From assembly GCA_000720995.1 (NCBI GenBank), contig JOEL01000036.1, positions 62,001-126,000 of the forward strand: 64,000 nucleotides of DNA, written 5' to 3'. Shown here in pieces: positions 1-64,000 of this stretch. Position 1 is the stretch's first letter. Each line of letters opens with the position of its first letter. This DNA comes from Streptomyces celluloflavus (GTDB lineage Bacteria > Actinomycetota > Actinomycetes > Streptomycetales > Streptomycetaceae). The position numbers and the translations under genes are program-made. The notes beneath the pieces are model-generated. The model made no database searches. It saw only the letters and a list, made by a program, of their open reading frames with translations, and was not told the origin of the DNA.

Positions 1-606
1 CCCGGTCACAACCTTGGCGAGGGCACCGCCACCGGTGTGCATACCACCGTGCGGACGCCCGCCACGGTCCCAGCCGCGGTCCCAGCCGCGGTCGTGGTCC
101 CGGCCGCGGTCCCAGCCGTGGTCCCGACCGCGGTCACGGTCACGGTCGTGGTCACGGTCACGGTCCCAGTCCCCGGTCACGATCATGGACAGGGCACCGC
201 CACCGGTGTGGACGCCGCCGTGCGGCCGGCCACCCCGACGGCCGTGGTCGTGGTCCCAGCCGCGGTCCCAGCCACGCCCGCGGTCGTGGTCCCGACCCCG
301 GTCGTGGTCACGGCCACGGCCACGGTCGTGGTCCCGACCGCGGTCACGGTCACGGCCCCGGTCGTGGTCCCGGCCACGGTCGTGGTCACGGCCCCGGTCA
401 CGGTCACGCCCGCGGTCGTGGTCCCGACCCCGGTCGTGGTCACGACCCCGGTCACGGTCACGGTCGCGGTCGTGGTCCCGGCTGTGGCCCGGACCGCCGT
501 CCGTGCCCAGGCTCTCGGTCAGTGTGATGGCATTCGCCGCGGGAGAGGTGATCGCGAGGACCGCCGTGATGGCGGCCGAGGCGAACAAGGTGCGGGCAGT
601 GCGCAT
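1..606 (-). CDS. secreted Asp/Arg/His-rich repeat protein (3' end cut by window edge)
   Basis: Reading from the ATG at 606 the frame stays open to base 1, so 202 codons are visible and the C-terminus lies outside. AAAGGAAAAA precedes the start. Residues 1-27 form a signal peptide ending in SPAANA. From about residue 47 the chain is built of short DHDRGRD and DRDRGRD units with occasional DRGWD. A module GGRPHGGVHTGGGALS followed by MIVTGD appears near residues 123-143 and again, slightly changed, at the window edge, so the protein has at least two repeat-plus-module blocks. The alternating acidic/basic/His composition suggests a surface or metal-binding role, but that is inference; I do not recognise a named family. 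The plus-strand frames over this stretch are shadows of the repeat. Confidence 0.8.
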   Translation of the reverse strand, partial: MRTARTLFASAAITAVLAITSPAANAITLTESLGTDGGPGHSRDHDRDRDRDRGRDHDRGRDHDRGRDRDRGRDHDRGRDHDRGRDRDRGRDHDRGRGRDHDRGRDHDRGRGWDRGWDHDHGRRGGRPHGGVHTGGGALSMIVTGDWDRDRDHDRDRDRGRDHGWDRGRDHDRGWDRGWDRGGRPHGGMHTGGGALAKVVTG

Positions 607-1808
607 GGGGAATTTTTCCTTTCGCCGCGTCTGCGAGGGCCGACACGTCATCGGCTCATGGCATCGCAGTAGCGACGTGATCACCGTCAGTCGGATCGCG
701 ACTCGGCACCACCGGAGAACGCCGCAGTCGAGTTACTCCCTGGGCCCTTCGGGTTGCCCGGGGCCCGCAATTCACCCATTGGGCGGCGCGCGGCGCCTCA
801 GCGGCGTCATCACGTTGGGGTAGCGGCCGCTCCCGCGACGGATTCCGGTGGGTCGCCGCGGCCGCTGCGGACAGCCGAGCGGCCCGGTACGAGCCCCGGC
901 CGCCGGGTTGAGCGGAACCAGCCGCGCAACCGCGACAAGGGCCGGTCACCTGGGCACAAGGGCCGATCGCCCCGGCACGGAGACCGCTTGCCTTGGCACG
1001 GTGGCGGCGACGGTGGCGCTGGACGGGCTCGCCCCTGCGACGGCGGGGGGCCGGGCGACTCGGAGTACCGGGGTCCGGTGCCGCCGCAGATAGGGGGAGC
1101 GGGCGCCTGGCAGAGGGAGGCGGGTTCCGGGGCTGCTCGGGTCGGCCGCGTCCGGCATCGAGGACGCGCCCCCAACCAGCTTTCACATACGGGAACTTGA
1201 GGTGCCCCAGCCCACTCCTCCCCCTCCCCGTCCGCTTCTCCCCTGCCGCCTGCCCTGTGGCGGCGACGGCACGGCGCACCCGGTTCACGCGATCCGGATC
1301 ACCCCATCTCCCCCTGACCGTGCCCTCACCGCCGGCCGGGGTACAGACTCCACGGTCACAACAACGCCTCCACGTAAGCCTGTTGAGACAGTGCATGCTT
1401 TCACCGAGCTCTCCTGGACAGCACTCGGGCGGGAAGCCGCCCGCCGCCCGCACCGATCTCCACCACCGGCCGCTACTTCCGCCACGACCGCACCGTCCTG
1501 CACTGCATCGCCCTCGCGCACCGCACCGCCATCGCACACCGCCCCACCCTTCGACAACGCTCCACCGCTCACGCCACCGACAGATCGCACACAGCGGGGC
1601 TCGTTCCCCGCTTGTACAGGCCGCTCTTCAACGGCGCGCCCCCGTGCGCGTACCGGCCCGACAAGCCTGGGACCCCGGCACGGGCGACGGCGTGCCCGCT
1701 GCCGGGTTGACCTCTCACGGCCCGTCCGCCGGAGCCCGTGGAACGGCACGGCACGTACCTGCCGGTGATCACGGGGCCGGTGGGGCGCGGGATCGTACTG
1801 TGGCGACC
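607..1808. other. 1.2-kb stretch without a convincing gene
   Basis: Open frames exist on both strands here, but they are Arg/Pro/Ala-rich with no recognisable domain and no good ribosome binding site. The part next to 606 must hold the promoter of the repeat protein. The pyrimidine-rich part from about 1200 to 1600 shows no clear structure. It could include a decayed gene that I cannot recognise. Confidence 0.5.
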
Positions 1809-3047
1809 ATGCCCCTTCGCCATGGCGGAAATCAGCGCTTCGGATATCCGGTGGCGGCGGTCGTGTTCGCCATCGGGATGGCCGGCACGACGCTGCCCAC
1901 GCCGTTGTACGGGCTCTACCGCGAGCAGCTCGGGTTCTCCGAACTGATGGTGACCGTGGTCTTCGCCGCGTACGCCGTCGGTGTGATCACCGTTCTCCTC
2001 CTCGCGGGCAACCTCTCCGACGTGGTGGGCCGGCGTCCGGTGCTGCTGTGCGCGCTGGGGCTGTCGGCGGCCAGCGCGCTCTGCTTCCTCTTCGAGGGCG
2101 GGGTGCCGATGCTGCTGGTGGGGCGGGTGTTGTCCGGGTTTGCCGCCGGGCTGTTCAGCGGCACCGCGACGGCCACCGTGCTGGAGCTGGCGAAGCCCGG
2201 CCAGGAGGCGCGCGCGGGGTTCGCGGCGACGGCGGCGAACATGGGCGGCCTGGGCTGCGGTCCGCTGCTGGCCGGGCTGCTCGCCCAGTACACGCCGTGG
2301 CCGCTGAGCCTGCCCTTCGTCGTACACCTGGCACTGCTGGCCGTCGCGGGCGTCCTGACCTGGCTCGTACCGGAGACCGTTCGGACCGCCCGGACCACTC
2401 GGACCGACGGGACCACGGGCCGGGGGCAGCGGCCCCTGCGATCCGCACGACGGCGTCCGGCGGCGCTCCGGGTGCCGCCCGAGGTCCGTGGGGTCTTCGC
2501 GCCCTCGGCGATCGCCGCGTTCGCCGGTTTCGCGCTGCTGGGGCTCTTCACCGCGGTGGCGCCGAGCTTCGTGGGCCAGACCCTGGGCGTGCGCAATCTG
2601 GCCGTCTCGGGCGCGGTCGTCTTCACCGTGTTCCTGGGCTCAACCGCCGGGCAGTCCTTGACGGGACGGCTGGGCATCACCAGGGCCCTGCCGGGCGGCT
2701 GCCTGGTGCTGGTGGCGGGCCTGCTCCTGGTCGGCGCATCCCTGGTGGTGGAATCGCTGCCGCTGCTCGTCATCGGGGCGGTGCTCGGCGGCACCGGCCA
2801 GGGCCTGGCCTTCCGGGCCGCCCTGACCGCTGTGAGCGCCGCGGCACCGCCCGAGCACCGGGGCGGCACCATCTCGGCGTTCTTCGTCATCGCCTATCTG
2901 GGCATCTCGCTGCCGGTCGTCGGAGTCGGCGCGCTGACCCTGTGGCTGGGCCTGCGCGGTGCGGGCCTGACATTCGCCGGCTGCGTCATCGTCCTCGCCG
3001 CGTGCGTCGGCCGCTACGTACTGCGCCGACCGCCGACGGAGAGGTGA
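1809..3047 (+). CDS. MFS transporter
   Basis: A 412-residue polytopic membrane protein of the major facilitator superfamily, probably a proton-driven drug or metabolite exporter with 12 transmembrane segments. After helix 2 the motif A loop GNLSDVVGRRP is clear. The second half starts after a cytoplasmic Arg/Thr-rich loop around residues 190-220, which contains a Thr-Arg-Thr low-complexity run. I chose the ATG at 1809; a GTG at 1800 is also in frame and no strong ribosome binding site decides between them. A much longer upstream frame exists but is low-complexity and does not look coding. The gene stands alone, convergent with the chitinase. The substrate cannot be read from the sequence. Confidence 0.85.
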   Translation: MPLRHGGNQRFGYPVAAVVFAIGMAGTTLPTPLYGLYREQLGFSELMVTVVFAAYAVGVITVLLLAGNLSDVVGRRPVLLCALGLSAASALCFLFEGGVPMLLVGRVLSGFAAGLFSGTATATVLELAKPGQEARAGFAATAANMGGLGCGPLLAGLLAQYTPWPLSLPFVVHLALLAVAGVLTWLVPETVRTARTTRTDGTTGRGQRPLRSARRRPAALRVPPEVRGVFAPSAIAAFAGFALLGLFTAVAPSFVGQTLGVRNLAVSGAVVFTVFLGSTAGQSLTGRLGITRALPGGCLVLVAGLLLVGASLVVESLPLLVIGAVLGGTGQGLAFRAALTAVSAAAPPEHRGGTISAFFVIAYLGISLPVVGVGALTLWLGLRGAGLTFAGCVIVLAACVGRYVLRRPPTER

Positions 3048-3138
3048 CCGCCGGACCGTCCGAAGCGGTGAGCAGCCGCCGAATCGACCACTCACCGCCC
3101 CGTGCCGGCCACCGCGTCAGCGGCCTCGCCGGCCGGTG

Positions 3139-3873
3139 TCAGCAGCTCAGATTGCCGCCGGGCTCGGTACCCAGGATCTGTACGAAACTCACGTAACTGT
3201 TGATCCGGCTCTGCACCTGTCCCGGGTTACCGCCATTGCACTCGATCGCACCGTTGATACTGCGGATCGTCTCGCCGAAACCGGCTCCGTTGACCATGGC
3301 GTCGTGCGCGGTCATCGTCCCCGGACCCTTCTGGGTGTTCCAGTACCAGAGGGCGGTCTTCCAGGCCACCGCGGCGTCCCGCTCCACCAGATAGGGGTTG
3401 TTGAGCAGGTCGATGCCGAGCGCGTCGCCCGCTGCCTTGTAATTGAAGTTCCAGCTCAGCTGGATCGGGCCCCGCCCGTAGTACGCGGCCTGACCGGCCG
3501 GGCAGCCGTACGGCTGGGTGGCGTCGCAGTAATGCGGATAGTTGCCGGTGTTCTGCTCCACCACATAGACGAGGCCACCGGTTTCATGGCTGACGTTCGC
3601 GAGGAAAGCCGCGGCTTCCTGGCGTTTGACGGTGTCGCTTCCGGTGTTCGCGAACTCCGGATAGGCGCTGAGGGCCGCCGTCAGGCCACTGTAGGTGTAG
3701 AAGGAATTCCGCTGCGGGAACATCTGCGTGAACTGCGCTTCGCTGACGACGAACCCGGCGAATGGTGCGCGGGCTCCGGAGACGGACGCCGTCGCCGCCG
3801 CGGTCGGTATGAAGAGGGCTACGCCTATGGCCAGGAAGACGGCGCTCAGCAGCGCCGCGATACGAGACTTCAC
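3139..3873 (-). CDS. secreted GH19 chitinase
   Basis: A 244-residue exported chitinase that hydrolyses beta-1,4-GlcNAc bonds in chitin outside the cell. The GTG start at 3873 follows AAGGAG at an 8-base gap. Residues 1-29 are a signal peptide. The catalytic module fills the rest (FVVSEAQFTQMFPQRNSFYT at its start), with HETGG giving E97 and VVEQN giving E106. The nine-residue spacing matches the two catalytic glutamates of Streptomyces family 19 enzymes such as ChiG. YYGRGPIQLSWNFNY is also typical. There is no chitin-binding domain, so this is a short, single-domain type. The upstream DNA to about 4000 is a GGTGTGGG-like low-complexity stretch rather than a recognisable operator. Confidence 0.93.
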   Translation of the reverse strand: MKSRIAALLSAVFLAIGVALFIPTAAATASVSGARAPFAGFVVSEAQFTQMFPQRNSFYTYSGLTAALSAYPEFANTGSDTVKRQEAAAFLANVSHETGGLVYVVEQNTGNYPHYCDATQPYGCPAGQAAYYGRGPIQLSWNFNYKAAGDALGIDLLNNPYLVERDAAVAWKTALWYWNTQKGPGTMTAHDAMVNGAGFGETIRSINGAIECNGGNPGQVQSRINSYVSFVQILGTEPGGNLSC

Positions 3874-4305
3874 TACGGTGACTCCTTGACCCCAACCGAA
3901 CCGGTTGGCAATGGTGTGGGAATTTCCGCTGGCGTTGGTGTGGGCATGGGTACGGGATTGGCGGGCGTGCGAACAATTGCAGGTGCGGTTCCAGGCACGG
4001 AAACCGGCAGAGCAGACCGCACGATCCGCAAGCCGACCGCGGCGCCGCGCCCAACGACCCAGCCGCGTCCGTCACTTCACCGCACGCCGCACACATTCCA
4101 TCCCAGGAAACAGAAACGGAACACACAGAACATATGAAGCACCCGGGGCTTATGAAGTATGTGAACCAAAGGGGCGGAATGGGGGTGAGTGAGCGGACCG
4201 AGCCGTATGGCAGTGGATGCTGACGACGCCTGGACCCGCTCAGGCTATGGGCGTGGTGGCGAGCGCGTCCATAGCGCCCCACGGAGCGCGGCACCGTTCG
4301 GCCGC

Positions 4306-4950
4306 CTATGCCTGTCCGGTACGCGCGCCCTCGCCGTATCCCTCACCGGATCCCTCACCCTGGCCGCCCGGCAAGTCCTCCAGCAGGCTACCGAGAACGC
4401 CGAGCACCAATTCGCACACCGCGTCGGGGTCGGCGCTCGCGAGCGGCTCCTTGGCGACGACCACTCGCATCAAGCCAATTCCCAGCAGCCAGGAGAGCGC
4501 CAAATCGGCGCGCAATCCACCATTTTCGGCCTGCGAGAGCGTCGCCAGGACCTCTGCGTACTCCTTCCCCAGCCCACGGAACGCTTCCGCGATCTCGTCG
4601 CTGCCGCCGATGGACCGCAGGCACACCTCCAACGAGCGGTCGGTGGAGGGCCCGCCGCTGACCAACATGCCGCGCAGCGCGACCTCGAACAGCTTGTCCG
4701 CGGAGGTGGCCTGCAGCTGCTCCTGGCCGCCACGCGCCATCACCTCCCCGAGCAGCGCTTTCTTCGAACCGAAGTACCGGAACAGCAGGGCCTGGTTGAC
4801 CCCGGCCCGCGCGGCGATGTCGCGTACGGTCGCGCGCTCGTAACCGCGTTCCGCGAACAGATCCGACGCCGCCTTGAGCAGCAGCAGCCGGGTGCCTTGC
4901 GCGTCCCGGCGGCGCTCACCCGCCTCGCTGTCGTACGAGGACTCCCCCAT
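4306..4950 (-). CDS. TetR-family regulator, divergent from P450
   Basis: A 214-residue TetR repressor. The N-terminal helix-turn-helix runs about residues 15-62 (RATVRDIAARAGVNQALLFR then YFGSKKALL), followed by a ligand-binding C-terminal domain. The ATG at 4950 follows GAGAGGAG; a longer upstream frame to 5340 runs antisense to the P450 and is not used. The last 20 residues are a Gly/Glu low-complexity tail (GQGEGSGEGYGEG). The gene lies back to back with the P450-ferredoxin pair, and a perfect inverted repeat sits in the shared gap at 5031-5046, so the natural reading is that it controls the P450 and perhaps itself. Confidence 0.9.
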   Translation of the reverse strand: MGESSYDSEAGERRRDAQGTRLLLLKAASDLFAERGYERATVRDIAARAGVNQALLFRYFGSKKALLGEVMARGGQEQLQATSADKLFEVALRGMLVSGGPSTDRSLEVCLRSIGGSDEIAEAFRGLGKEYAEVLATLSQAENGGLRADLALSWLLGIGLMRVVVAKEPLASADPDAVCELVLGVLGSLLEDLPGGQGEGSGEGYGEGARTGQA

Positions 4951-4999
4951 CACCACACTCCTCTCCGGCGGCCTGTCGGACGACGGCCACAATGCATCG

Positions 5000-5028
5000 T
5001 TGACCGCCCCAAGAGCGCGGCCTATCTT
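5000..5028 (+). promoter_or_regulatory. promoter of P450-ferredoxin operon
   Basis: TTGACC (5000-5005), a 17-base spacer and TATCTT (5023-5028) form a good sigma-70/HrdB-type promoter. The start of transcription would fall at about 5035, inside the adjacent palindrome. Confidence 0.65.
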
Positions 5029-5030
5029 GC

Positions 5031-5046
5031 GTAAGCAGGTGCTTAC
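5031..5046. promoter_or_regulatory. probable TetR operator
   Basis: GTAAGCAGGTGCTTAC is a perfect 7-bp inverted repeat with a 2-bp centre. It begins three bases after the -10 box of the P450 promoter and covers the predicted transcription start. A bound TetR dimer would block initiation. Confidence 0.7.
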
Positions 5047-5061
5047 ACAAGGGAGGTCACA

Positions 5062-6252
5062 TTGACCACGGCTGACACAGCACCCGTCTCCTACCCCTTC
5101 AACATGCCCGAGAGCCTTGCGCTCTCCGAAGAGTATGACCAGGCCCGCAACCGGCCCGGCCTGCTGAAGGTACGTATGACCTATGGCGAACCGGCCTGGC
5201 TCGTCACCCGTTACACCGAGGCCCGCTTCGTCCTCGGCGACCAGCGGTTCAGCCGGGCCGAGAGCGCTCGGCGCGACGAGCCCCGGCAGTCCGAAGGGAG
5301 TCGCGACGGTGGCATCCTGAGCATGGATCCGCCCGATCACACCCGGCTGCGCTCACTCGTCGCGAAGGCATTCACCGTCCGTCAGGTGGAGAACCTCAGG
5401 CCGCGGGTCAAAGAGCTGACCCACGAACTCCTCGACGAATTGGAAGCCGCGGGACCGCCCGCCGACCTGGTGGACCGCTACGCCCTACCCATCCCGGTCG
5501 CCGTCATCTGCCAATTGCTCGGCGTACCGGCCGAGGACCGTCCGCGATTCCGGGTGTGGAGCGACGCCGCGCTGTCGACGAGTTCCCTGACGGCCGAGGA
5601 ATTCGAGGCCAACCGCGAAGAACTCCGCGCCTATATGGGACAGTTGGTCGAGGAACACCGAAGGGCCCCGCAGGACGATCTGATGACGGGCCTCATCGAT
5701 GCCCGGGACGTCGACGACCGGCTCTCGGAACTCGAACTCATCGACCTGTGCATCGCCGTACTCGTCGCCGGGCATGAGACCACCGCCACCCAGATCCCCA
5801 ATTTCGTTCTCGCGCTCATGGACAATCCGGGCCAACTCGCCGCGCTGCGCGCCAAGCCGGAACTCATCGGCACCGCCGTGGAGGAGTTGCTGCGGTTCGT
5901 CCCGTTGGGCAGCGGCGCGGGCCAGGCCCGGTACGCAATGGAAGACATCGAGGTCGGCGGCACACTGATACGCGCCGGATCACCCGTTCTGGTCGCCGTG
6001 GGCGCCGCCAACCGCGATGCGCTGCGCTTCGACTCGCCGGGCACGCTGGACATCACCCGGACCGGCAATCAGCATCTGGGATTCGGCCACGGCGTTCACC
6101 ACTGCCTGGGCGCACCGCTGGCCCGGCTGGAACTCCAGGAAGCACTGAGCGCCCTCATCAACCGGTTCCCGAAGCTGCATCTGGCCGGCGATGTGGAATG
6201 GAAGACCGAGATGCTGGTGCGCGGGCCGCGGGTCATGCCGGTGGGGTGGTGA
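5062..6252 (+). CDS. cytochrome P450
   Basis: A 396-residue soluble bacterial P450 that would hydroxylate a small molecule using electrons from the ferredoxin encoded just downstream. It starts at TTG 5062 after GGGAGG. Key motifs are AGHETTA in the I helix (oxygen activation), the K-helix EELLRF and the heme loop FGHGVHHCLGAPLARLE with the axial cysteine at about residue 348. The architecture fits the CYP105/107-like actinobacterial group; subfamily and substrate are not determined. The stop is 6 bases before the ferredoxin ATG, so the two are co-transcribed. Expression is probably set by the divergent TetR acting at 5031-5046. Confidence 0.93.
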   Translation: MTTADTAPVSYPFNMPESLALSEEYDQARNRPGLLKVRMTYGEPAWLVTRYTEARFVLGDQRFSRAESARRDEPRQSEGSRDGGILSMDPPDHTRLRSLVAKAFTVRQVENLRPRVKELTHELLDELEAAGPPADLVDRYALPIPVAVICQLLGVPAEDRPRFRVWSDAALSTSSLTAEEFEANREELRAYMGQLVEEHRRAPQDDLMTGLIDARDVDDRLSELELIDLCIAVLVAGHETTATQIPNFVLALMDNPGQLAALRAKPELIGTAVEELLRFVPLGSGAGQARYAMEDIEVGGTLIRAGSPVLVAVGAANRDALRFDSPGTLDITRTGNQHLGFGHGVHHCLGAPLARLELQEALSALINRFPKLHLAGDVEWKTEMLVRGPRVMPVGW

Positions 6253-6258
6253 GCACCT

Positions 6259-6474
6259 ATGACGTGGCAGGTCGCGATCGACTCGCACCACTGCATGGCC
6301 TCCGGAGTCTGCGCCGGCACAGCACCTGACCTGTTCGCCCTCGACGGCACCCACGCCCGGCCGGTGAACACCGATATCGCGCCCGACGAACGCGCCCTGG
6401 ACGCCGCCGATGTCTGCCCGGCGATGGCCATCACCATCCACGACGGCACGGAAGCCATCGGGCCTCGTCCCTAG
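6259..6474 (+). CDS. [3Fe-4S]-type ferredoxin
   Basis: A 71-residue ferredoxin with CMASGVC (Cys12, Cys18) and a distal Cys-Pro (Cys53), the three-cysteine pattern of the single-cluster ferredoxins that serve Streptomyces P450s. It starts 6 bases after the P450 stop. No ferredoxin reductase lies nearby, so electrons must come from a reductase elsewhere. Confidence 0.9.
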   Translation: MTWQVAIDSHHCMASGVCAGTAPDLFALDGTHARPVNTDIAPDERALDAADVCPAMAITIHDGTEAIGPRP

Positions 6475-7097
6475 GGGCTTCAGGAGCCTCCTAGTCCGGC
6501 CGGGCGCCCCGGCTCTCCACCCGCCTCCTTTTGTCCCGCGCTTCTCATCCCCTTCGCCGCGCTTCTCCCTGCGGCGGCGTCATCGCCGTCGGTCACCGCC
6601 GCCCTACCCTCGCGGTGATGGCCGACGACGAACGCGGCGCTAATCTCCCGCCGAAGAGGGCCGTAGCGCGGGCCGCCGGCACGGACCGCCCGGAGGCAGG
6701 AATTGCCCGCACCGTCTCAACTCGCGCCGCGATCGGGGAACACCACTGCCCGTAGGTGTTCCGGCGAGTTCCGGTATTCCCGATCACGTTCCTGGACAGT
6801 GGCATCGGCGGTGTCGGCGGAGGCTGCAGTGCGCCTGGCGGCAGTGAGCGCGTACGTGGCCACGTACGGAGCGTGCCTCGCGACGTGGGTGGTCGCGGCG
6901 GCGCGAACCGCGTCCTGACCGGTGTGGCGGGCAGCGGCATACGCGGCGAATGCGGCGGCCCGCGCCTTTCACCTGGCTCATGCTGTCCAATTCGTTCGCC
7001 AGGGAGACACCTGCCCTGGGGCCGCCAACGGAATGGTCTCCGAGGTGGTCGAAATACGGGAGACCACGGAAAGCGACCCGTGCCAGCATGCCGGTTC
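6475..7097. other. 620-bp intergenic stretch
   Basis: No frame here has a recognisable domain. An imperfect CTAGG...CCTAG inverted repeat just after the ferredoxin stop could be a terminator. The rest presumably carries the promoter of the phosphotransferase gene; I see no confident -10/-35 pair. Confidence 0.4.
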
Positions 7098-8108
7098 ATG
7101 GAAGACGACGAGAACGGCCAGGAGGCACTGGCGGCAATTGCCGCTCGGCATCGGATCCCCGCCGAGGAGGTACGGCCCATCCCTTCGGGAGTGGCCAACC
7201 ACGTTTACCTCCTCGGGGACCACATGGTGCTGCGAATCCCTCGGACGGAGGCTTTCGTCGCCGACCTCGTCAAGGAGGCGGCGGTCATCCCCGCCGCGCG
7301 GCGCGCCGGGGTACTCACCCCCGAAGTCATCACCTTCGATGACACCCGCTCCGAGATGAACGTGCCCTATATGGTGCTCGGCCGGGCACCAGGGGTCGAT
7401 CTCGCACAACTCGAACTGTCCGAGACGGCGACGCAGAAGGTCCTTCACCAGGTGGGACGGGAGTTGGCCAAGCTCCACCGGCTCTCTCCTGCCGCCCCAG
7501 CGGCCACAGCCACAGCGATGGAGCTTCCCGGCGTTCCCATGGACCGTGCGGCCGGGGATCCCCGGTCGCTGGTGGCCCGTCTGCTGGCCTATGGACACCT
7601 GGACGCATCCGCCGCTCGCTGGCTCACCGAATGGTTCGACCGGCTGTCGGAACATCTTCCCGCCGAACCACAGCAGACCCTGGTGCACGGTGACATCGCC
7701 CCGCAGAATCTCCTCGTCTCCCCCGGGACGACGGACCTCACCGGCATCGTGGACTGGGGCGACGCCCAGTGGGCCGACCCCGCGACCGAATTCGCCAAGT
7801 TTCCGCTGAGCGCCGTTCCCGCCATGCTCGACGGATATCGGGGACAACAGGGAGATCCGGGTGATCCGGGTGATCCGGGGTATCGAATGGAGACCGCTGA
7901 AGAACCACCGGCGAGGACCCACGCCTGGGAGGCACGGGTGCTGTGGCACCACCTCCACTGGGCCCTCGGCCGCCTGATGGATCCCGTCCCCAGGCCCGGT
8001 GAACGCCACTGGACCGCGCCACCCGCGAGCCGGCTCCTCAGCATCTTGCGCTTCTTCGCCGCGGCGCCACCCACACCGTGGTCCGCCCTGGCCCAGCCAG
8101 TGCGCTGA
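7098..8108 (+). CDS. aminoglycoside-phosphotransferase-family (APH) kinase
   Basis: A 336-residue protein of the APH/choline-kinase fold. The nucleotide-binding N-lobe includes HMVLRIPR. The Brenner motif LVHGDIAPQNLLV supplies the catalytic Asp and Asn, and IVDWGDAQWADPATEF supplies the Mg-binding Asp. Such proteins phosphorylate aminoglycosides, macrolides or metabolites; the substrate is unknown here. An ATG at 7098 gives the usual family length; the open frame runs further upstream but without homology. Near residues 250-262 a GDPGDPGDPG run encoded by a 9-bp tandem repeat interrupts the domain, one of several repeat expansions in this window. Confidence 0.85.
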   Translation: MEDDENGQEALAAIAARHRIPAEEVRPIPSGVANHVYLLGDHMVLRIPRTEAFVADLVKEAAVIPAARRAGVLTPEVITFDDTRSEMNVPYMVLGRAPGVDLAQLELSETATQKVLHQVGRELAKLHRLSPAAPAATATAMELPGVPMDRAAGDPRSLVARLLAYGHLDASAARWLTEWFDRLSEHLPAEPQQTLVHGDIAPQNLLVSPGTTDLTGIVDWGDAQWADPATEFAKFPLSAVPAMLDGYRGQQGDPGDPGDPGYRMETAEEPPARTHAWEARVLWHHLHWALGRLMDPVPRPGERHWTAPPASRLLSILRFFAAAPPTPWSALAQPVR

Positions 8109-8230
8109 GGTCGGGGACCGGCCGCTCTCGGCATCGCGCCGTGCCACGTCACGGCCTGTCTCTGCCCGGACGTGGCACGCGGGTCAAGCCCCAATGAGCA
8201 GTTGGCGCATCCCCACCTGCCCACCGTAGC

Positions 8231-9040
8231 TCACCGATCCCGGGCCTTACGGCGTCGTCGTGGGCGGCACACGCAGCCGGGGGCGCCCTCGCGGATCTGG
8301 CGATAGGTGGGAGCGACGTCCCGGCCGCAGTGGGCGCAGCGGCAGGGCCACGGCTCGTAGGCGCCGGGGCAGGGCACGAGCGGGATCAGGCCGGCGGCAT
8401 GCATGAGGCGCTCGGCTACGGTGCCGACACCAGTGCCCATGCCCGTGCCCGTACCGGTACCGCTGCTGATGTCCGTACCGACGCCGGCCGGAGGCTGCAT
8501 CGGCTGCGCCGGATGGGTCAGCTGAGGGGGGTACGCCACGTCTCCCGCGGGCGGCTGCTCCGCGCGCACCGGGAATTCGGGCTCCCAGGAAGCAGCGTGC
8601 GGGGCGACCGGAGAGACCGGATGGTCAAAGCTCGCGGAATCGGAACCCGAGGAGTCGGAACCCGAGAAGTCGGAGCCCGAGGGATCGGGACGCGGAATAT
8701 CAGGCATCGGCAGAGCCGGCAGCCGTGGGTCCGGCCCAACCGGAGGCGCCACCGTGGCGTCCGGCACCGGGGTCGGTGCAGGAATGGATGTACGGGTCGG
8801 CGTCGGGGATTGCGACGGGAGTGACGGCTGCTCGGGCGGTGCCGGTGGGGCGTGGTCACCGGCGTGCCATTGATGCAGGCAGTCGGCGCACCACCACAGC
8901 AGTTCGCCGCCTCCGTAGACGCCCTCGTCCTCCCACAGCAGGTCGGTGCTGCCGCAAGAGGGGCAAGGCGTGGGTGGGGTACGGCGCAGCCGTGCGCGGA
9001 GGTTCATGAGTGGGACCTGGTCATGGTTCTCCGACTTCAT
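8231..9040 (-). CDS. zinc-ribbon protein with proline-rich linker
   Basis: A 269-residue protein of unknown function. The N-terminus has a zinc ribbon, CPSCGS near residue 27 and CADC near residue 52. The middle (about 65-205) is Pro/Ser/Thr-rich and disordered, with SGSDFSGSDSSGSDS and GTGTGTGMGTGVGT repeats. The C-terminus has a second Cys cluster, CRCAHCGRD and CVC, and ends in a basic tail RRRRKARDR. A later ATG at 9007 is an alternative start; neither has a strong ribosome binding site. Two metal ribbons joined by a long flexible linker suggest nucleic-acid or protein binding, but this is inference. Confidence 0.7.
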   Translation of the reverse strand: MKSENHDQVPLMNLRARLRRTPPTPCPSCGSTDLLWEDEGVYGGGELLWWCADCLHQWHAGDHAPPAPPEQPSLPSQSPTPTRTSIPAPTPVPDATVAPPVGPDPRLPALPMPDIPRPDPSGSDFSGSDSSGSDSASFDHPVSPVAPHAASWEPEFPVRAEQPPAGDVAYPPQLTHPAQPMQPPAGVGTDISSGTGTGTGMGTGVGTVAERLMHAAGLIPLVPCPGAYEPWPCRCAHCGRDVAPTYRQIREGAPGCVCRPRRRRKARDR

Positions 9041-9173
9041 CTGTTCGGCGCTGTGGTGGCAAGGGTTCGTCGTGCCGCGGTCTGCCGGTCGGCAGCCGCT
9101 CGGTCGGGTCGGGTCGGCTGTTCAGGCTTGTGGCCCGGGAAGCCGACAACACGTCTGTGATGGGGTGGACGGC

Positions 9174-9240
9174 CGTCTCACGAAGCGTAAGACGCGATAA
9201 TTCGGTTGGTCGCCTCGCGAAGAGTAAAACGCGGTAATTC
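9174..9240. repeat. two 30-bp imperfect direct repeats
   Basis: 9174-9203 and 9211-9240 agree at 25 of 30 positions (CGAAG/GAAGAG...TAA...ACGCG..TAATTC core), giving a 37-bp period. They lie in the gap between the zinc-ribbon gene and the hydrolase gene and do not encode anything recognisable. Confidence 0.6.
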
Positions 9241-9319
9241 ACTGCAAGCCATTACGCAGGGTGGCCGCACACCGGACGGACCTTCGGCTGTGTGCCTCGG
9301 GGACAGGGTGGCCATGCTG

Positions 9320-10021
9320 TCAACGTGTGGTGGTCGCCCCCGCACCGGCGCGGTGCGGGGATCCGGCGTCGTCAAGGAGTTCGCGCACGAGGCCGCTGAT
9401 CAGCTCGGGCCGTCCGACGAACGGGGAGTGGCCGGTCCGCCACTCACGGACGAAGCCGCAGCGTACGGCCATTCTTCGTTGGAGGCGGGGGTCGATCGCC
9501 CGGTCCTGAGAACAGACGATGTACGTGGCGGGGGCCCGCTTCCAGCTCTGCCGCTCCGGGACTCCCCGCCCGCAGCCGGGTGCCTGGGCACGCAGCAGCC
9601 GCACCGCATCAGCGGCGAGGTGCGCGGGACAGTCGGCATAGAGGACATCACCGGCTCGGTCCGGGTCGAGGCGTGTGGAGCCGTCCGCCTCCGGCACGAT
9701 GGCCGCCTGTAGTTCGGGGGATGTCCCGCCCAGGCCCGACGCGCTCTGGGCCGCATCCGGCACGAAGGCGGCCAGGTACACCAGATGCGCGACGCCGCGC
9801 AGACCGGTGATCACCGACCCACCGTAGGAGTGCCCCAGCACCACGGGCGGCTCTCCCAGCCCGTCGACCGCAGCCTGAACCACCGCCGTATCCGCCGCCA
9901 GTGAACCCCGGTGCAGCTCGGGGACGACGACCTCGGCGCCCGATGTCCGCAAGTCCGCGGCCACCCGGGCGAAATGCTCTGGCCGGTGATACAACCCGTG
10001 AACCAGCACCACTCCGGCCAC
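9320..10021 (-). CDS. alpha/beta hydrolase
   Basis: A 233-residue alpha/beta hydrolase of the short EstA/salicylate-esterase-like type. The oxyanion region is VVLVHGLYH, the nucleophile elbow GHSYGGS, the acid lies in CSQDRAID and the catalytic His in GHSPF. I start it at GTG 10021 because GGGGAGG lies 8 bases upstream; a longer frame reaches 10129. It is a cytoplasmic esterase or lipase of unknown substrate. A second, much longer intergenic gap separates it from the P450 transcribed the other way. Confidence 0.85.
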   Translation of the reverse strand: MAGVVLVHGLYHRPEHFARVAADLRTSGAEVVVPELHRGSLAADTAVVQAAVDGLGEPPVVLGHSYGGSVITGLRGVAHLVYLAAFVPDAAQSASGLGGTSPELQAAIVPEADGSTRLDPDRAGDVLYADCPAHLAADAVRLLRAQAPGCGRGVPERQSWKRAPATYIVCSQDRAIDPRLQRRMAVRCGFVREWRTGHSPFVGRPELISGLVRELLDDAGSPHRAGAGATTTR

Positions 10022-10608
10022 TTCAGCCACCTCCCCAGACCGAACCCGGAGACCAAACCCCAGGTGGTAGCGATCGTAGACCGCTCGGCACAACCACCGC
10101 CTCAGTGCCCGATCGCTCGCCCGGATCATCGTCCGAGATCATCGGCGCTACGTCACCTGCCGGGTCATCCGCTACGTCATCGACGCCGGACCGCTCGGCC
10201 CGGGGGCGCGGCCACACCCCCTTCGTACGGCCGTCCCCTCACCTTGGCAACGGGCGGAAGGCAGCAAGCAGAAGGGTGAGAGACGGCTCATGGACCCCGC
10301 CGGGACATCGCCGGATTCGCCAGGGCCCGCAGCCCGGCCGGGACACCGCCGGGTCGTCCAGAACCCGCAGCCCGGCCGTCCCGCCTCGCCCCACAGCAGC
10401 AGTTCGCGGCCGCGCCCTCCCAAGCCGCCCCATAGCCCCTCCCGTCCCAGGTGGACACACCCGCCTTCCGGACGATGGAGGAAGCACTGCGTTCGGAGGA
10501 CAGGAGGCGAACCGGTTCCTCCGCTGGGCCGATGTCGGCGCCGGGGCCCGCGCATACGGTGACAGTGACTGCTGGCCGGGTTACGTACATCATCGAAAGG
10601 GGCAGCGC
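10022..10608. other. 587-bp gap between divergent hydrolase and P450
   Basis: No supported gene. The segment around 10290-10380 contains a partly duplicated CCCGCAGCCCGGCC element. Promoters for both flanking genes should be here, but none stands out. Confidence 0.4.
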
Positions 10609-11817
10609 ATGCCGGAGATTGTCGATCTGGGCGCCTACGGTACGGACTTCATCTCAGACCCCTATCCCTACTACGCCGAACTGCGCGCCCGGGGGCCGGT
10701 GCACCGTGTGCGCCTCCCCGACGGCACGATGGCCTGGCTGGTCGTCGGCCACGAAGCCGTCCGGGCCGCGCTGACGGACGCCCGGATCAACAAGGACTGG
10801 CGCGCCGCCGGGCTGGGGGACGAGAGCGTCGACGCATCACCGCTGTTCACGAACATGCTGGATACCGACCCGCCGCAGCACACCCGGCTGCGGAAGCTGG
10901 TGGCCAAGGAGTTCACCTCCCGGCGTGTCGAGGCGCTCCGTCCACGCGTGCAGCAGATCACCGACGAGCTGCTCGACGCGATGCTCGGCGCACCCGACGG
11001 CCGTGCCGACCTCGTGGATGCGCTCGCCTTCCCATTGCCCATCACCGTCATCTGCGAACTGCTGGGTGTCCCCTCCATGGACCGGGAGGAGTTCCGCTCC
11101 TGGTCCAACGAGATCGTCGCGCCGACGACCCCGGAGGCGGCGCAGGCCGCGGCCGAAGCGATGGCCAAGTATCTCGACGGTCTCATCGACGGCAAGCGCG
11201 CCGCCGCCGCCGACGACGACCTGCTCAGCGCCTTGATCCGCACCAGCGACGAGGACGGCGACCAGCTGTCCCCCGGTGAACTGATAGGCATGGCCTTCCT
11301 GTTGCTGGTCGCCGGCCACGAGACGACCGTCAACCTGCTGTCCAACGGCGTACGCGCCCTGCTCCGGCACCCGGACCAACTGGCCGCTCTCCGTGCCGAC
11401 TACACCCTCCTCGACAACGCCGTGGAGGAGATGCTGCGCTACGACGGTCCCGTGGAGACGGCCACCTGGCGCTTCGTCGCGGAGCCGGTCGAGATCGGTG
11501 GCACGCTCATCCCTGCCGGGGAACCCGTACTGGTCGCCCTCGCCTCCGCCTCCCGTGACCCCGAGCGTTTCGTCGCCGCCGACGACTTCGACATCACGCG
11601 CGAGACCCGCGGTCATGTCGCGTTCGGCCACGGCATCCACTTCTGCCTCGGTGCCCCGCTGGCCCGCCTGGAGGCCCGGATCGCCATCCGCACCCTGTTG
11701 GACCGCTGTCCCGGCCTTGCCATGGACACCGATCCGGACGCCCTGACCTGGCGCACCGGGATGCTCATCCGGGGACCGCAGCAGCTTCCGGTCCGCTGGA
11801 CCGGGCCGGACGCGTAG
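10609..11817 (+). CDS. cytochrome P450
   Basis: A 402-residue class I bacterial P450. ATG 10609 follows GAAAGGGG. The I-helix motif is AGHETTV, the K-helix EEMLRY and the heme loop FGHGIHFCLGAPLARLE with Cys at about 346. It resembles the CYP107 group by eye. Unlike the P450 at 5062 it has no adjacent ferredoxin, so it needs one from elsewhere, possibly the one at 6259. The next gene downstream is a convergent TetR regulator. Substrate unknown. Confidence 0.92.
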   Translation: MPEIVDLGAYGTDFISDPYPYYAELRARGPVHRVRLPDGTMAWLVVGHEAVRAALTDARINKDWRAAGLGDESVDASPLFTNMLDTDPPQHTRLRKLVAKEFTSRRVEALRPRVQQITDELLDAMLGAPDGRADLVDALAFPLPITVICELLGVPSMDREEFRSWSNEIVAPTTPEAAQAAAEAMAKYLDGLIDGKRAAAADDDLLSALIRTSDEDGDQLSPGELIGMAFLLLVAGHETTVNLLSNGVRALLRHPDQLAALRADYTLLDNAVEEMLRYDGPVETATWRFVAEPVEIGGTLIPAGEPVLVALASASRDPERFVAADDFDITRETRGHVAFGHGIHFCLGAPLARLEARIAIRTLLDRCPGLAMDTDPDALTWRTGMLIRGPQQLPVRWTGPDA

Positions 11818-11948
11818 GGGGTGTCCGCGGTCGGCCCCGGCCGCCGCCCCGGGGGTGCCTTCCGGCTGGGTTCCGGCGTTCCGTGGACGTGATCGCGTAT
11901 GGGTGACCGGCCGGCCGCTGCGCCGTACGCTTGGCCGCCGCCCTCCGT

Positions 11949-12599
11949 TCAGTGCGCGGCGCCCGGCCCGTAGGCGCGCAGGAAGACCCGTACACCGCCG
12001 GCGACGAGGTCATCGATCTCCGGCTCGCCGAGCGGTATGGACCCGTACCAGGAGCGGTGGTTGACGCGGCTGGTGACCAAGACACCGAGGAATTCGGCCG
12101 CTTCGGACGGGTCGGGGACGTCCAGGAGGCCCCGGGCGCCAAGTTCGGCCAGCCGGTCGGCCAGGGCACGCTGGACGGGGCGGTCCTCGGGGGGCATCCG
12201 GAGCAGCGCCGGGAAGTGGGGCGCTTCCGCGATCATCAGCCGCATGACGGCGGCCCGCTCGTCCGAGCTGGCGACCTCCGTCGCGAAGGTGCGACCGAAG
12301 GCGGTCAGGGCGGCCTCCAGCTCTGTTTCGTCCGCGACGGAGGACTTCAGGGTCCGGTCCAGCAGGTCCTGGAACGACACCGTGTGTGCCGCCATAGTGT
12401 CCTCCACGGCGGAGAGGAAGAGCCTCTCTTTGCCGCCGTAGTAGTCGTAGATCGTGCGCTTGGAGACCCCTGCCGCCTTGGCGATGGCGTCGACACTTGC
12501 GCGCGCGTAGCCGTCCTGCACGAAAATATCGAGCGCCGCCCGGACGATCGCGGCGCGTTTGGCGGGTGACCCCTGACGGAGGGTCGGGGTATTCGACAC
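11949..12599 (-). CDS. TetR-family regulator
   Basis: A 216-residue TetR repressor starting at GTG 12599 with GGAAGGA 8 bases upstream. The N-terminal helix-turn-helix is ASVDAIAKAAGVSKRTIYDY followed by YGGKERLF. The C-terminal part fits the TetR_C domains of multidrug-efflux regulators. It is divergent from a truncated MFS exporter, and two inverted repeats in the 83-bp gap are its likely operators. With the exporter broken, its original job may be lost. Confidence 0.9.
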   Translation of the reverse strand: MSNTPTLRQGSPAKRAAIVRAALDIFVQDGYARASVDAIAKAAGVSKRTIYDYYGGKERLFLSAVEDTMAAHTVSFQDLLDRTLKSSVADETELEAALTAFGRTFATEVASSDERAAVMRLMIAEAPHFPALLRMPPEDRPVQRALADRLAELGARGLLDVPDPSEAAEFLGVLVTSRVNHRSWYGSIPLGEPEIDDLVAGGVRVFLRAYGPGAAH

Positions 12600-12632
12600 G
12601 AGCGGAATCCTTCCGACTTCTTCCGATATTCG

Positions 12633-12670
12633 CTACACCGAATAGTGTAGCTCATCACACTGCACAGTGT
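12633..12670. promoter_or_regulatory. two inverted repeats between TetR and MFS genes
   Basis: CTACAC-6-GTGTAG (12633-12650) and ACACTGCACAGTGT (12657-12670, perfect 6-bp arms) share the GTGTAG/CAGTGT theme. Their position between divergent starts fits operators for the TetR at 12599. Confidence 0.6.
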
Positions 12671-12682
12671 AGTGTGGAGGAT

Positions 12683-13100
12683 ATGGCGCAGCGCACAGAG
12701 ACCGGCACACCCCCTGTCGGCCGACTCGACCCCGGCCTGCTGAAACTCGCGGCCGTCATCGTCGGGTCCGTCACCGCCATGCTGGACATGACGATGGTCA
12801 CGGTCGCACTGGCCGACCTGACCCGCGCGTTCGGCGCGCCCGTGACCACGGTCCAGTGGGTCAGCACCGCCTATCTGCTGACCATCGCGATGGTCATCCC
12901 GACAACCGGCCGCCTCGTGGAACGCTTCGGCGCCCGCGCCCTGTGGATGTTCGCGCTCTCGGCCTTCCTCATCGGCTCCGCACTGTGCGGCGCCGCCTGG
13001 TCGGTGGGCAGCCTGATCGCCTTCCGCGCCGTCCAGGGCATCGCCGGCGGCATGATCGTGCCGCTGAGCATGATGATCCTGACCCAGGCCGGAGGACAGC
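12683..13100 (+). pseudogene. N-terminal remnant of DHA2-type MFS exporter
   Basis: ATG 12683 follows GTGGAGG and opens a normal drug:proton antiporter of the EmrB/QacA group: the first four to five transmembrane helices, AMLDMTMVTVALADL, TTVQWVSTAYLL, RLVERFGAR and the motif C-like helix through MMILTQAGG. Similarity stops after about 138 residues, where family members run to about 450-500. The frame stays open into unrelated sequence to 13756, overlapping the next gene. The protein cannot be a working exporter. The break coincides with the left edge of a 290-bp segment described separately. Confidence 0.8.
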
Positions 13101-13395
13101 AATCAGCCCCTCAGCGGGTAACTCACTTTCCGGGCGGCGTGGCGGCCACGGCCCGACTTGACCCCGCGCCGCACGTCCCGTCGGCTCGTTTCCGGGGCAG
13201 GGCAGCCCTCGCCCTCGACGACGGCGCGTGTCCAGCGGAAGCGCTGCTGCGGGGGGCCCAAGGGACTCCCCCGCCCATGGCAGGAGTACGCCGGGCGGCT
13301 GATGCCCTGGTAGGCACGCAGTGGTTCGGGAAAGCTCGCACGGCACACCTGCCACGCCTGGACGCCTACCAAGCACACAGGCACAAGCACCCCGA
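13100..13395. other. segment replacing the 3' part of the MFS gene (possible repeat element)
   Basis: This ~290-bp stretch lies where the exporter should continue. Its minus strand has an open 95-codon frame (13103-13390) containing GVKSGRGRHAARKV and GSPLGPPQQRFRW. I have an unverified impression that this kind of peptide recurs in Streptomyces annotations, which would suit a dispersed element. No terminal repeats or target duplication were identified. Confidence 0.35.
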
Positions 13396-13430
13396 GAACT
13401 CAGAGCACCGCCCACCGAAAGGACCCGGCG

Positions 13431-14498
13431 ATGACCCGCCCCGCCGACAGCGAAGGCGACCCCGAAACCGAAACGGCACCCACGAGCGAGCCGGCGGCCA
13501 ACGCCGAGTACGGCTCGAAACCCTTCAAACGGTCCAGGAGCCATTTCGCCGATCGCATCACGGCCGACGGCCGCGACGGCTGGCCGGTCGAGGCCGGCCG
13601 CTACCGGTTGGTGGCCAGCCGCGCCTGTCCCTGGGCGAGCCGCGCCGTCATCTCACGGCGGTTGCTCGGCCTGGAGGACGCACTGTCGCTCGCCATCGCC
13701 GACCCGATCCAGGACGACCGCAGCTGGCGCTTCACCCTGGACCCGGGCGGCCGTGATCCCGTACTCGGCATCCGCTTCCTCAGCGAGGCATACGACGCAC
13801 GGGAGAGCGGCTACCCCGGTGGGGTGAGCGTGCCCGCCATCGTGGACGTACCCAGCGGAAAGCTCGTCACCAACGATTTCCAGCAGATCACCCTGGACCT
13901 CGCGATCGAATGGACGGCGCTGCACCGGCCCGGCGCCCCCGATCTGTACCCGGAGGCCCGGCGCGCGGAGATCGACGAGGTCATCGCCGACAACTACCGC
14001 GACCTCAACAATGGCGTCTACCGGGCCGGTTTCGCCGCGCAACAGAGTGAGTACGAGGACGCGTACCACGATGTTTTCCGACGACTGGACCTGCTCTCCG
14101 AGCGGCTGGCCCAGCGCCGCTACCTGGTAGGCGACACCATTACGGAGGCCGACATCCGGCTGTTCACCACACTGGTGCGCTTCGACGCCGTCTACCACGG
14201 ACACTTCAAATGCAACCGGTTCAAGCTCGCCGAGGACCCGGTGCTGTGGTCGTACACCAAAGACCTCTACCAGACACCCGGCTTCGGCGACACCGTCGAC
14301 TTCCACCACATCAAGCAGCACTACTACCGAGTGCACACCGGCATCAACCCGACCGGCATCGTCCCCCTCGGCCCGGACCTCGCCGGTTGGCTGACCCCGC
14401 ACTATCGGGAGGAACTGGGCGGACGGCCCTTCGGAGACGGCACACCACCCGGCCCGGTACCCCCGAGCGAAGAAGTCCCTGCGACCGGCCGCCCCTGA
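13431..14498 (+). CDS. glutathionyl-hydroquinone reductase-like (Xi-class GST)
   Basis: A 355-residue protein of the YqjG/ECM4 family, thioredoxin-fold N-domain plus all-helical C-domain. The catalytic cysteine is in SRACPWASR (Cys66). VSVPAIVDVPSGKLVTNDFQ and the C-domain RRYLVGDTITEADIRLFTTL are characteristic. The family reduces glutathionyl- or, in actinobacteria, probably mycothiol-conjugated hydroquinones. ATG 13431 follows GAAAGGA. The N-terminal 30 residues are acidic and extra to the core. It begins just after the broken exporter segment but is intact. Confidence 0.92.
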   Translation: MTRPADSEGDPETETAPTSEPAANAEYGSKPFKRSRSHFADRITADGRDGWPVEAGRYRLVASRACPWASRAVISRRLLGLEDALSLAIADPIQDDRSWRFTLDPGGRDPVLGIRFLSEAYDARESGYPGGVSVPAIVDVPSGKLVTNDFQQITLDLAIEWTALHRPGAPDLYPEARRAEIDEVIADNYRDLNNGVYRAGFAAQQSEYEDAYHDVFRRLDLLSERLAQRRYLVGDTITEADIRLFTTLVRFDAVYHGHFKCNRFKLAEDPVLWSYTKDLYQTPGFGDTVDFHHIKQHYYRVHTGINPTGIVPLGPDLAGWLTPHYREELGGRPFGDGTPPGPVPPSEEVPATGRP

Positions 14499-14956
14499 CA
14501 CGGTCGTGCCGGCAAGGGCGCTCGCGATGGCGGGGGCGGCAACAAGGACGATCCTGGCGCCGCCCCGCCGCCGGCCCCCTCAGACGGCTCCGGGGCCGGA
14601 GCAGGTACCCGTCGGCGCTGAATACCCGGTCGGCGTCCAGCTCTGCCCCGTCCGGCCTGTCCGTTCAGATTGGGTGGCCCGATCCGAACGGGCCGCTCGA
14701 TCTGCTCGATCTGCCCAGTCGGCTGATCTGTGCGGACGGCCTGATCAGTGCGGCTGATCGGGATACCCGGGCCCGTTGTCCCCCTCCACACCGACGTACG
14801 CGGACACGGGCATGCTTAAGGGCAGGGGCAGGGGCTGCCTGCTGGAAGCCCGCCGGACGGAGCTCGCGGCCGACATCCACCTCCCGGACCTGCCGGATGA
14901 ATTTCGCCGTCGGCAAGTGCCGTGGCGCGCCACACCACGGGTCCTCACCAAGCCCC
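14499..14956. other. 458-bp intergenic stretch
   Basis: No supported gene. From about 14690 to 14765 it has a run of CGATCTG/CTGATC-type short repeats in both orientations, but no clear hairpin that I would call a terminator. Confidence 0.4.
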
Positions 14957-15634
14957 CTAACCCCTGGCCACCTTCTCCATGACCCGGTCGCGGACCTGGG
15001 CGTACACCACGTCATTCAGCCGCATCGGTCCGACCGCCGCCGTCAGACTGTGGCTCGCGGCAACGTCGAGTTGCAGCAGATGCGCGAAGTAGTCGGCGGT
15101 GAGCCAGAAAACGCCGCCGTTCATTACCACCCGGCCCTCGTGTTCGGTGACCGTGGCCACCTGGAACAACGCGTTCTTCCGCTTGTGACTGGCGCCCTCG
15201 AAGATTTCCGCGGCGGGCGCGTTGTCCGGCAGGGCCATTTCGGCCGCCAGCGCACCTCCCAGCGCCGCGCGCTGATCGTCGGGCACCTCAGCAGATTGCA
15301 GGGCCTCCAGAAGCACATGGTCGAGCGGTCCCGCTCCGGAGACAGGGCCGGGTGCCCCGAGCGGACTCGCGTTCCAGCCCATTTCATCGAGTGCACGGCG
15401 GTAGGAGACCAGCCACTGGCGAGGATTACCGAACCGTGCGCACTCGCGATCAGCCCTGCGCTGCGCGAAGAGGACGGAGTGCAGCACATCGCTTCTGTGT
15501 TGCTCGGTGACTGCCGGCAGAAACGCCAGGATGCTGCCCGCATCCACATATCCGGCGATGTCGTCACCGACGGCTACCGCACTCAGATCAAGTGGCACGA
15601 TACCGGGGGCCGTATACATCTCGGGACTCGCCAT
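14957..15634 (-). CDS. hypothetical protein
   Basis: A 225-residue protein that I do not recognise. ATG 15634 has AAGGAG 11 bases upstream, and codon use is typical of the genome. It has no signal peptide, membrane segment or Cys motif. The sequence is mixed alpha/beta in character, with YVDAGSILAFLPAVTEQHRS and GPMRLNDVVYAQVRDRVM, and looks like a soluble globular protein. Neighbours are unrelated, so context gives no clue. Confidence 0.7.
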   Translation of the reverse strand: MASPEMYTAPGIVPLDLSAVAVGDDIAGYVDAGSILAFLPAVTEQHRSDVLHSVLFAQRRADRECARFGNPRQWLVSYRRALDEMGWNASPLGAPGPVSGAGPLDHVLLEALQSAEVPDDQRAALGGALAAEMALPDNAPAAEIFEGASHKRKNALFQVATVTEHEGRVVMNGGVFWLTADYFAHLLQLDVAASHSLTAAVGPMRLNDVVYAQVRDRVMEKVARG

Positions 15635-16162
15635 ATGGTGCTCTGCTCCTTGGTGCCTGTCGGCGCACGAGGTGCGCCGGAAATCTCAGCGGCAAACTTC
15701 AAGCCGCTCCATCCACCTTGCTCGCCACGCAGTACTCACCACTCGGCACTTGCCTCTCACTGCGCGCTCCCACTCTTCACTCACGTTACGTTGCGGAGAG
15801 CTCGATTCAGCCACCCGCCGAGTCCTGAAGGTGCTTTCACCACTGGCAGGCGCCGTGTCCGCCCGAGGCACCCAGCCGTCGGCCACCCCCGGAACGCAAC
15901 TCCGCGCCGCTGTCGAACCAGAGCCGGAACCCGGCGACATGGCTTGGTCGGCCGGCACATCACGGCCCCCGCAATGGGGGTCCGACAGCCATGCCGAATG
16001 TGGGCGTCCCAGGTGGCATCGGTTCACTCACCCCGTCCACGAGGGTCGCCTCGATTGTGAAGGTGATGATCGCCGCGAAGATATGCCGTACGGAATGTCA
16101 GTGCCGTGGGCTACTGTCTCGATCAGTCGTATTTATATATGCCATGCACTCATGGGGGGACC
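15635..16162. other. 528-bp gap between divergent genes
   Basis: No supported gene. An AT-rich patch GTATTTATATATG at 16129-16141, unusual for this DNA, lies just before the lipoprotein start and probably includes its -10 region. Confidence 0.45.
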
Positions 16163-17050
16163 ATGAACCATTTTTCCCGTCCTTCGTTCCGTTCTGTTGG
16201 GGCGCTGCTGACCGGTGTCGTGCTGTGCGGCACGGCGGCGTGTTCGACGTCCGGCGGCAAGCCGTCGGACCATGCCGGGAAGTCGGAGCAGATCAACGCG
16301 TCGCCGGTCGCCGCGGTGCAGAAGGCAGTCGACAAGGGCGCCAAGCTCAATTCCTTCTCGTGCCGTATATCCGGCAAGATCCCCGGCCAGGGAAAGGTCG
16401 AGGGCAAGGTATCCATGAACCTCCACCCGCGCGCCATGGAAATGCGGATGAAGGCGTCAGGTGGTGAGGAGGAAGGGGAGTTCTCGGTCCGAGTCGTCGG
16501 TGACGCCCTCTACCTCGGCGGCGCCGAGGAACTGGCCGCCGCAATGCAGGGCAAGCACTGGGTGAAGATCGGTATGCAGGGCAAGGGACTCGGCGGGCAG
16601 AGCGGCTTGGGCGGAATGCAGCACCAGGCCGACCGGGACCCGGCGGCGCAGGCGTCGCTGCTCTCCCAGTCCCATGACGTCAAGAACATCGGCGAGGAGA
16701 CCGTCGAGGGCATCAAGACAACGCACTACGCCGGCGCCGTCGATGTGGACGACCTCCTCAAGAAGTCGACCGCCAAGAGTCCCCTGGACGCCACGCGCCG
16801 CGCGAAGACGGTCGAGCAGTACAAAGAGCTCGGGGTGACCACGTTGAACCTTGACTTGTGGGTGGGGCCCGACGACCGCATGGTGAAGTTCCGCGAGCGT
16901 GCCGAGGCGGCCCAAGGCCCACTGGACATCTCCATGCGCTTCCTCGACATCAACAAGCCCGTGACGGTGGCGACGCCGCCCGCGTCCGACACCATGGATC
17001 TGGAGCAGAAGCTCAAGGAGCGGGCCGACGACGCCGACGGCGACATCTGA
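16163..17050 (+). CDS. LppX/LolA-fold-like lipoprotein
   Basis: A 295-residue exported lipoprotein. A basic N-terminus and hydrophobic stretch end in a lipobox-like GTAAC, giving lipidated Cys27. The mature part (VQKAVDKGAKLNSFSCRISG..., MEMRMKA, GDALYLGG, WVKIGM, TTHYAGAVDVDDLL, LWVGPDDRMVKF) follows the actinobacterial LppX/LprG-like pattern of a half-barrel that carries lipids or senses envelope state. An unusual Gly/Gln insertion lies near residues 130-160. ATG 16163 sits after GGGGGGA at short spacing. It is monocistronic as far as I can see. Confidence 0.8.
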   Translation: MNHFSRPSFRSVGALLTGVVLCGTAACSTSGGKPSDHAGKSEQINASPVAAVQKAVDKGAKLNSFSCRISGKIPGQGKVEGKVSMNLHPRAMEMRMKASGGEEEGEFSVRVVGDALYLGGAEELAAAMQGKHWVKIGMQGKGLGGQSGLGGMQHQADRDPAAQASLLSQSHDVKNIGEETVEGIKTTHYAGAVDVDDLLKKSTAKSPLDATRRAKTVEQYKELGVTTLNLDLWVGPDDRMVKFRERAEAAQGPLDISMRFLDINKPVTVATPPASDTMDLEQKLKERADDADGDI

Positions 17051-17347
17051 GCTGCCCACCATGCTCCGCGCCGGCCGCGGTCGGGCCCGGGTGAGCGACC
17101 TCGCTCCACCGCATCACCTCGGCCTGGCCGGGCCTCTCCGCTGGTACGTCGGGTAGTACGCCAACCGCGACCCCGTCACCACGCGTCGAACTGCTCGACG
17201 GCCGTCATACCGTCGGCGTGCCCCGGCGTACATCGGCATACGCCGAAATACACCGACGAAATGAACCGTCAAGTCGTCCCCCTCAACCACCGGACGGCCT
17301 TGGGCCGACAAGACGTTCGTCCGCCTCTTGCCGACACGATCAAGACA

Positions 17348-17412
17348 CGACGGGGCGACGGGGCGACGGGGCGACGGGGCGACGGGGCGACGGGGCGACG
17401 GGGCGACGGGGC
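17348..17412. repeat. 8-bp tandem repeat (CGGGGCGA)n
   Basis: Seven exact copies of CGGGGCGA from 17351 to 17406 and a variant eighth. It lies in non-coding DNA about 65 bp upstream of the ZTP riboswitch. Minus-strand frames through it read a Pro/Arg/Val repeat and are not a gene. The rest of the gap 17051-17477 shows no gene. Confidence 0.9.
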
Positions 17413-17477
17413 AAGGAGACAGTTCCCACCCGCTCACCTGTATCTCTCCGTAACACCCCTTCCATTACAGTGGACAT

Positions 17478-17556
17478 CGGGCTGTAACTGGCGCTGAGGT
17501 GGAGTACCACCGGGGAGCAGCCCGGCCATCATGGTCCGTGCCGTGCGCCTGGGCGA
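17478..17556 (+). promoter_or_regulatory. ZTP (pfl) riboswitch upstream of folD
   Basis: The conserved core GAGGTGGAGTACCACCGGGG is present at 17495-17514. Stem P1 pairs CGGGCTG (17478-17484) with CAGCCCG (17518-17524). The 3' half has GCGCCTGGGC, and its GCGCC can pair with GGCGC near 17490 as the family pseudoknot. The ZTP riboswitch binds ZTP/ZMP, the signal of 10-formyl-THF shortage, and is known to control folate and purine genes including folD. A TACAGT -10-like box at 17466-17471 would start transcription right at the aptamer. This fits genetic ON control when one-carbon units run short. Confidence 0.85.
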
Positions 17557-17582
17557 CTCACGTCGATGCTCAGGAGCACACC

Positions 17583-18470
17583 ATGTCCCGGACCGCACGT
17601 CTCATGGACGGCATCGCGCCGGCCCGCCGCATCATCGACCAAGCCGCTCAGCGAGCTGCGACCGTCAACGAACAGACGGGGCAAGCCCCGTGCCTGGCGA
17701 CGGTGCTGGTGGGTGAGGATCCCGCATCGGTGACTTACGTCCGCATGAAACGCGCTCGCTGCGAGAAGGCCGGCATCCGCTCCCGCCATGTCGCGCTGCC
17801 CGCCACAACCGGGACCGCCGAACTGGTCGACACCATCTCCGCGCTGTCTCACGATCCCGAGGTGCACGGCATCCTGCTGCAACACCCGGTCGGCCCGCAC
17901 ATCGACGAGCGCGCCGCGTTCGAGGCCATCGCTCCGGAGAAGGACGTCGACGGTGTCACGACGCGCTCGTTCGCCGCGATGAGCTTCGGCCTCAACGGCT
18001 TCGCCTCCTGCACTCCCGGCGGCATCGTCCGTCTCCTGGAGCACTACGACGTCGACCTGGCCGGCAAGCACGCGGCCGTCGTCGGCCGTAGCGCGATCCT
18101 CGGCAAGCCGCTCGGGATGCTGCTGCTCGCCCGCAACGCCACGGTGACCTACTGCCACTCTCACACCATCGATCTCCCGTCGATCACCAGGGACGCCGAC
18201 ATCGTGGTCGCCGCGGTCGGCCGGCCGCGGTTCCTGCTCGGCGACCACATCAAACCCGGCGCGGTGGTGATTGACGCCGGTTACAACCCCGGCAACATCG
18301 GCGATGTCGATTTCGAAAGCGCCAGTCGCCGCGCCGGCCTCATCACTCCGGTACCCGGCGGCGTAGGCCCCATGACCATCGCCACCCTCCTCGCCCAGAC
18401 CGTCGACGCAGCCGCTCAGCAACTGGGGTGCACACCGGACGAGTCCTTCCCTCACTTCAGGAGCAACTGA
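17583..18470 (+). CDS. folD: bifunctional methylene-THF dehydrogenase / methenyl-THF cyclohydrolase
   Basis: A 295-residue cytosolic FolD, which interconverts 5,10-methylene-THF and 10-formyl-THF with NADP. Catalytic Tyr52 and Lys56 are in SVTYVRMKRARCEKAGI. The substrate loop is EKDVDGVTTRSFAAM, the nucleotide-binding part is VVGRSAILGKPLGMLLL and the C-terminus carries TPVPGGVGPMTIATLL. Length and order are normal for the family. ATG 17583 follows AGGAG at 6 bases. It is preceded by a ZTP riboswitch rather than sitting in a folate operon. Streptomyces often carry more than one folD; this may be the regulated extra copy (inference). Confidence 0.96.
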   Translation: MSRTARLMDGIAPARRIIDQAAQRAATVNEQTGQAPCLATVLVGEDPASVTYVRMKRARCEKAGIRSRHVALPATTGTAELVDTISALSHDPEVHGILLQHPVGPHIDERAAFEAIAPEKDVDGVTTRSFAAMSFGLNGFASCTPGGIVRLLEHYDVDLAGKHAAVVGRSAILGKPLGMLLLARNATVTYCHSHTIDLPSITRDADIVVAAVGRPRFLLGDHIKPGAVVIDAGYNPGNIGDVDFESASRRAGLITPVPGGVGPMTIATLLAQTVDAAAQQLGCTPDESFPHFRSN

Positions 18471-18845
18471 ACCGGCTACACCAACCCGTCACCGTCGAGG
18501 ACGAGTTGTCGTCCAGCCCGCTCACGAAGCCAGTCGCCCGAAGCGCGATGCCGATGCCCCCGGAGAATGCCGCATACGCTCCTCAGCCACCGCCCACACG
18601 TCCCACCCACCTCACTGCTGACCTGCCTCCAGATTGCGGATTACGGATTGAGGTATGCCGCAAGCCGCGCGCCGCACGCGGCTCGGCATGGTGATGGAAC
18701 AACGGTCTCCGTTAAACCTGACAGATGTCATACAGACCTAGGACCAAGGTAGTTCCAGGGGTGGATGGCCAGGCGTTGCCCCTCCGTGAGAATCAGAGCA
18801 ACGGAGATCATGCGCCTGACACGGGCCTGAACCGACGGAGCCAGC
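18471..18845. other. 375-bp intergenic stretch
   Basis: No supported gene or hairpin stands out. Small frames here lack ribosome binding sites and domain signals. Confidence 0.4.
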
Positions 18846-20150
18846 ATGTCCCTTGCCCATCCCAAGCGTCGCCGCATGCGACTCATCGGGACCACCACAG
18901 CCGTCCTTTTGGCGCTGGCGGTCCCCACCACTTCGGCCCTTCCCTCCCAGACCGCCTCCGGACGCCCCGGCACCACCGCAATTGCCGATTCCGCGCACCG
19001 AGCCAACCTCGATCCTTCGGCGCTTGCGGACACTCTCAAGGCGTTCCATGACGCGGGAATGTATGGCGCCTACTCGGCCGTCCGCGATGGCTCCGCGGAG
19101 TGGCAGGGAGCCGCAGGCGTCGCCGATGTCGACACCAGTCGCCCCGCCACACCCCTGATGCGACACCGGATCGGCAGCATCACGAAGACCTTCACGGCGG
19201 TCGCCGTGCTCCAGGAAGTCGGCAAGGGCCGAATCGACCTCGACGCGCCGATAGGGCGCTATCTTCCCGATCTCCTCCCCGGGGAGCGCGGCCGGGCCAT
19301 CACGGTCCGGATGTTGCTCAACCACACCAGCGGCATCGGCGACTACGGCACGGCAGTCTTCGCGACGCCGGAAAGCCTGGAAGACAACCGCTTCCACCAG
19401 TTCGCCCCGGTAGAACTGGCCCGGCTCGGCCTGAAATCAGCTCCGTTGGGCAATCCAGGCGCGGAACATCACTACGCCAACACCAACTACGTCATTGCCG
19501 GACTCCTGCTTCAGAAGGTCACCGGCGAGGCTCCGGAAAAGTACATCACCACACACGTCATCCGTAGGGCTGGCCTCACACATACATATTTCCCGAGCTC
19601 GCCGTACATCACCGGGCCACACGCCAAGATGTACGAGGCCGGATACGGAGGCTTCAACCCGCCCCGTGACTTCAGCGTCTACAACATGTCCTGGGCGGGC
19701 ACGGCCGGTTCACTGGTGTCGACGATGCCCGATCTGAACCGGTTCTACCGTCTGCTGCTGAGTGGCGGTCTCCTCGCCCCCGCCCAGTTGCAACAGATGA
19801 AGACCACCGTGCCGATCGAAGGCAGTATGGCGCGCTACGGCCTGGGGCTGTTCATGACGAAGACACCATGCGGAGAATTCTGGGGACACAACGGCCTCGT
19901 GCTCGGGGCCATGACCTGGTCCCTTTCCAGCCCGGACGGTCAGCGCCAGATATCCCTGGGGTTCAATCTGACGCGATATCAAAAACTGAACGGGAACAAC
20001 GCTCCCGAGCCCAGCCCCATCGACGCCGCCATGGACGTGCATGTGGCACAGGCGCTCTGCGGAACTGACGGAATTCCCCGGCCGGTGGAGCAACGTGCCC
20101 TCCCGCTGCCCGCCACCCAGCAGGACCTACCTCAGCCGGCACACCGCTAG
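18846..20150 (+). CDS. secreted serine hydrolase (beta-lactamase / DD-carboxypeptidase class C fold)
   Basis: A 434-residue exported penicillin-binding-fold enzyme. The signal peptide ends near residue 31-40. The SxxK motif is SITK (Ser111, Lys114), the second motif YAN is at 210-212 and the third is HNG in FWGHNGLVLG. The layout resembles the Streptomyces R61 D-Ala-D-Ala carboxypeptidase and related esterases. It would act outside the cell on peptidoglycan stem peptides or small esters; the sequence does not tell which. ATG 18846 has GGAG 6 bases upstream; the ATG at 18876 is also possible. The last 30 residues are Pro/Gln-rich. Confidence 0.9.
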   Translation: MSLAHPKRRRMRLIGTTTAVLLALAVPTTSALPSQTASGRPGTTAIADSAHRANLDPSALADTLKAFHDAGMYGAYSAVRDGSAEWQGAAGVADVDTSRPATPLMRHRIGSITKTFTAVAVLQEVGKGRIDLDAPIGRYLPDLLPGERGRAITVRMLLNHTSGIGDYGTAVFATPESLEDNRFHQFAPVELARLGLKSAPLGNPGAEHHYANTNYVIAGLLLQKVTGEAPEKYITTHVIRRAGLTHTYFPSSPYITGPHAKMYEAGYGGFNPPRDFSVYNMSWAGTAGSLVSTMPDLNRFYRLLLSGGLLAPAQLQQMKTTVPIEGSMARYGLGLFMTKTPCGEFWGHNGLVLGAMTWSLSSPDGQRQISLGFNLTRYQKLNGNNAPEPSPIDAAMDVHVAQALCGTDGIPRPVEQRALPLPATQQDLPQPAHR

Positions 20151-20462
20151 AGCTTTGCGGGGATTCCTGGGGAGAAAGCTCCCGTTCTGACATCTGGGTG
20201 CGCACCGTCTGTCCAGGCTCCATGCTCAGGCATTCGGCCCCACGCCGATGAGACGGTGGTGGCTGGCGCCGGAATTCCGCCTGGCCCGTCGCACACCGCA
20301 CACCGCACACCGCAGGATGCGAACCCAGGGAACGGAGAAGGACCGAATAGAAGAGGTCAGAAACAAGAGATCGTCAGCCCGATCGATGACGTCGACCACA
20401 AGATGCCCGACCACCCGACAGCAGCCCTCCCCATCCCCCACAAGAGTCACGCAGGTGAAAGC

Positions 20463-21422
20463 ATGATCGGCGTGACTCGCATACTCACTCGGCGCGATCT
20501 GCTCGCCGTACTCGACCCCAGCACCTGCCTCCAGGCACTCCGCGACGGATTTCACCACGCCCCGAGCGGGACAACTCCGGGACAGCGGGTACGTACCGAT
20601 CTTCCCTTTCCGGGCACGGCCACGGCGCTGCTCCCCGGCCTGCTACCGGGTATCCATGCCTACACCGTGAAGGTCAACGCGAAGTTCCCCGGCGCTCGCC
20701 CGGCGCTGCGCGGCGTCATCTGCCTGCACAGTGGCCGGGACGGCGAGCTGCTCGCTCTACTCGACTCCGCCACCGTCACGGCCTGGCGCACCGGTCTGGC
20801 AGCCGCTCTCGGCACCGATCGACTCGCTGCACCCGACCCACACGGTGTTGCGGCGCTGGGCGTCATCGGGGCCGGCGCACAGGCGGAACTCACCCTCCTC
20901 GGCCTGCGCGAACTGCGCCGCTGGGGCGAACTGACCGTGTACGACACCGACCCGCAGCGCGCTGCCGCCTTCGCCGCGCGGCATGGTGGCCGCACCGCCG
21001 ACTCCGCCGCCGAAGTCGCCGCCCACGCGACGATCGTCCTGATGGCCACCTGGTCCCGCACTCCTCTCCTCGGGCTTGCCGATGTGCGCCCCGGCCATCA
21101 CCTGACCAGCCTCGGCGCCGACGAACCCGGAAAGCAGGAGCTGGCTGCTGATCTCCTGGACGCGGCGCTGCTCACCGTCGACGACCGTATTCTGGCGGCC
21201 GCCACCGGCGCGCTCGCGAACGCCGGGCTGCCTGCCGAGGCCGCCGACGCCACCCTCGGCGAGATCCTCCGCCACGAGCACCCCGGCAGGATTCAGCCCG
21301 AGGACATCACCGTGTACGCCCCGGTGGGCCTGCCCTGGCAAGACCTCGCCCTCGCCTGGATCGCCTATCAGGAAGCCGAACGCCGAGCCGTCGGAACCAC
21401 CGTCGACCTGCTCCTTGAGTGA
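20463..21422 (+). CDS. ornithine cyclodeaminase / mu-crystallin family protein
   Basis: A 319-residue NAD(P)-binding protein of the OCD/mu-crystallin family. The substrate half has VKVNAKFPGARPALRGVI, with the Lys expected to contact the carboxylate. The Rossmann motif is GVIGAGAQAELTLLGLRELR, followed by VYDTDPQRA. Members include ornithine cyclodeaminase, alanine dehydrogenase (archaeal type), ketimine reductases and siderophore amino-acid synthases, so the exact reaction is open. ATG 20463 follows GGTGAAAG. The gap 20151-20462 before it shows no other gene. No amino-acid or siderophore genes are adjacent. Confidence 0.88.
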   Translation: MIGVTRILTRRDLLAVLDPSTCLQALRDGFHHAPSGTTPGQRVRTDLPFPGTATALLPGLLPGIHAYTVKVNAKFPGARPALRGVICLHSGRDGELLALLDSATVTAWRTGLAAALGTDRLAAPDPHGVAALGVIGAGAQAELTLLGLRELRRWGELTVYDTDPQRAAAFAARHGGRTADSAAEVAAHATIVLMATWSRTPLLGLADVRPGHHLTSLGADEPGKQELAADLLDAALLTVDDRILAAATGALANAGLPAEAADATLGEILRHEHPGRIQPEDITVYAPVGLPWQDLALAWIAYQEAERRAVGTTVDLLLE

Positions 21423-21815
21423 CAAGCTCGCCATCACGAGCCCGGACGGGCAACTGCTTCCGAGGCACCGGTCCCCCGGCGGAGCCGCCGTTCCCAGCAG
21501 CGCAAACACCAGCGTGCAGATCGGGCTCAGTCTGGTACCAGGATCGGGCACACATCGGCCACCGCAAAAGCGCGGGTAGCCGATAAAAGTTGGCCTTCAG
21601 CGACGGCTGATCCCCCGCGTACCGGACCAACCACACCACCCGGCACTTTGGTCTCCGTCGGCGCCTCCAAGTAAACGTCCGGCAGCAGCGGCAATGCGCA
21701 CTGCCCCCACACCGCACAGCCCCTAGGCCGGGGAAAACCCAATTCCGGCGGCGGCAAACAACAGACGGCAGGGATTCTCCGGGGTTCGGAGCCCACGCGA
21801 GACGTAATCCATACA
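21423..21815. other. 393-bp gap between convergent genes
   Basis: No supported gene. It separates the OCD-family gene and the phosphatase gene, which converge, and should hold their terminators; I could not pick a clean hairpin. Confidence 0.4.
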
Positions 21816-23072
21816 TCAGTTCAAGCGAGGCGAGTCGCTTGGCAACCGGCGGATGGCGACGGCTGCGGCGTCGTCGCCCAGTCGGCCGTGCGTATGCGCC
21901 AGCAAGTCTTCGCGCAGGCGCCGCAATGCGTGCTTCGGACTGCTCGCGCTCCAAGCGGCGGCGCGTTCTGCGAGCGGGTAGAACGTGCCGTTGCGGTCGC
22001 GAGCTTCGATCACGCCGTCGGTATAGAGGAGAAGCAGGTCACCGGCTTCGAAAGGAAATGCCTCAACCTCGTAGTCAGGGGCACCGGGGAGGCCACCGAG
22101 GCCGATGGGAAGGGAGATTCGTTTGGGGTGCAGAGTGGTGGCACGTCCGTCACGGAGGAGCAGCGCGGGCGGGTGGCCACACGTGATGGTGTGAAACACG
22201 GGCCGGTGATCGGGGATGTCGAGCAAGGAAACGGTCGCGAAGGTCTCATCGCTGCCAATGTCCAGGTCGAAGCCGGTTTCGGTGCCGGTACCAGCACCGA
22301 TGTCTGTGTAGGCGTCATTGCCTGCGCCGATGTCGATGTCCGGAGCGGGGGCGGAGACATGGGTGGGACCGGGGGCGGGAGCGGGTTCCGGAGCGGTATG
22401 CCATTGGGCGCCGTCCCAGCGGATGGCGCCGTCGAGGTGGCGGGCGAGGTTGGGAAGGGTGGCCTGACGGTGGGCCGCCGCGTGGAAGGCGCCGAGGATG
22501 AGGGCGGCGTGGCTGTAGGCCGGCAGGCCCTTGCCTCGTACATCGCCGATGATCAAGCGGGTGCTGCGCGTGGTACGTGCCGCGGCGAAGAGGTCGCCGC
22601 CCATCTCCGCTTCCTCCTCGGCCGCGAGGTAGAGGGTGGCGATCTCCAGATCGGCGCTCCGCCGCGGCAACGGGCGTAGCAGGACCTGCTGCGCGACGGC
22701 GGCCACCGACCGGCTCTGCGTCAGGCGCCGCTCGTCGCGATCGCGTAGGGCGGTGAAGAGCACGACAAGAGCGGAGACGATCACCAGCGCCGCGATCTGG
22801 GCCTGGAGGTTCTCGGTGATCAGCTCATTGCGCAGAGTGCCGATGAACAGCAGGGCGGCGGCCGCCAGCACACCGATCCCTGCCGTGAGGAAGGGGCCAG
22901 CGAAGGCTGCCGTGAGGGCGGGTGCCGCGACGAGGAGCGGCCCCAGATGGATATCGGGCGGGGCCAGGACATCGACCGCGCAGACCGCGACGATGAGACC
23001 GAGCGGAATCAGCACCAGGACCTGAGCCAGTTCCCGCCCTCTCCGCAGATTGCTCAGTCGTCGAATGGGCAT
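21816..23072 (-). CDS. membrane-anchored SpoIIE/RsbU-type PP2C phosphatase
   Basis: A 418-residue protein. Residues 15-115 hold four hydrophobic segments forming an N-terminal membrane domain, then a short RDRDERRL coil leads into the phosphatase. Motifs of the SpoIIE family are EMGGDLF, IIGDVRGKGLPA, TITCGHPPALLL, LLLYTDGVIEARD and GDDAAAVAI. Such enzymes dephosphorylate anti-anti-sigma factors and so release a stress sigma factor. The domain is interrupted at about residues 235-280 by a low-complexity insert of DIGAG/DIDIG-type repeats, in a loop before ETFATVSLLDI. The common GGDWYD is GGDLFA here, so one acidic residue is missing. No ribosome binding site is clear for ATG 23072. Confidence 0.88.
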   Translation of the reverse strand: MPIRRLSNLRRGRELAQVLVLIPLGLIVAVCAVDVLAPPDIHLGPLLVAAPALTAAFAGPFLTAGIGVLAAAALLFIGTLRNELITENLQAQIAALVIVSALVVLFTALRDRDERRLTQSRSVAAVAQQVLLRPLPRRSADLEIATLYLAAEEEAEMGGDLFAAARTTRSTRLIIGDVRGKGLPAYSHAALILGAFHAAAHRQATLPNLARHLDGAIRWDGAQWHTAPEPAPAPGPTHVSAPAPDIDIGAGNDAYTDIGAGTGTETGFDLDIGSDETFATVSLLDIPDHRPVFHTITCGHPPALLLRDGRATTLHPKRISLPIGLGGLPGAPDYEVEAFPFEAGDLLLLYTDGVIEARDRNGTFYPLAERAAAWSASSPKHALRRLREDLLAHTHGRLGDDAAAVAIRRLPSDSPRLN

Positions 23073-23738
23073 GCGCCATGTTTACATCCAGGTGCCCGGA
23101 ATGCCCGTATCAGGCATCGGTCAGCCGTCACTCCCCGGGATAGATGGCGCACGCACGGACGACCACGCGTTCACGACCAGCCGGGACGGCCGGCCGGTCG
23201 CCGTGGGACGTGGTGTCAGCACTGCGGCGCGTGAACTCTGCCATCAGACGACGGGGCACGTCCGGAAGCACAGGGCCTCGCTGCGGGCGCTGACGCATAT
23301 CGCGCCGCGGCACACCGCTCGGCGCAGGGCCGTGACGATGGGGCAGAAGTTGTCGATACCTGCGTGAAAGGTGCCGGAGCTGTACTCGTCCCGTTCGAAG
23401 GCGGTGACGAGGAGGAAATCGATGCGCTCCAGCACCAGGACCTCGATCGCCTTCACAGTCAGGGCTATGTCGGCGCCAGCCGGAGGCGAAGCCGAACGAT
23501 ATCCGTGGGGGCGTCCGCCAGTAGGTGTCGGAACTGGGCGGTGGCGGCAGGGCTGGGACGGTTCGCCCGATCACGGAGATCTGGTCTCTACGCTTCCGCG
23601 GTCGGCCACCACCGTGACGGGAAATCCGACCACACATCAGGTGCGTTACGGTGCTGAGGCGTTGAGCCTCGCTCAGCACACCAGCACCACGCGATTGGCA
23701 CGGCTGGTCCATCGTCACGAGCGTAAGAGGGAGCCTTC
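23073..23738. other. 666-bp gap with possible relic
   Basis: No gene is secure. A minus-strand frame at 23244-23456 has strong G/C third-position bias, listed separately. The rest has no recognisable signal. Confidence 0.4.
23244..23456 (-). CDS. possible small or decayed CDS
   Basis: GTG at 23456 opens a 70-codon frame with about 85-90 percent G/C at third positions, which looks coding rather than shadow. The coding signal seems to run on upstream in another frame (QFRHLLADAPTDIVRLRLR), which suggests a frameshifted remnant. No domain recognised and no ribosome binding site. Confidence 0.3.
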   Translation of the reverse strand: MKAIEVLVLERIDFLLVTAFERDEYSSGTFHAGIDNFCPIVTALRRAVCRGAICVSARSEALCFRTCPVV

Positions 23739-24578
23739 ATGCCCGAGCTGGAACTCTCGGCGGGAACCATCGACTACCAGGACACCGGTGGTGACGGCCC
23801 CGTGGTCGTTCTGCTGCACGGCGTCGCCATGGACGGTTCGCTCTGGCGCCACGTCGTCGCCGGGCTGCGGGACGACTTCCGCTGCGTCGTCCCCACCCTC
23901 CCGCTCGGCGGCCACCGCCGGCCGATGCGCCCGGACGCCGACCTGTCGATCCTCGGCGTCGCCCGGCTGGTGGACGAGTTCCTCGGGCGGCTCGATCTCA
24001 GCGATGTCACGCTGGTGCTCAACGACTGGGGCGGTGCACAGAGCCTTGTCGCCGACGGCCGCACGGCCCGCATCGGCCGACTCGTCATCACCTCCTGCGA
24101 AGCCTTCGACAACTACCCGCCCGGCCTGCCGGGCAGCAACCTGGTCACCTCCGCCAGGCTGCCCGGCGGCCTGGCCCTGGCCTTCAATCTGCTCCGCCTG
24201 AAGCCCATGCGCCGACTCCCGGTGACCTGGGGCTGGATGACCAAGCGGCCGGTACCGCCCGAAATCATGGACGCTTGGTTCCGGCCCCTGGTCAGCTCCG
24301 CCGAGGTACGTCGCGACCTGCGCAAATACGTCCTCAGCACCCCGCCTGAGGCCGAGCTGCTCACCTGGTCCGAGGCGCTTCGTACCTTCGACCGTCCCGC
24401 CCTTGTCGCCTGGGCCACCGAGGACCGCGTAATGCCTCCCTCTCACGGCCGCCGCCTCGCCGAGCTACTGCCGCAGGCCAAGCTCGTCGAGATCGCCGAC
24501 AGCTACACCCTCATCCCTGAAGACCAGCCGGCCGTTCTCACCGCCCACCTGCGGGACTTCCTCGACGGCCCGTCGTGA
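23739..24578 (+). CDS. haloalkane-dehalogenase-like alpha/beta hydrolase
   Basis: A 279-residue alpha/beta hydrolase. After VVLLHGVAMDGSLWRHVV the nucleophile elbow is NDWGGAQS, with Asp instead of Ser, as in haloalkane dehalogenases. The position where the catalytic His normally sits near the C-terminus reads DSYTLIPEDQP, with Tyr in place of His. I see no other His that fits, so either the family works without it or the protein is not a classical dehalogenase. ATG 23739 is preceded by a GAGGG-type ribosome binding site. A very strong terminator begins at the stop codon. Confidence 0.82.
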   Translation: MPELELSAGTIDYQDTGGDGPVVVLLHGVAMDGSLWRHVVAGLRDDFRCVVPTLPLGGHRRPMRPDADLSILGVARLVDEFLGRLDLSDVTLVLNDWGGAQSLVADGRTARIGRLVITSCEAFDNYPPGLPGSNLVTSARLPGGLALAFNLLRLKPMRRLPVTWGWMTKRPVPPEIMDAWFRPLVSSAEVRRDLRKYVLSTPPEAELLTWSEALRTFDRPALVAWATEDRVMPPSHGRRLAELLPQAKLVEIADSYTLIPEDQPAVLTAHLRDFLDGPS

Positions 24579-24632
24579 GGCACCGAGAGCCCCTTCAGGT
24601 CGACGAAGCCGAAGGGTCTCTCGGTGCCTCAC
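24575..24632 (+). terminator. strong hairpin terminator
   Basis: GTGAGGCACCGAGAG (24575-24589) is the exact complement of 24618-24632. The stem extends inward to 22 positions with one mismatch and a 14-base loop. It overlaps the TGA of the hydrolase gene. There is no T-run, as is common in Streptomyces. Confidence 0.85.
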
Positions 24633-24700
24633 GGCCGCGGATATTTCACAAGCTCATTTCTCAGTACGCGAGCCAAGGCGCTTCCTCCGTCTGCCCTCGT

Positions 24701-25000
24701 CTAAGCGGTGGTCTCGGAGTGCGGCCGGCGCCATGACACGGCGGGATGGTCCGGATGGACCTCCGGACCATCCCGTACCTCGCGAGGCACCACTCGGAAG
24801 CGCTCGCCGCTCAGTCGCCACAGCGGCGGGTCGAGGAGCCAGACCAGGTCTTGTACCGGGACGCGCCGCAGCAGGAGATCCAGTCGCCACAGCTCATCGA
24901 TACGCCATGGCACGAGTGGCAGCGCCTCCTTGAGGGCCAATGGCATCGACGCGATCAGGGCGTCACTGGACGCCGGCGGCGCCGCTCGGTCCGTCCCCAT
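24701..25000 (-). CDS. hypothetical small protein
   Basis: A 99-residue protein rich in Leu, Trp and Arg (VPWRIDELWRLDLLLRR, LVWLLDPPLWRLSGE), with no signal peptide or Cys motif. ATG 25000 follows GGGGAGG at short spacing, and codon use is coding-like. The Trp/Leu pattern resembles short Streptomyces proteins of unknown function, but I cannot name a family. It is divergent from the hydrolase at 25117. Confidence 0.6.
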   Translation of the reverse strand: MGTDRAAPPASSDALIASMPLALKEALPLVPWRIDELWRLDLLLRRVPVQDLVWLLDPPLWRLSGERFRVVPREVRDGPEVHPDHPAVSWRRPHSETTA

Positions 25001-25116
25001 GGCCTCCCCTTCCCGTTCGTCGAGTTAGTGCCGCATCAGCCAACGTTTGCCCTTATGAGGCCGGGCTGTTCACTCCTGGGATGATTTCCGATACGTGTCC
25101 ACCATGAGGGGGTCCA

Positions 25117-25986
25117 GTGGAGATCATCGAGCACGCGGTTAATGCGCACTGCGAGGGCGTGATGGTGGAGCCCGTCGGGGGCAGCACGGTGGGCGTGCTG
25201 GTGTTGGCTGGTTCGAGTGGCCGCGTCGAAACCGACCGCTGCCGCCTGTTCGCACGTACCGGGATGACCGCCCTGTCGATCCGATGGTTTGGCGGCGAAG
25301 GGCAGCCTGCGGGAATCTGCGAGATTCCGCTGGAGATCTTCAGCACCGCGATCGGTCTACTCCGGGCCAACGGGGTGGAGAGGACAGGTGTGCTCGGGGT
25401 GTCCAAGGGCGCCGAAGCTGCCCTGCTCCTCGCCATCCATGATCCGCGTGTTGCTGCGGTGGTCGCGTTGTCGCCCACCTCCGTGGTCTGGGCGAACGTT
25501 GGCCCCGGTTCCGACGGGAAGACCTACCCCTATCGCTCGTCGTGGACGTGGAGGGAGGAGCCTGTCCCGTTCGTCTCCTACGACGACAGATGGGCTCCCA
25601 CGGAAGCGCAGGGGGAGCCCACTGCCTACCGAACGCTCTACGAGCGCAGCCGGCAGACCTTTGACGAGGCGGCGAGGCAGGCCGTGATCCCGATCGAGCA
25701 GTCCACCGCCGAGATTCTGCTCGTGGCGGGTGGTGACGATGAAATGTGGCCGTCGATGGTGTTCGCGCAGGAGTTGGCGTCACGCCGCGCTTCGGCGGGT
25801 CGCACTGCCAAGGTCATCAGCGCGGCCGCCGCCGGGCATCGCCCGCGGTTGCCAGGGGAAGGGCCGGCCGCTTCTTCCCACCGGTTCCGCTACGGCGGCA
25901 CTGCCGCGGCCGACGCCGACCTCGGTGCGAAGGCATGGCCTGACATCGTGGGCGTGCTCGCAGGACCTGTTGTCCTGGGGAGCTGA
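25117..25986 (+). CDS. acyl-CoA thioesterase/BAAT C-terminal-type hydrolase
   Basis: A 289-residue alpha/beta hydrolase of the BAAT_C/dienelactone-hydrolase-like group. LVLAGSSGRVETDRCRLFA and ALSIRWFGGEG begin the fold, GVSKGAEAAL holds the nucleophile Ser, GGDDEMWPS the acid and GHRPRLPGE the His. It lacks the N-terminal bile-acid-CoA domain of the animal enzymes. GTG 25117 is preceded by GAGGGGG. The reaction is likely ester or thioester hydrolysis or acyl transfer; substrate unknown. Confidence 0.87.
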   Translation: MEIIEHAVNAHCEGVMVEPVGGSTVGVLVLAGSSGRVETDRCRLFARTGMTALSIRWFGGEGQPAGICEIPLEIFSTAIGLLRANGVERTGVLGVSKGAEAALLLAIHDPRVAAVVALSPTSVVWANVGPGSDGKTYPYRSSWTWREEPVPFVSYDDRWAPTEAQGEPTAYRTLYERSRQTFDEAARQAVIPIEQSTAEILLVAGGDDEMWPSMVFAQELASRRASAGRTAKVISAAAAGHRPRLPGEGPAASSHRFRYGGTAAADADLGAKAWPDIVGVLAGPVVLGS

Positions 25987-26013
25987 TCAGGCCGACCTGA
26001 TGTCAGGCAACGT

Positions 26014-26220
26014 TCACCTTGGCCACGACCTGGCGGAGGCGCTCGTCAGCGGGTGTTTGTTCCGCCAGATGATGTATCGGCGGATCATGCTGCCCTGAGC
26101 CTTGTGGCTGGGGAGGTCGGGGCCACCGAGGGCGAAGTAACGCAGGGCGGCGAACTGGGCCTCGATGCGGTTGAGCCAGGAGTTGTTGGTCGGGGTGCAG
26201 GCGATCTCTACGTTGTTCGC
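26014..26220 (-). pseudogene. IS630-family transposase C-terminal remnant
   Basis: Only the last ~68 residues remain: NNVEIACTPTNNSWLNRIEA then QFAALRYFALGG and MIRRYIIWRNKH, the typical C-terminus of IS630/Tc1-mariner transposases including the final acidic residue of the DDE site in RIEAQF. Similarity starts abruptly at 26220, and upstream sequence is unrelated. No inverted repeats or intact copy are nearby. It marks an old insertion. Confidence 0.85.
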
Positions 26221-26835
26221 CGCCACCCGTCCCAGGATTCGCAGGCCACAGGCTCTGCCGCACCCAGCCATTGCCGAACTTGGGTAGTTCATTGCCCCTC
26301 GCTCTGCTGCTCCCGCACTCGGGAATCGAGGGCAAGCGATGCAGCCTGCCCGCGCGGACCCGTACGCCCCGCGCCAGCCGAGCAATGCACGGCGGCCCGT
26401 GACGAGGCGATCCCCGGCCAGCCACCGTCGCCGCAGGTCGGGCGACTATGCACCGCACGCCCGCCGGACGGACCGATCGCGTACCCCAGAAAGGGCGCAG
26501 ACGGGGAGGACGACGCGGACGGCATCGCGCGGATGCGACTGCACGGCGCCGCTGCGGCCAGCACACGGGTACGTACCACCCCAGGAACTACTTCGCTGGG
26601 GCCGGAACCCGACTCCGACCACCCGGATGCAGCGCAGTTCGACATCGTCATGCGGAACTCACAGCGCACCAAGCACACCTGCATCACAGTGCGGCGGCCC
26701 ACCCCCGCACGCCCCGCAAAGGTGCTCCACTCACTGCGCGTGCGCTTCGCCTGGCCATCGCCCACCCGAGCCCCCTACAGAGCCTCGCGGGCGCATCGCA
26801 GGGGGCACCGTCGCGGACGCACAACAAACGGCCCT
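26221..26835. other. 615-bp degenerate stretch
   Basis: No gene is supported. Third-position bias is mixed in every frame, which suits decayed DNA around the transposase remnant. Confidence 0.4.
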
Positions 26836-27246
26836 CTACTCGATGACGAGTTCGACGTCGATGTTGCCGCGGGTGGCCTTCGAGTACGGGCAGTACTGGT
26901 GGGTGGCCTCGACGAGCTGCCGGCCGGTGTCGCCGGCGAGGTTGTCCGGGAGTTCCACCCGCATGACGACGGCCAGGCCGAAGCCCGTGTCGTCCTTGCC
27001 GATGGAGACCTCGGCAGTCACCGAGACGTCCTTGGTGTCGATCTTCATCTGGCGTCCCACATTGCCCATCGCACTGGCGAAGCAAGCCGCGTACCCAGCG
27101 GCGAAGAGCTGCTCCGGATTGGTGCCCGCGCCGTTGCCTCCGAGCTCCGGGGGCATGGCCAGGGCGAGATCGATCTTGCCGTCCGAGCTGACGGCCCGGC
27201 CCTCGCGGCCGTTTGCGGTGGCGACAGCGGTGTACAGCGCGTCCAT
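26836..27246 (-). CDS. ohr: organic hydroperoxide resistance protein
   Basis: A 136-residue Ohr, a cytosolic thiol peroxidase that reduces organic and fatty-acid hydroperoxides using dihydrolipoyl or related dithiols. Reactive Cys55 (GYAACFASAM) and resolving Cys119 (HQYCPYSKATRGN) are both present. ATG 27246 follows AAGGGGAA; an earlier ATG at 27309 overlaps the operator region and is unlikely. Divergent from ohrR with three palindromes between them, the classic ohr/ohrR arrangement. Confidence 0.96.
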   Translation of the reverse strand: MDALYTAVATANGREGRAVSSDGKIDLALAMPPELGGNGAGTNPEQLFAAGYAACFASAMGNVGRQMKIDTKDVSVTAEVSIGKDDTGFGLAVVMRVELPDNLAGDTGRQLVEATHQYCPYSKATRGNIDVELVIE

Positions 27247-27316
27247 CACGGTTCCCCTTCGATAGCCCGGCGGCCGCTCCCGACCGCCCGATGGCCACAA
27301 CGATGGCACATATCCG

Positions 27317-27359
27317 AGTTGCGGGCAACTAGATTGTGCACAATCAAATTATGCGCAAT
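27317..27359. promoter_or_regulatory. OhrR operator cluster
   Basis: Three dyads lie in line: AGTTGCGGGCAACT (27317-27330), the perfect palindrome GATTGTGCACAATC (27332-27345) and the imperfect ATTATGCGCAAT (27348-27359). TTGTGCACAA-like boxes are known OhrR sites. The spacing of about 15 bp puts them on nearly successive faces, so more than one dimer may bind. Confidence 0.75.
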
Positions 27360-27383
27360 GGGCTAACGGGTTAGTGTGGAGCC

Positions 27384-27836
27384 ATGACCCCGCTTCCGGT
27401 ACCCGACGCCGAACTGCTCCGACTCGACCACCAGGTCTGCTTCTCGCTGCACGCCGCCTCACGCGCCTTCGGCGGCGTCTACCGGGACGCCCTCAAAGAG
27501 CTGGGCCTGACCTACCCCCAGTACCTCGTCATGCTGGTGCTCTGGGAACACGGTCCACAGCCCGTCAAGGCCATCGGCGAGCAGCTCCGGCTGGACTCCG
27601 GCACCCTCTCCCCGCTCCTCAAGCGCCTGGAGGCCGCGGGCCGGGTACATCGCGAGCGCAGCGCCGAGGACGAGCGCTCCGTTACCGTTCACCTCACCAA
27701 GGCCGGGGCGGACCTGCGTGAACGAGCCCTCCCGGTCCCCCGCAAGATCATGGCCGCGACCGGCCTCTCGATCGAGGAAATCCGTACCCTGCGGGGCCTG
27801 TTGAGACGCGCCACCGATTCCCTGGACAACGTCTGA
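27384..27836 (+). CDS. ohrR: MarR-family peroxide sensor
   Basis: A 150-residue MarR/OhrR repressor. Sensor cysteine Cys19 lies in LDHQVCFSLHAASRA. The winged helix includes KAIGEQLRLDSGTLSPLLKR, with wing residues ERSAEDERSVTVHLT. Oxidation of the Cys by organic hydroperoxide releases DNA and derepresses ohr. Start ATG 27384 lies 24 bases after the last palindrome, so it should also repress itself. Confidence 0.95.
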   Translation: MTPLPVPDAELLRLDHQVCFSLHAASRAFGGVYRDALKELGLTYPQYLVMLVLWEHGPQPVKAIGEQLRLDSGTLSPLLKRLEAAGRVHRERSAEDERSVTVHLTKAGADLRERALPVPRKIMAATGLSIEEIRTLRGLLRRATDSLDNV

Positions 27837-29056
27837 CAGCGCCGCGGACCCGTACATCGTCACGGCTCGGCCCCGGCTCTCATCTCCGAAGGCCCGATCT
27901 CGGACCGCGGCGTCGGAGAGCAGCCCCGGGGGCTCCCGCTCAGGTCTCAGGTGTCAGGTCTTGGATCCCAGCCGCCGAACCGGCCTCTGCCCCACCTTCG
28001 TACATGGCCAGGCCGGCCGCACCGCCCACGGATGGCGAATCGCAGACACTGGCCCCTGTGATCACGACGTCGACGAACATGGTGGCCAGCGGGTCCGGAC
28101 AACCGCTGGTGGGGGGCGGCCGCTGGGAGGCGTACGGGCAGTCCGGGGTTCCGGATACGACATCCGCCCTCGAAGCGCGGCGGAATGGGCGTTGGCGAGT
28201 GCCAGCACACGTCCTCTGATAGTCGGACCCTGACGCGCAGCCCCGCTCCGCCGCCGGCACCTCGTTCGACGTCTTCTACGAAGTGGCCGCGCAGCGCCGG
28301 ACGTCAGGTGCCACGACAACGACAGGCGACGCCCGGACATTTCTCGTCGAGGCACCCGCCGTTGGACCAGCGAAGGACCACCACCGAAACCCCACCAGAC
28401 TGGAACCGAGCCGGCATCGAACCGGCATTGACCCGCCGTAGGGCGTGCGCAGAGCCGACGCGGAACCAGCGCAGAGCCGACGCCGCTCCGGATAACCCCG
28501 CTCTCACCCGGCACCGTCGATTGCGATTCGCCGTCCGACGCGACGGGAGCGGACAGAGACGCCTCCCCCGCCGCTCCGCGGAACGGAATCCGGCCCACCG
28601 GATCGGTGCCCCGAACGATCTGATGACGGGACGATCAAGAGCTGAAGGCGACAGCCCGGAGACCGTCAACGTCCGGACCGCACCTTCCGTCCGGCCGTAC
28701 CTCCCACCCGGTCCCACCCGGTCCCATCCGGTCCCATCCGGTCCCATCCGGTCCCATCCGGTCCCATCCGGTCCCGTCCCGACCGCACCTCTCGTCCCGC
28801 TCATACCTCCCTTCCGGGCCGTACCTTCGCGTCGGCCCGCGGCGTTAGGACAGGCAGATGCCCTCCGCGGTGTGTGCACAGGGGGCCGCGCGCCCCTCGC
28901 GCCTCATGGTTCGCTCGTCACCCCATTGAGCTACCAAGGTTGGGGAGTCTTCGGGACGAAGGCGTATAAAGGGTGGCCGAACAAGCCCGAGCCGCCTGCG
29001 AGCACCCGCCAGGACGCGGTTGGCAGCATCGCCTACGAAAAGCGGAGGAGTGCCAC
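27837..29056. other. 1.2-kb stretch without a secure gene
   Basis: Several open frames on both strands (for example 28304-28879 minus) are Arg/Pro-rich, without domains or ribosome binding sites. It contains the 10-bp tandem repeat at 28701. The last 100 bases should carry the promoter of the ACP operon. Confidence 0.45.
28701..28776. repeat. 10-bp tandem repeat (GTCCCATCCG)n
   Basis: Five exact GTCCCATCCG units at 28721-28770, flanked by two ACCCG variants upstream and one partial unit downstream. Non-coding as far as I can tell. Confidence 0.9.
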
Positions 29057-29290
29057 GTGATTGCGGCAGAAGTTGTCAGCGCCTTGCTGGTCCAACGATT
29101 CGGAGCAGACCCGGCCGATGTCACCACCGAGACTCCGCTGCGCAAACTGCGGATGGACTCCCTGGCCCTGGAAGAGCTTCGGCTGCTCATCGAGGACCGG
29201 CTGGACATCGACCTCGAAGAGGTGGCCCTGACATCCCGGGACACGGTGGGCCAGCTGGTGTCGGCCGTCGACGGCAAAGTCGCCGCGTGA
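29057..29290 (+). CDS. acyl carrier protein
   Basis: A 77-residue ACP. The phosphopantetheine serine is Ser35 in LRMDSLALEEL. Helix 2 LEELRLLIEDRLDIDLEEV is acidic, as expected for docking to ketosynthases. GTG 29057 has GGAGGAG 6 bases upstream. Its stop overlaps the GTG of the ketosynthase (GTGA), so the two are translationally coupled. It is not the housekeeping AcpP, because the neighbours are not fabD/fabH/fabF; a dedicated pathway is likely. Confidence 0.9.
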   Translation: MIAAEVVSALLVQRFGADPADVTTETPLRKLRMDSLALEELRLLIEDRLDIDLEEVALTSRDTVGQLVSAVDGKVAA

Positions 29291-30528
29291 CGGCCCGCCG
29301 GACACCGTTCTCCGCAGCGGTGACAGGACTGGGACTGGTGACCGCGGCGGGCGTGGGGGCGAAAGCCACCTGGCATTCCGTGACTCAGGATTCCGCGCCG
29401 AGCGGAGTGCGGCCACAGGCGGAACTCGCCGATCTGCCTTGCGACTTCATGTACACCATCGACGGTCTGGACACCACCGCGATCCTCGGCATCGCCGCCC
29501 AGCGGCTGATGGACCGCTTCGCGCAGCTCGCGGTGATCGCCGCGCGGGAAGCCGTCGCGGACGCCGGGCTGGACCAAAACACCTGGGACAGCAGCCGGGT
29601 CGCGGTCGTCATCGGCTCCGCACACGGCGGACTGCCCTTCTACGACCAGCAGCATGTCCTCATGTCGGGGCGCGGCGCACGCCGGGTCTCCCCCAAACTC
29701 GCTCCGCTGGCCGTGGTCAACAGCGCCGCCAGCAGTGTCTGTATGGACCTCGGCGCACACGGCCCCAGTCTGGGCGTGGCGACCGCATGTTCCTCCGGCA
29801 CCGTCGCGCTGGGCACCGCGCACCAGCTGCTGCGCGCCGGGGTCTGCGATATCGCCATCGCGGGCGGTGCGGAGTCGGTGTGCTCGCGGCTGCTGGTCGC
29901 CAGCGCCTGCCAGATGAAGGCGGTCTCCACCCGTCGGGAGGACCCGGCCGCGGCCTGCCGGCCGTTCGACGTGGCGCGGGACGGCTTCGTCATCGGCGAA
30001 GGCGCCGGAATCCTGGTACTGGAGCGGCCCGAGCACGCCAGGGCCCGCGGGGCGGCCGTCCGCGCCCAGGTCTCGGGGTACGGCGCGTCGAGCGATGCGT
30101 ACGCGGCCGTCGCACCGGACCCGGACGGCAAGGGGATCGAGCGGGCACTGCGTACCGCGCTGGCGGACGCGGACATCGCGGCCGGCGATGTCGGCCATGT
30201 CAACGCGCACGGCACCTCGACGGTCATCAACGACCTCATCGAGGCCACCGCGCTGGGACGGGTCCTCGGCGACCACCCCCTGGTCACGTCCACCAAGGCG
30301 ATGACCGGGCACACGCTGGGCGCCGCCGGCGGTATCGAGACGGCGCTGACCGTGCTCGCCCTGGAGGAGCAGTTGGTGCCGCCGACCGTCAATCTCGATG
30401 TGCCGGATCCAGAGATCCCGGTCGAGATCGTCCGCAGAGAGGCCCGCCCCGCGACGTTCGACTGCGCGGTCAAGACATCGCTCGGTTTCGGCGGGCACAA
30501 CGCCGCGCTCGTGCTGACCCGCGGCTAG
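29287..30528 (+). CDS. beta-ketoacyl-ACP synthase (KAS II/FabF type)
   Basis: A 413-residue thiolase-fold condensing enzyme. The catalytic set is complete: Cys168 in VATACSSGTVA, His308 in NAHGTST, Lys337 and His342 in TKAMTGHTLGAAGG. It is therefore a true condensing enzyme, not a chain-length factor, and no CLF partner lies nearby. Start GTG 29287 overlaps the ACP stop. The enzyme would extend an acyl chain on the adjacent ACP by decarboxylative condensation. Family placement is near FabF or the single-KAS systems of small actinobacterial pathways; product unknown. Confidence 0.93.
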   Translation: MTARRTPFSAAVTGLGLVTAAGVGAKATWHSVTQDSAPSGVRPQAELADLPCDFMYTIDGLDTTAILGIAAQRLMDRFAQLAVIAAREAVADAGLDQNTWDSSRVAVVIGSAHGGLPFYDQQHVLMSGRGARRVSPKLAPLAVVNSAASSVCMDLGAHGPSLGVATACSSGTVALGTAHQLLRAGVCDIAIAGGAESVCSRLLVASACQMKAVSTRREDPAAACRPFDVARDGFVIGEGAGILVLERPEHARARGAAVRAQVSGYGASSDAYAAVAPDPDGKGIERALRTALADADIAAGDVGHVNAHGTSTVINDLIEATALGRVLGDHPLVTSTKAMTGHTLGAAGGIETALTVLALEEQLVPPTVNLDVPDPEIPVEIVRREARPATFDCAVKTSLGFGGHNAALVLTRG

Positions 30529-30685
30529 CACACCGCACGGCGCGCGCCGTCCGCGGTCGGTACCGCCGTCCGCGATCGGTGCGCGCCGCGCCTCGTTTCG
30601 CACCCGCCGACCGTGGCGGCCGGAACCGCGTCGGCGCACGCCGGCGCCACCCGCTCCCGACGGTCTCCCCGAGAAGGAACCCACC

Positions 30686-31585
30686 ATGTCCGAGGAAACG
30701 ATCCGCTCCTTGTCCGTGAGCGGCGTGCGCTACTCCTACCGGCGCTTGCGGCAGCCGGACCGGCGCACCGAACCGGTCATGACGCTGGGCGGCGCGCTGC
30801 AGGGGATGTTCGGCTGGCCGCAGATGGACGACCGGGTGGGACCGGTGGCGGACGTCGTCACCGCCGACCTGCCCGGCATGGGGAGCGCCGATCCGCTGCC
30901 ACCGGGGCCGAGCGCCGACCTCCTGTGCGCGGCGATCGAGCGCATCATCGTCGACCTGGACGTCCCGCGGATCAATCTCTTCGGTTTCTCCTACGGCGCG
31001 GGCCTCGCCTACGGCTGCGCCCAGCGCTTCCCCGGGCGCATCGCGCGGCTGGCCCTCGGCGGTGTGCCGGCACACATCAGCGCCGCGCAGCTGGACCAGT
31101 GGCAACGGGCCGCCGAGCATCTCGCGCACGGCGACACCGACACGTTCGCCACGATGGTCACCGAAGGGCTGATGTGCCTCGACGAGCACCGGTACGTCGC
31201 GCATCGCAGGCTGGCCTACCGCTACGTCCGGCGGTCGATGCTGCACGCGGCCCGCCACTCACCGCACGCCGTCGACTCGCTGCGTCGCGCACTGACGGAC
31301 CGGCCGGACTTCTCCGGCGGTCTGACCGGAGTACCGACACTCGTCTTCAGTGGTGAGCACGACACGGTGACCTCCCCCGCACGCCAGCGCGACTTCGCGG
31401 CCACCATCGCGGGCAGCCGCTTCCTCACCGTCCCCGACGCGGACCACTGGGTGGTGCTCGAACGCCCGCAGGACGTAGCCGACTTAACCGCCCGCTTCTT
31501 CACCGACGGGCCGCTCAGCTCGGCCCCCTGCCTCGCACCGGCCGTACGCGGGGAACTGTCGGCTGGCGACCCGGCCTGTGTGTGA
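30686..31585 (+). CDS. alpha/beta hydrolase linked to ACP/KAS
   Basis: A 299-residue alpha/beta hydrolase. The elbow is GFSYGAG (Ser102), the acid is in VFSGEHDTVTS and the His in DADHWVVLE. ATG 30686 follows GAAGGA. It is 157 bases after the ketosynthase stop in the same direction and probably in the same unit. Its place suggests a thioesterase or cyclase that releases the acyl product from the ACP, but a resistance or unrelated role cannot be excluded. The C-terminal 25 residues are extra and unstructured. Confidence 0.87.
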   Translation: MSEETIRSLSVSGVRYSYRRLRQPDRRTEPVMTLGGALQGMFGWPQMDDRVGPVADVVTADLPGMGSADPLPPGPSADLLCAAIERIIVDLDVPRINLFGFSYGAGLAYGCAQRFPGRIARLALGGVPAHISAAQLDQWQRAAEHLAHGDTDTFATMVTEGLMCLDEHRYVAHRRLAYRYVRRSMLHAARHSPHAVDSLRRALTDRPDFSGGLTGVPTLVFSGEHDTVTSPARQRDFAATIAGSRFLTVPDADHWVVLERPQDVADLTARFFTDGPLSSAPCLAPAVRGELSAGDPACV

Positions 31586-31616
31586 GCGCATAGCGGGGTG
31601 GTGGAGAGGGTGCCCC

Positions 31617-31912
31617 GTGCCCCTACTGTTCGACGTACTCGCGGGACCGAGTCGGCGCAATATCCTCGGTCTGCTGCTGGAGCGCCCGATCTGGCCGGCG
31701 AGCTCACGCGGCGGATCGGACTGAGCCGCCTCCGAGCAGTTGCGGGTGGCGCGCGAGGCCGGGCCCGCCCAGGTCCGGGGGGATGCGCAGGCCCGCTGAT
31801 ACGAGCCGCTGCCCGAGCCGCCAGTCGGACTCGGTGCCTGGCTCGCGCTCTACCGGCGTCCGTGGCCCCGGAGCCTCGGTGACCTCAAACCGCATCTCGA
31901 CGTCTTCATCAG
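31617..31912 (+). pseudogene. decayed ArsR-family regulator
   Basis: GTG 31617 begins a clear ArsR N-terminus (PLLFDVLAGPSRRNILGLLL). The frame then breaks: the recognition part continues as DLAGELTRRIGLS in a second frame, and SEQLRVAREAGPAQVRGDAQ in a third, followed by an in-frame TGA and YEPLPEPPVGLGAWLALYRR. At least two frameshifts and one stop kill the gene. It overlaps at its 3' end with the serine recombinase remnant on the other strand. Confidence 0.75.
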
Positions 31913-32179
31913 CTCGGCCGCGTTGCCCGCGAGGCGCTTGAGCTCGTGGACGGTGAGGATGACCGGCGTATCGGGCGCGGCCTCTTTGAACTGGCGGGCC
32001 TGCGCGAGTGCCTTCGCCAGCTCGGGCCGGACCTTGACCCGGGTGCTGATCTGCTCCTTGAAAACCTCGTGGCACTCCGCCCGGTGGAGGGGTTCGAGCT
32101 GGCTCGCCAGCTCCTGCCGGGCGGTCGGCGTACGGGCGTACCCGATCCGGATCGGCCGCTCCGCGCGGGGCGCGGGCAC
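31850..32179 (-). pseudogene. serine recombinase/resolvase remnant
   Basis: The N-terminal catalytic domain of a resolvase/invertase is visible: RPIRIGYARTPTARQELASQ, HRAECHEVFKEQISTRVK, RPELAKALAQARQFK and VILTVHELKRLAGNAAELM. The nucleophile Ser of the usual RTS/RVS motif is Pro18 here. The protein ends shortly after the LTVHELKRLAR region, so the DNA-binding part is missing. It cannot be active. Upstream frames keep Pro/Arg-rich coding character to about 32400, possibly its original N-terminus, now frameshifted. Confidence 0.75.
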
Positions 32180-32467
32180 GACGGCGAGCGCGGGGCCCTG
32201 CTTCCACGCGCGGCCGGGGTGCCGGTCGACGGGAACGGGGATCTCCAGTTCCTCGCGGAGCGCGGGGGCGGGGATGGGGACGAAGCGACGGTCTTCCGCC
32301 GCCGGTGCGGCAGGCGCTGCCGGCGAGTCGCCCTGATCGTCCGCAGCTGCTGCCGGTGGGCGACCGGGGCCACTTCGACAGGCAGGCGCATACGGTGCTC
32401 GCCTTGTCCGGCCTTGTGTGGCGGCTCGCTGCCCGCGCCGCCGCGCCCCTGCCCGTTGACCGAGCGG

Positions 32468-33196
32468 CTATGCGGACAGTCGCCGGAGCCATTCCGTCAG
32501 GAGTTGCTGTTCGGCGTGGCTGAGGGCGTTCTGGCCGGGCAGTGCTGCGCGCAGGGCACGGGCAGCGCCGGCCGGCCCCGGTTCCTGCACGGCCGGTTCC
32601 TGGGTGGTGATGGTGGTGATCATCGATTCGCGCAATGCGGCGAGGAGTGCGGGGTCTCGCTCGGGCTCGGGCACGGACAGCCAGGTCAGGACGGCGCCGC
32701 CGGCGGTGGCGTGGACGATCTGGGCCGCGAGGCCCTCTTCCACACGCAAGAGGCCCGCGGCGGCGATGCGGCGGATTCGCTCCATGAGGAGTTCGAGGCC
32801 GATCCGGAAGATGGCGGTGGACCGGGTGGGTTCGCCGTACATCAGCGTGTACAGCGCGGGGTTGTCCAGCCCGAACCCGACCACGATGTCCCAGCCGTCG
32901 CGCAGTTCCTTGACCGGGTCCTGCGGGGCGGGATCAATCTGCTGCTTGGCGGCCAGGAACCGGGTGAAGCCGTACTCGGCCACCGCGTCCAGCAGCCCCT
33001 CCTTGTCACCGAACAGCCGGTACAGGGCCGGCGGCTGCAGGCCGGCGGCGTCGGCGACCGCCCGGGTGGTGACCGCATCGCGACCCCCACGCTCCAGCAG
33101 GTCTATCGCGGCGTCGATGACCCGGCGGCGCGTCTGCTCTCGCGCGGAGGTGCCGGGCTCCGCGGTACGTCGCGCAAGGGTCGGTTCAACAGGCAT
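32468..33196 (-). CDS. TetR-family regulator, divergent from amidohydrolase
   Basis: A 242-residue TetR protein. The helix-turn-helix is DAVTTRAVADAAGLQPPALY followed by RLFGDKEGLLDAV. The C-terminal domain is longer than usual, with a Gly/Pro/Ala linker near 205-215 and a final helix (LSHAEQQLLTEWLRRLSA). ATG 33196 has no strong ribosome binding site. It shares a 125-bp gap with the amidohydrolase, and nested inverted repeats there are its likely target. Confidence 0.9.
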   Translation of the reverse strand: MPVEPTLARRTAEPGTSAREQTRRRVIDAAIDLLERGGRDAVTTRAVADAAGLQPPALYRLFGDKEGLLDAVAEYGFTRFLAAKQQIDPAPQDPVKELRDGWDIVVGFGLDNPALYTLMYGEPTRSTAIFRIGLELLMERIRRIAAAGLLRVEEGLAAQIVHATAGGAVLTWLSVPEPERDPALLAALRESMITTITTQEPAVQEPGPAGAARALRAALPGQNALSHAEQQLLTEWLRRLSA

Positions 33197-33254
33197 GGAT
33201 CAACGATAACGTCATCTGGACAGAGGCGCTATCGCCGTTACCTCTTTCATGTTT

Positions 33255-33279
33255 ACACCGATAGTATCGACGATGGTGT
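33255..33279. promoter_or_regulatory. nested inverted repeats, probable TetR operator
   Basis: CGATAGTATCG (33259-33269) is a perfect 5-bp dyad with a single centre base. It lies inside the wider ACACC (33255-33259) / GGTGT (33275-33279) dyad, with a different centre. Located 43 bp before the amidohydrolase ATG. Confidence 0.5.
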
Positions 33280-33321
33280 TGAAACAGTTCCACTGGAAAC
33301 ATCAGTGCGAGGAGAACCATC

Positions 33322-34359
33322 ATGTCCGACCGTTTGCGGATCATCGGGGTGGAAGAGACCGTCGTGGTACCGGCCGTCTACGAGGCGTACCAGCGGGCCG
33401 GATCTCCGCGGGTTTTCTCGCGTGGCTTCGGGGACAGCCCGATCGCAAAGAATCTGCACGGGGTTGGTGAGCAGCGGCTGGCGCACATGGACGACCAGGG
33501 CATCGATATCGCCGTGCTGTCCCTGTCGTCTCCGGGCGTGCAGGACCTGCCGGAGGCCGACGCCGTCGCGGTGGCCCGCGAGGCCAACGACCAGCTTGCC
33601 GGGATCGTCGCCTCCCGGCCCGACCGCTTCCAAGCGTTCGCCGCGATTCCCACCCAGTCACCGGCCGCGGCCGCGGCCGAGCTGGAGCGCGCCGTGTGCG
33701 AGCTCGGCTTTCCCGGAGCCATGCTGTACGGCCGCACCGGGGACAAGCTGGCCGACCACCCGGACAACGACGAGCTGTACGCGACCGCCGAGCGGCTGGC
33801 CGTGCCGTTGCACTTCCACCCGCAGACACCGGTCCAGCCCGTCATCGACGCCTACTACTCCGACCTCCCGGACCCCATGGGCCCCGTGCTGGCCGGGGCC
33901 GGACTCGGCTGGTACTACGACCTCGGCGTCCAGTACCTGCGCATGATCTTCTCGGGTGTCTTCGACCGGTTCCCCGACCTGCAGGTGATCGCCGGGCACT
34001 GGGGCGAGGTCGTGATGTTCTACCTCGACCACACCGGCTTCTTCGGCGAGGCAGGCCGTTTGCGGCAGCCCCTCGCCGACTACTTCAAGCAGAACTTCTG
34101 GGTCGCCGGCAGCGGTACCAACAGCCCCCGCTATCTGCGCTGGACCGCCGAGGTGATGGGCACCGACCGGATGCTGTACTCCACCGACTACCCCTTCACC
34201 TACGGCTTCCGCCCCGGCGGCTTCCCCTACGTAGACACCAGCAACGGTGAAGCCCGCTCCTTCCTGGAGAACTCGCCCTTCACCGACGAGCAGAAGGCCG
34301 ACATCGGCCACCGCAACTGGGAACGCCTCACCGCCCGCGCCAAGCGCCCGTCGGCCTGA
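33322..34359 (+). CDS. amidohydrolase-2 family decarboxylase/hydrolase
   Basis: A 345-residue metal-dependent TIM-barrel protein of the ACMSD/gamma-resorcylate decarboxylase group. The beta-1 metal site is changed to IGVEETVVVP (Glu in place of the HxH motif, as in resorcylate decarboxylase-type members). Other ligands are PLHFHPQTP, VIAGHWGE and LYSTDYPFTYG. Expected chemistry is non-oxidative decarboxylation, or hydrolysis, of an aromatic acid. ATG 33322 follows CGAGGAG. Regulation is probably by the divergent TetR; a possible model is induction by the aromatic substrate. Confidence 0.9.
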   Translation: MSDRLRIIGVEETVVVPAVYEAYQRAGSPRVFSRGFGDSPIAKNLHGVGEQRLAHMDDQGIDIAVLSLSSPGVQDLPEADAVAVAREANDQLAGIVASRPDRFQAFAAIPTQSPAAAAAELERAVCELGFPGAMLYGRTGDKLADHPDNDELYATAERLAVPLHFHPQTPVQPVIDAYYSDLPDPMGPVLAGAGLGWYYDLGVQYLRMIFSGVFDRFPDLQVIAGHWGEVVMFYLDHTGFFGEAGRLRQPLADYFKQNFWVAGSGTNSPRYLRWTAEVMGTDRMLYSTDYPFTYGFRPGGFPYVDTSNGEARSFLENSPFTDEQKADIGHRNWERLTARAKRPSA

Positions 34360-34372
34360 AGCACCGCCCACA

Positions 34373-34412
34373 GGGGCCGGCCGGAATGCCACCACGCGCT
34401 CCGGCCGGCCCC
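34373..34412 (+). terminator. hairpin terminator after amidohydrolase
   Basis: GGGGCCGGCCGGA (34373-34385) pairs perfectly with TCCGGCCGGCCCC (34400-34412) across a 14-base loop, 14 bases after the stop. Confidence 0.8.
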
Positions 34413-34498
34413 GCCGTCAATCCCCGGCACCGGCCACAGCGAAGGCGCCACAGCGCCTCTCCTCACTCCCCGGCCCGCCACCTCGCCCCGGACGACGA

Positions 34499-34663
34499 TC
34501 AAGCTCCCGGCAAGAGGCGCCGAGAGGGCGTCTGCTCCAGGTCGTCCTCGGGCACCGGCGAGACCACCGGCGCGGCCTCGGTCATCACCGCCTCCGGGGG
34601 CGCGTCCTCCTCGAATTTCCCGTACGAAGCCGTCCCCTCGCCGGTCGAGAACTCCACCGGCAT
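34499..34663 (-). CDS. possible small acidic protein or remnant
   Basis: A 54-codon frame from ATG 34663 with over 90 percent G/C at third positions (MPVEFSTGEGTASYGKFEED at the start). Coding-like composition continues upstream of the ATG, so it may be the C-terminus of a decayed gene. No ribosome binding site and no family recognised. The rest of 34413-34899 shows nothing. Confidence 0.35.
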   Translation of the reverse strand: MPVEFSTGEGTASYGKFEEDAPPEAVMTEAAPVVSPVPEDDLEQTPSRRLLPGA

Positions 34664-34899
34664 AGATCTGACGCCAACGACGACCGCAGCCGGCCAGCGA
34701 TCTTCCGCCGAACTCCACCGTCGGGCCGACCGCCTTTGCTGGAAGCCCCTGATCACCGGCTCAGCGCTAACCGCTGTACTGATGTGCCCCAAGGCCGTAT
34801 GTGACGCGCCGCAAATACCTCTCCCCCGTGCAATTCCCTACTTGGGGCAGATACGCAGTCGGGGAGATCCTTTCGCCGATCGGGGAGTTTTCTCGTCAC

Positions 34900-35150
34900 C
34901 GCAGGCGGCAGCGCGGTGCGTGAGCCAGGTAACTTCCGCATGTTGTGACAGGGGGTGGCGGAGCCCTGCCGGGTGACGCCAAGCACAGGGCGTACATCAC
35001 GTACGAGCTTTCGTAGTCGATACCATTCCGGGCCCGCTCAGGGAATACGGGCCATAATCCCGGCTATCGACACCCATCTCACGAAGATGGGTAGTACGTC
35101 ACATCTTTGCCACCGTCTCGGACAAGCGCTAACCATGTTTCCGGTAGCAC
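34900..35150 (+). promoter_or_regulatory. ydaO-like (c-di-AMP) riboswitch candidate, copy 1
   Basis: The leader of the first SLT gene has blocks in the order known for ydaO RNAs: GCCGGGTGACGCC (34968-34980), a hairpin ACCCATCT/AGATGGGT (35072-35092) followed directly by GTAG, then CTTTGCCACCG and AAGCGCTAACC (35124-35134) and GGTAGC. Canonical actinobacterial examples have GGGTGAATC, hairpin-GTAG, CTTCCGCCCGA, CAGCTAACC and GTAGGCG. ydaO riboswitches are known before wall-hydrolase genes in Streptomyces and turn them off when c-di-AMP is high. Borders are approximate; the 5' half was matched only loosely. Confidence 0.6.
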
Positions 35151-35267
35151 CGAGAACGAGCCAGCGACTTCCGCCAGAGCAGGCGAACGCGGCCATGACC
35201 CTCGGTCCCACACGTGCCACCGAAGGCCGCCTCCCGCCCCACAAGCACCTGGAAGAGGTCACCCCGC

Positions 35268-36059
35268 ATGCCCAGTTTCTCTCTGCCCCGCCCCGCCCGC
35301 ATCACCCGCACGCACAAGATCTCCGCGGCGCTGGTGGCCACCGCGAGCTGCGCGGCCGCCCTCGCCTTCACCGCGGCGCCCAGCGACGCCGCCACCGTGG
35401 CGTCGAGCGCGCCCTCCGTGGTCAAGCCGGTCAGCGCCAATGGGCTGCCGATCGCGCCGAAGGCCGTCGCCGGCGCGGCTGACGGGGCGGACAGTTCGTC
35501 CGTCGCCGACGGCATCAAGGTGACCGCCGTCGCCAAGCAGGACGTCGCCGCGCAGCAGGCCGCCAAGAGCGCCGGCGCGGGCGAGTCCGTCGCCGCCGCG
35601 CCCAAGGCAGCGCCGAAGGCCACCGCTCCTACGCGCTACGCGGACAACCTCGACGGCTGGATCCGTACCTCCCTCGACATCATGCAGTCCAAGGGCATAC
35701 CCGGCAGCTACGAGGGCCTGCACCGCAACATCATGCGCGAGTCCAGCGGCAACCCCAACGCCGTGAACAACTGGGACATCAACGCCATCAACGGAATCCC
35801 CTCCAAGGGACTCCTCCAGGTGATCCAGCCCACCTTCGACACCTACCACGTCGAAGGCACCGCCAAGAACCTCACCGACCCCATCGCCAACATCACCGCC
35901 GCCGCCAACCCATCGCCGTTTCTGTCGTTCCCCCTCTACGCCTTCGTGGCGTTTCGGCCGGGTGTCAGAATCCGCGGTCGTGATGCGGTGAACCGCCGCC
36001 GAAGAGGGCGCCGAGCAGGTCGCCCGCGAAATGGAGACCGGCCCTTTCCCTGGGGGTGA
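35268..36059 (+). CDS. secreted SLT-domain transglycosylase, copy 1 (abnormal C-terminus)
   Basis: A 263-residue exported wall hydrolase. ATG 35268 follows GGAAGAGG, and a signal peptide runs to about residue 39 (APSDAA). A linker with VSANGLPIAPKA leads to a compact lytic-transglycosylase domain: YADNLDGWIRTSLDIMQSKG, the catalytic Glu in NIMRESSGNPNAVNNWD, GIPSKGLLQVIQPTFDTY and NLTDPIANITAAAN. Compared with its paralogue at 37012, which stops one residue later, this copy has lost the stop and reads on for about 46 unrelated residues, antisense to the gene at 35965. The catalytic part is intact. A long leader with ydaO-like blocks precedes it. Confidence 0.85.
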   Translation: MPSFSLPRPARITRTHKISAALVATASCAAALAFTAAPSDAATVASSAPSVVKPVSANGLPIAPKAVAGAADGADSSSVADGIKVTAVAKQDVAAQQAAKSAGAGESVAAAPKAAPKATAPTRYADNLDGWIRTSLDIMQSKGIPGSYEGLHRNIMRESSGNPNAVNNWDINAINGIPSKGLLQVIQPTFDTYHVEGTAKNLTDPIANITAAANPSPFLSFPLYAFVAFRPGVRIRGRDAVNRRRRGRRAGRPRNGDRPFPWG

Positions 36060-36156
36060 GGTCCGCGTCATCGGCAGGCGCTGCGGCCGCGGCACCGGTA
36101 GCGAGGAATACCGCGGTGAGAAGGCCCGTGAGAATTACGGCGAGACGACGAAGCAT
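35965..36156 (-). CDS. small secreted protein
   Basis: A 63-residue exported protein: MLRRLAVILTGLLTAVFLAT is the start of a strong signal peptide, cleaved near AAAA-PADD. The mature ~37 residues (DLTPRERAGLHFAGDLLGAL, then FGGGSPHHDRGF) have a short amphipathic stretch and a His/Asp tail. I prefer ATG 36156 because AGGGA lies 7 bases upstream; ATG 36162 is in frame. It overlaps the extended 3' end of the SLT gene by 95 bp on the other strand. Function unknown. Confidence 0.75.
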   Translation of the reverse strand: MLRRLAVILTGLLTAVFLATGAAAAAPADDADLTPRERAGLHFAGDLLGALFGGGSPHHDRGF

Positions 36157-36639
36157 GTTCATTTCCCTACGGTGAGTGACTGCTGAGAGTGGTCCCACTT
36201 TCCGGGAAGGGGGAACGGCCGGCCATTCGACAGCCCGGTCGCTGCTACGAACGGACCAGCATCGCCGCCTTATCGCGGTATGTCCGCTTCGTTATCGCGG
36301 TACAGCCTCTCCGCCTTACAGCGGCTCTCACCACACGGGCGGCATACCTGCCTCCATACCGGCCTCAATGCCGATCTCAGAGCCGATCGCGGAGCCGATC
36401 TCGCGGTTTGGCCCGCCGTTGCCGTTGCGCTGTCGCGTCTCATGGGGACTGACACCCGTGCGAACTCTTTCCGGTCAAGGACGGTCCACGGCAGTACAGA
36501 GCGACAGAGGCGATGGAAGGCAGCGGTGGCCAATCGAATCCGGTCGCCACGCCCGCACTCTCGGCTTCATCCGGCACCGAGGCGGCGAAAGCGGCGGAGG
36601 CGGCGCGGTCGAAAGAAGCCGTGAACGAGACAGCTGAGG
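36157..36639. other. 483-bp intergenic stretch
   Basis: No supported gene. 36340-36410 carries a CCGATC/CCGAGC-type 6-bp periodic run (CATACCGGCCTCAATGCCGA and similar), the same kind of low-complexity DNA as in several coding inserts of this window. Confidence 0.4.
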
Positions 36640-36895
36640 CGGACGAGACCCGCATTCCGCAGGTGAAGCAGGTCACTTCGGGGTGCCACCGGAAGGGGGT
36701 CCGAAACCCCCGCCAGGTGATGCGGCGCACAGGAGCCACGTCACGTACGAACCCGGCTAGTCGCGATGATTCCGGCCCTACACCGCCAAACAAGGCCACA
36801 AACTCGGACATCTCGGACTATCTCACGAAGATAGGTAGTACGTCACACCTTTGCCACCGCCCCCGAGCCGCGTTAACCATAGTTCGAGCAGCACC
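36640..36895 (+). promoter_or_regulatory. ydaO-like (c-di-AMP) riboswitch candidate, copy 2
   Basis: The leader of the second SLT gene repeats the layout of copy 1: GGGGGTCCGAAACCCCC hairpin and GCCAGGTGATGCGG (36713-36726), hairpin CTATCT/AGATAG with loop CACGA (36818-36834) followed by GTAG, then CCTTTGCCACCG and GCGTTAACC (36870-36878) and GAGCAGC. Against copy 1 the loop CACGA is identical, while one stem pair changes from C-G to T-A, a compensating change that supports RNA structure. Borders are approximate. Confidence 0.6.
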
Positions 36896-37011
36896 GAGAA
36901 CGAGCCTGCGACTTCCGCCAGAGCGGCGAACGCGGCTACGACCCTCGGTCTCACACGCGCCGCCGAAGGCCGTCTCCCCGCCCGACAAGCACCTGGAAGA
37001 GGTCACTCCGC

Positions 37012-37599
37012 ATGCTCAGCTTCAACCTGCCCCGCACCGCCCGCATCACCCGCACCACCCGTGCCCACAAGGTCGCCACCGTCGTCCTGGTCGCCGCCGG
37101 CGCCACCACCGCCCTGACCGCCACGGCGCAGCCCAGCCACGCGCAGACCACCGCCTCCCATGCAGCGGCCGCGGTCAAGCCCGTCAGCGCCAACGGCCTG
37201 CCCGCCGCGCCGAAGGCCGACGCCGGCACGACCGACGGGGCGAACAACTCGTCCGTCGCCGACAGCATCAAGGTGACCGCCGTCGCCAAGCAGGACGACG
37301 CCGCCAAGAAGGCCACCCAGCACCCGGACAATCTCGACGGCTGGATCCGCACATCCCTCGACATCATGCACTCCAAGGGCATACCCGGCAGCTACGAGGG
37401 CCTGCAGCGCAACATCATGCGCGAGTCCAACGGCAACCCCAACGCCGTCAACGACTGGGACGTCAACGCCGTCAACGGAATCCCCTCCAAGGGGCTCCTC
37501 CAGGTGATCCAGCCCACCTTCGACACCTACCACGTCGAAGGCACCGCCAAGAACCTCACCGACCCCATCGCCAACATCACCGCCGCCGCCAACGGCTGA
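37012..37599 (+). CDS. secreted SLT-domain transglycosylase, copy 2
   Basis: A 195-residue exported protein, the intact paralogue of the gene at 35268. The signal peptide ends near residue 42 (QPSHAQ). VKPVSANGLPAAPKADAG is shared with copy 1. The transglycosylase domain has PDNLDGWIRTSLDIMHSKG, NIMRESNGNPNAVNDWD with the catalytic Glu and GIPSKGLLQVIQPTFDTY, and ends ITAAANG-stop. It should cleave peptidoglycan glycan strands in the wall. It is controlled by its own ydaO-like leader, and a perfect hairpin terminator follows. Confidence 0.92.
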   Translation: MLSFNLPRTARITRTTRAHKVATVVLVAAGATTALTATAQPSHAQTTASHAAAAVKPVSANGLPAAPKADAGTTDGANNSSVADSIKVTAVAKQDDAAKKATQHPDNLDGWIRTSLDIMHSKGIPGSYEGLQRNIMRESNGNPNAVNDWDVNAVNGIPSKGLLQVIQPTFDTYHVEGTAKNLTDPIANITAAANG

Positions 37600-37662
37600 C
37601 AAGAGCACATCGACGTAGACGGCGAAGCGGCGGAATGGCGCGTTCGCCGCTGCGCACAGGAG

Positions 37663-37689
37663 CGGGCCCCGGTATACCGGGGCCCGTTT
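37663..37689 (+). terminator. palindromic terminator
   Basis: CGGGCCCCGGTA (37663-37674) is directly followed by its complement TACCGGGGCCCG (37675-37686) and TTT, forming a 10-bp stem with a TATA loop and a short T-run. Confidence 0.85.
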
Positions 37690-37933
37690 CTGCGTGCGCC
37701 GTGACCACCGTGGGTCCGGGTTGGATCAGATCTGCCCCGATCCGGTCCGGGTCAGATCGGGCCGCCAGGAGCGGTTATGACGGCCAGACGGGTGACAAGG
37801 CCGGGCCCGTCGGCAGCCTGACGGCCTGTTGGGTCAGGAGAGTGAGCAGTTGAGCGTATAAGTCTTCTTATCGGCAGGATTCTGCTCAAAAACTGCCGAA
37901 CCTGACCCAACCGAAGGCTCTCGGAGGCACGCG

Positions 37934-38788
37934 ATGCCCTTGCGCAGATCCGGTCCGGCCCGCCGCACACTCCCCCTTGCGGCCGGAACTCTCGCTTCTC
38001 TCTTCTCCGTGCTCGTTCTGCCCCTCGCGCTGCCCGGCACCGCTGGAGCGGCGGATACGAGGAAGGTCCCCGCCCACCCGGAGCAGGACTGGATGGGCTC
38101 CACGATCGCCGCCCACGAGGGCGGCCAGCGCGCCACCGGCTCCGAGCCGCGGACCACGTCCGCGAATGTGTCCGGCGTGGACGTCTCCAGCCACAACGGC
38201 GACGTCGACTGGCCGGCGATGCGCGAGAGCGGTGTGCGCTTCGCGTACGTCAAGGCCACGGAGGGCACGGGCTACAAGAACCCGTACTTCACCCAGCAGT
38301 ACAAGGGCGCCTACGACGCCGACATGATCCATGGCGCGTACCACTTCGCGCTGCCCGACCACTCCAGCGGTGCCGAGCAGGCGACGTACTTCGCCCACCA
38401 CGGCGGCGGCTGGACCAAGGACGGCAAGACGCTGCCCGGGGCGCTCGACATGGAGTACAACCCCTACGGCGACACCTGCTACGGCAAGAGCGCCTCGGCG
38501 ATGGTCAGCTGGATCGCGGAGTTCTTCAGGACCTATCGGGAGAAGACCGGCCGCGACGCGATCATCTACACCTCCGCCAACTGGTGGAAGCAGTGCACCG
38601 AGGAGTCCGGCAAGTTCGGCAAGACGAACCCGCTGTGGGTCCCGCGGTACGGCACGTCGGTGGGCACACTGCCGGCCGGCTGGAAGTACCACACCATCTG
38701 GCAGTACACGTCCACGGGCCAGACTGTCGGCGACCGCAACCGCTTCAACGGCGCCTACAGCCGCCTCAAGGCGCTCGCGAACGGCTGA
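37934..38788 (+). CDS. secreted GH25 muramidase (lysozyme)
   Basis: A 284-residue exported lysozyme that cuts MurNAc-GlcNAc bonds. The signal peptide ends near GTAGAA (residue 40). The GH25 barrel has GVDVSSHNGDVDW (Asp83), FAYVKATEGTGYKNPYF, IHGAYHFALPD and the catalytic ALDMEYNPYG (Asp172, Glu174), then VPRYGTSVG and IWQYTSTGQ. ATG 37934 follows GGAGG. It is a single-domain Cellosyl-type enzyme without a wall-binding module. It stands next to the SLT genes, with a strong terminator behind it. Confidence 0.95.
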   Translation: MPLRRSGPARRTLPLAAGTLASLFSVLVLPLALPGTAGAADTRKVPAHPEQDWMGSTIAAHEGGQRATGSEPRTTSANVSGVDVSSHNGDVDWPAMRESGVRFAYVKATEGTGYKNPYFTQQYKGAYDADMIHGAYHFALPDHSSGAEQATYFAHHGGGWTKDGKTLPGALDMEYNPYGDTCYGKSASAMVSWIAEFFRTYREKTGRDAIIYTSANWWKQCTEESGKFGKTNPLWVPRYGTSVGTLPAGWKYHTIWQYTSTGQTVGDRNRFNGAYSRLKALANG

Positions 38789-38825
38789 CGGCTCTCGCGA
38801 ACGGCCGCCCCGGCGGCCCACCGGC

Positions 38826-38869
38826 ACGGCCGGTCCCCGGCACCCGAGGAGGTGCCGGGGACCGGCCGT
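38826..38869 (+). terminator. 19-bp perfect hairpin
   Basis: ACGGCCGGTCCCCGGCACC (38826-38844) pairs exactly with 38851-38869 across CGAGGA. It lies 38 bases after the muramidase stop. The remaining gap to 39214 has no gene. Confidence 0.88.
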
Positions 38870-39214
38870 TGCCGCTCCGGTCGTGGTCCTGTGGAGCGAC
38901 GGGCGGGGACATGCGAAGCGAGTGCCGCGTGACGGCCGGAAGATCGGTCGGTCAGGCGGTCGGGCAGTCGGGCCGCGTCGATTTCATCATCATCTTTGGC
39001 GGATTTTTCCATCATCAACTCTTGGCGGAGAGCGGGCAATTCGCGCTGAGGTGGGATAACGCGCTGCGCGGAGACTCCACTTGAGATGTGGGGAGCGCGG
39101 CTGCCGGAGGGGCGGGTGGAACGTCGCCGGCGGGAGTACAACCATCCCCGGCCGGCCGGTGTCCAACACTGCGAAAAGGCCACGCGAAGTACCTCACCCA
39201 ACGGGGGTATTCCC

Positions 39215-39670
39215 ATGAAGCGTTCCCGGACCATGGCAGGATCCGCGGTGCTCGCCCTGGCGAGTATCGCCACGATGGCGACGGCCACCACGGCGTCGGC
39301 CGCTCCGGCGCGCACCACCGCCGCGTACAACGGCGCTTGTGGAAGCGGCTACAGCGTAGTGAATTCCGTACCCGTCAGCGGAAAGGGAACGGTGTATCTG
39401 ACGTACAGCGCGAAGACCGGGAAGAACTGCGTCATCACGCAGCGGAACAACACCGGCAAGGCCGTACACATATACGCCTATCTCGAAACGACCGAGCCGA
39501 ACTCCACCACCGTTCAGGACAGGGGAAATTACACGTCCTACGCGGGACCGATCTACCTGGCCGCCAAGGGCCGATGTGTGAACTGGGGCGGCACGATCGA
39601 GACCGTCGGCGCCGACATCTCCGGGTCGAACTGCGGCCGGCTGGCCGCCGGGACGGTGACGCACCACTGA
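39215..39670 (+). CDS. secreted SapA-like (spore-associated protein A) protein
   Basis: A 151-residue exported protein. The signal peptide ends at ASAAPA. The mature sequence AYNGACGSGYSVVNSVPVSG, VYLTYSAKTGKNCVITQRNN, YTSYAGPIYLAAKGRCVNWG and ISGSNCG has four cysteines, likely two disulfides. It matches the pattern I know for the Streptomyces SapA-type proteins found on spores and in the medium. No enzyme motif. ATG 39215 follows a GGGGG run. Role in the envelope or spore surface is inferred. Confidence 0.75.
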   Translation: MKRSRTMAGSAVLALASIATMATATTASAAPARTTAAYNGACGSGYSVVNSVPVSGKGTVYLTYSAKTGKNCVITQRNNTGKAVHIYAYLETTEPNSTTVQDRGNYTSYAGPIYLAAKGRCVNWGGTIETVGADISGSNCGRLAAGTVTHH

Positions 39671-39680
39671 GCGGATTACG

Positions 39681-39721
39681 ACGGCGGGTTCCCGGGCATC
39701 GCGCGCCCGGGGGCCCGCCGT
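39681..39721 (+). terminator. hairpin terminator
   Basis: ACGGCGGGTTCCCGGGC (39681-39697) pairs with 39705-39721 through 15 Watson-Crick and two G-T pairs. It lies 10 bases after the SapA-like gene. The rest of the gap to 40081 shows no gene. Confidence 0.8.
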
Positions 39722-40081
39722 TCGCGTAGCGACCGTCCGCCGAGGGGCGCCGGCCCGGGACCAGGCTCGCCGGACGGGGCGGCAGCCGATCACCGTGACG
39801 CCCTCCTGCCAGAGCACGGAGGGCTTCGGACCCGTCCTGCGGAGGGCACAAACCCGGTGGCGCCCGGCGCCGGTCCGATTTCCCCAGCCTTCGCTCGCTG
39901 CCCTTAAATGCCGTACGGGCCAGGCAAGTTGGAGGGGCGGAGAGCGGGTGGTGCGGGCCTCACCGGTCCGCACCACGTCTCACCGGGGCCGGTCCGCCTC
40001 GTGAGCGGTCCGCCACACCAGCCATTCCCTCACCGGCCGTTCCCTCATCGGCCGTTCACCGCACGGGCACGGCAGTGCGGT

Positions 40082-40486
40082 TCACGCGTCCGATGGTGCC
40101 GTTCCGTGGCTGCCGTACGGCTGGGTGAGGATTTCCATACCGTGGCCGGACGGGTCCAGGAAGTACACGCCGCGCCCGCCGTGGTGGTGGTTGATCTCGC
40201 CCGGCTGCCGTATGTGGGGGTCTGCGTAGTACGCGATCCCGGCGTCCTGGATACGGGCGAAGGCCGCGTCGAACTCTTCCTCCGAGACGAGGAAGGCGTA
40301 GTGCTGCGCGCGGATCAACTCGGGGTCGGCGGTGGCGAAGTCCAGGGTGACGCCGTTGTCGGTGGCGACAGGGACGAAGGGGCCCCACGCCGTACCGACC
40401 CGCAGATCAAGGATGTTCGCCAGAAATTCGGCGGAAGCCCGGTTGTCTTGGGCGAAAACGATGGTGTGGTTCAACTCGACTGACAC
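40082..40486 (-). CDS. VOC-family (glyoxalase/bleomycin-resistance/dioxygenase) protein
   Basis: A 134-residue vicinal-oxygen-chelate protein with two beta-alpha-beta-beta-beta modules. Likely metal ligands are His in LNHTIVFAQDN, His in RAQHYAFLVSEEEFD and Glu in GHGMEILTQPYG. GRGVYFLDPSGHGMEI is the usual C-terminal module. GTG 40486 has GGAGG 9 bases upstream; the much longer open frame upstream is not coding. Possible roles are resistance, isomerase or dioxygenase activity. Confidence 0.88.
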   Translation of the reverse strand: MSVELNHTIVFAQDNRASAEFLANILDLRVGTAWGPFVPVATDNGVTLDFATADPELIRAQHYAFLVSEEEFDAAFARIQDAGIAYYADPHIRQPGEINHHHGGRGVYFLDPSGHGMEILTQPYGSHGTAPSDA

Positions 40487-40731
40487 GGTGCAATGCCTCC
40501 AGAAGGCATCTACCGGGCACCTCCACGCCTCACCCGGCCGGTGACCGACGCGCGATGCCGTACCGTGATTCCACCATGATCCATTGCGGTTGTCACAGGC
40601 GGGCCCGCCCCCGGCCGGTCCGTCCCGGACGCCGTGTGCGGCGCCGAAGTCCCAGCGGCGCAACCGCTCCCGGCCCGCGCCCCGATCCGCTTCGGTGCGG
40701 GGTGCAGCAGGCACGGAGCGCAACCGGCGGG

Positions 40732-41868
40732 CTACGGCGCGGTCGCCGTCGCCGTGCTCTCCCGGGCCTCCAGATGCGGCAGTTCGCCCTGTACGGTGCG
40801 CAGCGGTCCGCCGTCGAGGACGGCGAGCAGTTCCCGGGCGGCGAGCCGGCCGAAGCCGGCGGTGTCGCGGACCAGGGCGGTCAGCCGGGGGTGGGTGACC
40901 CGGCACAGTGCGGAGTCGTCCCAGGCCACGATCGACAGCCTGCCCGGTACGGGGATACCGCGCCCGGCGGCGACCGAGGCGCCGGCCACGGCCATCACGT
41001 CGTTGTCGTAGATGATCGCCGTGGGCGGTTCGGCCGCGTCGAGGATGTGGCGGGTGACTTCGGCCCCTTCGGCGTCGGAGTAGTCGGTGGTCACCGACCG
41101 GACGTGCCGTTCGTCGAGGCCCCGCAGATCCGCCTCGGCGCGCAGCGAGCGGATCCGGCGTTCGGTGTGGGCGAGCCCCGGCATCCCCGCGACGTGCACG
41201 ATCCGGCGGTGGCCGAGCCCGTAGAGGTGGTCGAGAACGCAGGCCATGGCCCTGGAGTCGTCGGCCCAGACGGTGGAGTGCAGCGGCGGTGCGGCCGCCG
41301 GGTGTGGGACCGGTCCGGTGCCCGCCGCGTCCTGGCCGGCCGGTGCGGCACCCGGTGCACCGAGGCCGGCCGGGCCGCCTACGATGACCGCGGGCAGTCC
41401 GAGGGAGGCGAGCAGTTCCGGCCGCGGATCGTCGCTGCGCGGGTCGACGACGAGGACGCCGTCCACCCGCCGTTCGGCCCACCAGCGCCGGTAGACGGCG
41501 CATTCGGTGTCGAGATCCTCCACCACCTGGAAGAGGAGTGCGATGTTGCGCGCCGAGAGCACTTCCTGGATGCCGGAGACGAGCTGGAGGAAGAAGGACT
41601 CCACGCCCAGCGTGCGGGCGGGGCGGGCGAGCACCAGGCCCGCGCAGCCGGCCCGTTCGCCGGAGAGCGCGCGGGCGGCGCTGTTGGCCTGCCAGCCGAG
41701 TTCCTCCGCGACGCGGCGTACCCGTGCGCGGGTGTCCTGCGAGACGCCGGGCCGGTCGTTGAGCGCGAAGGAGACGGCGCTCTCCGACACCCCGGCGCGG
41801 CGGGCGATGTCCTTGATCGTGGGCCGGCGCGCCGGCTTACGGCGGGCGGCCTCACCGGGCGCTGTCAT
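40732..41868 (-). CDS. LacI-family regulator of the glycan locus
   Basis: A 378-residue LacI/GalR repressor. The N-terminal helix-turn-helix is TIKDIARRAGVSESAVSFAL, with hinge WQANSAARALSG. The periplasmic-binding-like core follows (GLVLARP..., VDGVLVVDPRSDD, IIYDNDVMAVAGASVAAGRG, SIVAWDDSALC). An Ala/Pro/Gly-rich insert near 165-190 is unusual. ATG 41868 follows GAGGAG. It is divergent from the sugar-binding-protein operon, and matching 14-bp palindromes lie upstream of both, so it probably represses both until a glycan-derived sugar binds. Confidence 0.93.
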   Translation of the reverse strand: MTAPGEAARRKPARRPTIKDIARRAGVSESAVSFALNDRPGVSQDTRARVRRVAEELGWQANSAARALSGERAGCAGLVLARPARTLGVESFFLQLVSGIQEVLSARNIALLFQVVEDLDTECAVYRRWWAERRVDGVLVVDPRSDDPRPELLASLGLPAVIVGGPAGLGAPGAAPAGQDAAGTGPVPHPAAAPPLHSTVWADDSRAMACVLDHLYGLGHRRIVHVAGMPGLAHTERRIRSLRAEADLRGLDERHVRSVTTDYSDAEGAEVTRHILDAAEPPTAIIYDNDVMAVAGASVAAGRGIPVPGRLSIVAWDDSALCRVTHPRLTALVRDTAGFGRLAARELLAVLDGGPLRTVQGELPHLEARESTATATAP

Positions 41869-41948
41869 GGCGGGCTCCTCGTGCGGTGGGTCGGACGCGT
41901 CTCGTGCGGGGGATACGGAGGTGCGCGGGACAGCTCCGGAACCGCGAC

Positions 41949-41962
41949 CTAAACCGCATTAG
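41949..41962. promoter_or_regulatory. LacI operator O1 (regulator side)
   Basis: CTAAACCGCATTAG, a 4-bp CTAA/TTAG dyad matching the operon-side site at 12 of 14 or more positions (only the sixth base differs in the shared core CTAAAnCGCATTAG). It lies 80 bp before the LacI start, fitting autoregulation. Confidence 0.7.
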
Positions 41963-42167
41963 TGCGCCCCAGTGTGATCAGCGTCTCGGGGCATGTCAAA
42001 CGATGTGTCAGCATTCCGTGGATCCGGGTCGTCGAAAGATCGCGCATACACGGCATACCGGGGACGAAGCCGCAGGTCACCTGCCCGGCGACCGGCCGGA
42101 AGCCGACAGGTGACCAGCCGGTGACCAATCCGTTACCGATCTCCCGGCAATCGCTCGCAGTCGGCTA

Positions 42168-42196
42168 TTGACACCTACTAAAACGCATTAGTACCG
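42168..42196 (+). promoter_or_regulatory. operon promoter with LacI operator O2
   Basis: TTGACA (42168-42173) is a perfect -35 box. TACTAAAACGCATTAGTA (42176-42193), a dyad with 6-bp arms, fills the space to the -10 region (TAGTAC or AGTACC). The operator core equals O1. A LacI dimer here would exclude RNA polymerase. A weaker half-match CAAAACAATTAG occurs at 42361-42372. The 200-base leader to 42407 has no other clear element. Confidence 0.72.
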
Positions 42197-42407
42197 TCTG
42201 CCGCATCACCCCCCGAGGGCCCGCAGGAAAGGGGCCGTCCCGGTCGGTGACGGGACATGCGCGTCTCATGTTTTCGCCTGTCCCAGCAGGATTCTGACGC
42301 AACGCCGGATCGATCCGGAAGACGTCACGCAGGCATCGGTCGCATCGTCGACGGCTGCCGCAAAACAATTAGACATGGTTCTGGTCCGAGCAAAGGAGCC
42401 CGCCAGC

Positions 42408-43709
42408 ATGCGTATATCCCGTCGAGCAGCTGCCGCCACAGCGGTCCTGGTCACATCGGCACTCGCCCTCACCGCGTGCGGGGCATCGGGCAGCTCGGGC
42501 GGCTCCGACGCCTCGGGCGAGGTGACGGGCAAGGTCGAGGGCCAGGTGACGTTCCAGACCTGGAACCTCAAGGCCAATTTCAAGGATTATTTCGAAGGCG
42601 TCATCGCGGACTTCGAGAAGAAGTATCCGGGCGCCAAGGTGAAGTGGATCGACCAGCCTGCCGAGGGCTACCCGCAGAAGCTGAGCGCCGATGCCGCCGG
42701 CGGTACGCTCCCCGACGTCGTCAATGTGTCGCCGGACCTCGCCTACCCGCTGGCCAAGGCCGGGCTCGCACTCGATCTGGAAAAGGCCGCCGGTAAATAC
42801 CGCGGCGAGTATCTCGACGGGGCCTGGAAGAGCCAGCAGATGCCGGGCATGAAGGGCGTCTACGCCTTCCCCTGGTACCTGAACACCGGCCCGATGTTCT
42901 ACAACAAGGATCTGTTCAAGCAGGCCGGCCTCGACCCGGAGAAGCCGCCGAAGACGTACGACCAGCTCTTCGAGAACGCCATCTCGATGGCGGAGAAGAG
43001 CGACCGCAAGATCGCGATGCTCGCGAGCACCCCGTCGATCGAGGACTTCGGGCGCTACGGCGTGCGGCTGATGAACGACCAGGGCACGGAGTTCACCTTC
43101 AACGAGCTCAAGGGCGTCGAGCTGCTCCAGCACTTCAAGGACCTGTACGAGGCCGGGGCGCTGGACTCCCAGGCGCTCACCGCGCAGGCCGAGTCCGCCG
43201 GGCGCAAGTTCCAGCAGCAGTCCGTGGCCATGAACCCGGGCAGCGCGCTCGACCTGGACAAGTTCAAGAAGGAGGCTCCGAGCCTCTACAAGAACGTCGG
43301 CATCACGGACAACGTCAACAACACCGGCAAGGCCAACATGTATGTGCAGGGCCTGATGGTGAACGCGCAGAGCAAGGTCAAGCCGGCGGCCGTCGCGTTC
43401 GCGCACTTCGTCACCGACAAGGACAACCAGATGTCCTTCGCCAAGAAGGTCACGATCTTCCCGAGCACCAAGGGCTCGCTGGACGACCCGTACTTCACCA
43501 AGGAGGACGGCACCGACGCGACCCGTGTCCGGGTGGCCTCGGCCAAGTCCCTCAAGAACGCGGTGAACTACACGCCGGTGCTGCTCAGTGACCAGATGAA
43601 GACCGTGCTGCGCAACGCCGTTGCCAAGGCCGTACAGGGCAAGCAGTCCCCCAAGGACGCTCTGGACGGCGCCGTCGCCGAGTGTAACCGCCTGCTCAAG
43701 ACAAACTGA
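42408..43709 (+). CDS. sugar ABC transporter solute-binding lipoprotein
   Basis: A 433-residue family 1 extracellular binding protein. The signal peptide ends in lipobox LTAC (Cys24), then a Gly/Ser linker. VTFQTWNLKANFKDYFEGVI, DFEKKYPGAKVKWIDQPAEG, LPDVVNVSPDLAYPLAKAGL and the aromatic-rich VYAFPWYLNTGPMFYNKDLF are typical of oligosaccharide binders. ATG 42408 follows AAAGGAG at 9 bases. First gene of the operon, with two permeases behind it. By context it captures glycan fragments released by the GH85 enzyme. Confidence 0.95.
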   Translation: MRISRRAAAATAVLVTSALALTACGASGSSGGSDASGEVTGKVEGQVTFQTWNLKANFKDYFEGVIADFEKKYPGAKVKWIDQPAEGYPQKLSADAAGGTLPDVVNVSPDLAYPLAKAGLALDLEKAAGKYRGEYLDGAWKSQQMPGMKGVYAFPWYLNTGPMFYNKDLFKQAGLDPEKPPKTYDQLFENAISMAEKSDRKIAMLASTPSIEDFGRYGVRLMNDQGTEFTFNELKGVELLQHFKDLYEAGALDSQALTAQAESAGRKFQQQSVAMNPGSALDLDKFKKEAPSLYKNVGITDNVNNTGKANMYVQGLMVNAQSKVKPAAVAFAHFVTDKDNQMSFAKKVTIFPSTKGSLDDPYFTKEDGTDATRVRVASAKSLKNAVNYTPVLLSDQMKTVLRNAVAKAVQGKQSPKDALDGAVAECNRLLKTN

Positions 43710-43719
43710 GGCACACACC

Positions 43720-44685
43720 GTGAAGACCGATACGACGCCGCGGGGCAAGCCCGCCGCGGTCTCCGGCCCGGCAGGCACCCCGCCGCCGGGCACGGCGAAG
43801 CAACGGATCCGCGGGATCCGTACGCATCTGCCGTCAAGTCCCTGGCTGTTCCTGGCCCCCGGACTGCTGATTGTGGCTGGTTTCAGCCTGTATCCGTTCC
43901 TGAGCACCGTGGTGAGTTCCTTCACCAACGACCGCACCCTCACCAAGGGGGAGTTCGTCGGCGGCGCCAACTACCAGGAACTGATCCATGACGCGATGTT
44001 CTGGACGGGACTGCGTAACAGCCTGCTGTACGTCGTGGGGGCCGTACCGCTGCTGGTGATCCTGCCGCTGCTGCTGGCCATGCTCGTCCAGCGGCACATC
44101 CCCGGGATCACCTTCTTCCGGTCCGCGTTCTACACCCCCGTCGTCGCATCGGTCGTCGTGGTGGGGCTGATCTGGGTCTGGCTGCTGGACGACCGCGGGC
44201 TGATCAACGCGGTGCTGGAAACGGTCGGCTTCGGCAAGGTCGGCTTCCTCAGCGATCCCTGGCTGCTGCTGCTCAGCTCGATAGGAGTCACGGTCTGGAA
44301 GGGCCTCGGCTACTACATGATCATTTACCTGGCGGCGCTCGCCAACGTCCCCAGGGAACTGCACGAGGCGTGCGCGGTGGACGGTGCGGGAGCGTTCCGG
44401 CGCTTCATGACCGTCACCGTGCCCGCGGTGCGCTCCACGATGGTGCTGGTGGCCGCGCTCTCGTCGGTCGGTGCCTTCAAGGTGTTCTCCGAGGTCTATC
44501 TGATGGCGGGGCCGTCCGGCGGCCCCGCCGGCGAGGACACCACCCTGGTGATGCTCGTCCAGCAGGTCGGCACGGGCCTCAGCGGCCGGGTCGGCTACGC
44601 CTCGGCGCTGTCCGTGGTGGTCTTCATCATCACGCTCGGCCTGATGCTTCTGGTGATGCGTGCCAACCGCAAGGAGGACGCATGA
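43720..44685 (+). CDS. sugar ABC transporter permease (MalF type)
   Basis: A 321-residue inner-membrane permease with six transmembrane segments. The EAA loop, which docks the ATPase, is HEACAVDGAGAFRRFMTVTV. GTG 43720 follows GAGG, 10 bases after the binding-protein stop. The stop overlaps the next ATG (ATGA), so translation is coupled. No ATPase gene is in the cluster; in Streptomyces such CUT1 systems share the MsiK ATPase. Confidence 0.95.
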   Translation: MKTDTTPRGKPAAVSGPAGTPPPGTAKQRIRGIRTHLPSSPWLFLAPGLLIVAGFSLYPFLSTVVSSFTNDRTLTKGEFVGGANYQELIHDAMFWTGLRNSLLYVVGAVPLLVILPLLLAMLVQRHIPGITFFRSAFYTPVVASVVVVGLIWVWLLDDRGLINAVLETVGFGKVGFLSDPWLLLLSSIGVTVWKGLGYYMIIYLAALANVPRELHEACAVDGAGAFRRFMTVTVPAVRSTMVLVAALSSVGAFKVFSEVYLMAGPSGGPAGEDTTLVMLVQQVGTGLSGRVGYASALSVVVFIITLGLMLLVMRANRKEDA

Positions 44686-45632
44686 GTGTCACGACCGAGC
44701 AGGAGCCGCGGACCGCGCCGCAGGGCGGTCGCGGACGCGGACCGGCGCACGGGACGCGGCGCAAGGGCAAGAAGCAGCGCGGGGACCGTGAGCAAGATCA
44801 GGGCCGCCGGATGCCGACGTGGCAGCTGGTGCTGCGCTACGTCCTGCTGCTCGCCGTGCTGGCGCTGACCGTCGGGCCCTTCCTGTGGCAGCTGTCCACC
44901 TCGCTCAAGGGTCCCGGCGAGGACATCTACAGCTATCCGCCGAGCCTGATCCCGCACGACCCCACCCTGAAGAGCTACGGCGAGGTCGCGAAGATCATCC
45001 CGGTCTGGGACTTCGCACTGAATTCCCTCAAGGTCGCCACCGCGAACGTGCTCACCAACTGCGTGGGCGCGGCGCTGGCGGGCTACGCCCTGGCCCGGAT
45101 GCGCTTCCGGGGCCGCAAGACCGCGATGGTCGTCTTCATGATGGCGATGCTGGTGCCGGTCGAGAGCATCATGATCGCCCAGTTCGTGACGATGCGGGAC
45201 ATCCAGCTCAACAACACCCTCATCGGCGTGCTGCTGCCCGGCTGTATCGGGGCGATGAACGTCCTGCTGATGCGCAACGCGTTCGCGGGGCTGCCGTACG
45301 AGGTCGAGGAAGCCGCGTTCGTCGACGGTGCCAACGCCTGGCAGCGCTTCACCCGGATCGCGCTGCCGTCGGTCAAGGGCACCCTCGCGGTCGTCGCGAT
45401 CTTCTCCTTCATGGGGGCCTGGGACGACTTCCTGTGGCCGCTGATCGTGCTGAGCGACCAGTCGAACTTCACCCTGACCATCGGGCTGAACTTCCTGCAC
45501 GGCACGTTCGCGGACAACCAGCGGCTGGTCGCGGCCGGCACCATCATCGCGGTGCTCCCGCTGATCGTGATGTTCGCCTGCCTCCAGCGCTACTTCTTCC
45601 GCGGCGTCGGCGAAGGAGCCGTCAAGGGCTGA
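44682..45632 (+). CDS. sugar ABC transporter permease (MalG type)
   Basis: A 316-residue permease with six transmembrane segments and EAA loop VEEAAFVDGANAWQRFTRIA. The first 40 residues are a basic cytoplasmic extension (RRKGKKQRGDREQDQGRR), longer than usual. ATG 44682 overlaps the stop of the first permease. A GC-rich hairpin follows its stop before the hydrolase genes. Confidence 0.95.
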   Translation: MSVTTEQEPRTAPQGGRGRGPAHGTRRKGKKQRGDREQDQGRRMPTWQLVLRYVLLLAVLALTVGPFLWQLSTSLKGPGEDIYSYPPSLIPHDPTLKSYGEVAKIIPVWDFALNSLKVATANVLTNCVGAALAGYALARMRFRGRKTAMVVFMMAMLVPVESIMIAQFVTMRDIQLNNTLIGVLLPGCIGAMNVLLMRNAFAGLPYEVEEAAFVDGANAWQRFTRIALPSVKGTLAVVAIFSFMGAWDDFLWPLIVLSDQSNFTLTIGLNFLHGTFADNQRLVAAGTIIAVLPLIVMFACLQRYFFRGVGEGAVKG

Positions 45633-45634
45633 CC

Positions 45635-45662
45635 GGTGTGCCCCGTACCACCGGGGCACACC
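45635..45662 (+). terminator. intra-operon hairpin
   Basis: GGTGTGCCCCG (45635-45645) pairs with CGGGGCACACC (45652-45662). It lies two bases after the permease stop and 70 bp before the GH5-like gene. No T-run. It may reduce read-through or protect the transporter mRNA, giving more transporter than hydrolase message. Confidence 0.6.
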
Positions 45663-45732
45663 TCCGTCCGTTCACCACCTCACCACCCCGCGGCGCCCGC
45701 ACCGCACCACCCCCGTATTCACAGGAATCTCT

Positions 45733-47001
45733 ATGCCCGTGCAGGACACCGCCCACCGCCCGCTGCGCTTCGGCGCCAACTACACGCCCACCCAGGGGTG
45801 GTTCCACCACTGGCTGGACTTCGACCTGGACGCCGTACGCGCCGACCTCGACTCCATCGCCGCACTCGGTCTGGACCACATCCGGGTCTTCCCGCTCTGG
45901 CCGGTCTTCCAGCCCAACCGCACCCTGATCAGGCCGCGCGCCGTGGAGCAGCTGGTGCAGCTGGCGGACGCCGCCGCCGAGCGCGGACTCGACGTCAACG
46001 TCGACGGGCTCCAGGGCCATCTGTCGAGCTTCGACTTCCTGCCCGCCTGGACGCAGACCTGGCACCGCCGCAACATCTTCAGCGACCCCGAGGTGCTCTC
46101 CGGCCAGGAGGAGTACCTGCGGACGCTGGCCGCCGCGCTGGCCGACCGGCCCAACTTCCTGGGGATGACGCTCGGCAACGAGATCAACCAGTTCTCGGGC
46201 GATCCGCACCCGGACCCCGACCGCATCACCCACGACCAGGCCACGGCCTGGCTGGAGCGGATGCTGGCCGCCTGTGAGCAGGGCGCGCCCGGCCGGATGC
46301 ATCTGCACGCCGAGTACGACGCCGCCTGGTACCTCGACGGCCACCCCTTCACGCCCGCCCAGGCCGCCCGGCAGGGCGCCGTGACGGCCGTGCACTCATG
46401 GGTGTTCAACGGCACCGCGCAGCGGCACGGCACGGACGCGGTCGCCACCGAGCACCACGCCGCATATCTGATCGAGCTGTCCAAGGCATGGGCCGTGGAC
46501 CCGCACCGCCCGGTGTGGCTCCAGGAGGTCGGCGCGCCGGCCCCGCACATCCCCGCGGACCGGGCGGCGCACTTCACCGAGGCGACCGTCGTCAACGCGC
46601 TGGACTGCCCGGACGTCTGGGGCGTCACCTGGTGGTGCTCGCACGACGTGTCCCGGTCGCTGGCGGACTTCCCCGAGCTGGAGTACAGCCTGGGCCTGCT
46701 CACCAATGACCGGGAGGTCAAGCCGGCCGGCCGGGCGATAGCCGCGCTGGTCGAGGAGTGGCGGGGCCGCACTCCCCAGCCGCAGGTGCGCAGCACCGCG
46801 CTGGTGGTCGACGCCGGGGGTGTCGAGGCCGCGGCGCACCGTTCGGTGTGCGCGCCCGGCGGTGCCGTCTTCGAAGCCTGGGCGAAGCTCACCGCCCAGG
46901 GCGCTCGGCCGGCCCTCGTACTGGCCGAGCTCGCCTCCGATGCCGCACATTTGACGGCACGTGGCATCACCGAGGTCTGCACGCCCGACGAGGTCGGCTG
47001 A
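45733..47001 (+). CDS. GH5-like glycosidase (candidate beta-mannosidase)
   Basis: A 422-residue cytoplasmic (no signal peptide) clan A TIM-barrel glycosidase. The acid/base Glu150 is in MTLGNEINQFSGD and the nucleophile Glu265 in VWLQEVGAPAP. RFGANYTPTQGWFHHWLDFD opens the barrel and WGVTWWCSHDVSRSLADFPE is the late active-site strand. The sequence style fits GH5 subfamilies near GH5_18, whose known bifidobacterial and Streptomyces members are beta-mannosidases acting on Man-beta-1,4-GlcNAc; that assignment is inference from pattern and context. ATG 45733 follows AGGA. Confidence 0.85.
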   Translation: MPVQDTAHRPLRFGANYTPTQGWFHHWLDFDLDAVRADLDSIAALGLDHIRVFPLWPVFQPNRTLIRPRAVEQLVQLADAAAERGLDVNVDGLQGHLSSFDFLPAWTQTWHRRNIFSDPEVLSGQEEYLRTLAAALADRPNFLGMTLGNEINQFSGDPHPDPDRITHDQATAWLERMLAACEQGAPGRMHLHAEYDAAWYLDGHPFTPAQAARQGAVTAVHSWVFNGTAQRHGTDAVATEHHAAYLIELSKAWAVDPHRPVWLQEVGAPAPHIPADRAAHFTEATVVNALDCPDVWGVTWWCSHDVSRSLADFPELEYSLGLLTNDREVKPAGRAIAALVEEWRGRTPQPQVRSTALVVDAGGVEAAAHRSVCAPGGAVFEAWAKLTAQGARPALVLAELASDAAHLTARGITEVCTPDEVG

Positions 47002-47026
47002 CCGCCGACCGCCACCGGAGGAGCAC

Positions 47027-49123
47027 ATGATGCACCAGCAGCCGTTCCCGCTGTCCCGCCGCCGTGTGGTGCTGGCCGGGGCGGGTGCCGCGGCCGCCCT
47101 GCTCGGGCCGTCCCTCGGGGGCGGCACGGCGCGGGCCGCGGGCCGGTCCGGGGCCCGCGCGGCGGACTCCTTGCAGCCGTACGCGTCGTACTGGTTCCCC
47201 GACTCGCTGCCGTCCGGTACGCCCGGGGCCGGTATCACCTGGCGGAGCCTGGCCGCGTGGACGCCCGAGGGCGACCGTGACCTGGCGTTCAACACGGCGA
47301 CGGTGCCGCTCGCGGAGCGGTTCACACCGGTCGCGGCGAACACCACGGCGCGGTCGGGGCAGGCCCGGATCAGCGCCCTGGCCGCGTTCGACCACACCGC
47401 GGGCAACCCGTCGCAGGGCTCGGCCACCGCCGACTACTACGCCCCGACCCACTGGGCGTACATCGACGAGCTGATCTTCTGGGGCGGCTCGTCCGGCGAG
47501 GGTCTGGTGCTGGCGCCGAACGCCCCGGTGGTGGATGCCGCGCACCGCAACGGCGTCCCCGTACTGGGCACCGTCTTCCTGCCGCCGGTCGCCTTCGGCG
47601 GCAACTTGCGCTGGACCCGCGACCTGGTGCGCAAGGACGCCGCGGGGCGTTTCCCGCTCGCCGCGAAGCTGGTGGAGGTCGCGACCGCCTACGGTTTCGA
47701 CGGCTGGTTCATCAACGCCGAGACCGACGGCGGGGACGCCGCGCTGGCCGCGGACATGCAGGCGTTCCTGCGGGCGCTGCGGGCCGCGGGCGCCGGTCAC
47801 GGGCTCCGTATCATCTGGTACGACGCGATGAACACGACCGGCCAGGTCGGCTGGCAGGGCGCGCTCAACGCGCGCAATCAGCCGTTCTTCCAGGACGGCT
47901 CCGGGCCGGTCGCCGACTCGATGTTCGTGGACTTCCGCTGGAGTGCGCAGCGGCTGGCCGACTCCGGAAAGCTGGCGGACCAGCTGGGCCGCAGCCGCTA
48001 CGAGTTGTGGGCCGGCGTCGATGTCGAGTCGCGGGGCTGGGACAGCGCCGCCGACTGGGACGCGATCATCCCCACCGGGCGCGATCATGTCGTCTCGTAC
48101 GGTTTCTACCGTCCCGAGTGGACCCTCACCCATCTCCCGGCGGGCCGCACCCCGGGCCAGTTCCACGCCGCGGACGACCGTTTCTGGTCCGGTGAGGGGC
48201 TCGACCCGACCCGGCCGGCCGGTACCGGCGGCGGCTGGCGGGCGCCCGCGGTCACGGTCGCGGACCGTTCGACGGTCACCGCGCTGCCGTTCGCCACCAC
48301 CTTCAACACCGGCCACGGTCTGCGCTGGTACGAGGACGGCGCGGCCACCTCCGACGCACCGTGGAACCATCTCGGCCTCCAGGACCGGCTGCCGCCGCGA
48401 CGCTGGTCGGTGCGGACCACCGGCCGGCGGCCCGCGGTCTCCCTGGACTTCGCCGACGCCTGGCGCGGCGGCAGCAGTCTGCTGGTGGGCGGCGCCCTCG
48501 ACGCCCCGGCCACCGTGGAGCTCTTCCCCACCCGGCTGCCGGTCGGCGCCGGGACGGTCGTCGAGTTCGCGCACCGCGCCGACGCGGCCTCGGGTCCGGT
48601 CACCGTCGAGGTGGCCGTCGCCCTGCACGAGCCGTCGGCGCCGGGCGAGCCCGCCCCGTACACGTATCTGCCCGCCGGGACCGTGGAACCGGGCAGCGGC
48701 TGGCGCACCGCCACCGTGCGGCTCGGCTCCCTGGGCGGCGGCACCCTGCACGCCCTGGGCGTGCGGCTGACCGGCCGCGGCGGCGCCCCGGTGGCCTGGC
48801 GGCTCGGTTCGCTGGCGGTCCGCGAGCCCGCCGGCCGCCCGGCCGCGCCCGGCGGGCTGACCGTCACCGACGCCGCCACCGCGGACGGTACGACGTCGGT
48901 GCGGCTGGCCTGGCGGCGTGCCGCCGGTCCGGTCCGCCACTACGAGCTGCACCGGGTGCTCCCGGACGGCGGCCGCCGCTTCCTGGGCGGCACCTGCGGT
49001 GCGGCCTTCCACGTCCCCGGCCTGAGCCGCGAACGGGGCGAGCCGGCCCTCGTGCTGGAGGTCCGGGCCGTGGACGAACTGTTCGCCGTATCGGAACCGT
49101 CCTCGGTCCGGCACCCGTGGTAG
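47027..49123 (+). CDS. secreted GH85 endo-beta-N-acetylglucosaminidase
   Basis: A 698-residue exported enzyme. The twin-arginine signal SRRRVVLAGAGAAAALLG indicates Tat export. The GH85 barrel covers about 50-380: YASYWFPDSLPSG, WAYIDELIFWGGSSGEGLV, VPVLGTVFLPP and the catalytic YGFDGWFINAETDGG (Asn230, Glu232), then IIWYDAMNTTGQVGWQ. Beta-sandwich modules follow (about 420-600), and a C-terminal fibronectin III-like domain is at about 605-698. The enzyme cuts the chitobiose core of N-linked high-mannose glycans, leaving one GlcNAc on the protein. ATG 47027 follows GGAGGAG at 4-5 bases. Confidence 0.92.
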   Translation: MMHQQPFPLSRRRVVLAGAGAAAALLGPSLGGGTARAAGRSGARAADSLQPYASYWFPDSLPSGTPGAGITWRSLAAWTPEGDRDLAFNTATVPLAERFTPVAANTTARSGQARISALAAFDHTAGNPSQGSATADYYAPTHWAYIDELIFWGGSSGEGLVLAPNAPVVDAAHRNGVPVLGTVFLPPVAFGGNLRWTRDLVRKDAAGRFPLAAKLVEVATAYGFDGWFINAETDGGDAALAADMQAFLRALRAAGAGHGLRIIWYDAMNTTGQVGWQGALNARNQPFFQDGSGPVADSMFVDFRWSAQRLADSGKLADQLGRSRYELWAGVDVESRGWDSAADWDAIIPTGRDHVVSYGFYRPEWTLTHLPAGRTPGQFHAADDRFWSGEGLDPTRPAGTGGGWRAPAVTVADRSTVTALPFATTFNTGHGLRWYEDGAATSDAPWNHLGLQDRLPPRRWSVRTTGRRPAVSLDFADAWRGGSSLLVGGALDAPATVELFPTRLPVGAGTVVEFAHRADAASGPVTVEVAVALHEPSAPGEPAPYTYLPAGTVEPGSGWRTATVRLGSLGGGTLHALGVRLTGRGGAPVAWRLGSLAVREPAGRPAAPGGLTVTDAATADGTTSVRLAWRRAAGPVRHYELHRVLPDGGRRFLGGTCGAAFHVPGLSRERGEPALVLEVRAVDELFAVSEPSSVRHPW

Positions 49124-49186
49124 CCCCGCGCCGCCACCCCTGTCTTTCTCTCCCCACCCTCCCCCGACGCAATGGAGCCACCCCCC

Positions 49187-52100
49187 ATGCATGACGATCG
49201 CGCACTGGTCGAAGCCCGCCTCAAGCGAGTGCTGGACGAGCGCATCCGCCCCGCCCTGTACCCGGACACGGTCCCCCTGGAGGTCGCGGCCTGGGTCGCA
49301 CCGGGCGAACCGGTCCCGATCGCCGAGGGCCTGTCCGCCACGCACACGCCGGTGGCGGTGGGCGACCAGTGGGGCGCGCCGTGGGCGACGACCTGGTTCA
49401 AGGTGCAGGGACAGGTGCCGGCGGAATGGGCCGGCCGTACCGTCGAGGCGGTCCTCGACCTGGGCTTCGACGAGCGGATGCCGGGCTTCCAGTGCGAGGC
49501 GCTGGTCTACACGCCCGACGGCAGCCCGGTGAAGGCCATCAACCCGCGCAACCAGTGGGTCCGGGTGGGCGCGCCGGTGCAGGGCGGCGAGGAGGTCGAA
49601 TGGCACCTGGAGGCCGCCTCGAACCCGGTGATCCTCGATGTCCACCCGTTCCTGCCCACGCAGCTGGGTGACCGGGACACGGCGGGCGACGAGCCGCAGT
49701 ACCGGCTGACGCGGATGGTCCTGGCGGTGTTCGACACCACGGTGTGGGAGCTGATCCAGGACCTGGAGGTGCTCGGCGAGCTGATGGCGGAGCTCCCGGT
49801 GGACAGCCCGCGGCGCTGGGAGGTGCTGCGCGCGGTGGGCCGGTCGCTGGACGCGGTCAACCTCCAGGACGTCAACGGTTCCGCGGAGGCGGCGCGCGAG
49901 GAGCTGCGTGAGGTGCTCGCGACGCCCGCGGCCGCGTCCGCGCACCGGATCAGCGCGGTGGGGCACGCGCACATCGACTCGGCGTGGCTGTGGCCGCTGC
50001 GCGAGACGGTCCGCAAGGTCGCCCGTACGACGTCGAACATGACGGCGCTGCTGGAGGACGAGCCGGACTTCATCTTCACCATGTCGCAGGCGCAGCAGTA
50101 CGCCTGGATCAAGGAGCACCGCCCGGAGGTCTACGCCAAGGTCAAGAAGGCGGTCGCGGAGGGCCGGTTCGTACCGGCCGGCGGGATGTGGGTGGAGTCG
50201 GACACCAACATGCCCGGTTCGGAGGCGATGGCGCGGCAGTTCGTCCACGGCAAGCGCTTCTTCCTGGAGGAGTTCGGCGTCGAGAACGACGAGGCGTGGC
50301 TGCCGGACACCTTCGGCTTCGCCGCGGGGCTGCCGCAGATCATCAAGTCCGCGGGCACCAAGTGGCTGCTGACGCAGAAGATCTCCTGGAGCCAGGTCAA
50401 CTCCTTCCCGCACCACACCTTCCGCTGGGAGGGCATCGACGGCACGCGGATCTTCACCCACTTCCCGCCGGTGGACAGCTACAACTGCCAGATGGCGGGC
50501 AGCGAGATCGCCCATGCCGCGCGGAACTTCAAGGACAAGGGCGTGGCGCGGCACTCGCTGGCGCCGACCGGCTGGGGCGACGGCGGCGGCGGCACGACCC
50601 GCGAGATGATCGCCAAGGCGCGCAGGCTCCGCGATCTGGACGGTTCGCCGGTGGTCGAGTGGGAGAAGCCCGCCGACTTCTTCGCGAAGGCGGAGGCGGA
50701 GTACCCGCAGGCCCCGGTGTGGGTGGGCGAGCTGTACCTGGAGCTGCACCGCGCGACGCTCACCAGCCAGGCGAAGACCAAGCGCGGCAACCGCCGCAGC
50801 GAGCAGCTGCTGCGCGAGGCCGAGCTCTGGGCGGCGACGGCGGCGGTCACGGCCGGACACCCCTACCCGTACGCCGAGTTGGACCGCATCTGGAAGACGG
50901 TGCTGCTGCACCAGTTCCATGACATCCTGCCCGGTTCGTCCATCGCCTGGGTGCACCGCGAGGCGGAGAAGACGTACGCGGCCGTCGCCGCCGAGCTCGA
51001 AGGGATCATCTCGGGGGCGCTGGCCGCGCTGGCCGGCAACGGTGATGCCGAGCTGGTGGTGAACTCGGCGCCGCACACCCGCGGCGGGGTCGCGGCCGGG
51101 GCCCTGGCGGCCGCGGTGGCCGAGGGCACCGAGGTGCGGGCCGAGGAGCGGGCCGGCGGCGGATTCGTCCTCGGCAACGGTCTGCTGCGCGTCGAGGTCG
51201 ACGAGCGCGGGCTGATCGTCTCGGCGTACGACGTGGCGGCCGAGCGCGAGACCGTCGCGCCGGGCGGGGCGGCGAACCTGCTGCAGATCCACCCGGACTT
51301 CCCGAACATGTGGGACGCCTGGGACGTGGACTCCTTCTACCGCAATGTCGTCACGGACCTCACGGAGGCGGACGAGGTGGCGCTCGACGCGGTGTCGCAG
51401 GATGCCGCGACGGTCCGCGTCACCCGTTCCTTCGGGGATTCGCGCGTGGTGCAGAAGCTGACGCTGACGCGCGGCGAGCGCCGGGTGGACATCGACACCG
51501 AGGTCGACTGGCACGAGACCGAGAAGTTCCTCAAGGCCGCGTTCCCGCTGGACGTCCACGCCGAGCGCTACGCCGCGGAGACGCAGTTCGGTCACCTGTA
51601 CCGGCCCACGCACACCAACACCAGCTGGGAGGCGGCCAAGTTCGAGGCGTGCGCGCACCGCTTCGTCCACCTTGAGGAGCCGGGCTGGGGCGTCGCCCTG
51701 GTCAACGACTCGACGTACGGCCATGACGTCACCCGCACCGTGCGGGACGACAGCGACCAGGGCACCACGACGACCGTGCGGCTCTCCCTGCTGCGCGCCC
51801 CGCGCTTCCCCGACCCGGAGACCGACCAGGGGCTGCACCAGTTCCGCTACGCCCTGGTGCCCGGTGCCGCGATCGGTGACGCCGTGCGCGAGGGCCACCG
51901 CATCAACCTCCCCGAGCGCCGGATCACCGGCGGCGGCGCGGCGGCTCCGCTCGTCACAGTCGACAACGACGCGGCGGTCGTCACCGCGGTCAAGCTCGCC
52001 GACGACGCCAGCGGCGAGGTGATCGTCCGTCTGCACGAGGCGCACGGCGGGCGGGCCAAGGCCGCCGTCACCACCGGCTTCGACCTGGCCGGCGCCATCA

Positions 52101-52237
52101 CCACCGATCTGCTGGAGCGTCCGACGGAGGACGGTCCGGCGATCGAGCTGGACGGGAACACCGTCCGGATGGCGCTCCGCCCGTTCCAGATCGTCACCCT
52201 CCGCCTGACCCGGGCGCAGGGCACGACGGCCGGCTAG
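49187..52237 (+). CDS. GH38 alpha-mannosidase
   Basis: A 1016-residue cytoplasmic class II alpha-mannosidase. Zinc ligands His262 and Asp264 are in VGHAHIDSAWLWPLRET, the nucleophile is Asp374 in AWLPDTFGFAAGLPQI and the last zinc His578 is in LHQFHDILPGSS. An N-terminal beta domain (residues 1-250), the helical middle domain and the long C-terminal beta domain to 1016 give the normal family length. I start at ATG 49187, with GGAG 9 bases upstream; the ATG at 49172 overlaps that site. It has no signal peptide and so trims imported mannosides inside the cell. Last gene of the operon, with a strong terminator behind. Confidence 0.95.
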   Translation: MHDDRALVEARLKRVLDERIRPALYPDTVPLEVAAWVAPGEPVPIAEGLSATHTPVAVGDQWGAPWATTWFKVQGQVPAEWAGRTVEAVLDLGFDERMPGFQCEALVYTPDGSPVKAINPRNQWVRVGAPVQGGEEVEWHLEAASNPVILDVHPFLPTQLGDRDTAGDEPQYRLTRMVLAVFDTTVWELIQDLEVLGELMAELPVDSPRRWEVLRAVGRSLDAVNLQDVNGSAEAAREELREVLATPAAASAHRISAVGHAHIDSAWLWPLRETVRKVARTTSNMTALLEDEPDFIFTMSQAQQYAWIKEHRPEVYAKVKKAVAEGRFVPAGGMWVESDTNMPGSEAMARQFVHGKRFFLEEFGVENDEAWLPDTFGFAAGLPQIIKSAGTKWLLTQKISWSQVNSFPHHTFRWEGIDGTRIFTHFPPVDSYNCQMAGSEIAHAARNFKDKGVARHSLAPTGWGDGGGGTTREMIAKARRLRDLDGSPVVEWEKPADFFAKAEAEYPQAPVWVGELYLELHRATLTSQAKTKRGNRRSEQLLREAELWAATAAVTAGHPYPYAELDRIWKTVLLHQFHDILPGSSIAWVHREAEKTYAAVAAELEGIISGALAALAGNGDAELVVNSAPHTRGGVAAGALAAAVAEGTEVRAEERAGGGFVLGNGLLRVEVDERGLIVSAYDVAAERETVAPGGAANLLQIHPDFPNMWDAWDVDSFYRNVVTDLTEADEVALDAVSQDAATVRVTRSFGDSRVVQKLTLTRGERRVDIDTEVDWHETEKFLKAAFPLDVHAERYAAETQFGHLYRPTHTNTSWEAAKFEACAHRFVHLEEPGWGVALVNDSTYGHDVTRTVRDDSDQGTTTTVRLSLLRAPRFPDPETDQGLHQFRYALVPGAAIGDAVREGHRINLPERRITGGGAAAPLVTVDNDAAVVTAVKLADDASGEVIVRLHEAHGGRAKAAVTTGFDLAGAITTDLLERPTEDGPAIELDGNTVRMALRPFQIVTLRLTRAQGTTAG

Positions 52238-52255
52238 TCACCGCACAGCACCGCA

Positions 52256-52300
52256 GCGCAACGCCGCGTCAGGGCAGGATCGCCTGGCGCGGCGTTGCGC
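52256..52300 (+). terminator. terminator of the glycan operon
   Basis: GCGCAACGCCGCG (52256-52268) pairs exactly with CGCGGCGTTGCGC (52288-52300), 18 bases after the mannosidase stop. Confidence 0.88.
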
Positions 52301-52358
52301 ATGCCGGGGCGGGCGCGCCCGCCCCGGGGTCCCGCCCCGCCACCCGGATCCGTCCCGC

Positions 52359-52637
52359 TCACCCGGGGTCCGCCGGGCGCGACCGCGCGTCACGGCAGGC
52401 CCCGCGGCGCGGCCCGGAGCGCCGGGTACGGCCCGGGGCGCGCCCGCGCGGCCGGCCGGGTACCGCCTCGTGGCGCATATCGCGGTCCGGGTCCAGGCCC
52501 AGCATGTCCATCAGCAGAGAGAGATCGTCCGCGTCCCGCGCGCGCCCGGCCAGCGCCTTCCTGGCGAGCCGGCGTTCCTCGTCGCACGGCAGGGGGCGCG
52601 GTGCGGTGTCGTCGGCACTGTGGTGTTCATCGCTCAC
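52359..52637 (-). CDS. hypothetical small protein
   Basis: A 92-residue protein starting at GTG 52637. The first 50 residues look conserved in style: CDEERRLARKALAGRARDAD then DLSLLMDMLGLDPDRD, a helical acidic/basic segment. The C-terminal 40 residues are Arg/Gly/Pro-rich. No ribosome binding site is clear. Similar short helical sequences occur in Streptomyces proteins of unknown function; I cannot name one. Confidence 0.55.
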   Translation of the reverse strand: MSDEHHSADDTAPRPLPCDEERRLARKALAGRARDADDLSLLMDMLGLDPDRDMRHEAVPGRPRGRAPGRTRRSGPRRGACRDARSRPADPG

Positions 52638-52855
52638 CGCTGCATTCTCGGCCGGGCCGTGGCACCGTGCCCGTTGAGCCGGGCGGACGGGGACCCGCGC
52701 GGCCCCGCCGGTGCGCGACCCGGTCCGTACGGGTGACCGCGGCCGGAAGGTACCGGCCCGGTGGCGGAACCACTCCCGGCCCTTTTCCCTCTTTATCGAC
52801 ACGCCGAGCCTTTCTCCACAACGTCCAGCCGATCGCCTCAGCCGCGGAGCCACCG

Positions 52856-53881
52856 TTGAAACCCTCTCTCGCCGCCGCGCTCGCGGTCGCGCTCACCGCT
52901 TCGTGCGCGCTGCTCACCGGCTGTTCCGACACCGGGGACCCGGTCGACTTCAACGCCGGGGGCAAGGGCGAGGGCAGTGCGCAGGCCAAGCCCGTCGACG
53001 ACGACACGCTGATGCCGACCGGCCCCAAGAGCGACTTCCGCATCACGCGGACGCTGGACGACGGCACCCATATCGGCCGGGCCACACTCCAGGGCGCGAA
53101 GTCCGGGGTCACCGGAAGCGTATGGGTCTGGGCCCCGAAGGAATACAACGACCCGAAGTACGCCAAGAGTGGGTTTCCGGTGCTGATAGCCCTGCCGGGC
53201 GGACTGGGCAGCCCGCAGGAAAAGGGCGGCGTCACCAATTACTGGGTCGGCGGCGATATCAAGCTTCAGGAGAACCTCACCAAGTGGACCGAGGAGGGAA
53301 AGAGCCTGCCGTTCATCGTGGTGATGCCCATGCTCAATCCGGACACCATGTATCACGACGGCAGTGACATACCCGGCTCACAGAAAATGGGGACCTGGCT
53401 GACGGAGGACGTCGTCAACCTCGCGAAGGCCAATTTCCGGACCTTCAAGTCCCGCGACGGCTGGGCCTTCATGGGGTCGTCCTCGGGCGGTTTCGCGAGC
53501 CTGAAGTCGGTGCTGAAGTACCCCGATCGGTTCAAGGCGGCGCTGGCCAGCGGCCCGGACATCGTCCCGGACTCGCCGCTGTGGGCGGGGCACCAGCGGG
53601 AGAAGGACGCCAACAACCCGGAGAAGCTGGCCAAGCAGCTGCTGAAGAAGGGCGGCCCGGACGTCTATCTCGCCTTCCAGGCGGGCACGAAGGAGCCGGC
53701 CTCCGTCACCCGCCAGATAAAGAAGTTCCAGCAGACCTACGGCAAGGGTCCGATTCACACCGCACTGCAGGTCGTCCCCGGCGGCCGGCACAATGCCTGG
53801 GACTACCAGAAGGGCATGGAGGCCGGCTCCATCAAGTTCATCAGCGATCATCTGAAGGCACCGGTCCCGAGCTCGTCCTGA
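52856..53881 (+). CDS. esterase-family lipoprotein
   Basis: A 341-residue exported lipoprotein with lipobox LLTGC (Cys23) starting at TTG 52856 after CGGAG. The esterase D/mycolyltransferase-like alpha/beta hydrolase domain has VWVWAPKEYNDPKYAKSGFP, VLIALPGG, FIVVMPMLNPDT, the nucleophile in WAFMGSSSGGFASLKS and the His in VPGGRHNAWDYQKGM. Such proteins hydrolyse esters or transfer acyl groups at the cell surface; Streptomyces lacks mycolates, so the substrate is open. Confidence 0.87.
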   Translation: MKPSLAAALAVALTASCALLTGCSDTGDPVDFNAGGKGEGSAQAKPVDDDTLMPTGPKSDFRITRTLDDGTHIGRATLQGAKSGVTGSVWVWAPKEYNDPKYAKSGFPVLIALPGGLGSPQEKGGVTNYWVGGDIKLQENLTKWTEEGKSLPFIVVMPMLNPDTMYHDGSDIPGSQKMGTWLTEDVVNLAKANFRTFKSRDGWAFMGSSSGGFASLKSVLKYPDRFKAALASGPDIVPDSPLWAGHQREKDANNPEKLAKQLLKKGGPDVYLAFQAGTKEPASVTRQIKKFQQTYGKGPIHTALQVVPGGRHNAWDYQKGMEAGSIKFISDHLKAPVPSSS

Positions 53882-54027
53882 ACCGCGCGGCATACGGACC
53901 GGCCGGTAGCCGCGCCCGCCGACGCATTTTCCGGCCGTCCGCGGCGGAGCTCTCCGGCGCGCGGATGCAGATCCCGTGGCCGGGAGTGATCCTGGAGTCA
54001 TGGGGGTCGTGGCGAGGAGGATGACCC

Positions 54028-54222
54028 ATGTCCGTATTGGACAAGCTGAAGAATCTGCTGAAGGGCCATGAAGACCAGGCCGGCAAGGGCGTCGACAAGG
54101 CCGGCGATTTCGTGGACAAGAAGACCGAAGGCAAGCACAGCGAGCAGGTCGACAAAGCCCAGGAGAAGCTCAAGGACGAGTTCGGCGGATCGGGCGGCCA
54201 GGACCAGCCGCCGCAGTCCTGA
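54028..54222 (+). CDS. MT0933-like antitoxin-family protein
   Basis: A 64-residue, highly charged, helical protein (MSVLDKLKNLLKGHEDQAGK at the start, FVDKKTEGKHSEQVDKAQEK in the middle) matching the MT0933/Rv0909 antitoxin-like family. GAGGAGG-type ribosome binding site just before ATG 54028. No toxin gene is adjacent, so it may act as a general stress or envelope peptide rather than a true antitoxin. Confidence 0.85.
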   Translation: MSVLDKLKNLLKGHEDQAGKGVDKAGDFVDKKTEGKHSEQVDKAQEKLKDEFGGSGGQDQPPQS

Positions 54223-54284
54223 CCGGCACCGAGCGGCCGCACGCCGCGCCACGGTTCCGTTCCCGTTCGCCGGGCCGGAGCCGC

Positions 54285-54336
54285 CGCGTGGCGCTGCGGC
54301 TCGGGCCGGAGCTCCGGTCGCGTGGCGCTGCGGCTC
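54285..54336. repeat. 18-bp direct repeat
   Basis: CGCGTGGCGCTGCGGCTC occurs at 54285-54302 and again at 54319-54336, 34 bp apart, in the short gap after the antitoxin-like gene. Origin unknown; probably a local slip duplication. Confidence 0.8.
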
Positions 54337-54400
54337 CGCTCCCCTTGCCCGCTACGGGAGGCGCCGCGTACCCGTCGTCACACAATGCGCTCCGTATCCC

Positions 54401-54775
54401 CTACGGCTCCGCGACGATCTCCGTGCCCCGTAGTGCGGAGTCGTCCTGTACCGCGCCGCCGTGGCCGAGCACCCGGGGGATCTCCGCGGCCGGGAAGCCT
54501 GCGAGGTAGAGGCCGGCCTCCTCCCCCGCGGCGGCGCCGGTCCGCTTCCGCCGCCGGACGTCGATCGCCTCGACGGTCACTGTCCGCGGCCCGTCCGCCA
54601 GTCTGAGCTGCGCCGACTGCCCCACCCGTACGGTCCCCGAGGTCACCGTTCCGGTGAACACCACACCGCGCGCGGGCACCGCGAAAACCCGCTCGACGGT
54701 GAATCGGAAAGGCCCGGCCGGTCCATCGGTGCCGGCCGCGCCCTGCGCTGCCGGGCGTCGCGAGAAGATCCCCAT
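54401..54775 (-). CDS. EF-Tu domain 2-like protein
   Basis: A 124-residue protein made of one translation-factor beta-barrel: FRFTVERVFAVPARGVVFTG, TVTSGTVRVGQSAQLRL and AGLYLAGFPAAEIPRVLGHG are the strand and loop pattern of EF-Tu domain 2. There is no GTPase domain, so it is a stand-alone barrel as seen in several actinobacteria. ATG 54775 (MGIFSRRP) has no strong ribosome binding site. Function unknown. Confidence 0.75.
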   Translation of the reverse strand: MGIFSRRPAAQGAAGTDGPAGPFRFTVERVFAVPARGVVFTGTVTSGTVRVGQSAQLRLADGPRTVTVEAIDVRRRKRTGAAAGEEAGLYLAGFPAAEIPRVLGHGGAVQDDSALRGTEIVAEP

Positions 54776-54952
54776 GGGAACAGATGATCGCATGTGCGGG
54801 CAGGGGGCGGTAGCGATATCCCGGGCGGGCGACGCGGAACGGTCCCCGCGTCCTTCCGGCGAACCGGTCCACCGTTCCGGGGCCGGCGTGTGCCCGCCCG
54901 GGGGCCACTAATTGGAGCTTGTCCGGCTGCCTGTCGCCTCTAGGCTGGCCGG

Positions 54953-55552
54953 ATGATCGCCATGTCAGCCCAGCTCACCGCCGATGTCCTGCTGCGGCCC
55001 GTCACACCGGAGGACGCCGGGGGCCTCTCCCGGGCCTACCAGCTCAACCGGGCCCATCTCCGCCCCTGGGAGCCGCACCGGGGCGACGCCTTCTACACCC
55101 CTGAGGGGCAGTCCGAACGCCTCCGCAACCAACTGGCCGAGCAGCGGGCCGGGCGGCTGATGCCGTGGGTACTGGTCCGTAACGAGGACCACGGTGACGG
55201 CGACGCGCAGCATGGCGGCGGCGACGGCGGCGACGTCGTGGGGACGGTCACGCTCACCGGCATCACGCTCGGCCCCTTCCGCAGCGCGAACATCGGCTAC
55301 TGGATCGACGCGGACCAGGTAGGGCGGGGGCTCGCCTGCGCCGCGGTGACCGAGGTCTGCGCCGTGGCCGACGCCGCGCTGGGCCTGCACCGCATCGAGG
55401 CCGGGACCCTCCTCGACAACACCGCCTCGCAGCGCGTACTGGCCAAATGCGGCTTCGAGGCGTTCGGCACCGCCCCCAACTATCTCCACATCGACGGCGC
55501 CTGGCGCGACCACCGCCTCTTCCAGAAGATCCTCAACGACCGCCACCCGTGA
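54953..55552 (+). CDS. GNAT acetyltransferase (RimJ/RimL type)
   Basis: A 199-residue N-acetyltransferase. LLRPVTPEDAGGLSRAYQLN opens the fold, IGYWIDADQVGRGLACAAVTEVC is the acetyl-CoA-binding motif A, and RIEAGTLLDNTASQRVLAKCGF is the late motif typical of RimJ/RimL and SpeG-like members. A His/Gly/Asp-rich insert at about 80-96 (HGDGDAQHGGGDGGD) is unusual. Substrate may be a protein N-terminus or an amine. Confidence 0.9.
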   Translation: MIAMSAQLTADVLLRPVTPEDAGGLSRAYQLNRAHLRPWEPHRGDAFYTPEGQSERLRNQLAEQRAGRLMPWVLVRNEDHGDGDAQHGGGDGGDVVGTVTLTGITLGPFRSANIGYWIDADQVGRGLACAAVTEVCAVADAALGLHRIEAGTLLDNTASQRVLAKCGFEAFGTAPNYLHIDGAWRDHRLFQKILNDRHP

Positions 55553-55600
55553 TCCGTGCCGTGCAACAGCGCGGGCCCGTGGGGCGGCAGGCGGCCGGAC

Positions 55601-55641
55601 ACGACGGTGCCCGCCCCCGGGGCGGGAGCGGGCACCGTCGT
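55601..55641. terminator. bidirectional terminator
   Basis: ACGACGGTGCCCGC (55601-55614) pairs exactly with 55628-55641. It sits between the convergent GNAT and cold-shock genes and can serve both. Confidence 0.85.
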
Positions 55642-55650
55642 GGGCGGCGC

Positions 55651-55854
55651 TTACGCCGGGCGGATCTTCTCCGCCTGGGGGCCCTTCTGGCCCTGCGTGA
55701 CCTCGAAGGTCACCTTCTGGCCCTCCTGAAGCTCGCGGTAGCCCTGGGCGTCGATGTTCGAGTAGTGCGCGAAGACGTCGGAGCCGCCGTCGTCCTGCGC
55801 GATGAAACCGAAGCCCTTATCCGAGTTGAACCACTTCACCGTGCCGCTGGCCAT
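55651..55854 (-). CDS. cold-shock protein
   Basis: A 67-residue CspA-family RNA chaperone with RNP1 KGFGFI and RNP2 VFAHY on a five-strand OB fold. AAGGAG precedes ATG 55854. The 364-bp gap 55855-56218 upstream has no other gene and probably includes a long 5' leader, common for csp genes, with no motif I can name. Confidence 0.96.
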
Positions 55855-56218
55855 ACCTGTCTCCTTCGTTCAAGGGGCTTGAATCGGCCCCCGCGTACCG
55901 CGGGAACCGGAGGTGATCGCCCTGGTCCGGAGAGGCGCTGCACAGCAAGAACGCCCGTGAACGCGACACGGGCGACCGGCACTTCGGAACCACGACAGCT
56001 GATCAGGACGCTACACCGCGCAACGCCCGGCAGTCATCACAACCGAGGCAGTCGCGTCACGCTTCACCTGGTCAAGGCGGTACCACGCCCTCCAGGACCA
56101 CAACCGATCGGATGAACATACGGTGGCCGATCGCCCCGGTCCCGCCGTCCTCAGGAGCCGGCGTGTACGGACCGGTCGGGGCCGGACCATCGCGGTCCTG
56201 GCCAGTCACGGCGCGGAC

Positions 56219-57481
56219 TCACCCGGACTCCCCGCCCGCGGCTCCCCCCTTCCTACGGCGCCGCCGCCACCGGCCCGCACCGAGTCCCACGAGGGCGACG
56301 GTGACGGCGGCGAAACCCCAGACGTACGGCGCGTTCGAGCCGCTGTCCTGGGCCTCGGCGGTCGTCCGGAGTGCGGCGCTCCCCCGTGGCACGGCGGTCT
56401 TCCGGGGTACGGCGGCAGGCTGCCGGCGGCCGGTGCGCCGCGCCCCGGCGTACGGCTTGTCGGACTCCTCGGCGGGCGCTTCGGAGGCCAGAGTGCCGAC
56501 GGGCTCGGCCCGGGGAGCCGCGTGGAACCCCCAGTCCAGCAGTGCGCGCGCCTCCTCGTACACGGCGTTGCCGGCGCCGGACCGCGGCTTCATGACGGTG
56601 ACCAGGAGCGTCCGGCCGTCGCGCCGAGCCGCGGCGATCAAGGTGTTGCCCGCCGCGCTCGTGTAGCCGTTCTTCACCCCGATCAGTCCGGGGTACGGTT
56701 CCACGCCGTGCGAGCCGACGAGCAGCCGGTTGGTGTTCTGGATGCCGAAGGCCAGGGGCCCGCCGTCCTCGGGGAACTGCGCCGTCTTCGTCGAGGCGAA
56801 GCCCACGAACTCGCGGTCGGCCAGGCCGGCCCTGGCGAAGAGGGACAGGTCATAGGCAGAGGAGTGCTGCCCTTCGATGTCGAATCCGTCCGCGGACTCC
56901 ACCTGCGTGTCGTGGGCACCGAGGCGTTCCGCCGTCGCCTGCATGTCCGCGACGGTCTCCGCCCAGCCGCCGTTCATCGAGGCGAGGGCACGTACCGCGT
57001 CGCTGCCCGAGTTGAGGAAGACCCCGCGCCACAGGTCGGCGACGCTGTAGTCCATGTCCTCCTTGATGCCGACGAGCGCGCTGCCCGCTTCGATACCGGC
57101 CAGTTCCGCCTCGGTGACGGTGTGGACGGTCTCCGGTGAGAACTTCGGCAGCACCGTCACGGCGAAGAGCGTCTTGAGGGTGCTGGCCGGGGGCAGCCGG
57201 CGGTGTGCGTCCTTGGCCGCGAGGATCGTTCCGCTCCCCGCGTCCGCCACCACCCACGACTGCGCCGAGACCTCGGGCGGCCAGGGCACATCCGGCCTGG
57301 GGCGGAACTGCACTCCGGGTTCATCGGGCAGGCCATGGACAGCGGTGGGCCGGACCTCGGCAACGTCGTCGGCACCGTGCGGGCCTCCGGCGAACGCCGG
57401 ACCGCACACGGCCAACAGGCTCGCGGCACAAACGGCCGCCGCGGTACGGGCTCTGACGGTGGACCAACGCGCTCTCGACAT
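56219..57481 (-). CDS. D-alanyl-D-alanine carboxypeptidase (S11)
   Basis: A 420-residue PBP5-type enzyme. The signal peptide is 1-31. The first motif is STLK (Ser100, Lys103) and the KTG motif is KNG in GVKNGYTSAAGNTLIAAA. The second motif, usually SGN, is SGS (Ser158-Gly-Ser160). A Pro/Arg-rich stretch then leads to a C-terminal transmembrane helix (VWGFAAVTVALVGLGAG) and a basic tail, so the catalytic domain is anchored outside the membrane. It trims the terminal D-Ala of pentapeptides. The Asn-to-Ser change at the SxN motif may alter activity. Confidence 0.9.
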   Translation of the reverse strand: MSRARWSTVRARTAAAVCAASLLAVCGPAFAGGPHGADDVAEVRPTAVHGLPDEPGVQFRPRPDVPWPPEVSAQSWVVADAGSGTILAAKDAHRRLPPASTLKTLFAVTVLPKFSPETVHTVTEAELAGIEAGSALVGIKEDMDYSVADLWRGVFLNSGSDAVRALASMNGGWAETVADMQATAERLGAHDTQVESADGFDIEGQHSSAYDLSLFARAGLADREFVGFASTKTAQFPEDGGPLAFGIQNTNRLLVGSHGVEPYPGLIGVKNGYTSAAGNTLIAAARRDGRTLLVTVMKPRSGAGNAVYEEARALLDWGFHAAPRAEPVGTLASEAPAEESDKPYAGARRTGRRQPAAVPRKTAVPRGSAALRTTAEAQDSGSNAPYVWGFAAVTVALVGLGAGRWRRRRRKGGAAGGESG

Positions 57482-57725
57482 GGGGCCACGCTAAAAACGC
57501 CTCCGGCCACCCGCCGGTTGGCCTACTCCATCCGGTCCCCCACCGTCCTCGGCGGCGGGCCGGCAGTTCCCAGCTGACCCGTGTCATCGAATGTGAGCGC
57601 GTGCCATCAAACGCTCAGTGGCGAAATCGCTGGTCACGGCAGTGCCCACGTTTCGGCCGGGCGGGAATCCGGCGACCGGGTCCGGCACCGGGAACGGTGG
57701 ACGCAGGGGCGGACGTTGGCCTGAC

Positions 57726-58046
57726 ATGGTTCTGATGCTGATCGTCACCCTGCTCATGGCGGCCGTGATCATCGTGCCGCTACTGCTGTCCGGCGCCCGG
57801 CGCCTGGTGCTGCGCAACGGCCGTCCTGGGTGGCTGCGGCACCTCGTGGTCCGCACGACGACGGGCGGCGGAAACGGCGCCGGAGCGGCTGTCGCCGAGC
57901 TGACCGCAGCCCTGAACCCGAACAAGCGGGTGGAGATCGAGCAGCGCCGAACGGATCAGTTGATACGTCACGACAGCGAGGCCGGTGCACCACCGCACGC
58001 CATTGTGGACCTGACGGCGGGACGGGCGGTGATCAGAAGCCGCTGA
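57726..58046 (+). CDS. DUF6191-type small membrane protein
   Basis: A 106-residue protein: one N-terminal transmembrane helix (MLIVTLLMAAVIIVPLLL), then a cytoplasmic part with ELTAALNPNKRVEIEQRRTD, APPHAIVDLTAGRAVIR, the pattern of the Streptomyces DUF6191 family. A GTG at 57618 in frame would add 36 Gly-rich residues; I prefer ATG 57726. Function unknown. Confidence 0.75.
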   Translation: MVLMLIVTLLMAAVIIVPLLLSGARRLVLRNGRPGWLRHLVVRTTTGGGNGAGAAVAELTAALNPNKRVEIEQRRTDQLIRHDSEAGAPPHAIVDLTAGRAVIRSR

Positions 58047-58123
58047 CCCCCGGCACCGACAGCGCTCACTCTTCGGCATCGCAGGACACCAGCCGGGCCG
58101 GCCCCGGCGAACCGCCGGACGAA

Positions 58124-58960
58124 CTACTGCTCCGTCCCAGTGATCCGGCATGCGATGCGGTTCCTGGTGCGACGGTTGATGCGGTTCTCGGTGGCACTGT
58201 CGACGGGGCCTCCCTGCGGTTTCTCCCACACGACCGAGTAGCGCCACAGCAGATGGCGGCGGAAGCGGCAGCCCGGCAGCCGCTCCCGGGCCACGCGGCG
58301 GACCTGGTTCCAGGTCATACCGGGGTCCTGGACGGGCATCCCCGGCGGATCGGTCTTACCGCCGTGTCGCCGGGCGAGGATGCGGGCGGCCGGTACGCCG
58401 GCGGCGCTGATGAGCCAGTCCAGGGGTGTCCGGTTGTTCGCCAGACCGATGAGGACCAGTCGGCCGCCGGGCGCCAGCAGGCCGGTCATCCGGTCCAGCG
58501 CGGCCGCGAAGTCCAGGTGATGCAGGACGGCCACGGCGCTGATGAAGTCATAGCCGGTGCCGATACCGAGGTCGGTACCGGATTCGGGATCGATGTCGAT
58601 GCCGGTGTCGTGACCGCTGCCTCTGCCCGTGCCGGGGCCGGCCGGAGGTGAGGTGGCGGCATCGCGGATCCCGGTCGCTCCGCGGACCGCGCCGCCGTCC
58701 GGCGTCATGAGGTCCGCCCGGAGGAACGCGATGTTCGGGCTCCGTCCGCCGTGTTCGCGCGCCACGCGGATCATGTCGGCGGAACGGTCCACCCCCGTCA
58801 CCTCACGGGCCCGACCGGCCAGTTTGCGTACCAGCAGGCCGTCGCCGCAGCCGATGTCCAGGGCCCGCCCACAGCCGTCCGGCACGGCGTCGAGCACCAG
58901 CCGGTGGTAGTGCACATTGTGGTTCCAGTACGGGTCCTGCTGCGGGGTGCGCCGAGACAT
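58124..58960 (-). CDS. class I SAM-dependent methyltransferase
   Basis: A 278-residue methyltransferase. Motif I is ALDIGCGDGLLVRKL, motif II GVDRSADMIRVAR, with FLRADL next and AVAVLHHLDF then LLAPGGRLVLIGL as motifs post II and III. It begins PYWNHNVHYHRLVLDAVPDG, as in a common Streptomyces group of unknown substrate. An insert of about 40 residues (100-140) between motifs carries GTGRGSGHDTGIDID and ESGTDLGIGTGYD repeats, the same low-complexity type as in other genes here. Confidence 0.88.
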   Translation of the reverse strand: MSRRTPQQDPYWNHNVHYHRLVLDAVPDGCGRALDIGCGDGLLVRKLAGRAREVTGVDRSADMIRVAREHGGRSPNIAFLRADLMTPDGGAVRGATGIRDAATSPPAGPGTGRGSGHDTGIDIDPESGTDLGIGTGYDFISAVAVLHHLDFAAALDRMTGLLAPGGRLVLIGLANNRTPLDWLISAAGVPAARILARRHGGKTDPPGMPVQDPGMTWNQVRRVARERLPGCRFRRHLLWRYSVVWEKPQGGPVDSATENRINRRTRNRIACRITGTEQ

Positions 58961-59038
58961 CCCGCCACGGTAGCGGGATCCGGCGGCGACGCCGCGGTCC
59001 CCGTCTGCTGCCGAGGGGACCAGAGCGGCATCTGGCGG

Positions 59039-59935
59039 TCACCCGGGGGCCGTCGGGACCGGGCGGGCCCGGTGGGGGTCGAGGAGCGGGCCGAGCAGGT
59101 CGCCGTGGCGTTCCCGGCGGGCGGCGATATCGCTGAAGAGGAAGGAGAGTTGCGCCGGTTCGGTGCAGGCGGCGATCTCGTCCCAGGTGACGGGGGTGGA
59201 GACGGTGGGGGTGGCGCGGGCGCGCAGGGTGTAGGCGGCCGCGGTGGTCTTGGCGGCGGAGTTCTGGGAGAAGTCGAGGAAGACCTTGCCGGGGCGCAGC
59301 GCCTTGGCCATCTTGTGGACGACGAGGTCGGGGAGGGCCGCCGCGGCCGCCACGGCGAGCGATCTCGCGTACGCGGTGGTCCGTTCGGCGGACGCGGGCT
59401 CGATGGGCACGATGAGGTGCAGGCCCTTGGAGCCGCTGGTCTTGGCGTAGGCGTCGAGGCCGTCGGCCGCCATCCGGTCGCGCAGCCACCCGGCGGCGGC
59501 GCAGCATTCCACAATGGTGGCCGGTGCGCCGGGGTCCAGGTCGAGGACGAGGCGGTCGGCAACGCCGGGCGCGTTCCTGGTCCATTGGGGGGTGTGCAGT
59601 TCGACGACCAGGTTGGCGGCCCAGACCAGCGAGGCGAGGTCCTGGAGGAGGACCTGCCGGCTGGATGCGGCGCTCGTACCGGGTACCTCGCAGGTCTTCA
59701 CCCAGGCGGGCGTGCCGGGCGGCACGTTCTTGGTGAAGAACCGGGGGCCGTCCGGTCCGTCGGGGAAGCGCAGGAAGGAGACCGGCCGGTCGTGGAGGTG
59801 CGGGAGGAGCAGGGCCGCGGTGGTGGTGCAGTAGTGCAGCACCTCGCCCTTGGTGGTGCCGGTCGCGGGATACAGGACCTTGTCCAGGTTGGTCAGCGCG
59901 AGGCGCCGCCCCTCCACGACGGTGATCGGCGACAT
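59039..59935 (-). CDS. ligD: LigD polymerase domain protein (NHEJ)
   Basis: A 298-residue stand-alone PolDom of LigD, the archaeo-eukaryotic primase-type polymerase that fills ends during non-homologous end joining. LTNLDKVLYPATGTTKGEVL, PVSFLRFPDG, VLDLDPG (the two metal-binding Asp), YAKTSGSKGLHLIVPI and KVFLDFSQNSAAKTTAAAY are all family motifs. No ligase or nuclease domain is fused. ATG 59935 is only 30 bp from the divergent Ku start, so the promoters of the two genes must overlap or lie inside the opposite genes. Confidence 0.94.
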   Translation of the reverse strand: MSPITVVEGRRLALTNLDKVLYPATGTTKGEVLHYCTTTAALLLPHLHDRPVSFLRFPDGPDGPRFFTKNVPPGTPAWVKTCEVPGTSAASSRQVLLQDLASLVWAANLVVELHTPQWTRNAPGVADRLVLDLDPGAPATIVECCAAAGWLRDRMAADGLDAYAKTSGSKGLHLIVPIEPASAERTTAYARSLAVAAAAALPDLVVHKMAKALRPGKVFLDFSQNSAAKTTAAAYTLRARATPTVSTPVTWDEIAACTEPAQLSFLFSDIAARRERHGDLLGPLLDPHRARPVPTAPG

Positions 59936-59965
59936 ACGATGAGAATCCCACACAAGGGACGAACT

Positions 59966-61219
59966 ATGCGCTCCGTATGGAATGGGTCGATATCGTTTGG
60001 CCTGGTCAGCATCCCGGTGAAGACCTACAGCGCCACCGACCGCACCTCTTCGGTCTCCTTCGTCCGCATCCACGATAAGGACGGCGGCCGGATCCGCTAC
60101 CGGAAGTTCTGCGAGCTGGACGGGGAGGAAGTCCCGAACGAGGAGATCGGCAAGGGCTACCCGGCGTCGGACGACGCCATCGTGCCGATCACCGACGACG
60201 ATCTGTCCCGGCTGCCGCTGCCGACCGCGCGCACGCTGACGATCCTGTCGTTCGTCGACCCCGGCGAGATCGATCCGCTCCAGCTGGACAAGTCCTACTA
60301 CCTGGGGCCCGACGGCCTCGCCGCGGCCAAGCCGTACACCCTGTTGCGGGAGGCCCTGGAGCACCACGAGAAGGTCGCGATCGGCAAGGTGGCGATGCAC
60401 GGCCGGGAGACCCTCGCCATGCTGCGGGCGCACGACGGGGCGATCGTGATGCACGCTCTGTTGTGGCCGGACCAGATCCGGCCGACGAAGGGCGTCGTGC
60501 CCGGCGACGTGGAGATCCGTCCCAACGAGCTGACGCTCGCCGAAGTGCTGATGGATTCGCTCGGGGAACTGGATCCCGCCGAGCTGCACGACGACTATCG
60601 CGAGGCCGTCGAGCAGCTGGTCGCCGCGAAGGTGGCGGGCGGCGAGCCCGGCGTCCCCGAGGCGGGGGCCGCCTCCGGGGCCAAGGTCATCGACCTGATG
60701 GCCGCGCTGGAGAACAGCGTGCGGGCGGCGAAGGAGGGGCGCGGGGAGTACGTCGGGGCGGCGGGGTCCGGGGCGGATTCGCCACCGGCGTCCGTCACTC
60801 CGATCCGGGGGCGGAAGACCGCCAGAACGACAAAGACGGTGCAGACGGCGAAGACCGCGAAGCGGAGCGCGGCACCGGCCGCCGCCGGGAAGAGCGGCAC
60901 CCGGAAGACCACCGTACGGAAGGCGACGACAGCGGAGTCCGGTCCGTCCGGGACATCCGGACCGTCCGGGAAAGCCGCCGGCGCCACCACGAAGACCGCG
61001 ACCGCGAAGAAGTCCACCGCCACCTCCGACACCTCCCCCGGCACCACCCGAACGTCCGCGGCGAAGAGGACCACCGGGAGTGCGGCGGGGAAAGCAGCCG
61101 GGAAGAGCACCGCGAGGACCACCGCGAAAAACACGGCGAAGACCGCGCAGACCGCGACGGCAGCGAAGACCGCGAAGAAGTCCCCCGCGAAGCCGGCGAA
61201 GAAGCGGGCGTCGGCATAG
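59966..61219 (+). CDS. ku: Ku protein (NHEJ end-binding)
   Basis: A 417-residue bacterial Ku. The core (1-260) has MRSVWNGSISFGLVSIPVKT, VRIHDKDGGRIRYRKFCELD, YYLGPDGLAAAKPYTLLREA and HALLWPDQIRPT. The homodimer rings broken DNA ends and recruits LigD. Residues about 270-417 form a long Lys/Thr/Ala-rich tail (KTAKK, KSTAR units), like histone H1, much longer than in minimal Ku; basic Ku tails are known to aid DNA binding and bridging. ATG 59966 follows AAGGGA. Confidence 0.96.
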   Translation: MRSVWNGSISFGLVSIPVKTYSATDRTSSVSFVRIHDKDGGRIRYRKFCELDGEEVPNEEIGKGYPASDDAIVPITDDDLSRLPLPTARTLTILSFVDPGEIDPLQLDKSYYLGPDGLAAAKPYTLLREALEHHEKVAIGKVAMHGRETLAMLRAHDGAIVMHALLWPDQIRPTKGVVPGDVEIRPNELTLAEVLMDSLGELDPAELHDDYREAVEQLVAAKVAGGEPGVPEAGAASGAKVIDLMAALENSVRAAKEGRGEYVGAAGSGADSPPASVTPIRGRKTARTTKTVQTAKTAKRSAAPAAAGKSGTRKTTVRKATTAESGPSGTSGPSGKAAGATTKTATAKKSTATSDTSPGTTRTSAAKRTTGSAAGKAAGKSTARTTAKNTAKTAQTATAAKTAKKSPAKPAKKRASA

Positions 61220-61368
61220 GGCCGGCCGGTCCGGCGGATCCGAATGGCCCCGCCCCACCCGGCTCCCCCACACGGCCGGCCCGCCCTGTCGTCAGCGCGG
61301 CACCGGCGGCGCAACCGTTATCCCATGTTGCCGAGCTTCCTACGCAGGTCAGAGCACGTCCGCGACTT

Positions 61369-61608
61369 TCAGGGACGTTTGGCAAGTAGCGAGGCCACAT
61401 GGCTGTGTTGCTCGCGGCTTTCGCCCGTGTCGCGGAAGTTGTGCATGGTGGGGTCGCTGTTGATGGCCAGGGCCTGGTGGATCGCGCCGAGGACGGTGGC
61501 GGGCAGGGCGTCGGGCCAGTCGTCGGGTTCGACGAGGTGGTGCTGTCCGGCGGACCAGACGGTGGCCAGGAGCGAGACGGCGGTGCGCTGGTGGAGGTGT
61601 TCGCCCAC
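61369..61608 (-). CDS. small protein or C-terminal remnant
   Basis: A 79-residue frame from GTG 61608 with almost all third positions G or C, so it was under coding selection (EPDDWPDALPATVLGAIHQA in the middle). In-frame coding character continues about 15 codons upstream of the GTG to a stop, which suggests either an unusual start or a truncated older gene. No family recognised. Confidence 0.5.
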   Translation of the reverse strand: MGEHLHQRTAVSLLATVWSAGQHHLVEPDDWPDALPATVLGAIHQALAINSDPTMHNFRDTGESREQHSHVASLLAKRP

Positions 61609-61781
61609 CCGCCCTGGCGGTTCGACGAGGAGCGCAGCCTCTCTCGTGGCTCAGGCCTCCGTCACGGCGGGCCTGCTTGCGACCGTGAGCTGAAGAAGGA
61701 GAGGCGGCTGGCCCGGGTCGCCGACAAACAGTGAGGAGTGCGGCGCGGGCCGCCGTGATCAGCCCGCGCCGCACGATCACT

Positions 61782-62234
61782 TCAGCACGGCCGGATCGAG
61801 TAGATGGGATCCCAGGTGGCCGTGCCCACCTGCTTGGCCGTGGAGGTCCAGCGGACACTGCCGTCCTGGTTGAAGAATTTGGCGACGGTGCCGGGGGTCT
61901 GGTTGTTGTTGAATTCCCCGTTGCCGGTCCAGTTCTGCGCTTGCCAGGTCTGGCACTTGTAGAGGTCGAATTTCGTGCCCCGGACGAGCATGCACAGATG
62001 GCCTTCCTGGCAGTCCAGGGTGATTTTGTCCTTTCCCGTCGGGCGGGTGACGGTGAGGCCGTCGTAATCAACGCGGTCGGCGGTGACGTGCCGGACGCGT
62101 GAATGCCCCGGCAGGAGGGCATCGGCCTGCCGCTGGAGGCCGTTCTCTGCTGGGCTGGCTTGTGCGGTGATGGTGGCTCCGGCGGCCATGGCCGTGGCCG
62201 CGACGAGTATTGCTACCCGCTTTCCGATCTTCAT
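61782..62234 (-). CDS. secreted peptidase inhibitor I36-like protein
   Basis: A 150-residue exported protein. The signal peptide ends at AQASPA. The C-terminal half has a beta-gamma-crystallin/SMPI-like layout: DCQEGHLCMLVRGTKFDLYK, CQTWQAQNWTGNGEFNNNQ, TVAKFFNQDGS and a final Cys (SIRPC), four cysteines that can form two disulfides. The family includes the Streptomyces metalloproteinase inhibitor; inhibition is plausible but not shown. ATG 62234 is preceded by a GGGGG run. Confidence 0.75.
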   Translation of the reverse strand: MKIGKRVAILVAATAMAAGATITAQASPAENGLQRQADALLPGHSRVRHVTADRVDYDGLTVTRPTGKDKITLDCQEGHLCMLVRGTKFDLYKCQTWQAQNWTGNGEFNNNQTPGTVAKFFNQDGSVRWTSTAKQVGTATWDPIYSIRPC

Positions 62235-62775
62235 GTGTTTCCCCCAGTCAATTCCGGTGTCTTCGCAGGATCCTTACCGACGCGACCCCGAGCCGGAAGG
62301 TGGTTTCCTGCCGAGCCGCCGCCCTTGGGGTGCGTGGTCGGGAAGGCTTCCCTCGTTCACCAGGAACCCCTCAGAGATCACAGCGTTCGAACTCCACGAC
62401 GATCAGCTTTCGCTTTTTCGATTTCTTCTGAGAAATAGCGGGCATAATCCGCTCGACTCCCGACGCTTTATGGCGCGACCCGGGGCGGATTGTGGCTTGG
62501 TTGCGTGCAGCCCTCCCGCCGCCTGGTCGTTGCCCCCGCCCAGGGCGTGACGTAGAGCCGTCATGCCCGGTACGGGGTGGATTCGTGACGGCTCGACGTC
62601 ATGCTGTCTGCCGGGATCGGTGTGGTGAGGCGTCGCGCGGCGCGGGATCGGCCCGAGCGTTGGACGGGGTCGCGCCGCTGCCCGGCCCTGGCCATGGTCG
62701 GACGACCGCAGACCGGGCAGGACCCCCCGAAGTCCCGCCCGCCGCTCACCCCCCGCCTGGATCTAGAGTCGTGGC
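62235..62775. other. 541-bp gap between divergent genes
   Basis: No supported gene. It should hold the promoters of the inhibitor-like and S4-domain genes. The AT-rich patch TTTCGCTTTTTCGATTTCTT at 62408-62427 is unusual for this DNA. Confidence 0.4.
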
Positions 62776-63150
62776 ATGGCTTCAGACGAGGGGAACACCC
62801 GCATCGACAGCTGGATCTGGTCCGTGCGGCTCACCAAGACGCGTTCACTGGCCGCCGCGGCCTGCCGGGCGGGGCACGTACGCGTCAACGGGGAGCGGGT
62901 GAAGGCGGCCTATACGGTGCGCACCGGCGACGAGGTGCGGCTGCGGCAGGCCGGCCTGGAGCGGATCGTGGTCGTCTCGCGGCTGGTGCGCAAGCGGGTG
63001 GGCGCGGCCGTCGCCGCCGAGTGCTTCGTCGACAACAGCCCGCCGCCCCCGCCGCGCGAGGAGGCCCCGGTCATGGCGCACCGCGACCGCGGGGCCGGTC
63101 GTCCCACCAAGCGCGACCGCCGGGAGATCGAGCAGCTGCGCGGCCGCTGA
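62776..63150 (+). CDS. S4-domain RNA-binding protein (Hsp15-like)
   Basis: A 124-residue protein with one S4 RNA-binding domain: RIDSWIWSVRLTKTRSLAAA, CRAGHVRVNGERVKAAYTVR and GDEVRL, as in Hsp15/YrfH, which rescues stalled 50S subunits carrying peptidyl-tRNA. The C-terminal 40 residues are Pro then Arg-rich (GRPTKRDRREIEQLRGR). Conserved in Streptomyces next to a YchJ-type gene on the other strand. Confidence 0.9.
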   Translation: MASDEGNTRIDSWIWSVRLTKTRSLAAAACRAGHVRVNGERVKAAYTVRTGDEVRLRQAGLERIVVVSRLVRKRVGAAVAAECFVDNSPPPPPREEAPVMAHRDRGAGRPTKRDRREIEQLRGR

Positions 63151-63176
63151 CCGGGTTCCGTCCCGGCTCTCGGCTG

Positions 63177-63596
63177 CTACGCGGGCGGCAGCGCGTCCAG
63201 GTAGACCCACAGGCCGTTCTCGCGGACGAAACGGCTGTGCTCGTACTGGCTGTCGGCCTGGCCGTGCAGCGTGTAGTGGGCGCGGAATTCGACGGTGCCC
63301 TCGGTGTGGAAGGCGCTGCCGCCCGTGGTGCCGAGGATCTCCAGTCCGGTCCACCGCTGCGCGGGTTCGAGGTCCAGTCCGCCGGGCCGGGTCGTCGGGT
63401 GCCAGGTGCGCAGCAGATATCCGGTGTCGGCGACGACGAAGGCGCTGTAGCGCGAGCGCATCAGCCGCTCCGCGGTCGGGGCGGCGGTCCGCCCCTGATG
63501 GCAGCCTCCGCAGCAATCGCGGTAGGGCTCACCGCTTCCGCAGCGGCAGGGGGTGGTGGGGGTGACGGCCGGTCGGCGCGGTTTGTTCTTCGACAC
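63177..63596 (-). CDS. YchJ/SEC-C-motif protein
   Basis: A 139-residue protein. The N-terminal SEC-C zinc motif is CRCGSGEPYRDCCGGCH. The NTF2-like YchJ domain follows: TAERLMRSRYSAFVVADTGY, LLRTWHPTTRP, VEFRAHYTL and SRFVRENGLWVYLDA. GTG 63596 is used; an ATG at 63707 would add 37 Gly/Pro-rich residues. Family function is unknown; zinc binding is expected. Confidence 0.9.
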   Translation of the reverse strand: MSKNKPRRPAVTPTTPCRCGSGEPYRDCCGGCHQGRTAAPTAERLMRSRYSAFVVADTGYLLRTWHPTTRPGGLDLEPAQRWTGLEILGTTGGSAFHTEGTVEFRAHYTLHGQADSQYEHSRFVRENGLWVYLDALPPA

Positions 63597-63790
63597 CCCA
63601 CGATTGTGCCGGGTCGGCGGGAGGGCCGGCGCCCCGCCCGGCGGGGGCCCGGTGCGGTTACCTTCCCCTCGCTGCCATTTGGGCGTTTTCAACGATAAAT
63701 CACCCATTTGCGGCTTTTGGTGGCTTGATACTTGCTGTGAGGCTGGAAGGACTCATGGTGACCGTCCCCACCACCCAGGAGAGAACCCTC

Positions 63791-63985
63791 ATGATTCTGT
63801 CCATCTCCGGCGTCGTCCTGCTCGGTGTCATCGTCTTCCTGTTCTTCCGCAAAGACGGCCTCAAGCTGTCCCACGCCCTGGTCTGCGCGCTGTTCGGCTT
63901 CTACCTCGCGGGCTCGGCCATCGCGCCGAGCATCAAGGCGGGCGGCGCGAGCCTGGCGAGCCTGCTCGGAGGTCTCAAGATTTAG
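63791..63985 (+). CDS. small two-helix membrane protein
   Basis: A 64-residue protein with two transmembrane helices (MILSISGVVLLGVIVFLFF and ALVCALFGFYLAGSAIA) joined by RKDGLKLSH, then a short Gly/Ser/Leu tail. AGGAGAG lies 7 bases before ATG 63791. Similar tiny membrane proteins often sit next to conjugation or FtsK/TraB genes in Streptomyces; the next genes are outside the window. Confidence 0.8.
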   Translation: MILSISGVVLLGVIVFLFFRKDGLKLSHALVCALFGFYLAGSAIAPSIKAGGASLASLLGGLKI

Positions 63986-64000
63986 CGCGGCGCCCCGAGT

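Follow-up and report, generated by a model that had tools for sequence, protein, structure and literature searches.

Gene Organization of the Locus

The locus lies in the window, here the whole 64-kb stretch of DNA that was analyzed, and consists of a regulator gene of the LacI family and six divergently oriented genes on the + strand (Table 1). The set of seven genes listed in the earlier note, namely LacI, a CUT1 substrate-binding protein (SBP), two permeases, a GH5 enzyme, a Tat-type GH85 and a GH38, was recovered in place by means of the open reading frame (ORF) list and family searches. The six + strand genes are separated by successive gaps of about 10, -4, 100, 25 and 48 bp, and a strong hairpin sits 3' of the GH38 gene; a scan for T-tract terminators downstream of this gene found none. 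As a single operon, these genes are predicted to cleave, import and degrade the glycans of other organisms' glycoproteins.

Table 1. Features of the locus, with coordinates given as positions in the window.
Feature	Coordinates	Strand	Evidence and remarks
LacI-family regulator, 378 aa	40732..41868	-	Divergent from operon; Pfam LacI and Peripla_BP_3 above cut-off
Operator O1, CTAAACCGCATTAG	41949..41962	.	80 bp upstream of LacI start; 0 mismatches to consensus of related loci
Putative operon promoter, TTGACA-N18-TACCGT	42168..42197	+	By eye; O2 within spacer
Operator O2, CTAAAACGCATTAG	42178..42191	.	Inside spacer of putative operon promoter
CUT1 substrate-binding lipoprotein	about 42408..43709	+	Pfam SBP_bac_1 5e-36; lipobox LTAC by eye; start by ribosome-binding site
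ABC permease 1	about 43720..44685	+	Pfam BPD_transp_1; GTG start at 43720
ABC permease 2	44682..45632	+	Pfam BPD_transp_1
Predicted GH5_18 exo-beta-1,4-mannosidase	45733..47001	+	PDB GH5_18 matches; no signal peptide seen
GH85 endo-beta-N-acetylglucosaminidase	about 47027..49123	+	Pfam GH85 1e-80 and GH85_C; Tat-type signal SRRRVVLAG by eye
GH38 alpha-mannosidase	about 49172..52237 (start may be 49187)	+	Pfam GH38; no signal peptide seen
Hairpin, likely terminator without T-tract	52251..52307	+	-46.3 kcal/mol, z -6.5

Glycoside Hydrolases and Importer

Pfam and NCBIfam profile searches gave no match for the GH5 protein, and for the locus proteins in general NCBIfam returned only names below cut-off. 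In the PDB, the GH5 protein is homologous over residues 9-421 to ScGH5_18 (7lr7; E 8e-226), which we take to be a Streptomyces cattleya protein (entries 7lr7 and 7lr8), and it matches BlGH5_18, BlMan5B and 6gvb with E values of 2e-111 or better, whereas the closest GH5 entry outside GH5_18, the endo-beta-mannanase 7bob, reaches only 2e-19. This separation upholds the GH5_18 type, the assignment on which the earlier note had mainly staked its reading. Both catalytic Glu residues are kept, in the motifs GNEINQ and WLQEVGAP aligned to ScGH5_18; the catalytic roles described for Glu140 and Glu259 of C. acnes GH5_18, in the accessible text of that report (PMC6160142), were transferred to the present protein by motif and not by direct alignment. 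The enzyme is a predicted Man-beta-1,4-GlcNAc hydrolase.

The GH85 domain is accompanied by the catalytic Asn/Glu pair, as seen in the alignment with PDB 3fha (2e-114), in which the FIN.E motif reads GWFINAET here and GWFINQET in 3fha. This entry is presumably Endo-A, and the catalytic role of the aligned pair is assumed from it. The N, middle and C domains of GH38 are all present according to Pfam, and PDB 7ufs is matched at 6e-246; 7ufs, BlGH5_18 and BlMan5B are taken here to be B. longum proteins. The N-glycan route proposed earlier is supported by this gene content, with a secreted endo-glycosidase, an importer and both an alpha- and a beta-mannosidase encoded together.

The importer is represented by an SBP and two permeases of the CUT1 type (Pfam), the SBP being only distantly similar to solved SBPs (best PDB match 6wpm, 1e-30). 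No ATPase gene was found in the locus. One UgpC/MsiK-type ATPase gene occurs elsewhere in the genome (NCBIfam 457 bits vs a cut-off of 432), its product carrying OB_MalK and TOBE_2 domains, and no permease was found near it in the five of seven ORFs scanned of the surrounding 5-kb stretch.

Operators and Putative Promoter

The regulator shows the features of the LacI type, an HTH and a periplasmic-binding-like domain (Pfam) together with a near-palindromic, CG-centered operator, CTAAANCGC(A/T)TTAG. Both operators lie where they had been claimed, with 0 mismatches. A scan of the 64-kb window allowing 3 mismatches says little on its own (6 matches vs 2.4 expected; 3 of 100 shuffles reach 6). In the genome scan that the earlier note had proposed, CTAAANCGCATTAG occurs exactly twice in 8.68 Mb, both times at the locus, and for this reason the operators are not attributed to chance.

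O2 is flanked by TTGACA on one side and a TANNNT hexamer on the other, an arrangement shared by 18 relatives; a generic promoter scan between the LacI and SBP genes found nothing. Counting the window, 19 of 74 loci have TTGAC 10 bp ahead of their last operator, and in every one of these TANNNT follows the operator immediately; four further loci have TTGAC at 9 bp, which brings the operator-promoter overlap to 23 of 74. Of the loci in which TTGACA precedes the operator, 21 fall in the same half of the LacI tree as the window and two are not on the tree; none was found in the other half.

Distribution of the Operator and of the Regulator

Across the genus, CTAAANCGCATTAG was detected at 64 sites in 55 of 150 genomes, and the reversed control at none. 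A GH85 gene lies within 10 kb of 39 of these sites, and all of the remaining 25 adjoin tblastn matches to LacI, SBP, permease, GH5 or GH38. LacI was matched at more than 100 bits in 74 of 80 related loci, and the consensus operator is present in 72 of these 74, although kinship among loci inflates this and all other counts. Together with the two exact sites in the genome, this supports the claim of a LacI regulator with its own operators. Sixteen of the 59 GH85-bearing genomes are without an exact operator; 11 of them carry one-mismatch variants, two carry two-mismatch sites beside a 53% LacI, and three have none. In a class sample of 296 genomes, all 11 matching genomes contain a homologue of the locus in the fetched stretch, two of them weakly; the reversed control gave 15 matches there, no fewer than the pattern (14 rows at 13 places), and these sites are therefore supported by placement alone. 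The operator strings had no match in the open-licence literature, where no publication on this LacI regulator or operator was found either.

The HTH stretch SESAVSFALN is present in at least 89 of 106 LacI orthologues; in some of the 106 the alignment begins at a later residue. A second operator-like site exactly 24 bp away accompanies the operator in 52 of 108 operator-bearing loci, a count that takes one locus per identical 134-bp context, excludes loci without a site at up to 1 mismatch and leaves out L106-L115, L116, L122, L074, L093 and L094. The window's own operators have no such partner, no other site with up to 4 mismatches being found between 41901 and 42300. On a tree built from the 106 LacI matches longer than 300 aa (100 distinct sequences), the 24-bp trait falls in 48 of 55 rows of one clade (support 98/96) and in none of the 43 rows in the other half, which is itself poorly supported at its fork (90/46). 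The trait needs 6 changes on the tree and is clustered by descent, so it represents few independent events.

A wider reading is put forward tentatively, at somewhat less than even confidence: a dedicated N-glycan repressor regulon, whose operator accompanies almost all LacI-bearing loci of this type seen in Streptomyces and a few other actinobacterial families, would read a glycoprotein-derived sugar and here switch on two unlinked Tat-type GH85 genes. In one clade of the LacI tree the repressor would act on tandem operators phased at exactly 24 bp, as two or three adjacent dimers, and in the other half on a promoter-spacer site or a pair 55-56 bp apart.

A Second GH85 Gene

The looser pattern CTAAANNNNWTTAG, chosen after the site in question had been seen, has three places in the genome (reversed control 0). 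The third is outside the locus, about 185 bp upstream of GH85b, a distant Tat-type gene and the only other GH85 gene found in the genome. This C1 site has 2 mismatches to the consensus, among them a change of the central CG to CA. A chance match, with the regulon confined to the locus, is considered unlikely, although the degeneracy of the site speaks for it: with up to 2 mismatches this genome gives 6 places vs 19 for the reversed control, and a looser, palindromic version of the pattern gives, at 1 mismatch, 8 places per strand vs 40. Since reversed controls outnumber the pattern at such looseness, single degenerate sites weigh little alone. The C1 site is, moreover, one of four non-locus places at this threshold; another, CCAAACCGCATTAG (C69), was rejected as a near-operator, lying inside a tRNA-Ser gene, and the other two are C4 and C25. 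Against chance stand the position of the site, the probability that one extra place falls in a given 300 bp being about 3e-5 (post hoc), a CA-centered site preceding GH85 in L124 and another degenerate one preceding GH85 in L133, and the relatives of GH85b found in or beside such loci in five genomes. The locus thus probably belongs to a two-place regulon that includes GH85b. With an operator-like site before this distant gene and no ATPase gene in the locus, the earlier suggestion that the locus is self-contained is not supported.

Proposed Mechanism

The locus is very probably an N-glycan utilization operon under the control of a divergent LacI. Observed gene content, families and operator conservation and placement are joined in this scheme to predicted repression, inducer, transport substrate, linkage specificity and GH85b control. 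The exported GH85 would cut N-glycans between the two core GlcNAc residues, and the freed Man(n)GlcNAc would be taken up by the CUT1 transporter, presumably powered by a shared MsiK-type ATPase. Alpha-mannose would then be stripped by GH38 and the leftover Man-beta-1,4-GlcNAc split by GH5_18. LacI would repress its own gene and the operon through the CTAAANCGC(A/T)TTAG operators, one of them between the -35 and -10 elements of the operon promoter, until released by an imported or trimmed fragment; the same protein probably also controls GH85b.

All seven genes were matched at more than 100 bits in 26 of 80 related loci (in one of these, L037, GH85 is in pieces). GH85 is not obligatory, since 20 of the 80 keep the other six genes without an intact copy (19 with no match, L007 with a fragment). 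A long-GH38 partner gene of about 1470 aa was also observed in relatives, the Pfam test covering L020 and L024 and the ORF start as listed seeming too far upstream. It is absent from this genome, where the search returned nothing beyond a weak match within the GH38 of the locus itself.

The loci without GH85 would suit an operon serving another mannose-rich substrate (fungal alpha-mannan or mannoprotein fragments, or beta-manno-oligosaccharides) with GH85 as an accessory, as would the up-regulation of GH92 and then GH38 mannosidases in a Streptomyces co-cultured with yeast (PMC13170338). This is quite improbable, however, given that the substrate of C. acnes GH5_18 is the N-glycan core (PMC6160142) and that characterized GH85 enzymes act on N-glycans only (PMC10154615). 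Because yeast mannoproteins carry N-glycans too, the two readings overlap. That LacI is an activator or only an autoregulator, with the operon mainly under global carbon or GlcNAc signals, is very improbable: these genes could also be targets of DasR, the GlcNAc regulator of Streptomyces, but O2 lies between the two hexamers of the putative operon promoter, a place that for LacI-family operators normally means repression.

The published N-glycan foraging systems that were found belong mostly to gut, skin and pathogenic bacteria, and the N-glycan reading extends the same logic to a soil Streptomyces, with a precise switch whose 14-bp operator marks the regulon in genomes across the genus. The reading also ties in with the report of Streptomyces feeding on yeast (PMC13170338). 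If true, soil Streptomyces would have a simple sensor to detect eukaryotic, for example fungal, glycoprotein, and a repressor/operator pair responding to N-glycan fragments would be usable as a biosensor.

Comparison With Known Systems

The locus is of a known type, represented in B. longum, C. acnes and pneumococcus; the regulatory findings go beyond the claim of the earlier note. The high-mannose pathway of B. longum (GH38, GH125, BlMan5B/BlGH5_18) includes ABC uptake, and its cytoplasmic-type GH38 and GH5_18 are clear homologues of those described here. According to the accessible text of PMC10154615, an endo-acting enzyme comes first in that pathway, and three GH38 genes and GH125 share one operon, whereas the present operon has a single GH38 gene and lacks both GH125 and an ATPase gene. 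The C. acnes locus (CaMan5_18), whose GH5_18 activity was measured, shares the GH38/GH5_18 pair and the SBP, permease and regulator genes, but has GH18 and GH20 where the Streptomyces locus has GH85, and the term LacI is absent from the main text of its description (PMC6160142), in contrast to the LacI regulator here. ScGH5_18 (PDB 7lr7, 7lr8), a homologue of the present GH5, is known from its structure entry; no publication on its locus or regulator was found in the open-licence literature. CUT1 systems of Streptomyces that depend on MsiK and have a LacI regulator, CebR for example, consist of an SBP and two permeases without an ATPase gene, as here; the operator and the predicted substrate of the present locus appear to differ from those generally described. 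In Streptococcus pneumoniae, the N-glycan genes are named EndoD, NgtS/P1/P2 and GH38/GH125, and this system is not known to include a GH5_18. It combines GH85, an importer and GH38, as does the present locus (PMC5215778), in a bacterium in which host-glycan metabolism is regulated by a two-component system (PMC7075642), both according to the available portions of these reports.

Gene content and organization of the locus

The seven genes and two operators that the earlier note had proposed were recovered at their places in this genome of 8.68 Mb and 193 contigs, which its closest relatives place in Streptomyces (see table). Gaps within the operon are approximately 10, -4, 100, 25 and 48 bp, and permease 1 starts with GTG at 43720. 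Read by eye, the N-terminus of GH85 carries a Tat-type twin-arginine signal (SRRRVVLAG) and that of the binding protein (SBP) a lipobox; those of GH5 and GH38 are devoid of a signal.

Features of the locus and of related stretches (window coordinates unless prefixed)
Feature	Position	Context	Evidence or remark
Seven-gene locus	40732-52237	LacI gene (-) divergent from six-gene operon SBP-permease 1-permease 2-GH5-GH85-GH38 (+)	ORFs + Pfam
Operator O1	41949-41962		14 bp, CTAAACCGCATTAG
Operator O2	42178-42191		14 bp, CTAAAACGCATTAG
Hairpin	52251-52307	3' of operon	-46.3 kcal/mol, z -6.5
Esterase-like gene	52295-53881	beyond hairpin	Pfam Esterase; lipoprotein-like start by eye; true start later than this ORF start suggests
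ZMP/ZTP riboswitch	17474-17561		RF01750, 59.8 bits
GH85b gene	L005:1983-4133	second GH85, own genome
GH85b operator-like site	L005:4318-4331 = G000:C1:194317-194330	upstream of GH85b
L005, own-genome stretch around GH85b; G000:C1, own genome, contig C1.

Among solved structures (PDB), the nearest to GH85 is 3fha, which we take to be Endo-A (E 2e-114; Endo D, 4e-74), and the nearest to GH38 is 7ufs, presumably from B. longum (E 6e-246); none is close to the SBP. The GH5 protein gave no match in Pfam and NCBIfam searches, and its proposed assignment to the GH5_18 type was upheld by PDB matches to ScGH5_18 (E 8e-226), BlGH5_18 and BlMan5B (E 2e-111 to 2e-127) and C. acnes 6gvb (E 4e-116), against E 2e-19 for the closest GH5 outside this subfamily, an endo-beta-mannanase. 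As the GH5_18 structures match far best, a placement outside the beta-mannosidases, which the earlier note had named as refuting, does not hold in this PDB comparison. One study counts 51 Streptomyces sequences in GH5_18 and describes the C. acnes member as a confirmed exo-beta-1,4-mannosidase acting on the N-glycan core (PMC6160142).

The locus had also been taken as apparently self-contained, which is not supported on two points, the first being the absence of an ATPase gene. One UgpC/MsiK-type ATPase with MalK-type domains exceeds the curated cut-off in the genome (contig C10). MsiK is the shared ATPase of Streptomyces, and a location outside the locus is thus as expected.

Overlap with a putative promoter and proposed switch

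O2 lies between TTGACA (42168) and TACCGT (42192), which are separated by an 18-bp spacer, while the LacI start is 80 bp downstream of O1. These positions fit steric repression of the operon and autoregulation, respectively: LacI at O2 would sterically block the putative operon promoter and LacI at O1 would limit its own gene. With genes for import and for trimming both under the switch, the putative inducer is likely a fragment that has been taken up or partly trimmed. In 19 of 74 loci, counting the window, TTGAC precedes the last operator by 10 bp, and in all 19 a TANNNT hexamer comes directly after the operator; in four more the distance is 9 bp. Of these 23 loci, 21 belong to the window's half of a 100-row LacI tree and two are not part of the tree.

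Operator specificity and spacing

The predicted operator of the locus is strikingly specific. The whole-genome scan suggested in the earlier note returned the exact consensus at O1 and O2 only. Among the best 80 of 518 related loci by GH5_18 similarity, LacI is encoded in 74. All but two of these 74 loci (72) have the consensus operator, the two exceptions (L051, L080) showing a site with one or two mismatches at the equivalent place. Across 150 genus genomes (own included) the exact operator was found at 64 sites in 55 genomes and the reversed pattern at none. GH85 (match at E up to 1e-30, 59 genomes) is located within 10 kb of 39 sites, and the other 25 all adjoin tblastn matches to LacI, SBP, permease, GH5 or GH38. 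GH85 and operator occur together in 43 genomes, GH85 alone in 16, operator alone in 12 and neither in 79 (Fisher p 9e-14, a test that treats relatives as independent). The 16 GH85 genomes lacking an exact site comprise 11 in which the intergenic region next to LacI holds sites with one mismatch (e.g., CTGAACCGCATTAG), two with a 53% LacI and 2-mismatch sites there, and three without any site. In a sample from the class the site appears in 11 of 296 genomes, seven of them of the own genus; these counts are uninformative and placement alone counts, because the reversed control was as frequent (15 matches vs. 14 rows). All 11 fetched stretches contain a LacI, SBP, GH5, GH38 or long-GH38 homologue, which in L139 and L140 is no more than a weaker LacI match. 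At least 89 of 106 LacI orthologues retain the HTH stretch SESAVSFALN, in line with a constant operator.

Spacing was counted in 108 distinct operator-bearing loci, with up to three mismatches (mostly one) in the second site. In 52 of them its distance from the main site is exactly 24 bp, with 36 loci having it to one side and 16 to the other, compared with an average of 0.23 loci per offset; five have a third site at 48 bp. The tandem, present among others in L117-L119, L121, L123, L126-L129, L131, L132 and L134-L136, characterizes 48 of 55 rows of one LacI-tree clade (support 98/96) and none of the 43 rows in the other half, which holds the window. In 19 loci the main operator is instead accompanied, at 55 or 56 bp, by a degenerate second site, mostly CTGAAGCGCATAAG (L020, L026, L035, L038-L040, L047, L051, L054, L056, L062, L063, L065-L067, L069, L072, L078, L120), and those present in the tree all fall in an S. 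lavendulae-like group within the window's half. Together with the promoter-spacer arrangement, these predicted sites make up at least three operator layouts.

A divergent long GH38 gene (~1470 aa, NPCBM-associated domain) adjoins LacI or operator in L020 and L024 (Pfam), in L105 and L146 (tblastn) and, as a similar long ORF, in L009, L029 and L078; a search of the window's own genome found no such gene. A ROK-family gene, which may encode a kinase for mannose or GlcNAc, directly adjoins the LacI gene in L026, L092, L120, L130 and L145. In L086, L087, L090 and L091 a divergent second SBP/permease set (SBP identity 35-39%) lies under the same operator, away from the GH85 of those genomes and with GH38 in all but L091 (contig end).

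A second GH85 gene as probable target

The own genome encodes one further GH85 at E up to 1e-30, GH85b (contig C1, distant from the locus), which is 35% identical and has a Tat-type start as read by eye; a GH18 gene is located downstream on the same strand. The pattern CTAAANNNNWTTAG occurs at three places in the genome (reversed control, 0), two at the locus and the third, CTAAACCACTTTAG, in front of GH85b, ~184-185 bp before the start codon adopted here and 124 bp before the start that would give the longest ORF. By chance, an additional place would land in a given 300 bp with a probability of ~3e-5, for a pattern loosened only after this site had been noticed. CTAAACCACTTTAG is two positions off consensus, and at up to two mismatches the genome has 6 places for the pattern vs. 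19 for the reversed control. Close GH85b relatives exist in only four other genomes among 295, and their placement was counted as support for GH85b as a target: one lies within the operon behind GH38 (L104), a second neighbours GH38 where the contig ends (L116), a third is transcribed away from this LacI gene, operator-like sites separating the two (L117), and the fourth is downstream of GH5_18 with this LacI (L080/L110). A more distant relative (39%) lies inside a GH38-SBP-permease-GH5 locus (L137). GH85b is a probable second target of the locus LacI, as predicted from these sites, and the operator-like site upstream of this distant gene is the second point against self-containment. Another near-operator match was rejected, as it lies inside a tRNA-Ser gene; the remaining two of the 6 places also carry two mismatches.

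The GH5_18-GH85b locus of L080 (5918-8690) has an oligopeptide-type SBP (SBP_bac_5) and a permease after the LacI gene, hinting at glycopeptide uptake.

Comparison with known systems

In the open-licence literature no paper was found on the operator strings or on a Streptomyces N-glycan regulator. Growth of S. lavendulae on yeast was reported to induce GH92 and then intracellular GH38 mannosidases (2026; PMC13170338), and the operator occurs together with GH5_18 and GH85 in L078, from another strain of this species than the paper's. The tie to the locus is only suggestive because the main text of that report mentions neither GH85 nor LacI.

By content, the locus belongs with those through which B. 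longum, C. acnes and S. pneumoniae use N-glycans, and it is predicted to work in the same manner (PMC10154615; PMC6160142; PMC5215778). It differs from them in that GH38 is single and unaccompanied by GH125, the endo-enzyme is a GH85, an ATPase gene is missing and the switch is a LacI protein with a defined operator. The earlier interpretation was largely right, except for self-containment (ATPase, GH85b site). The locus is ordinary in kind; what the analysis adds is the striking specificity of the predicted operator, a second target that is probable and, in related loci, the tandem arrangement at 24 bp.
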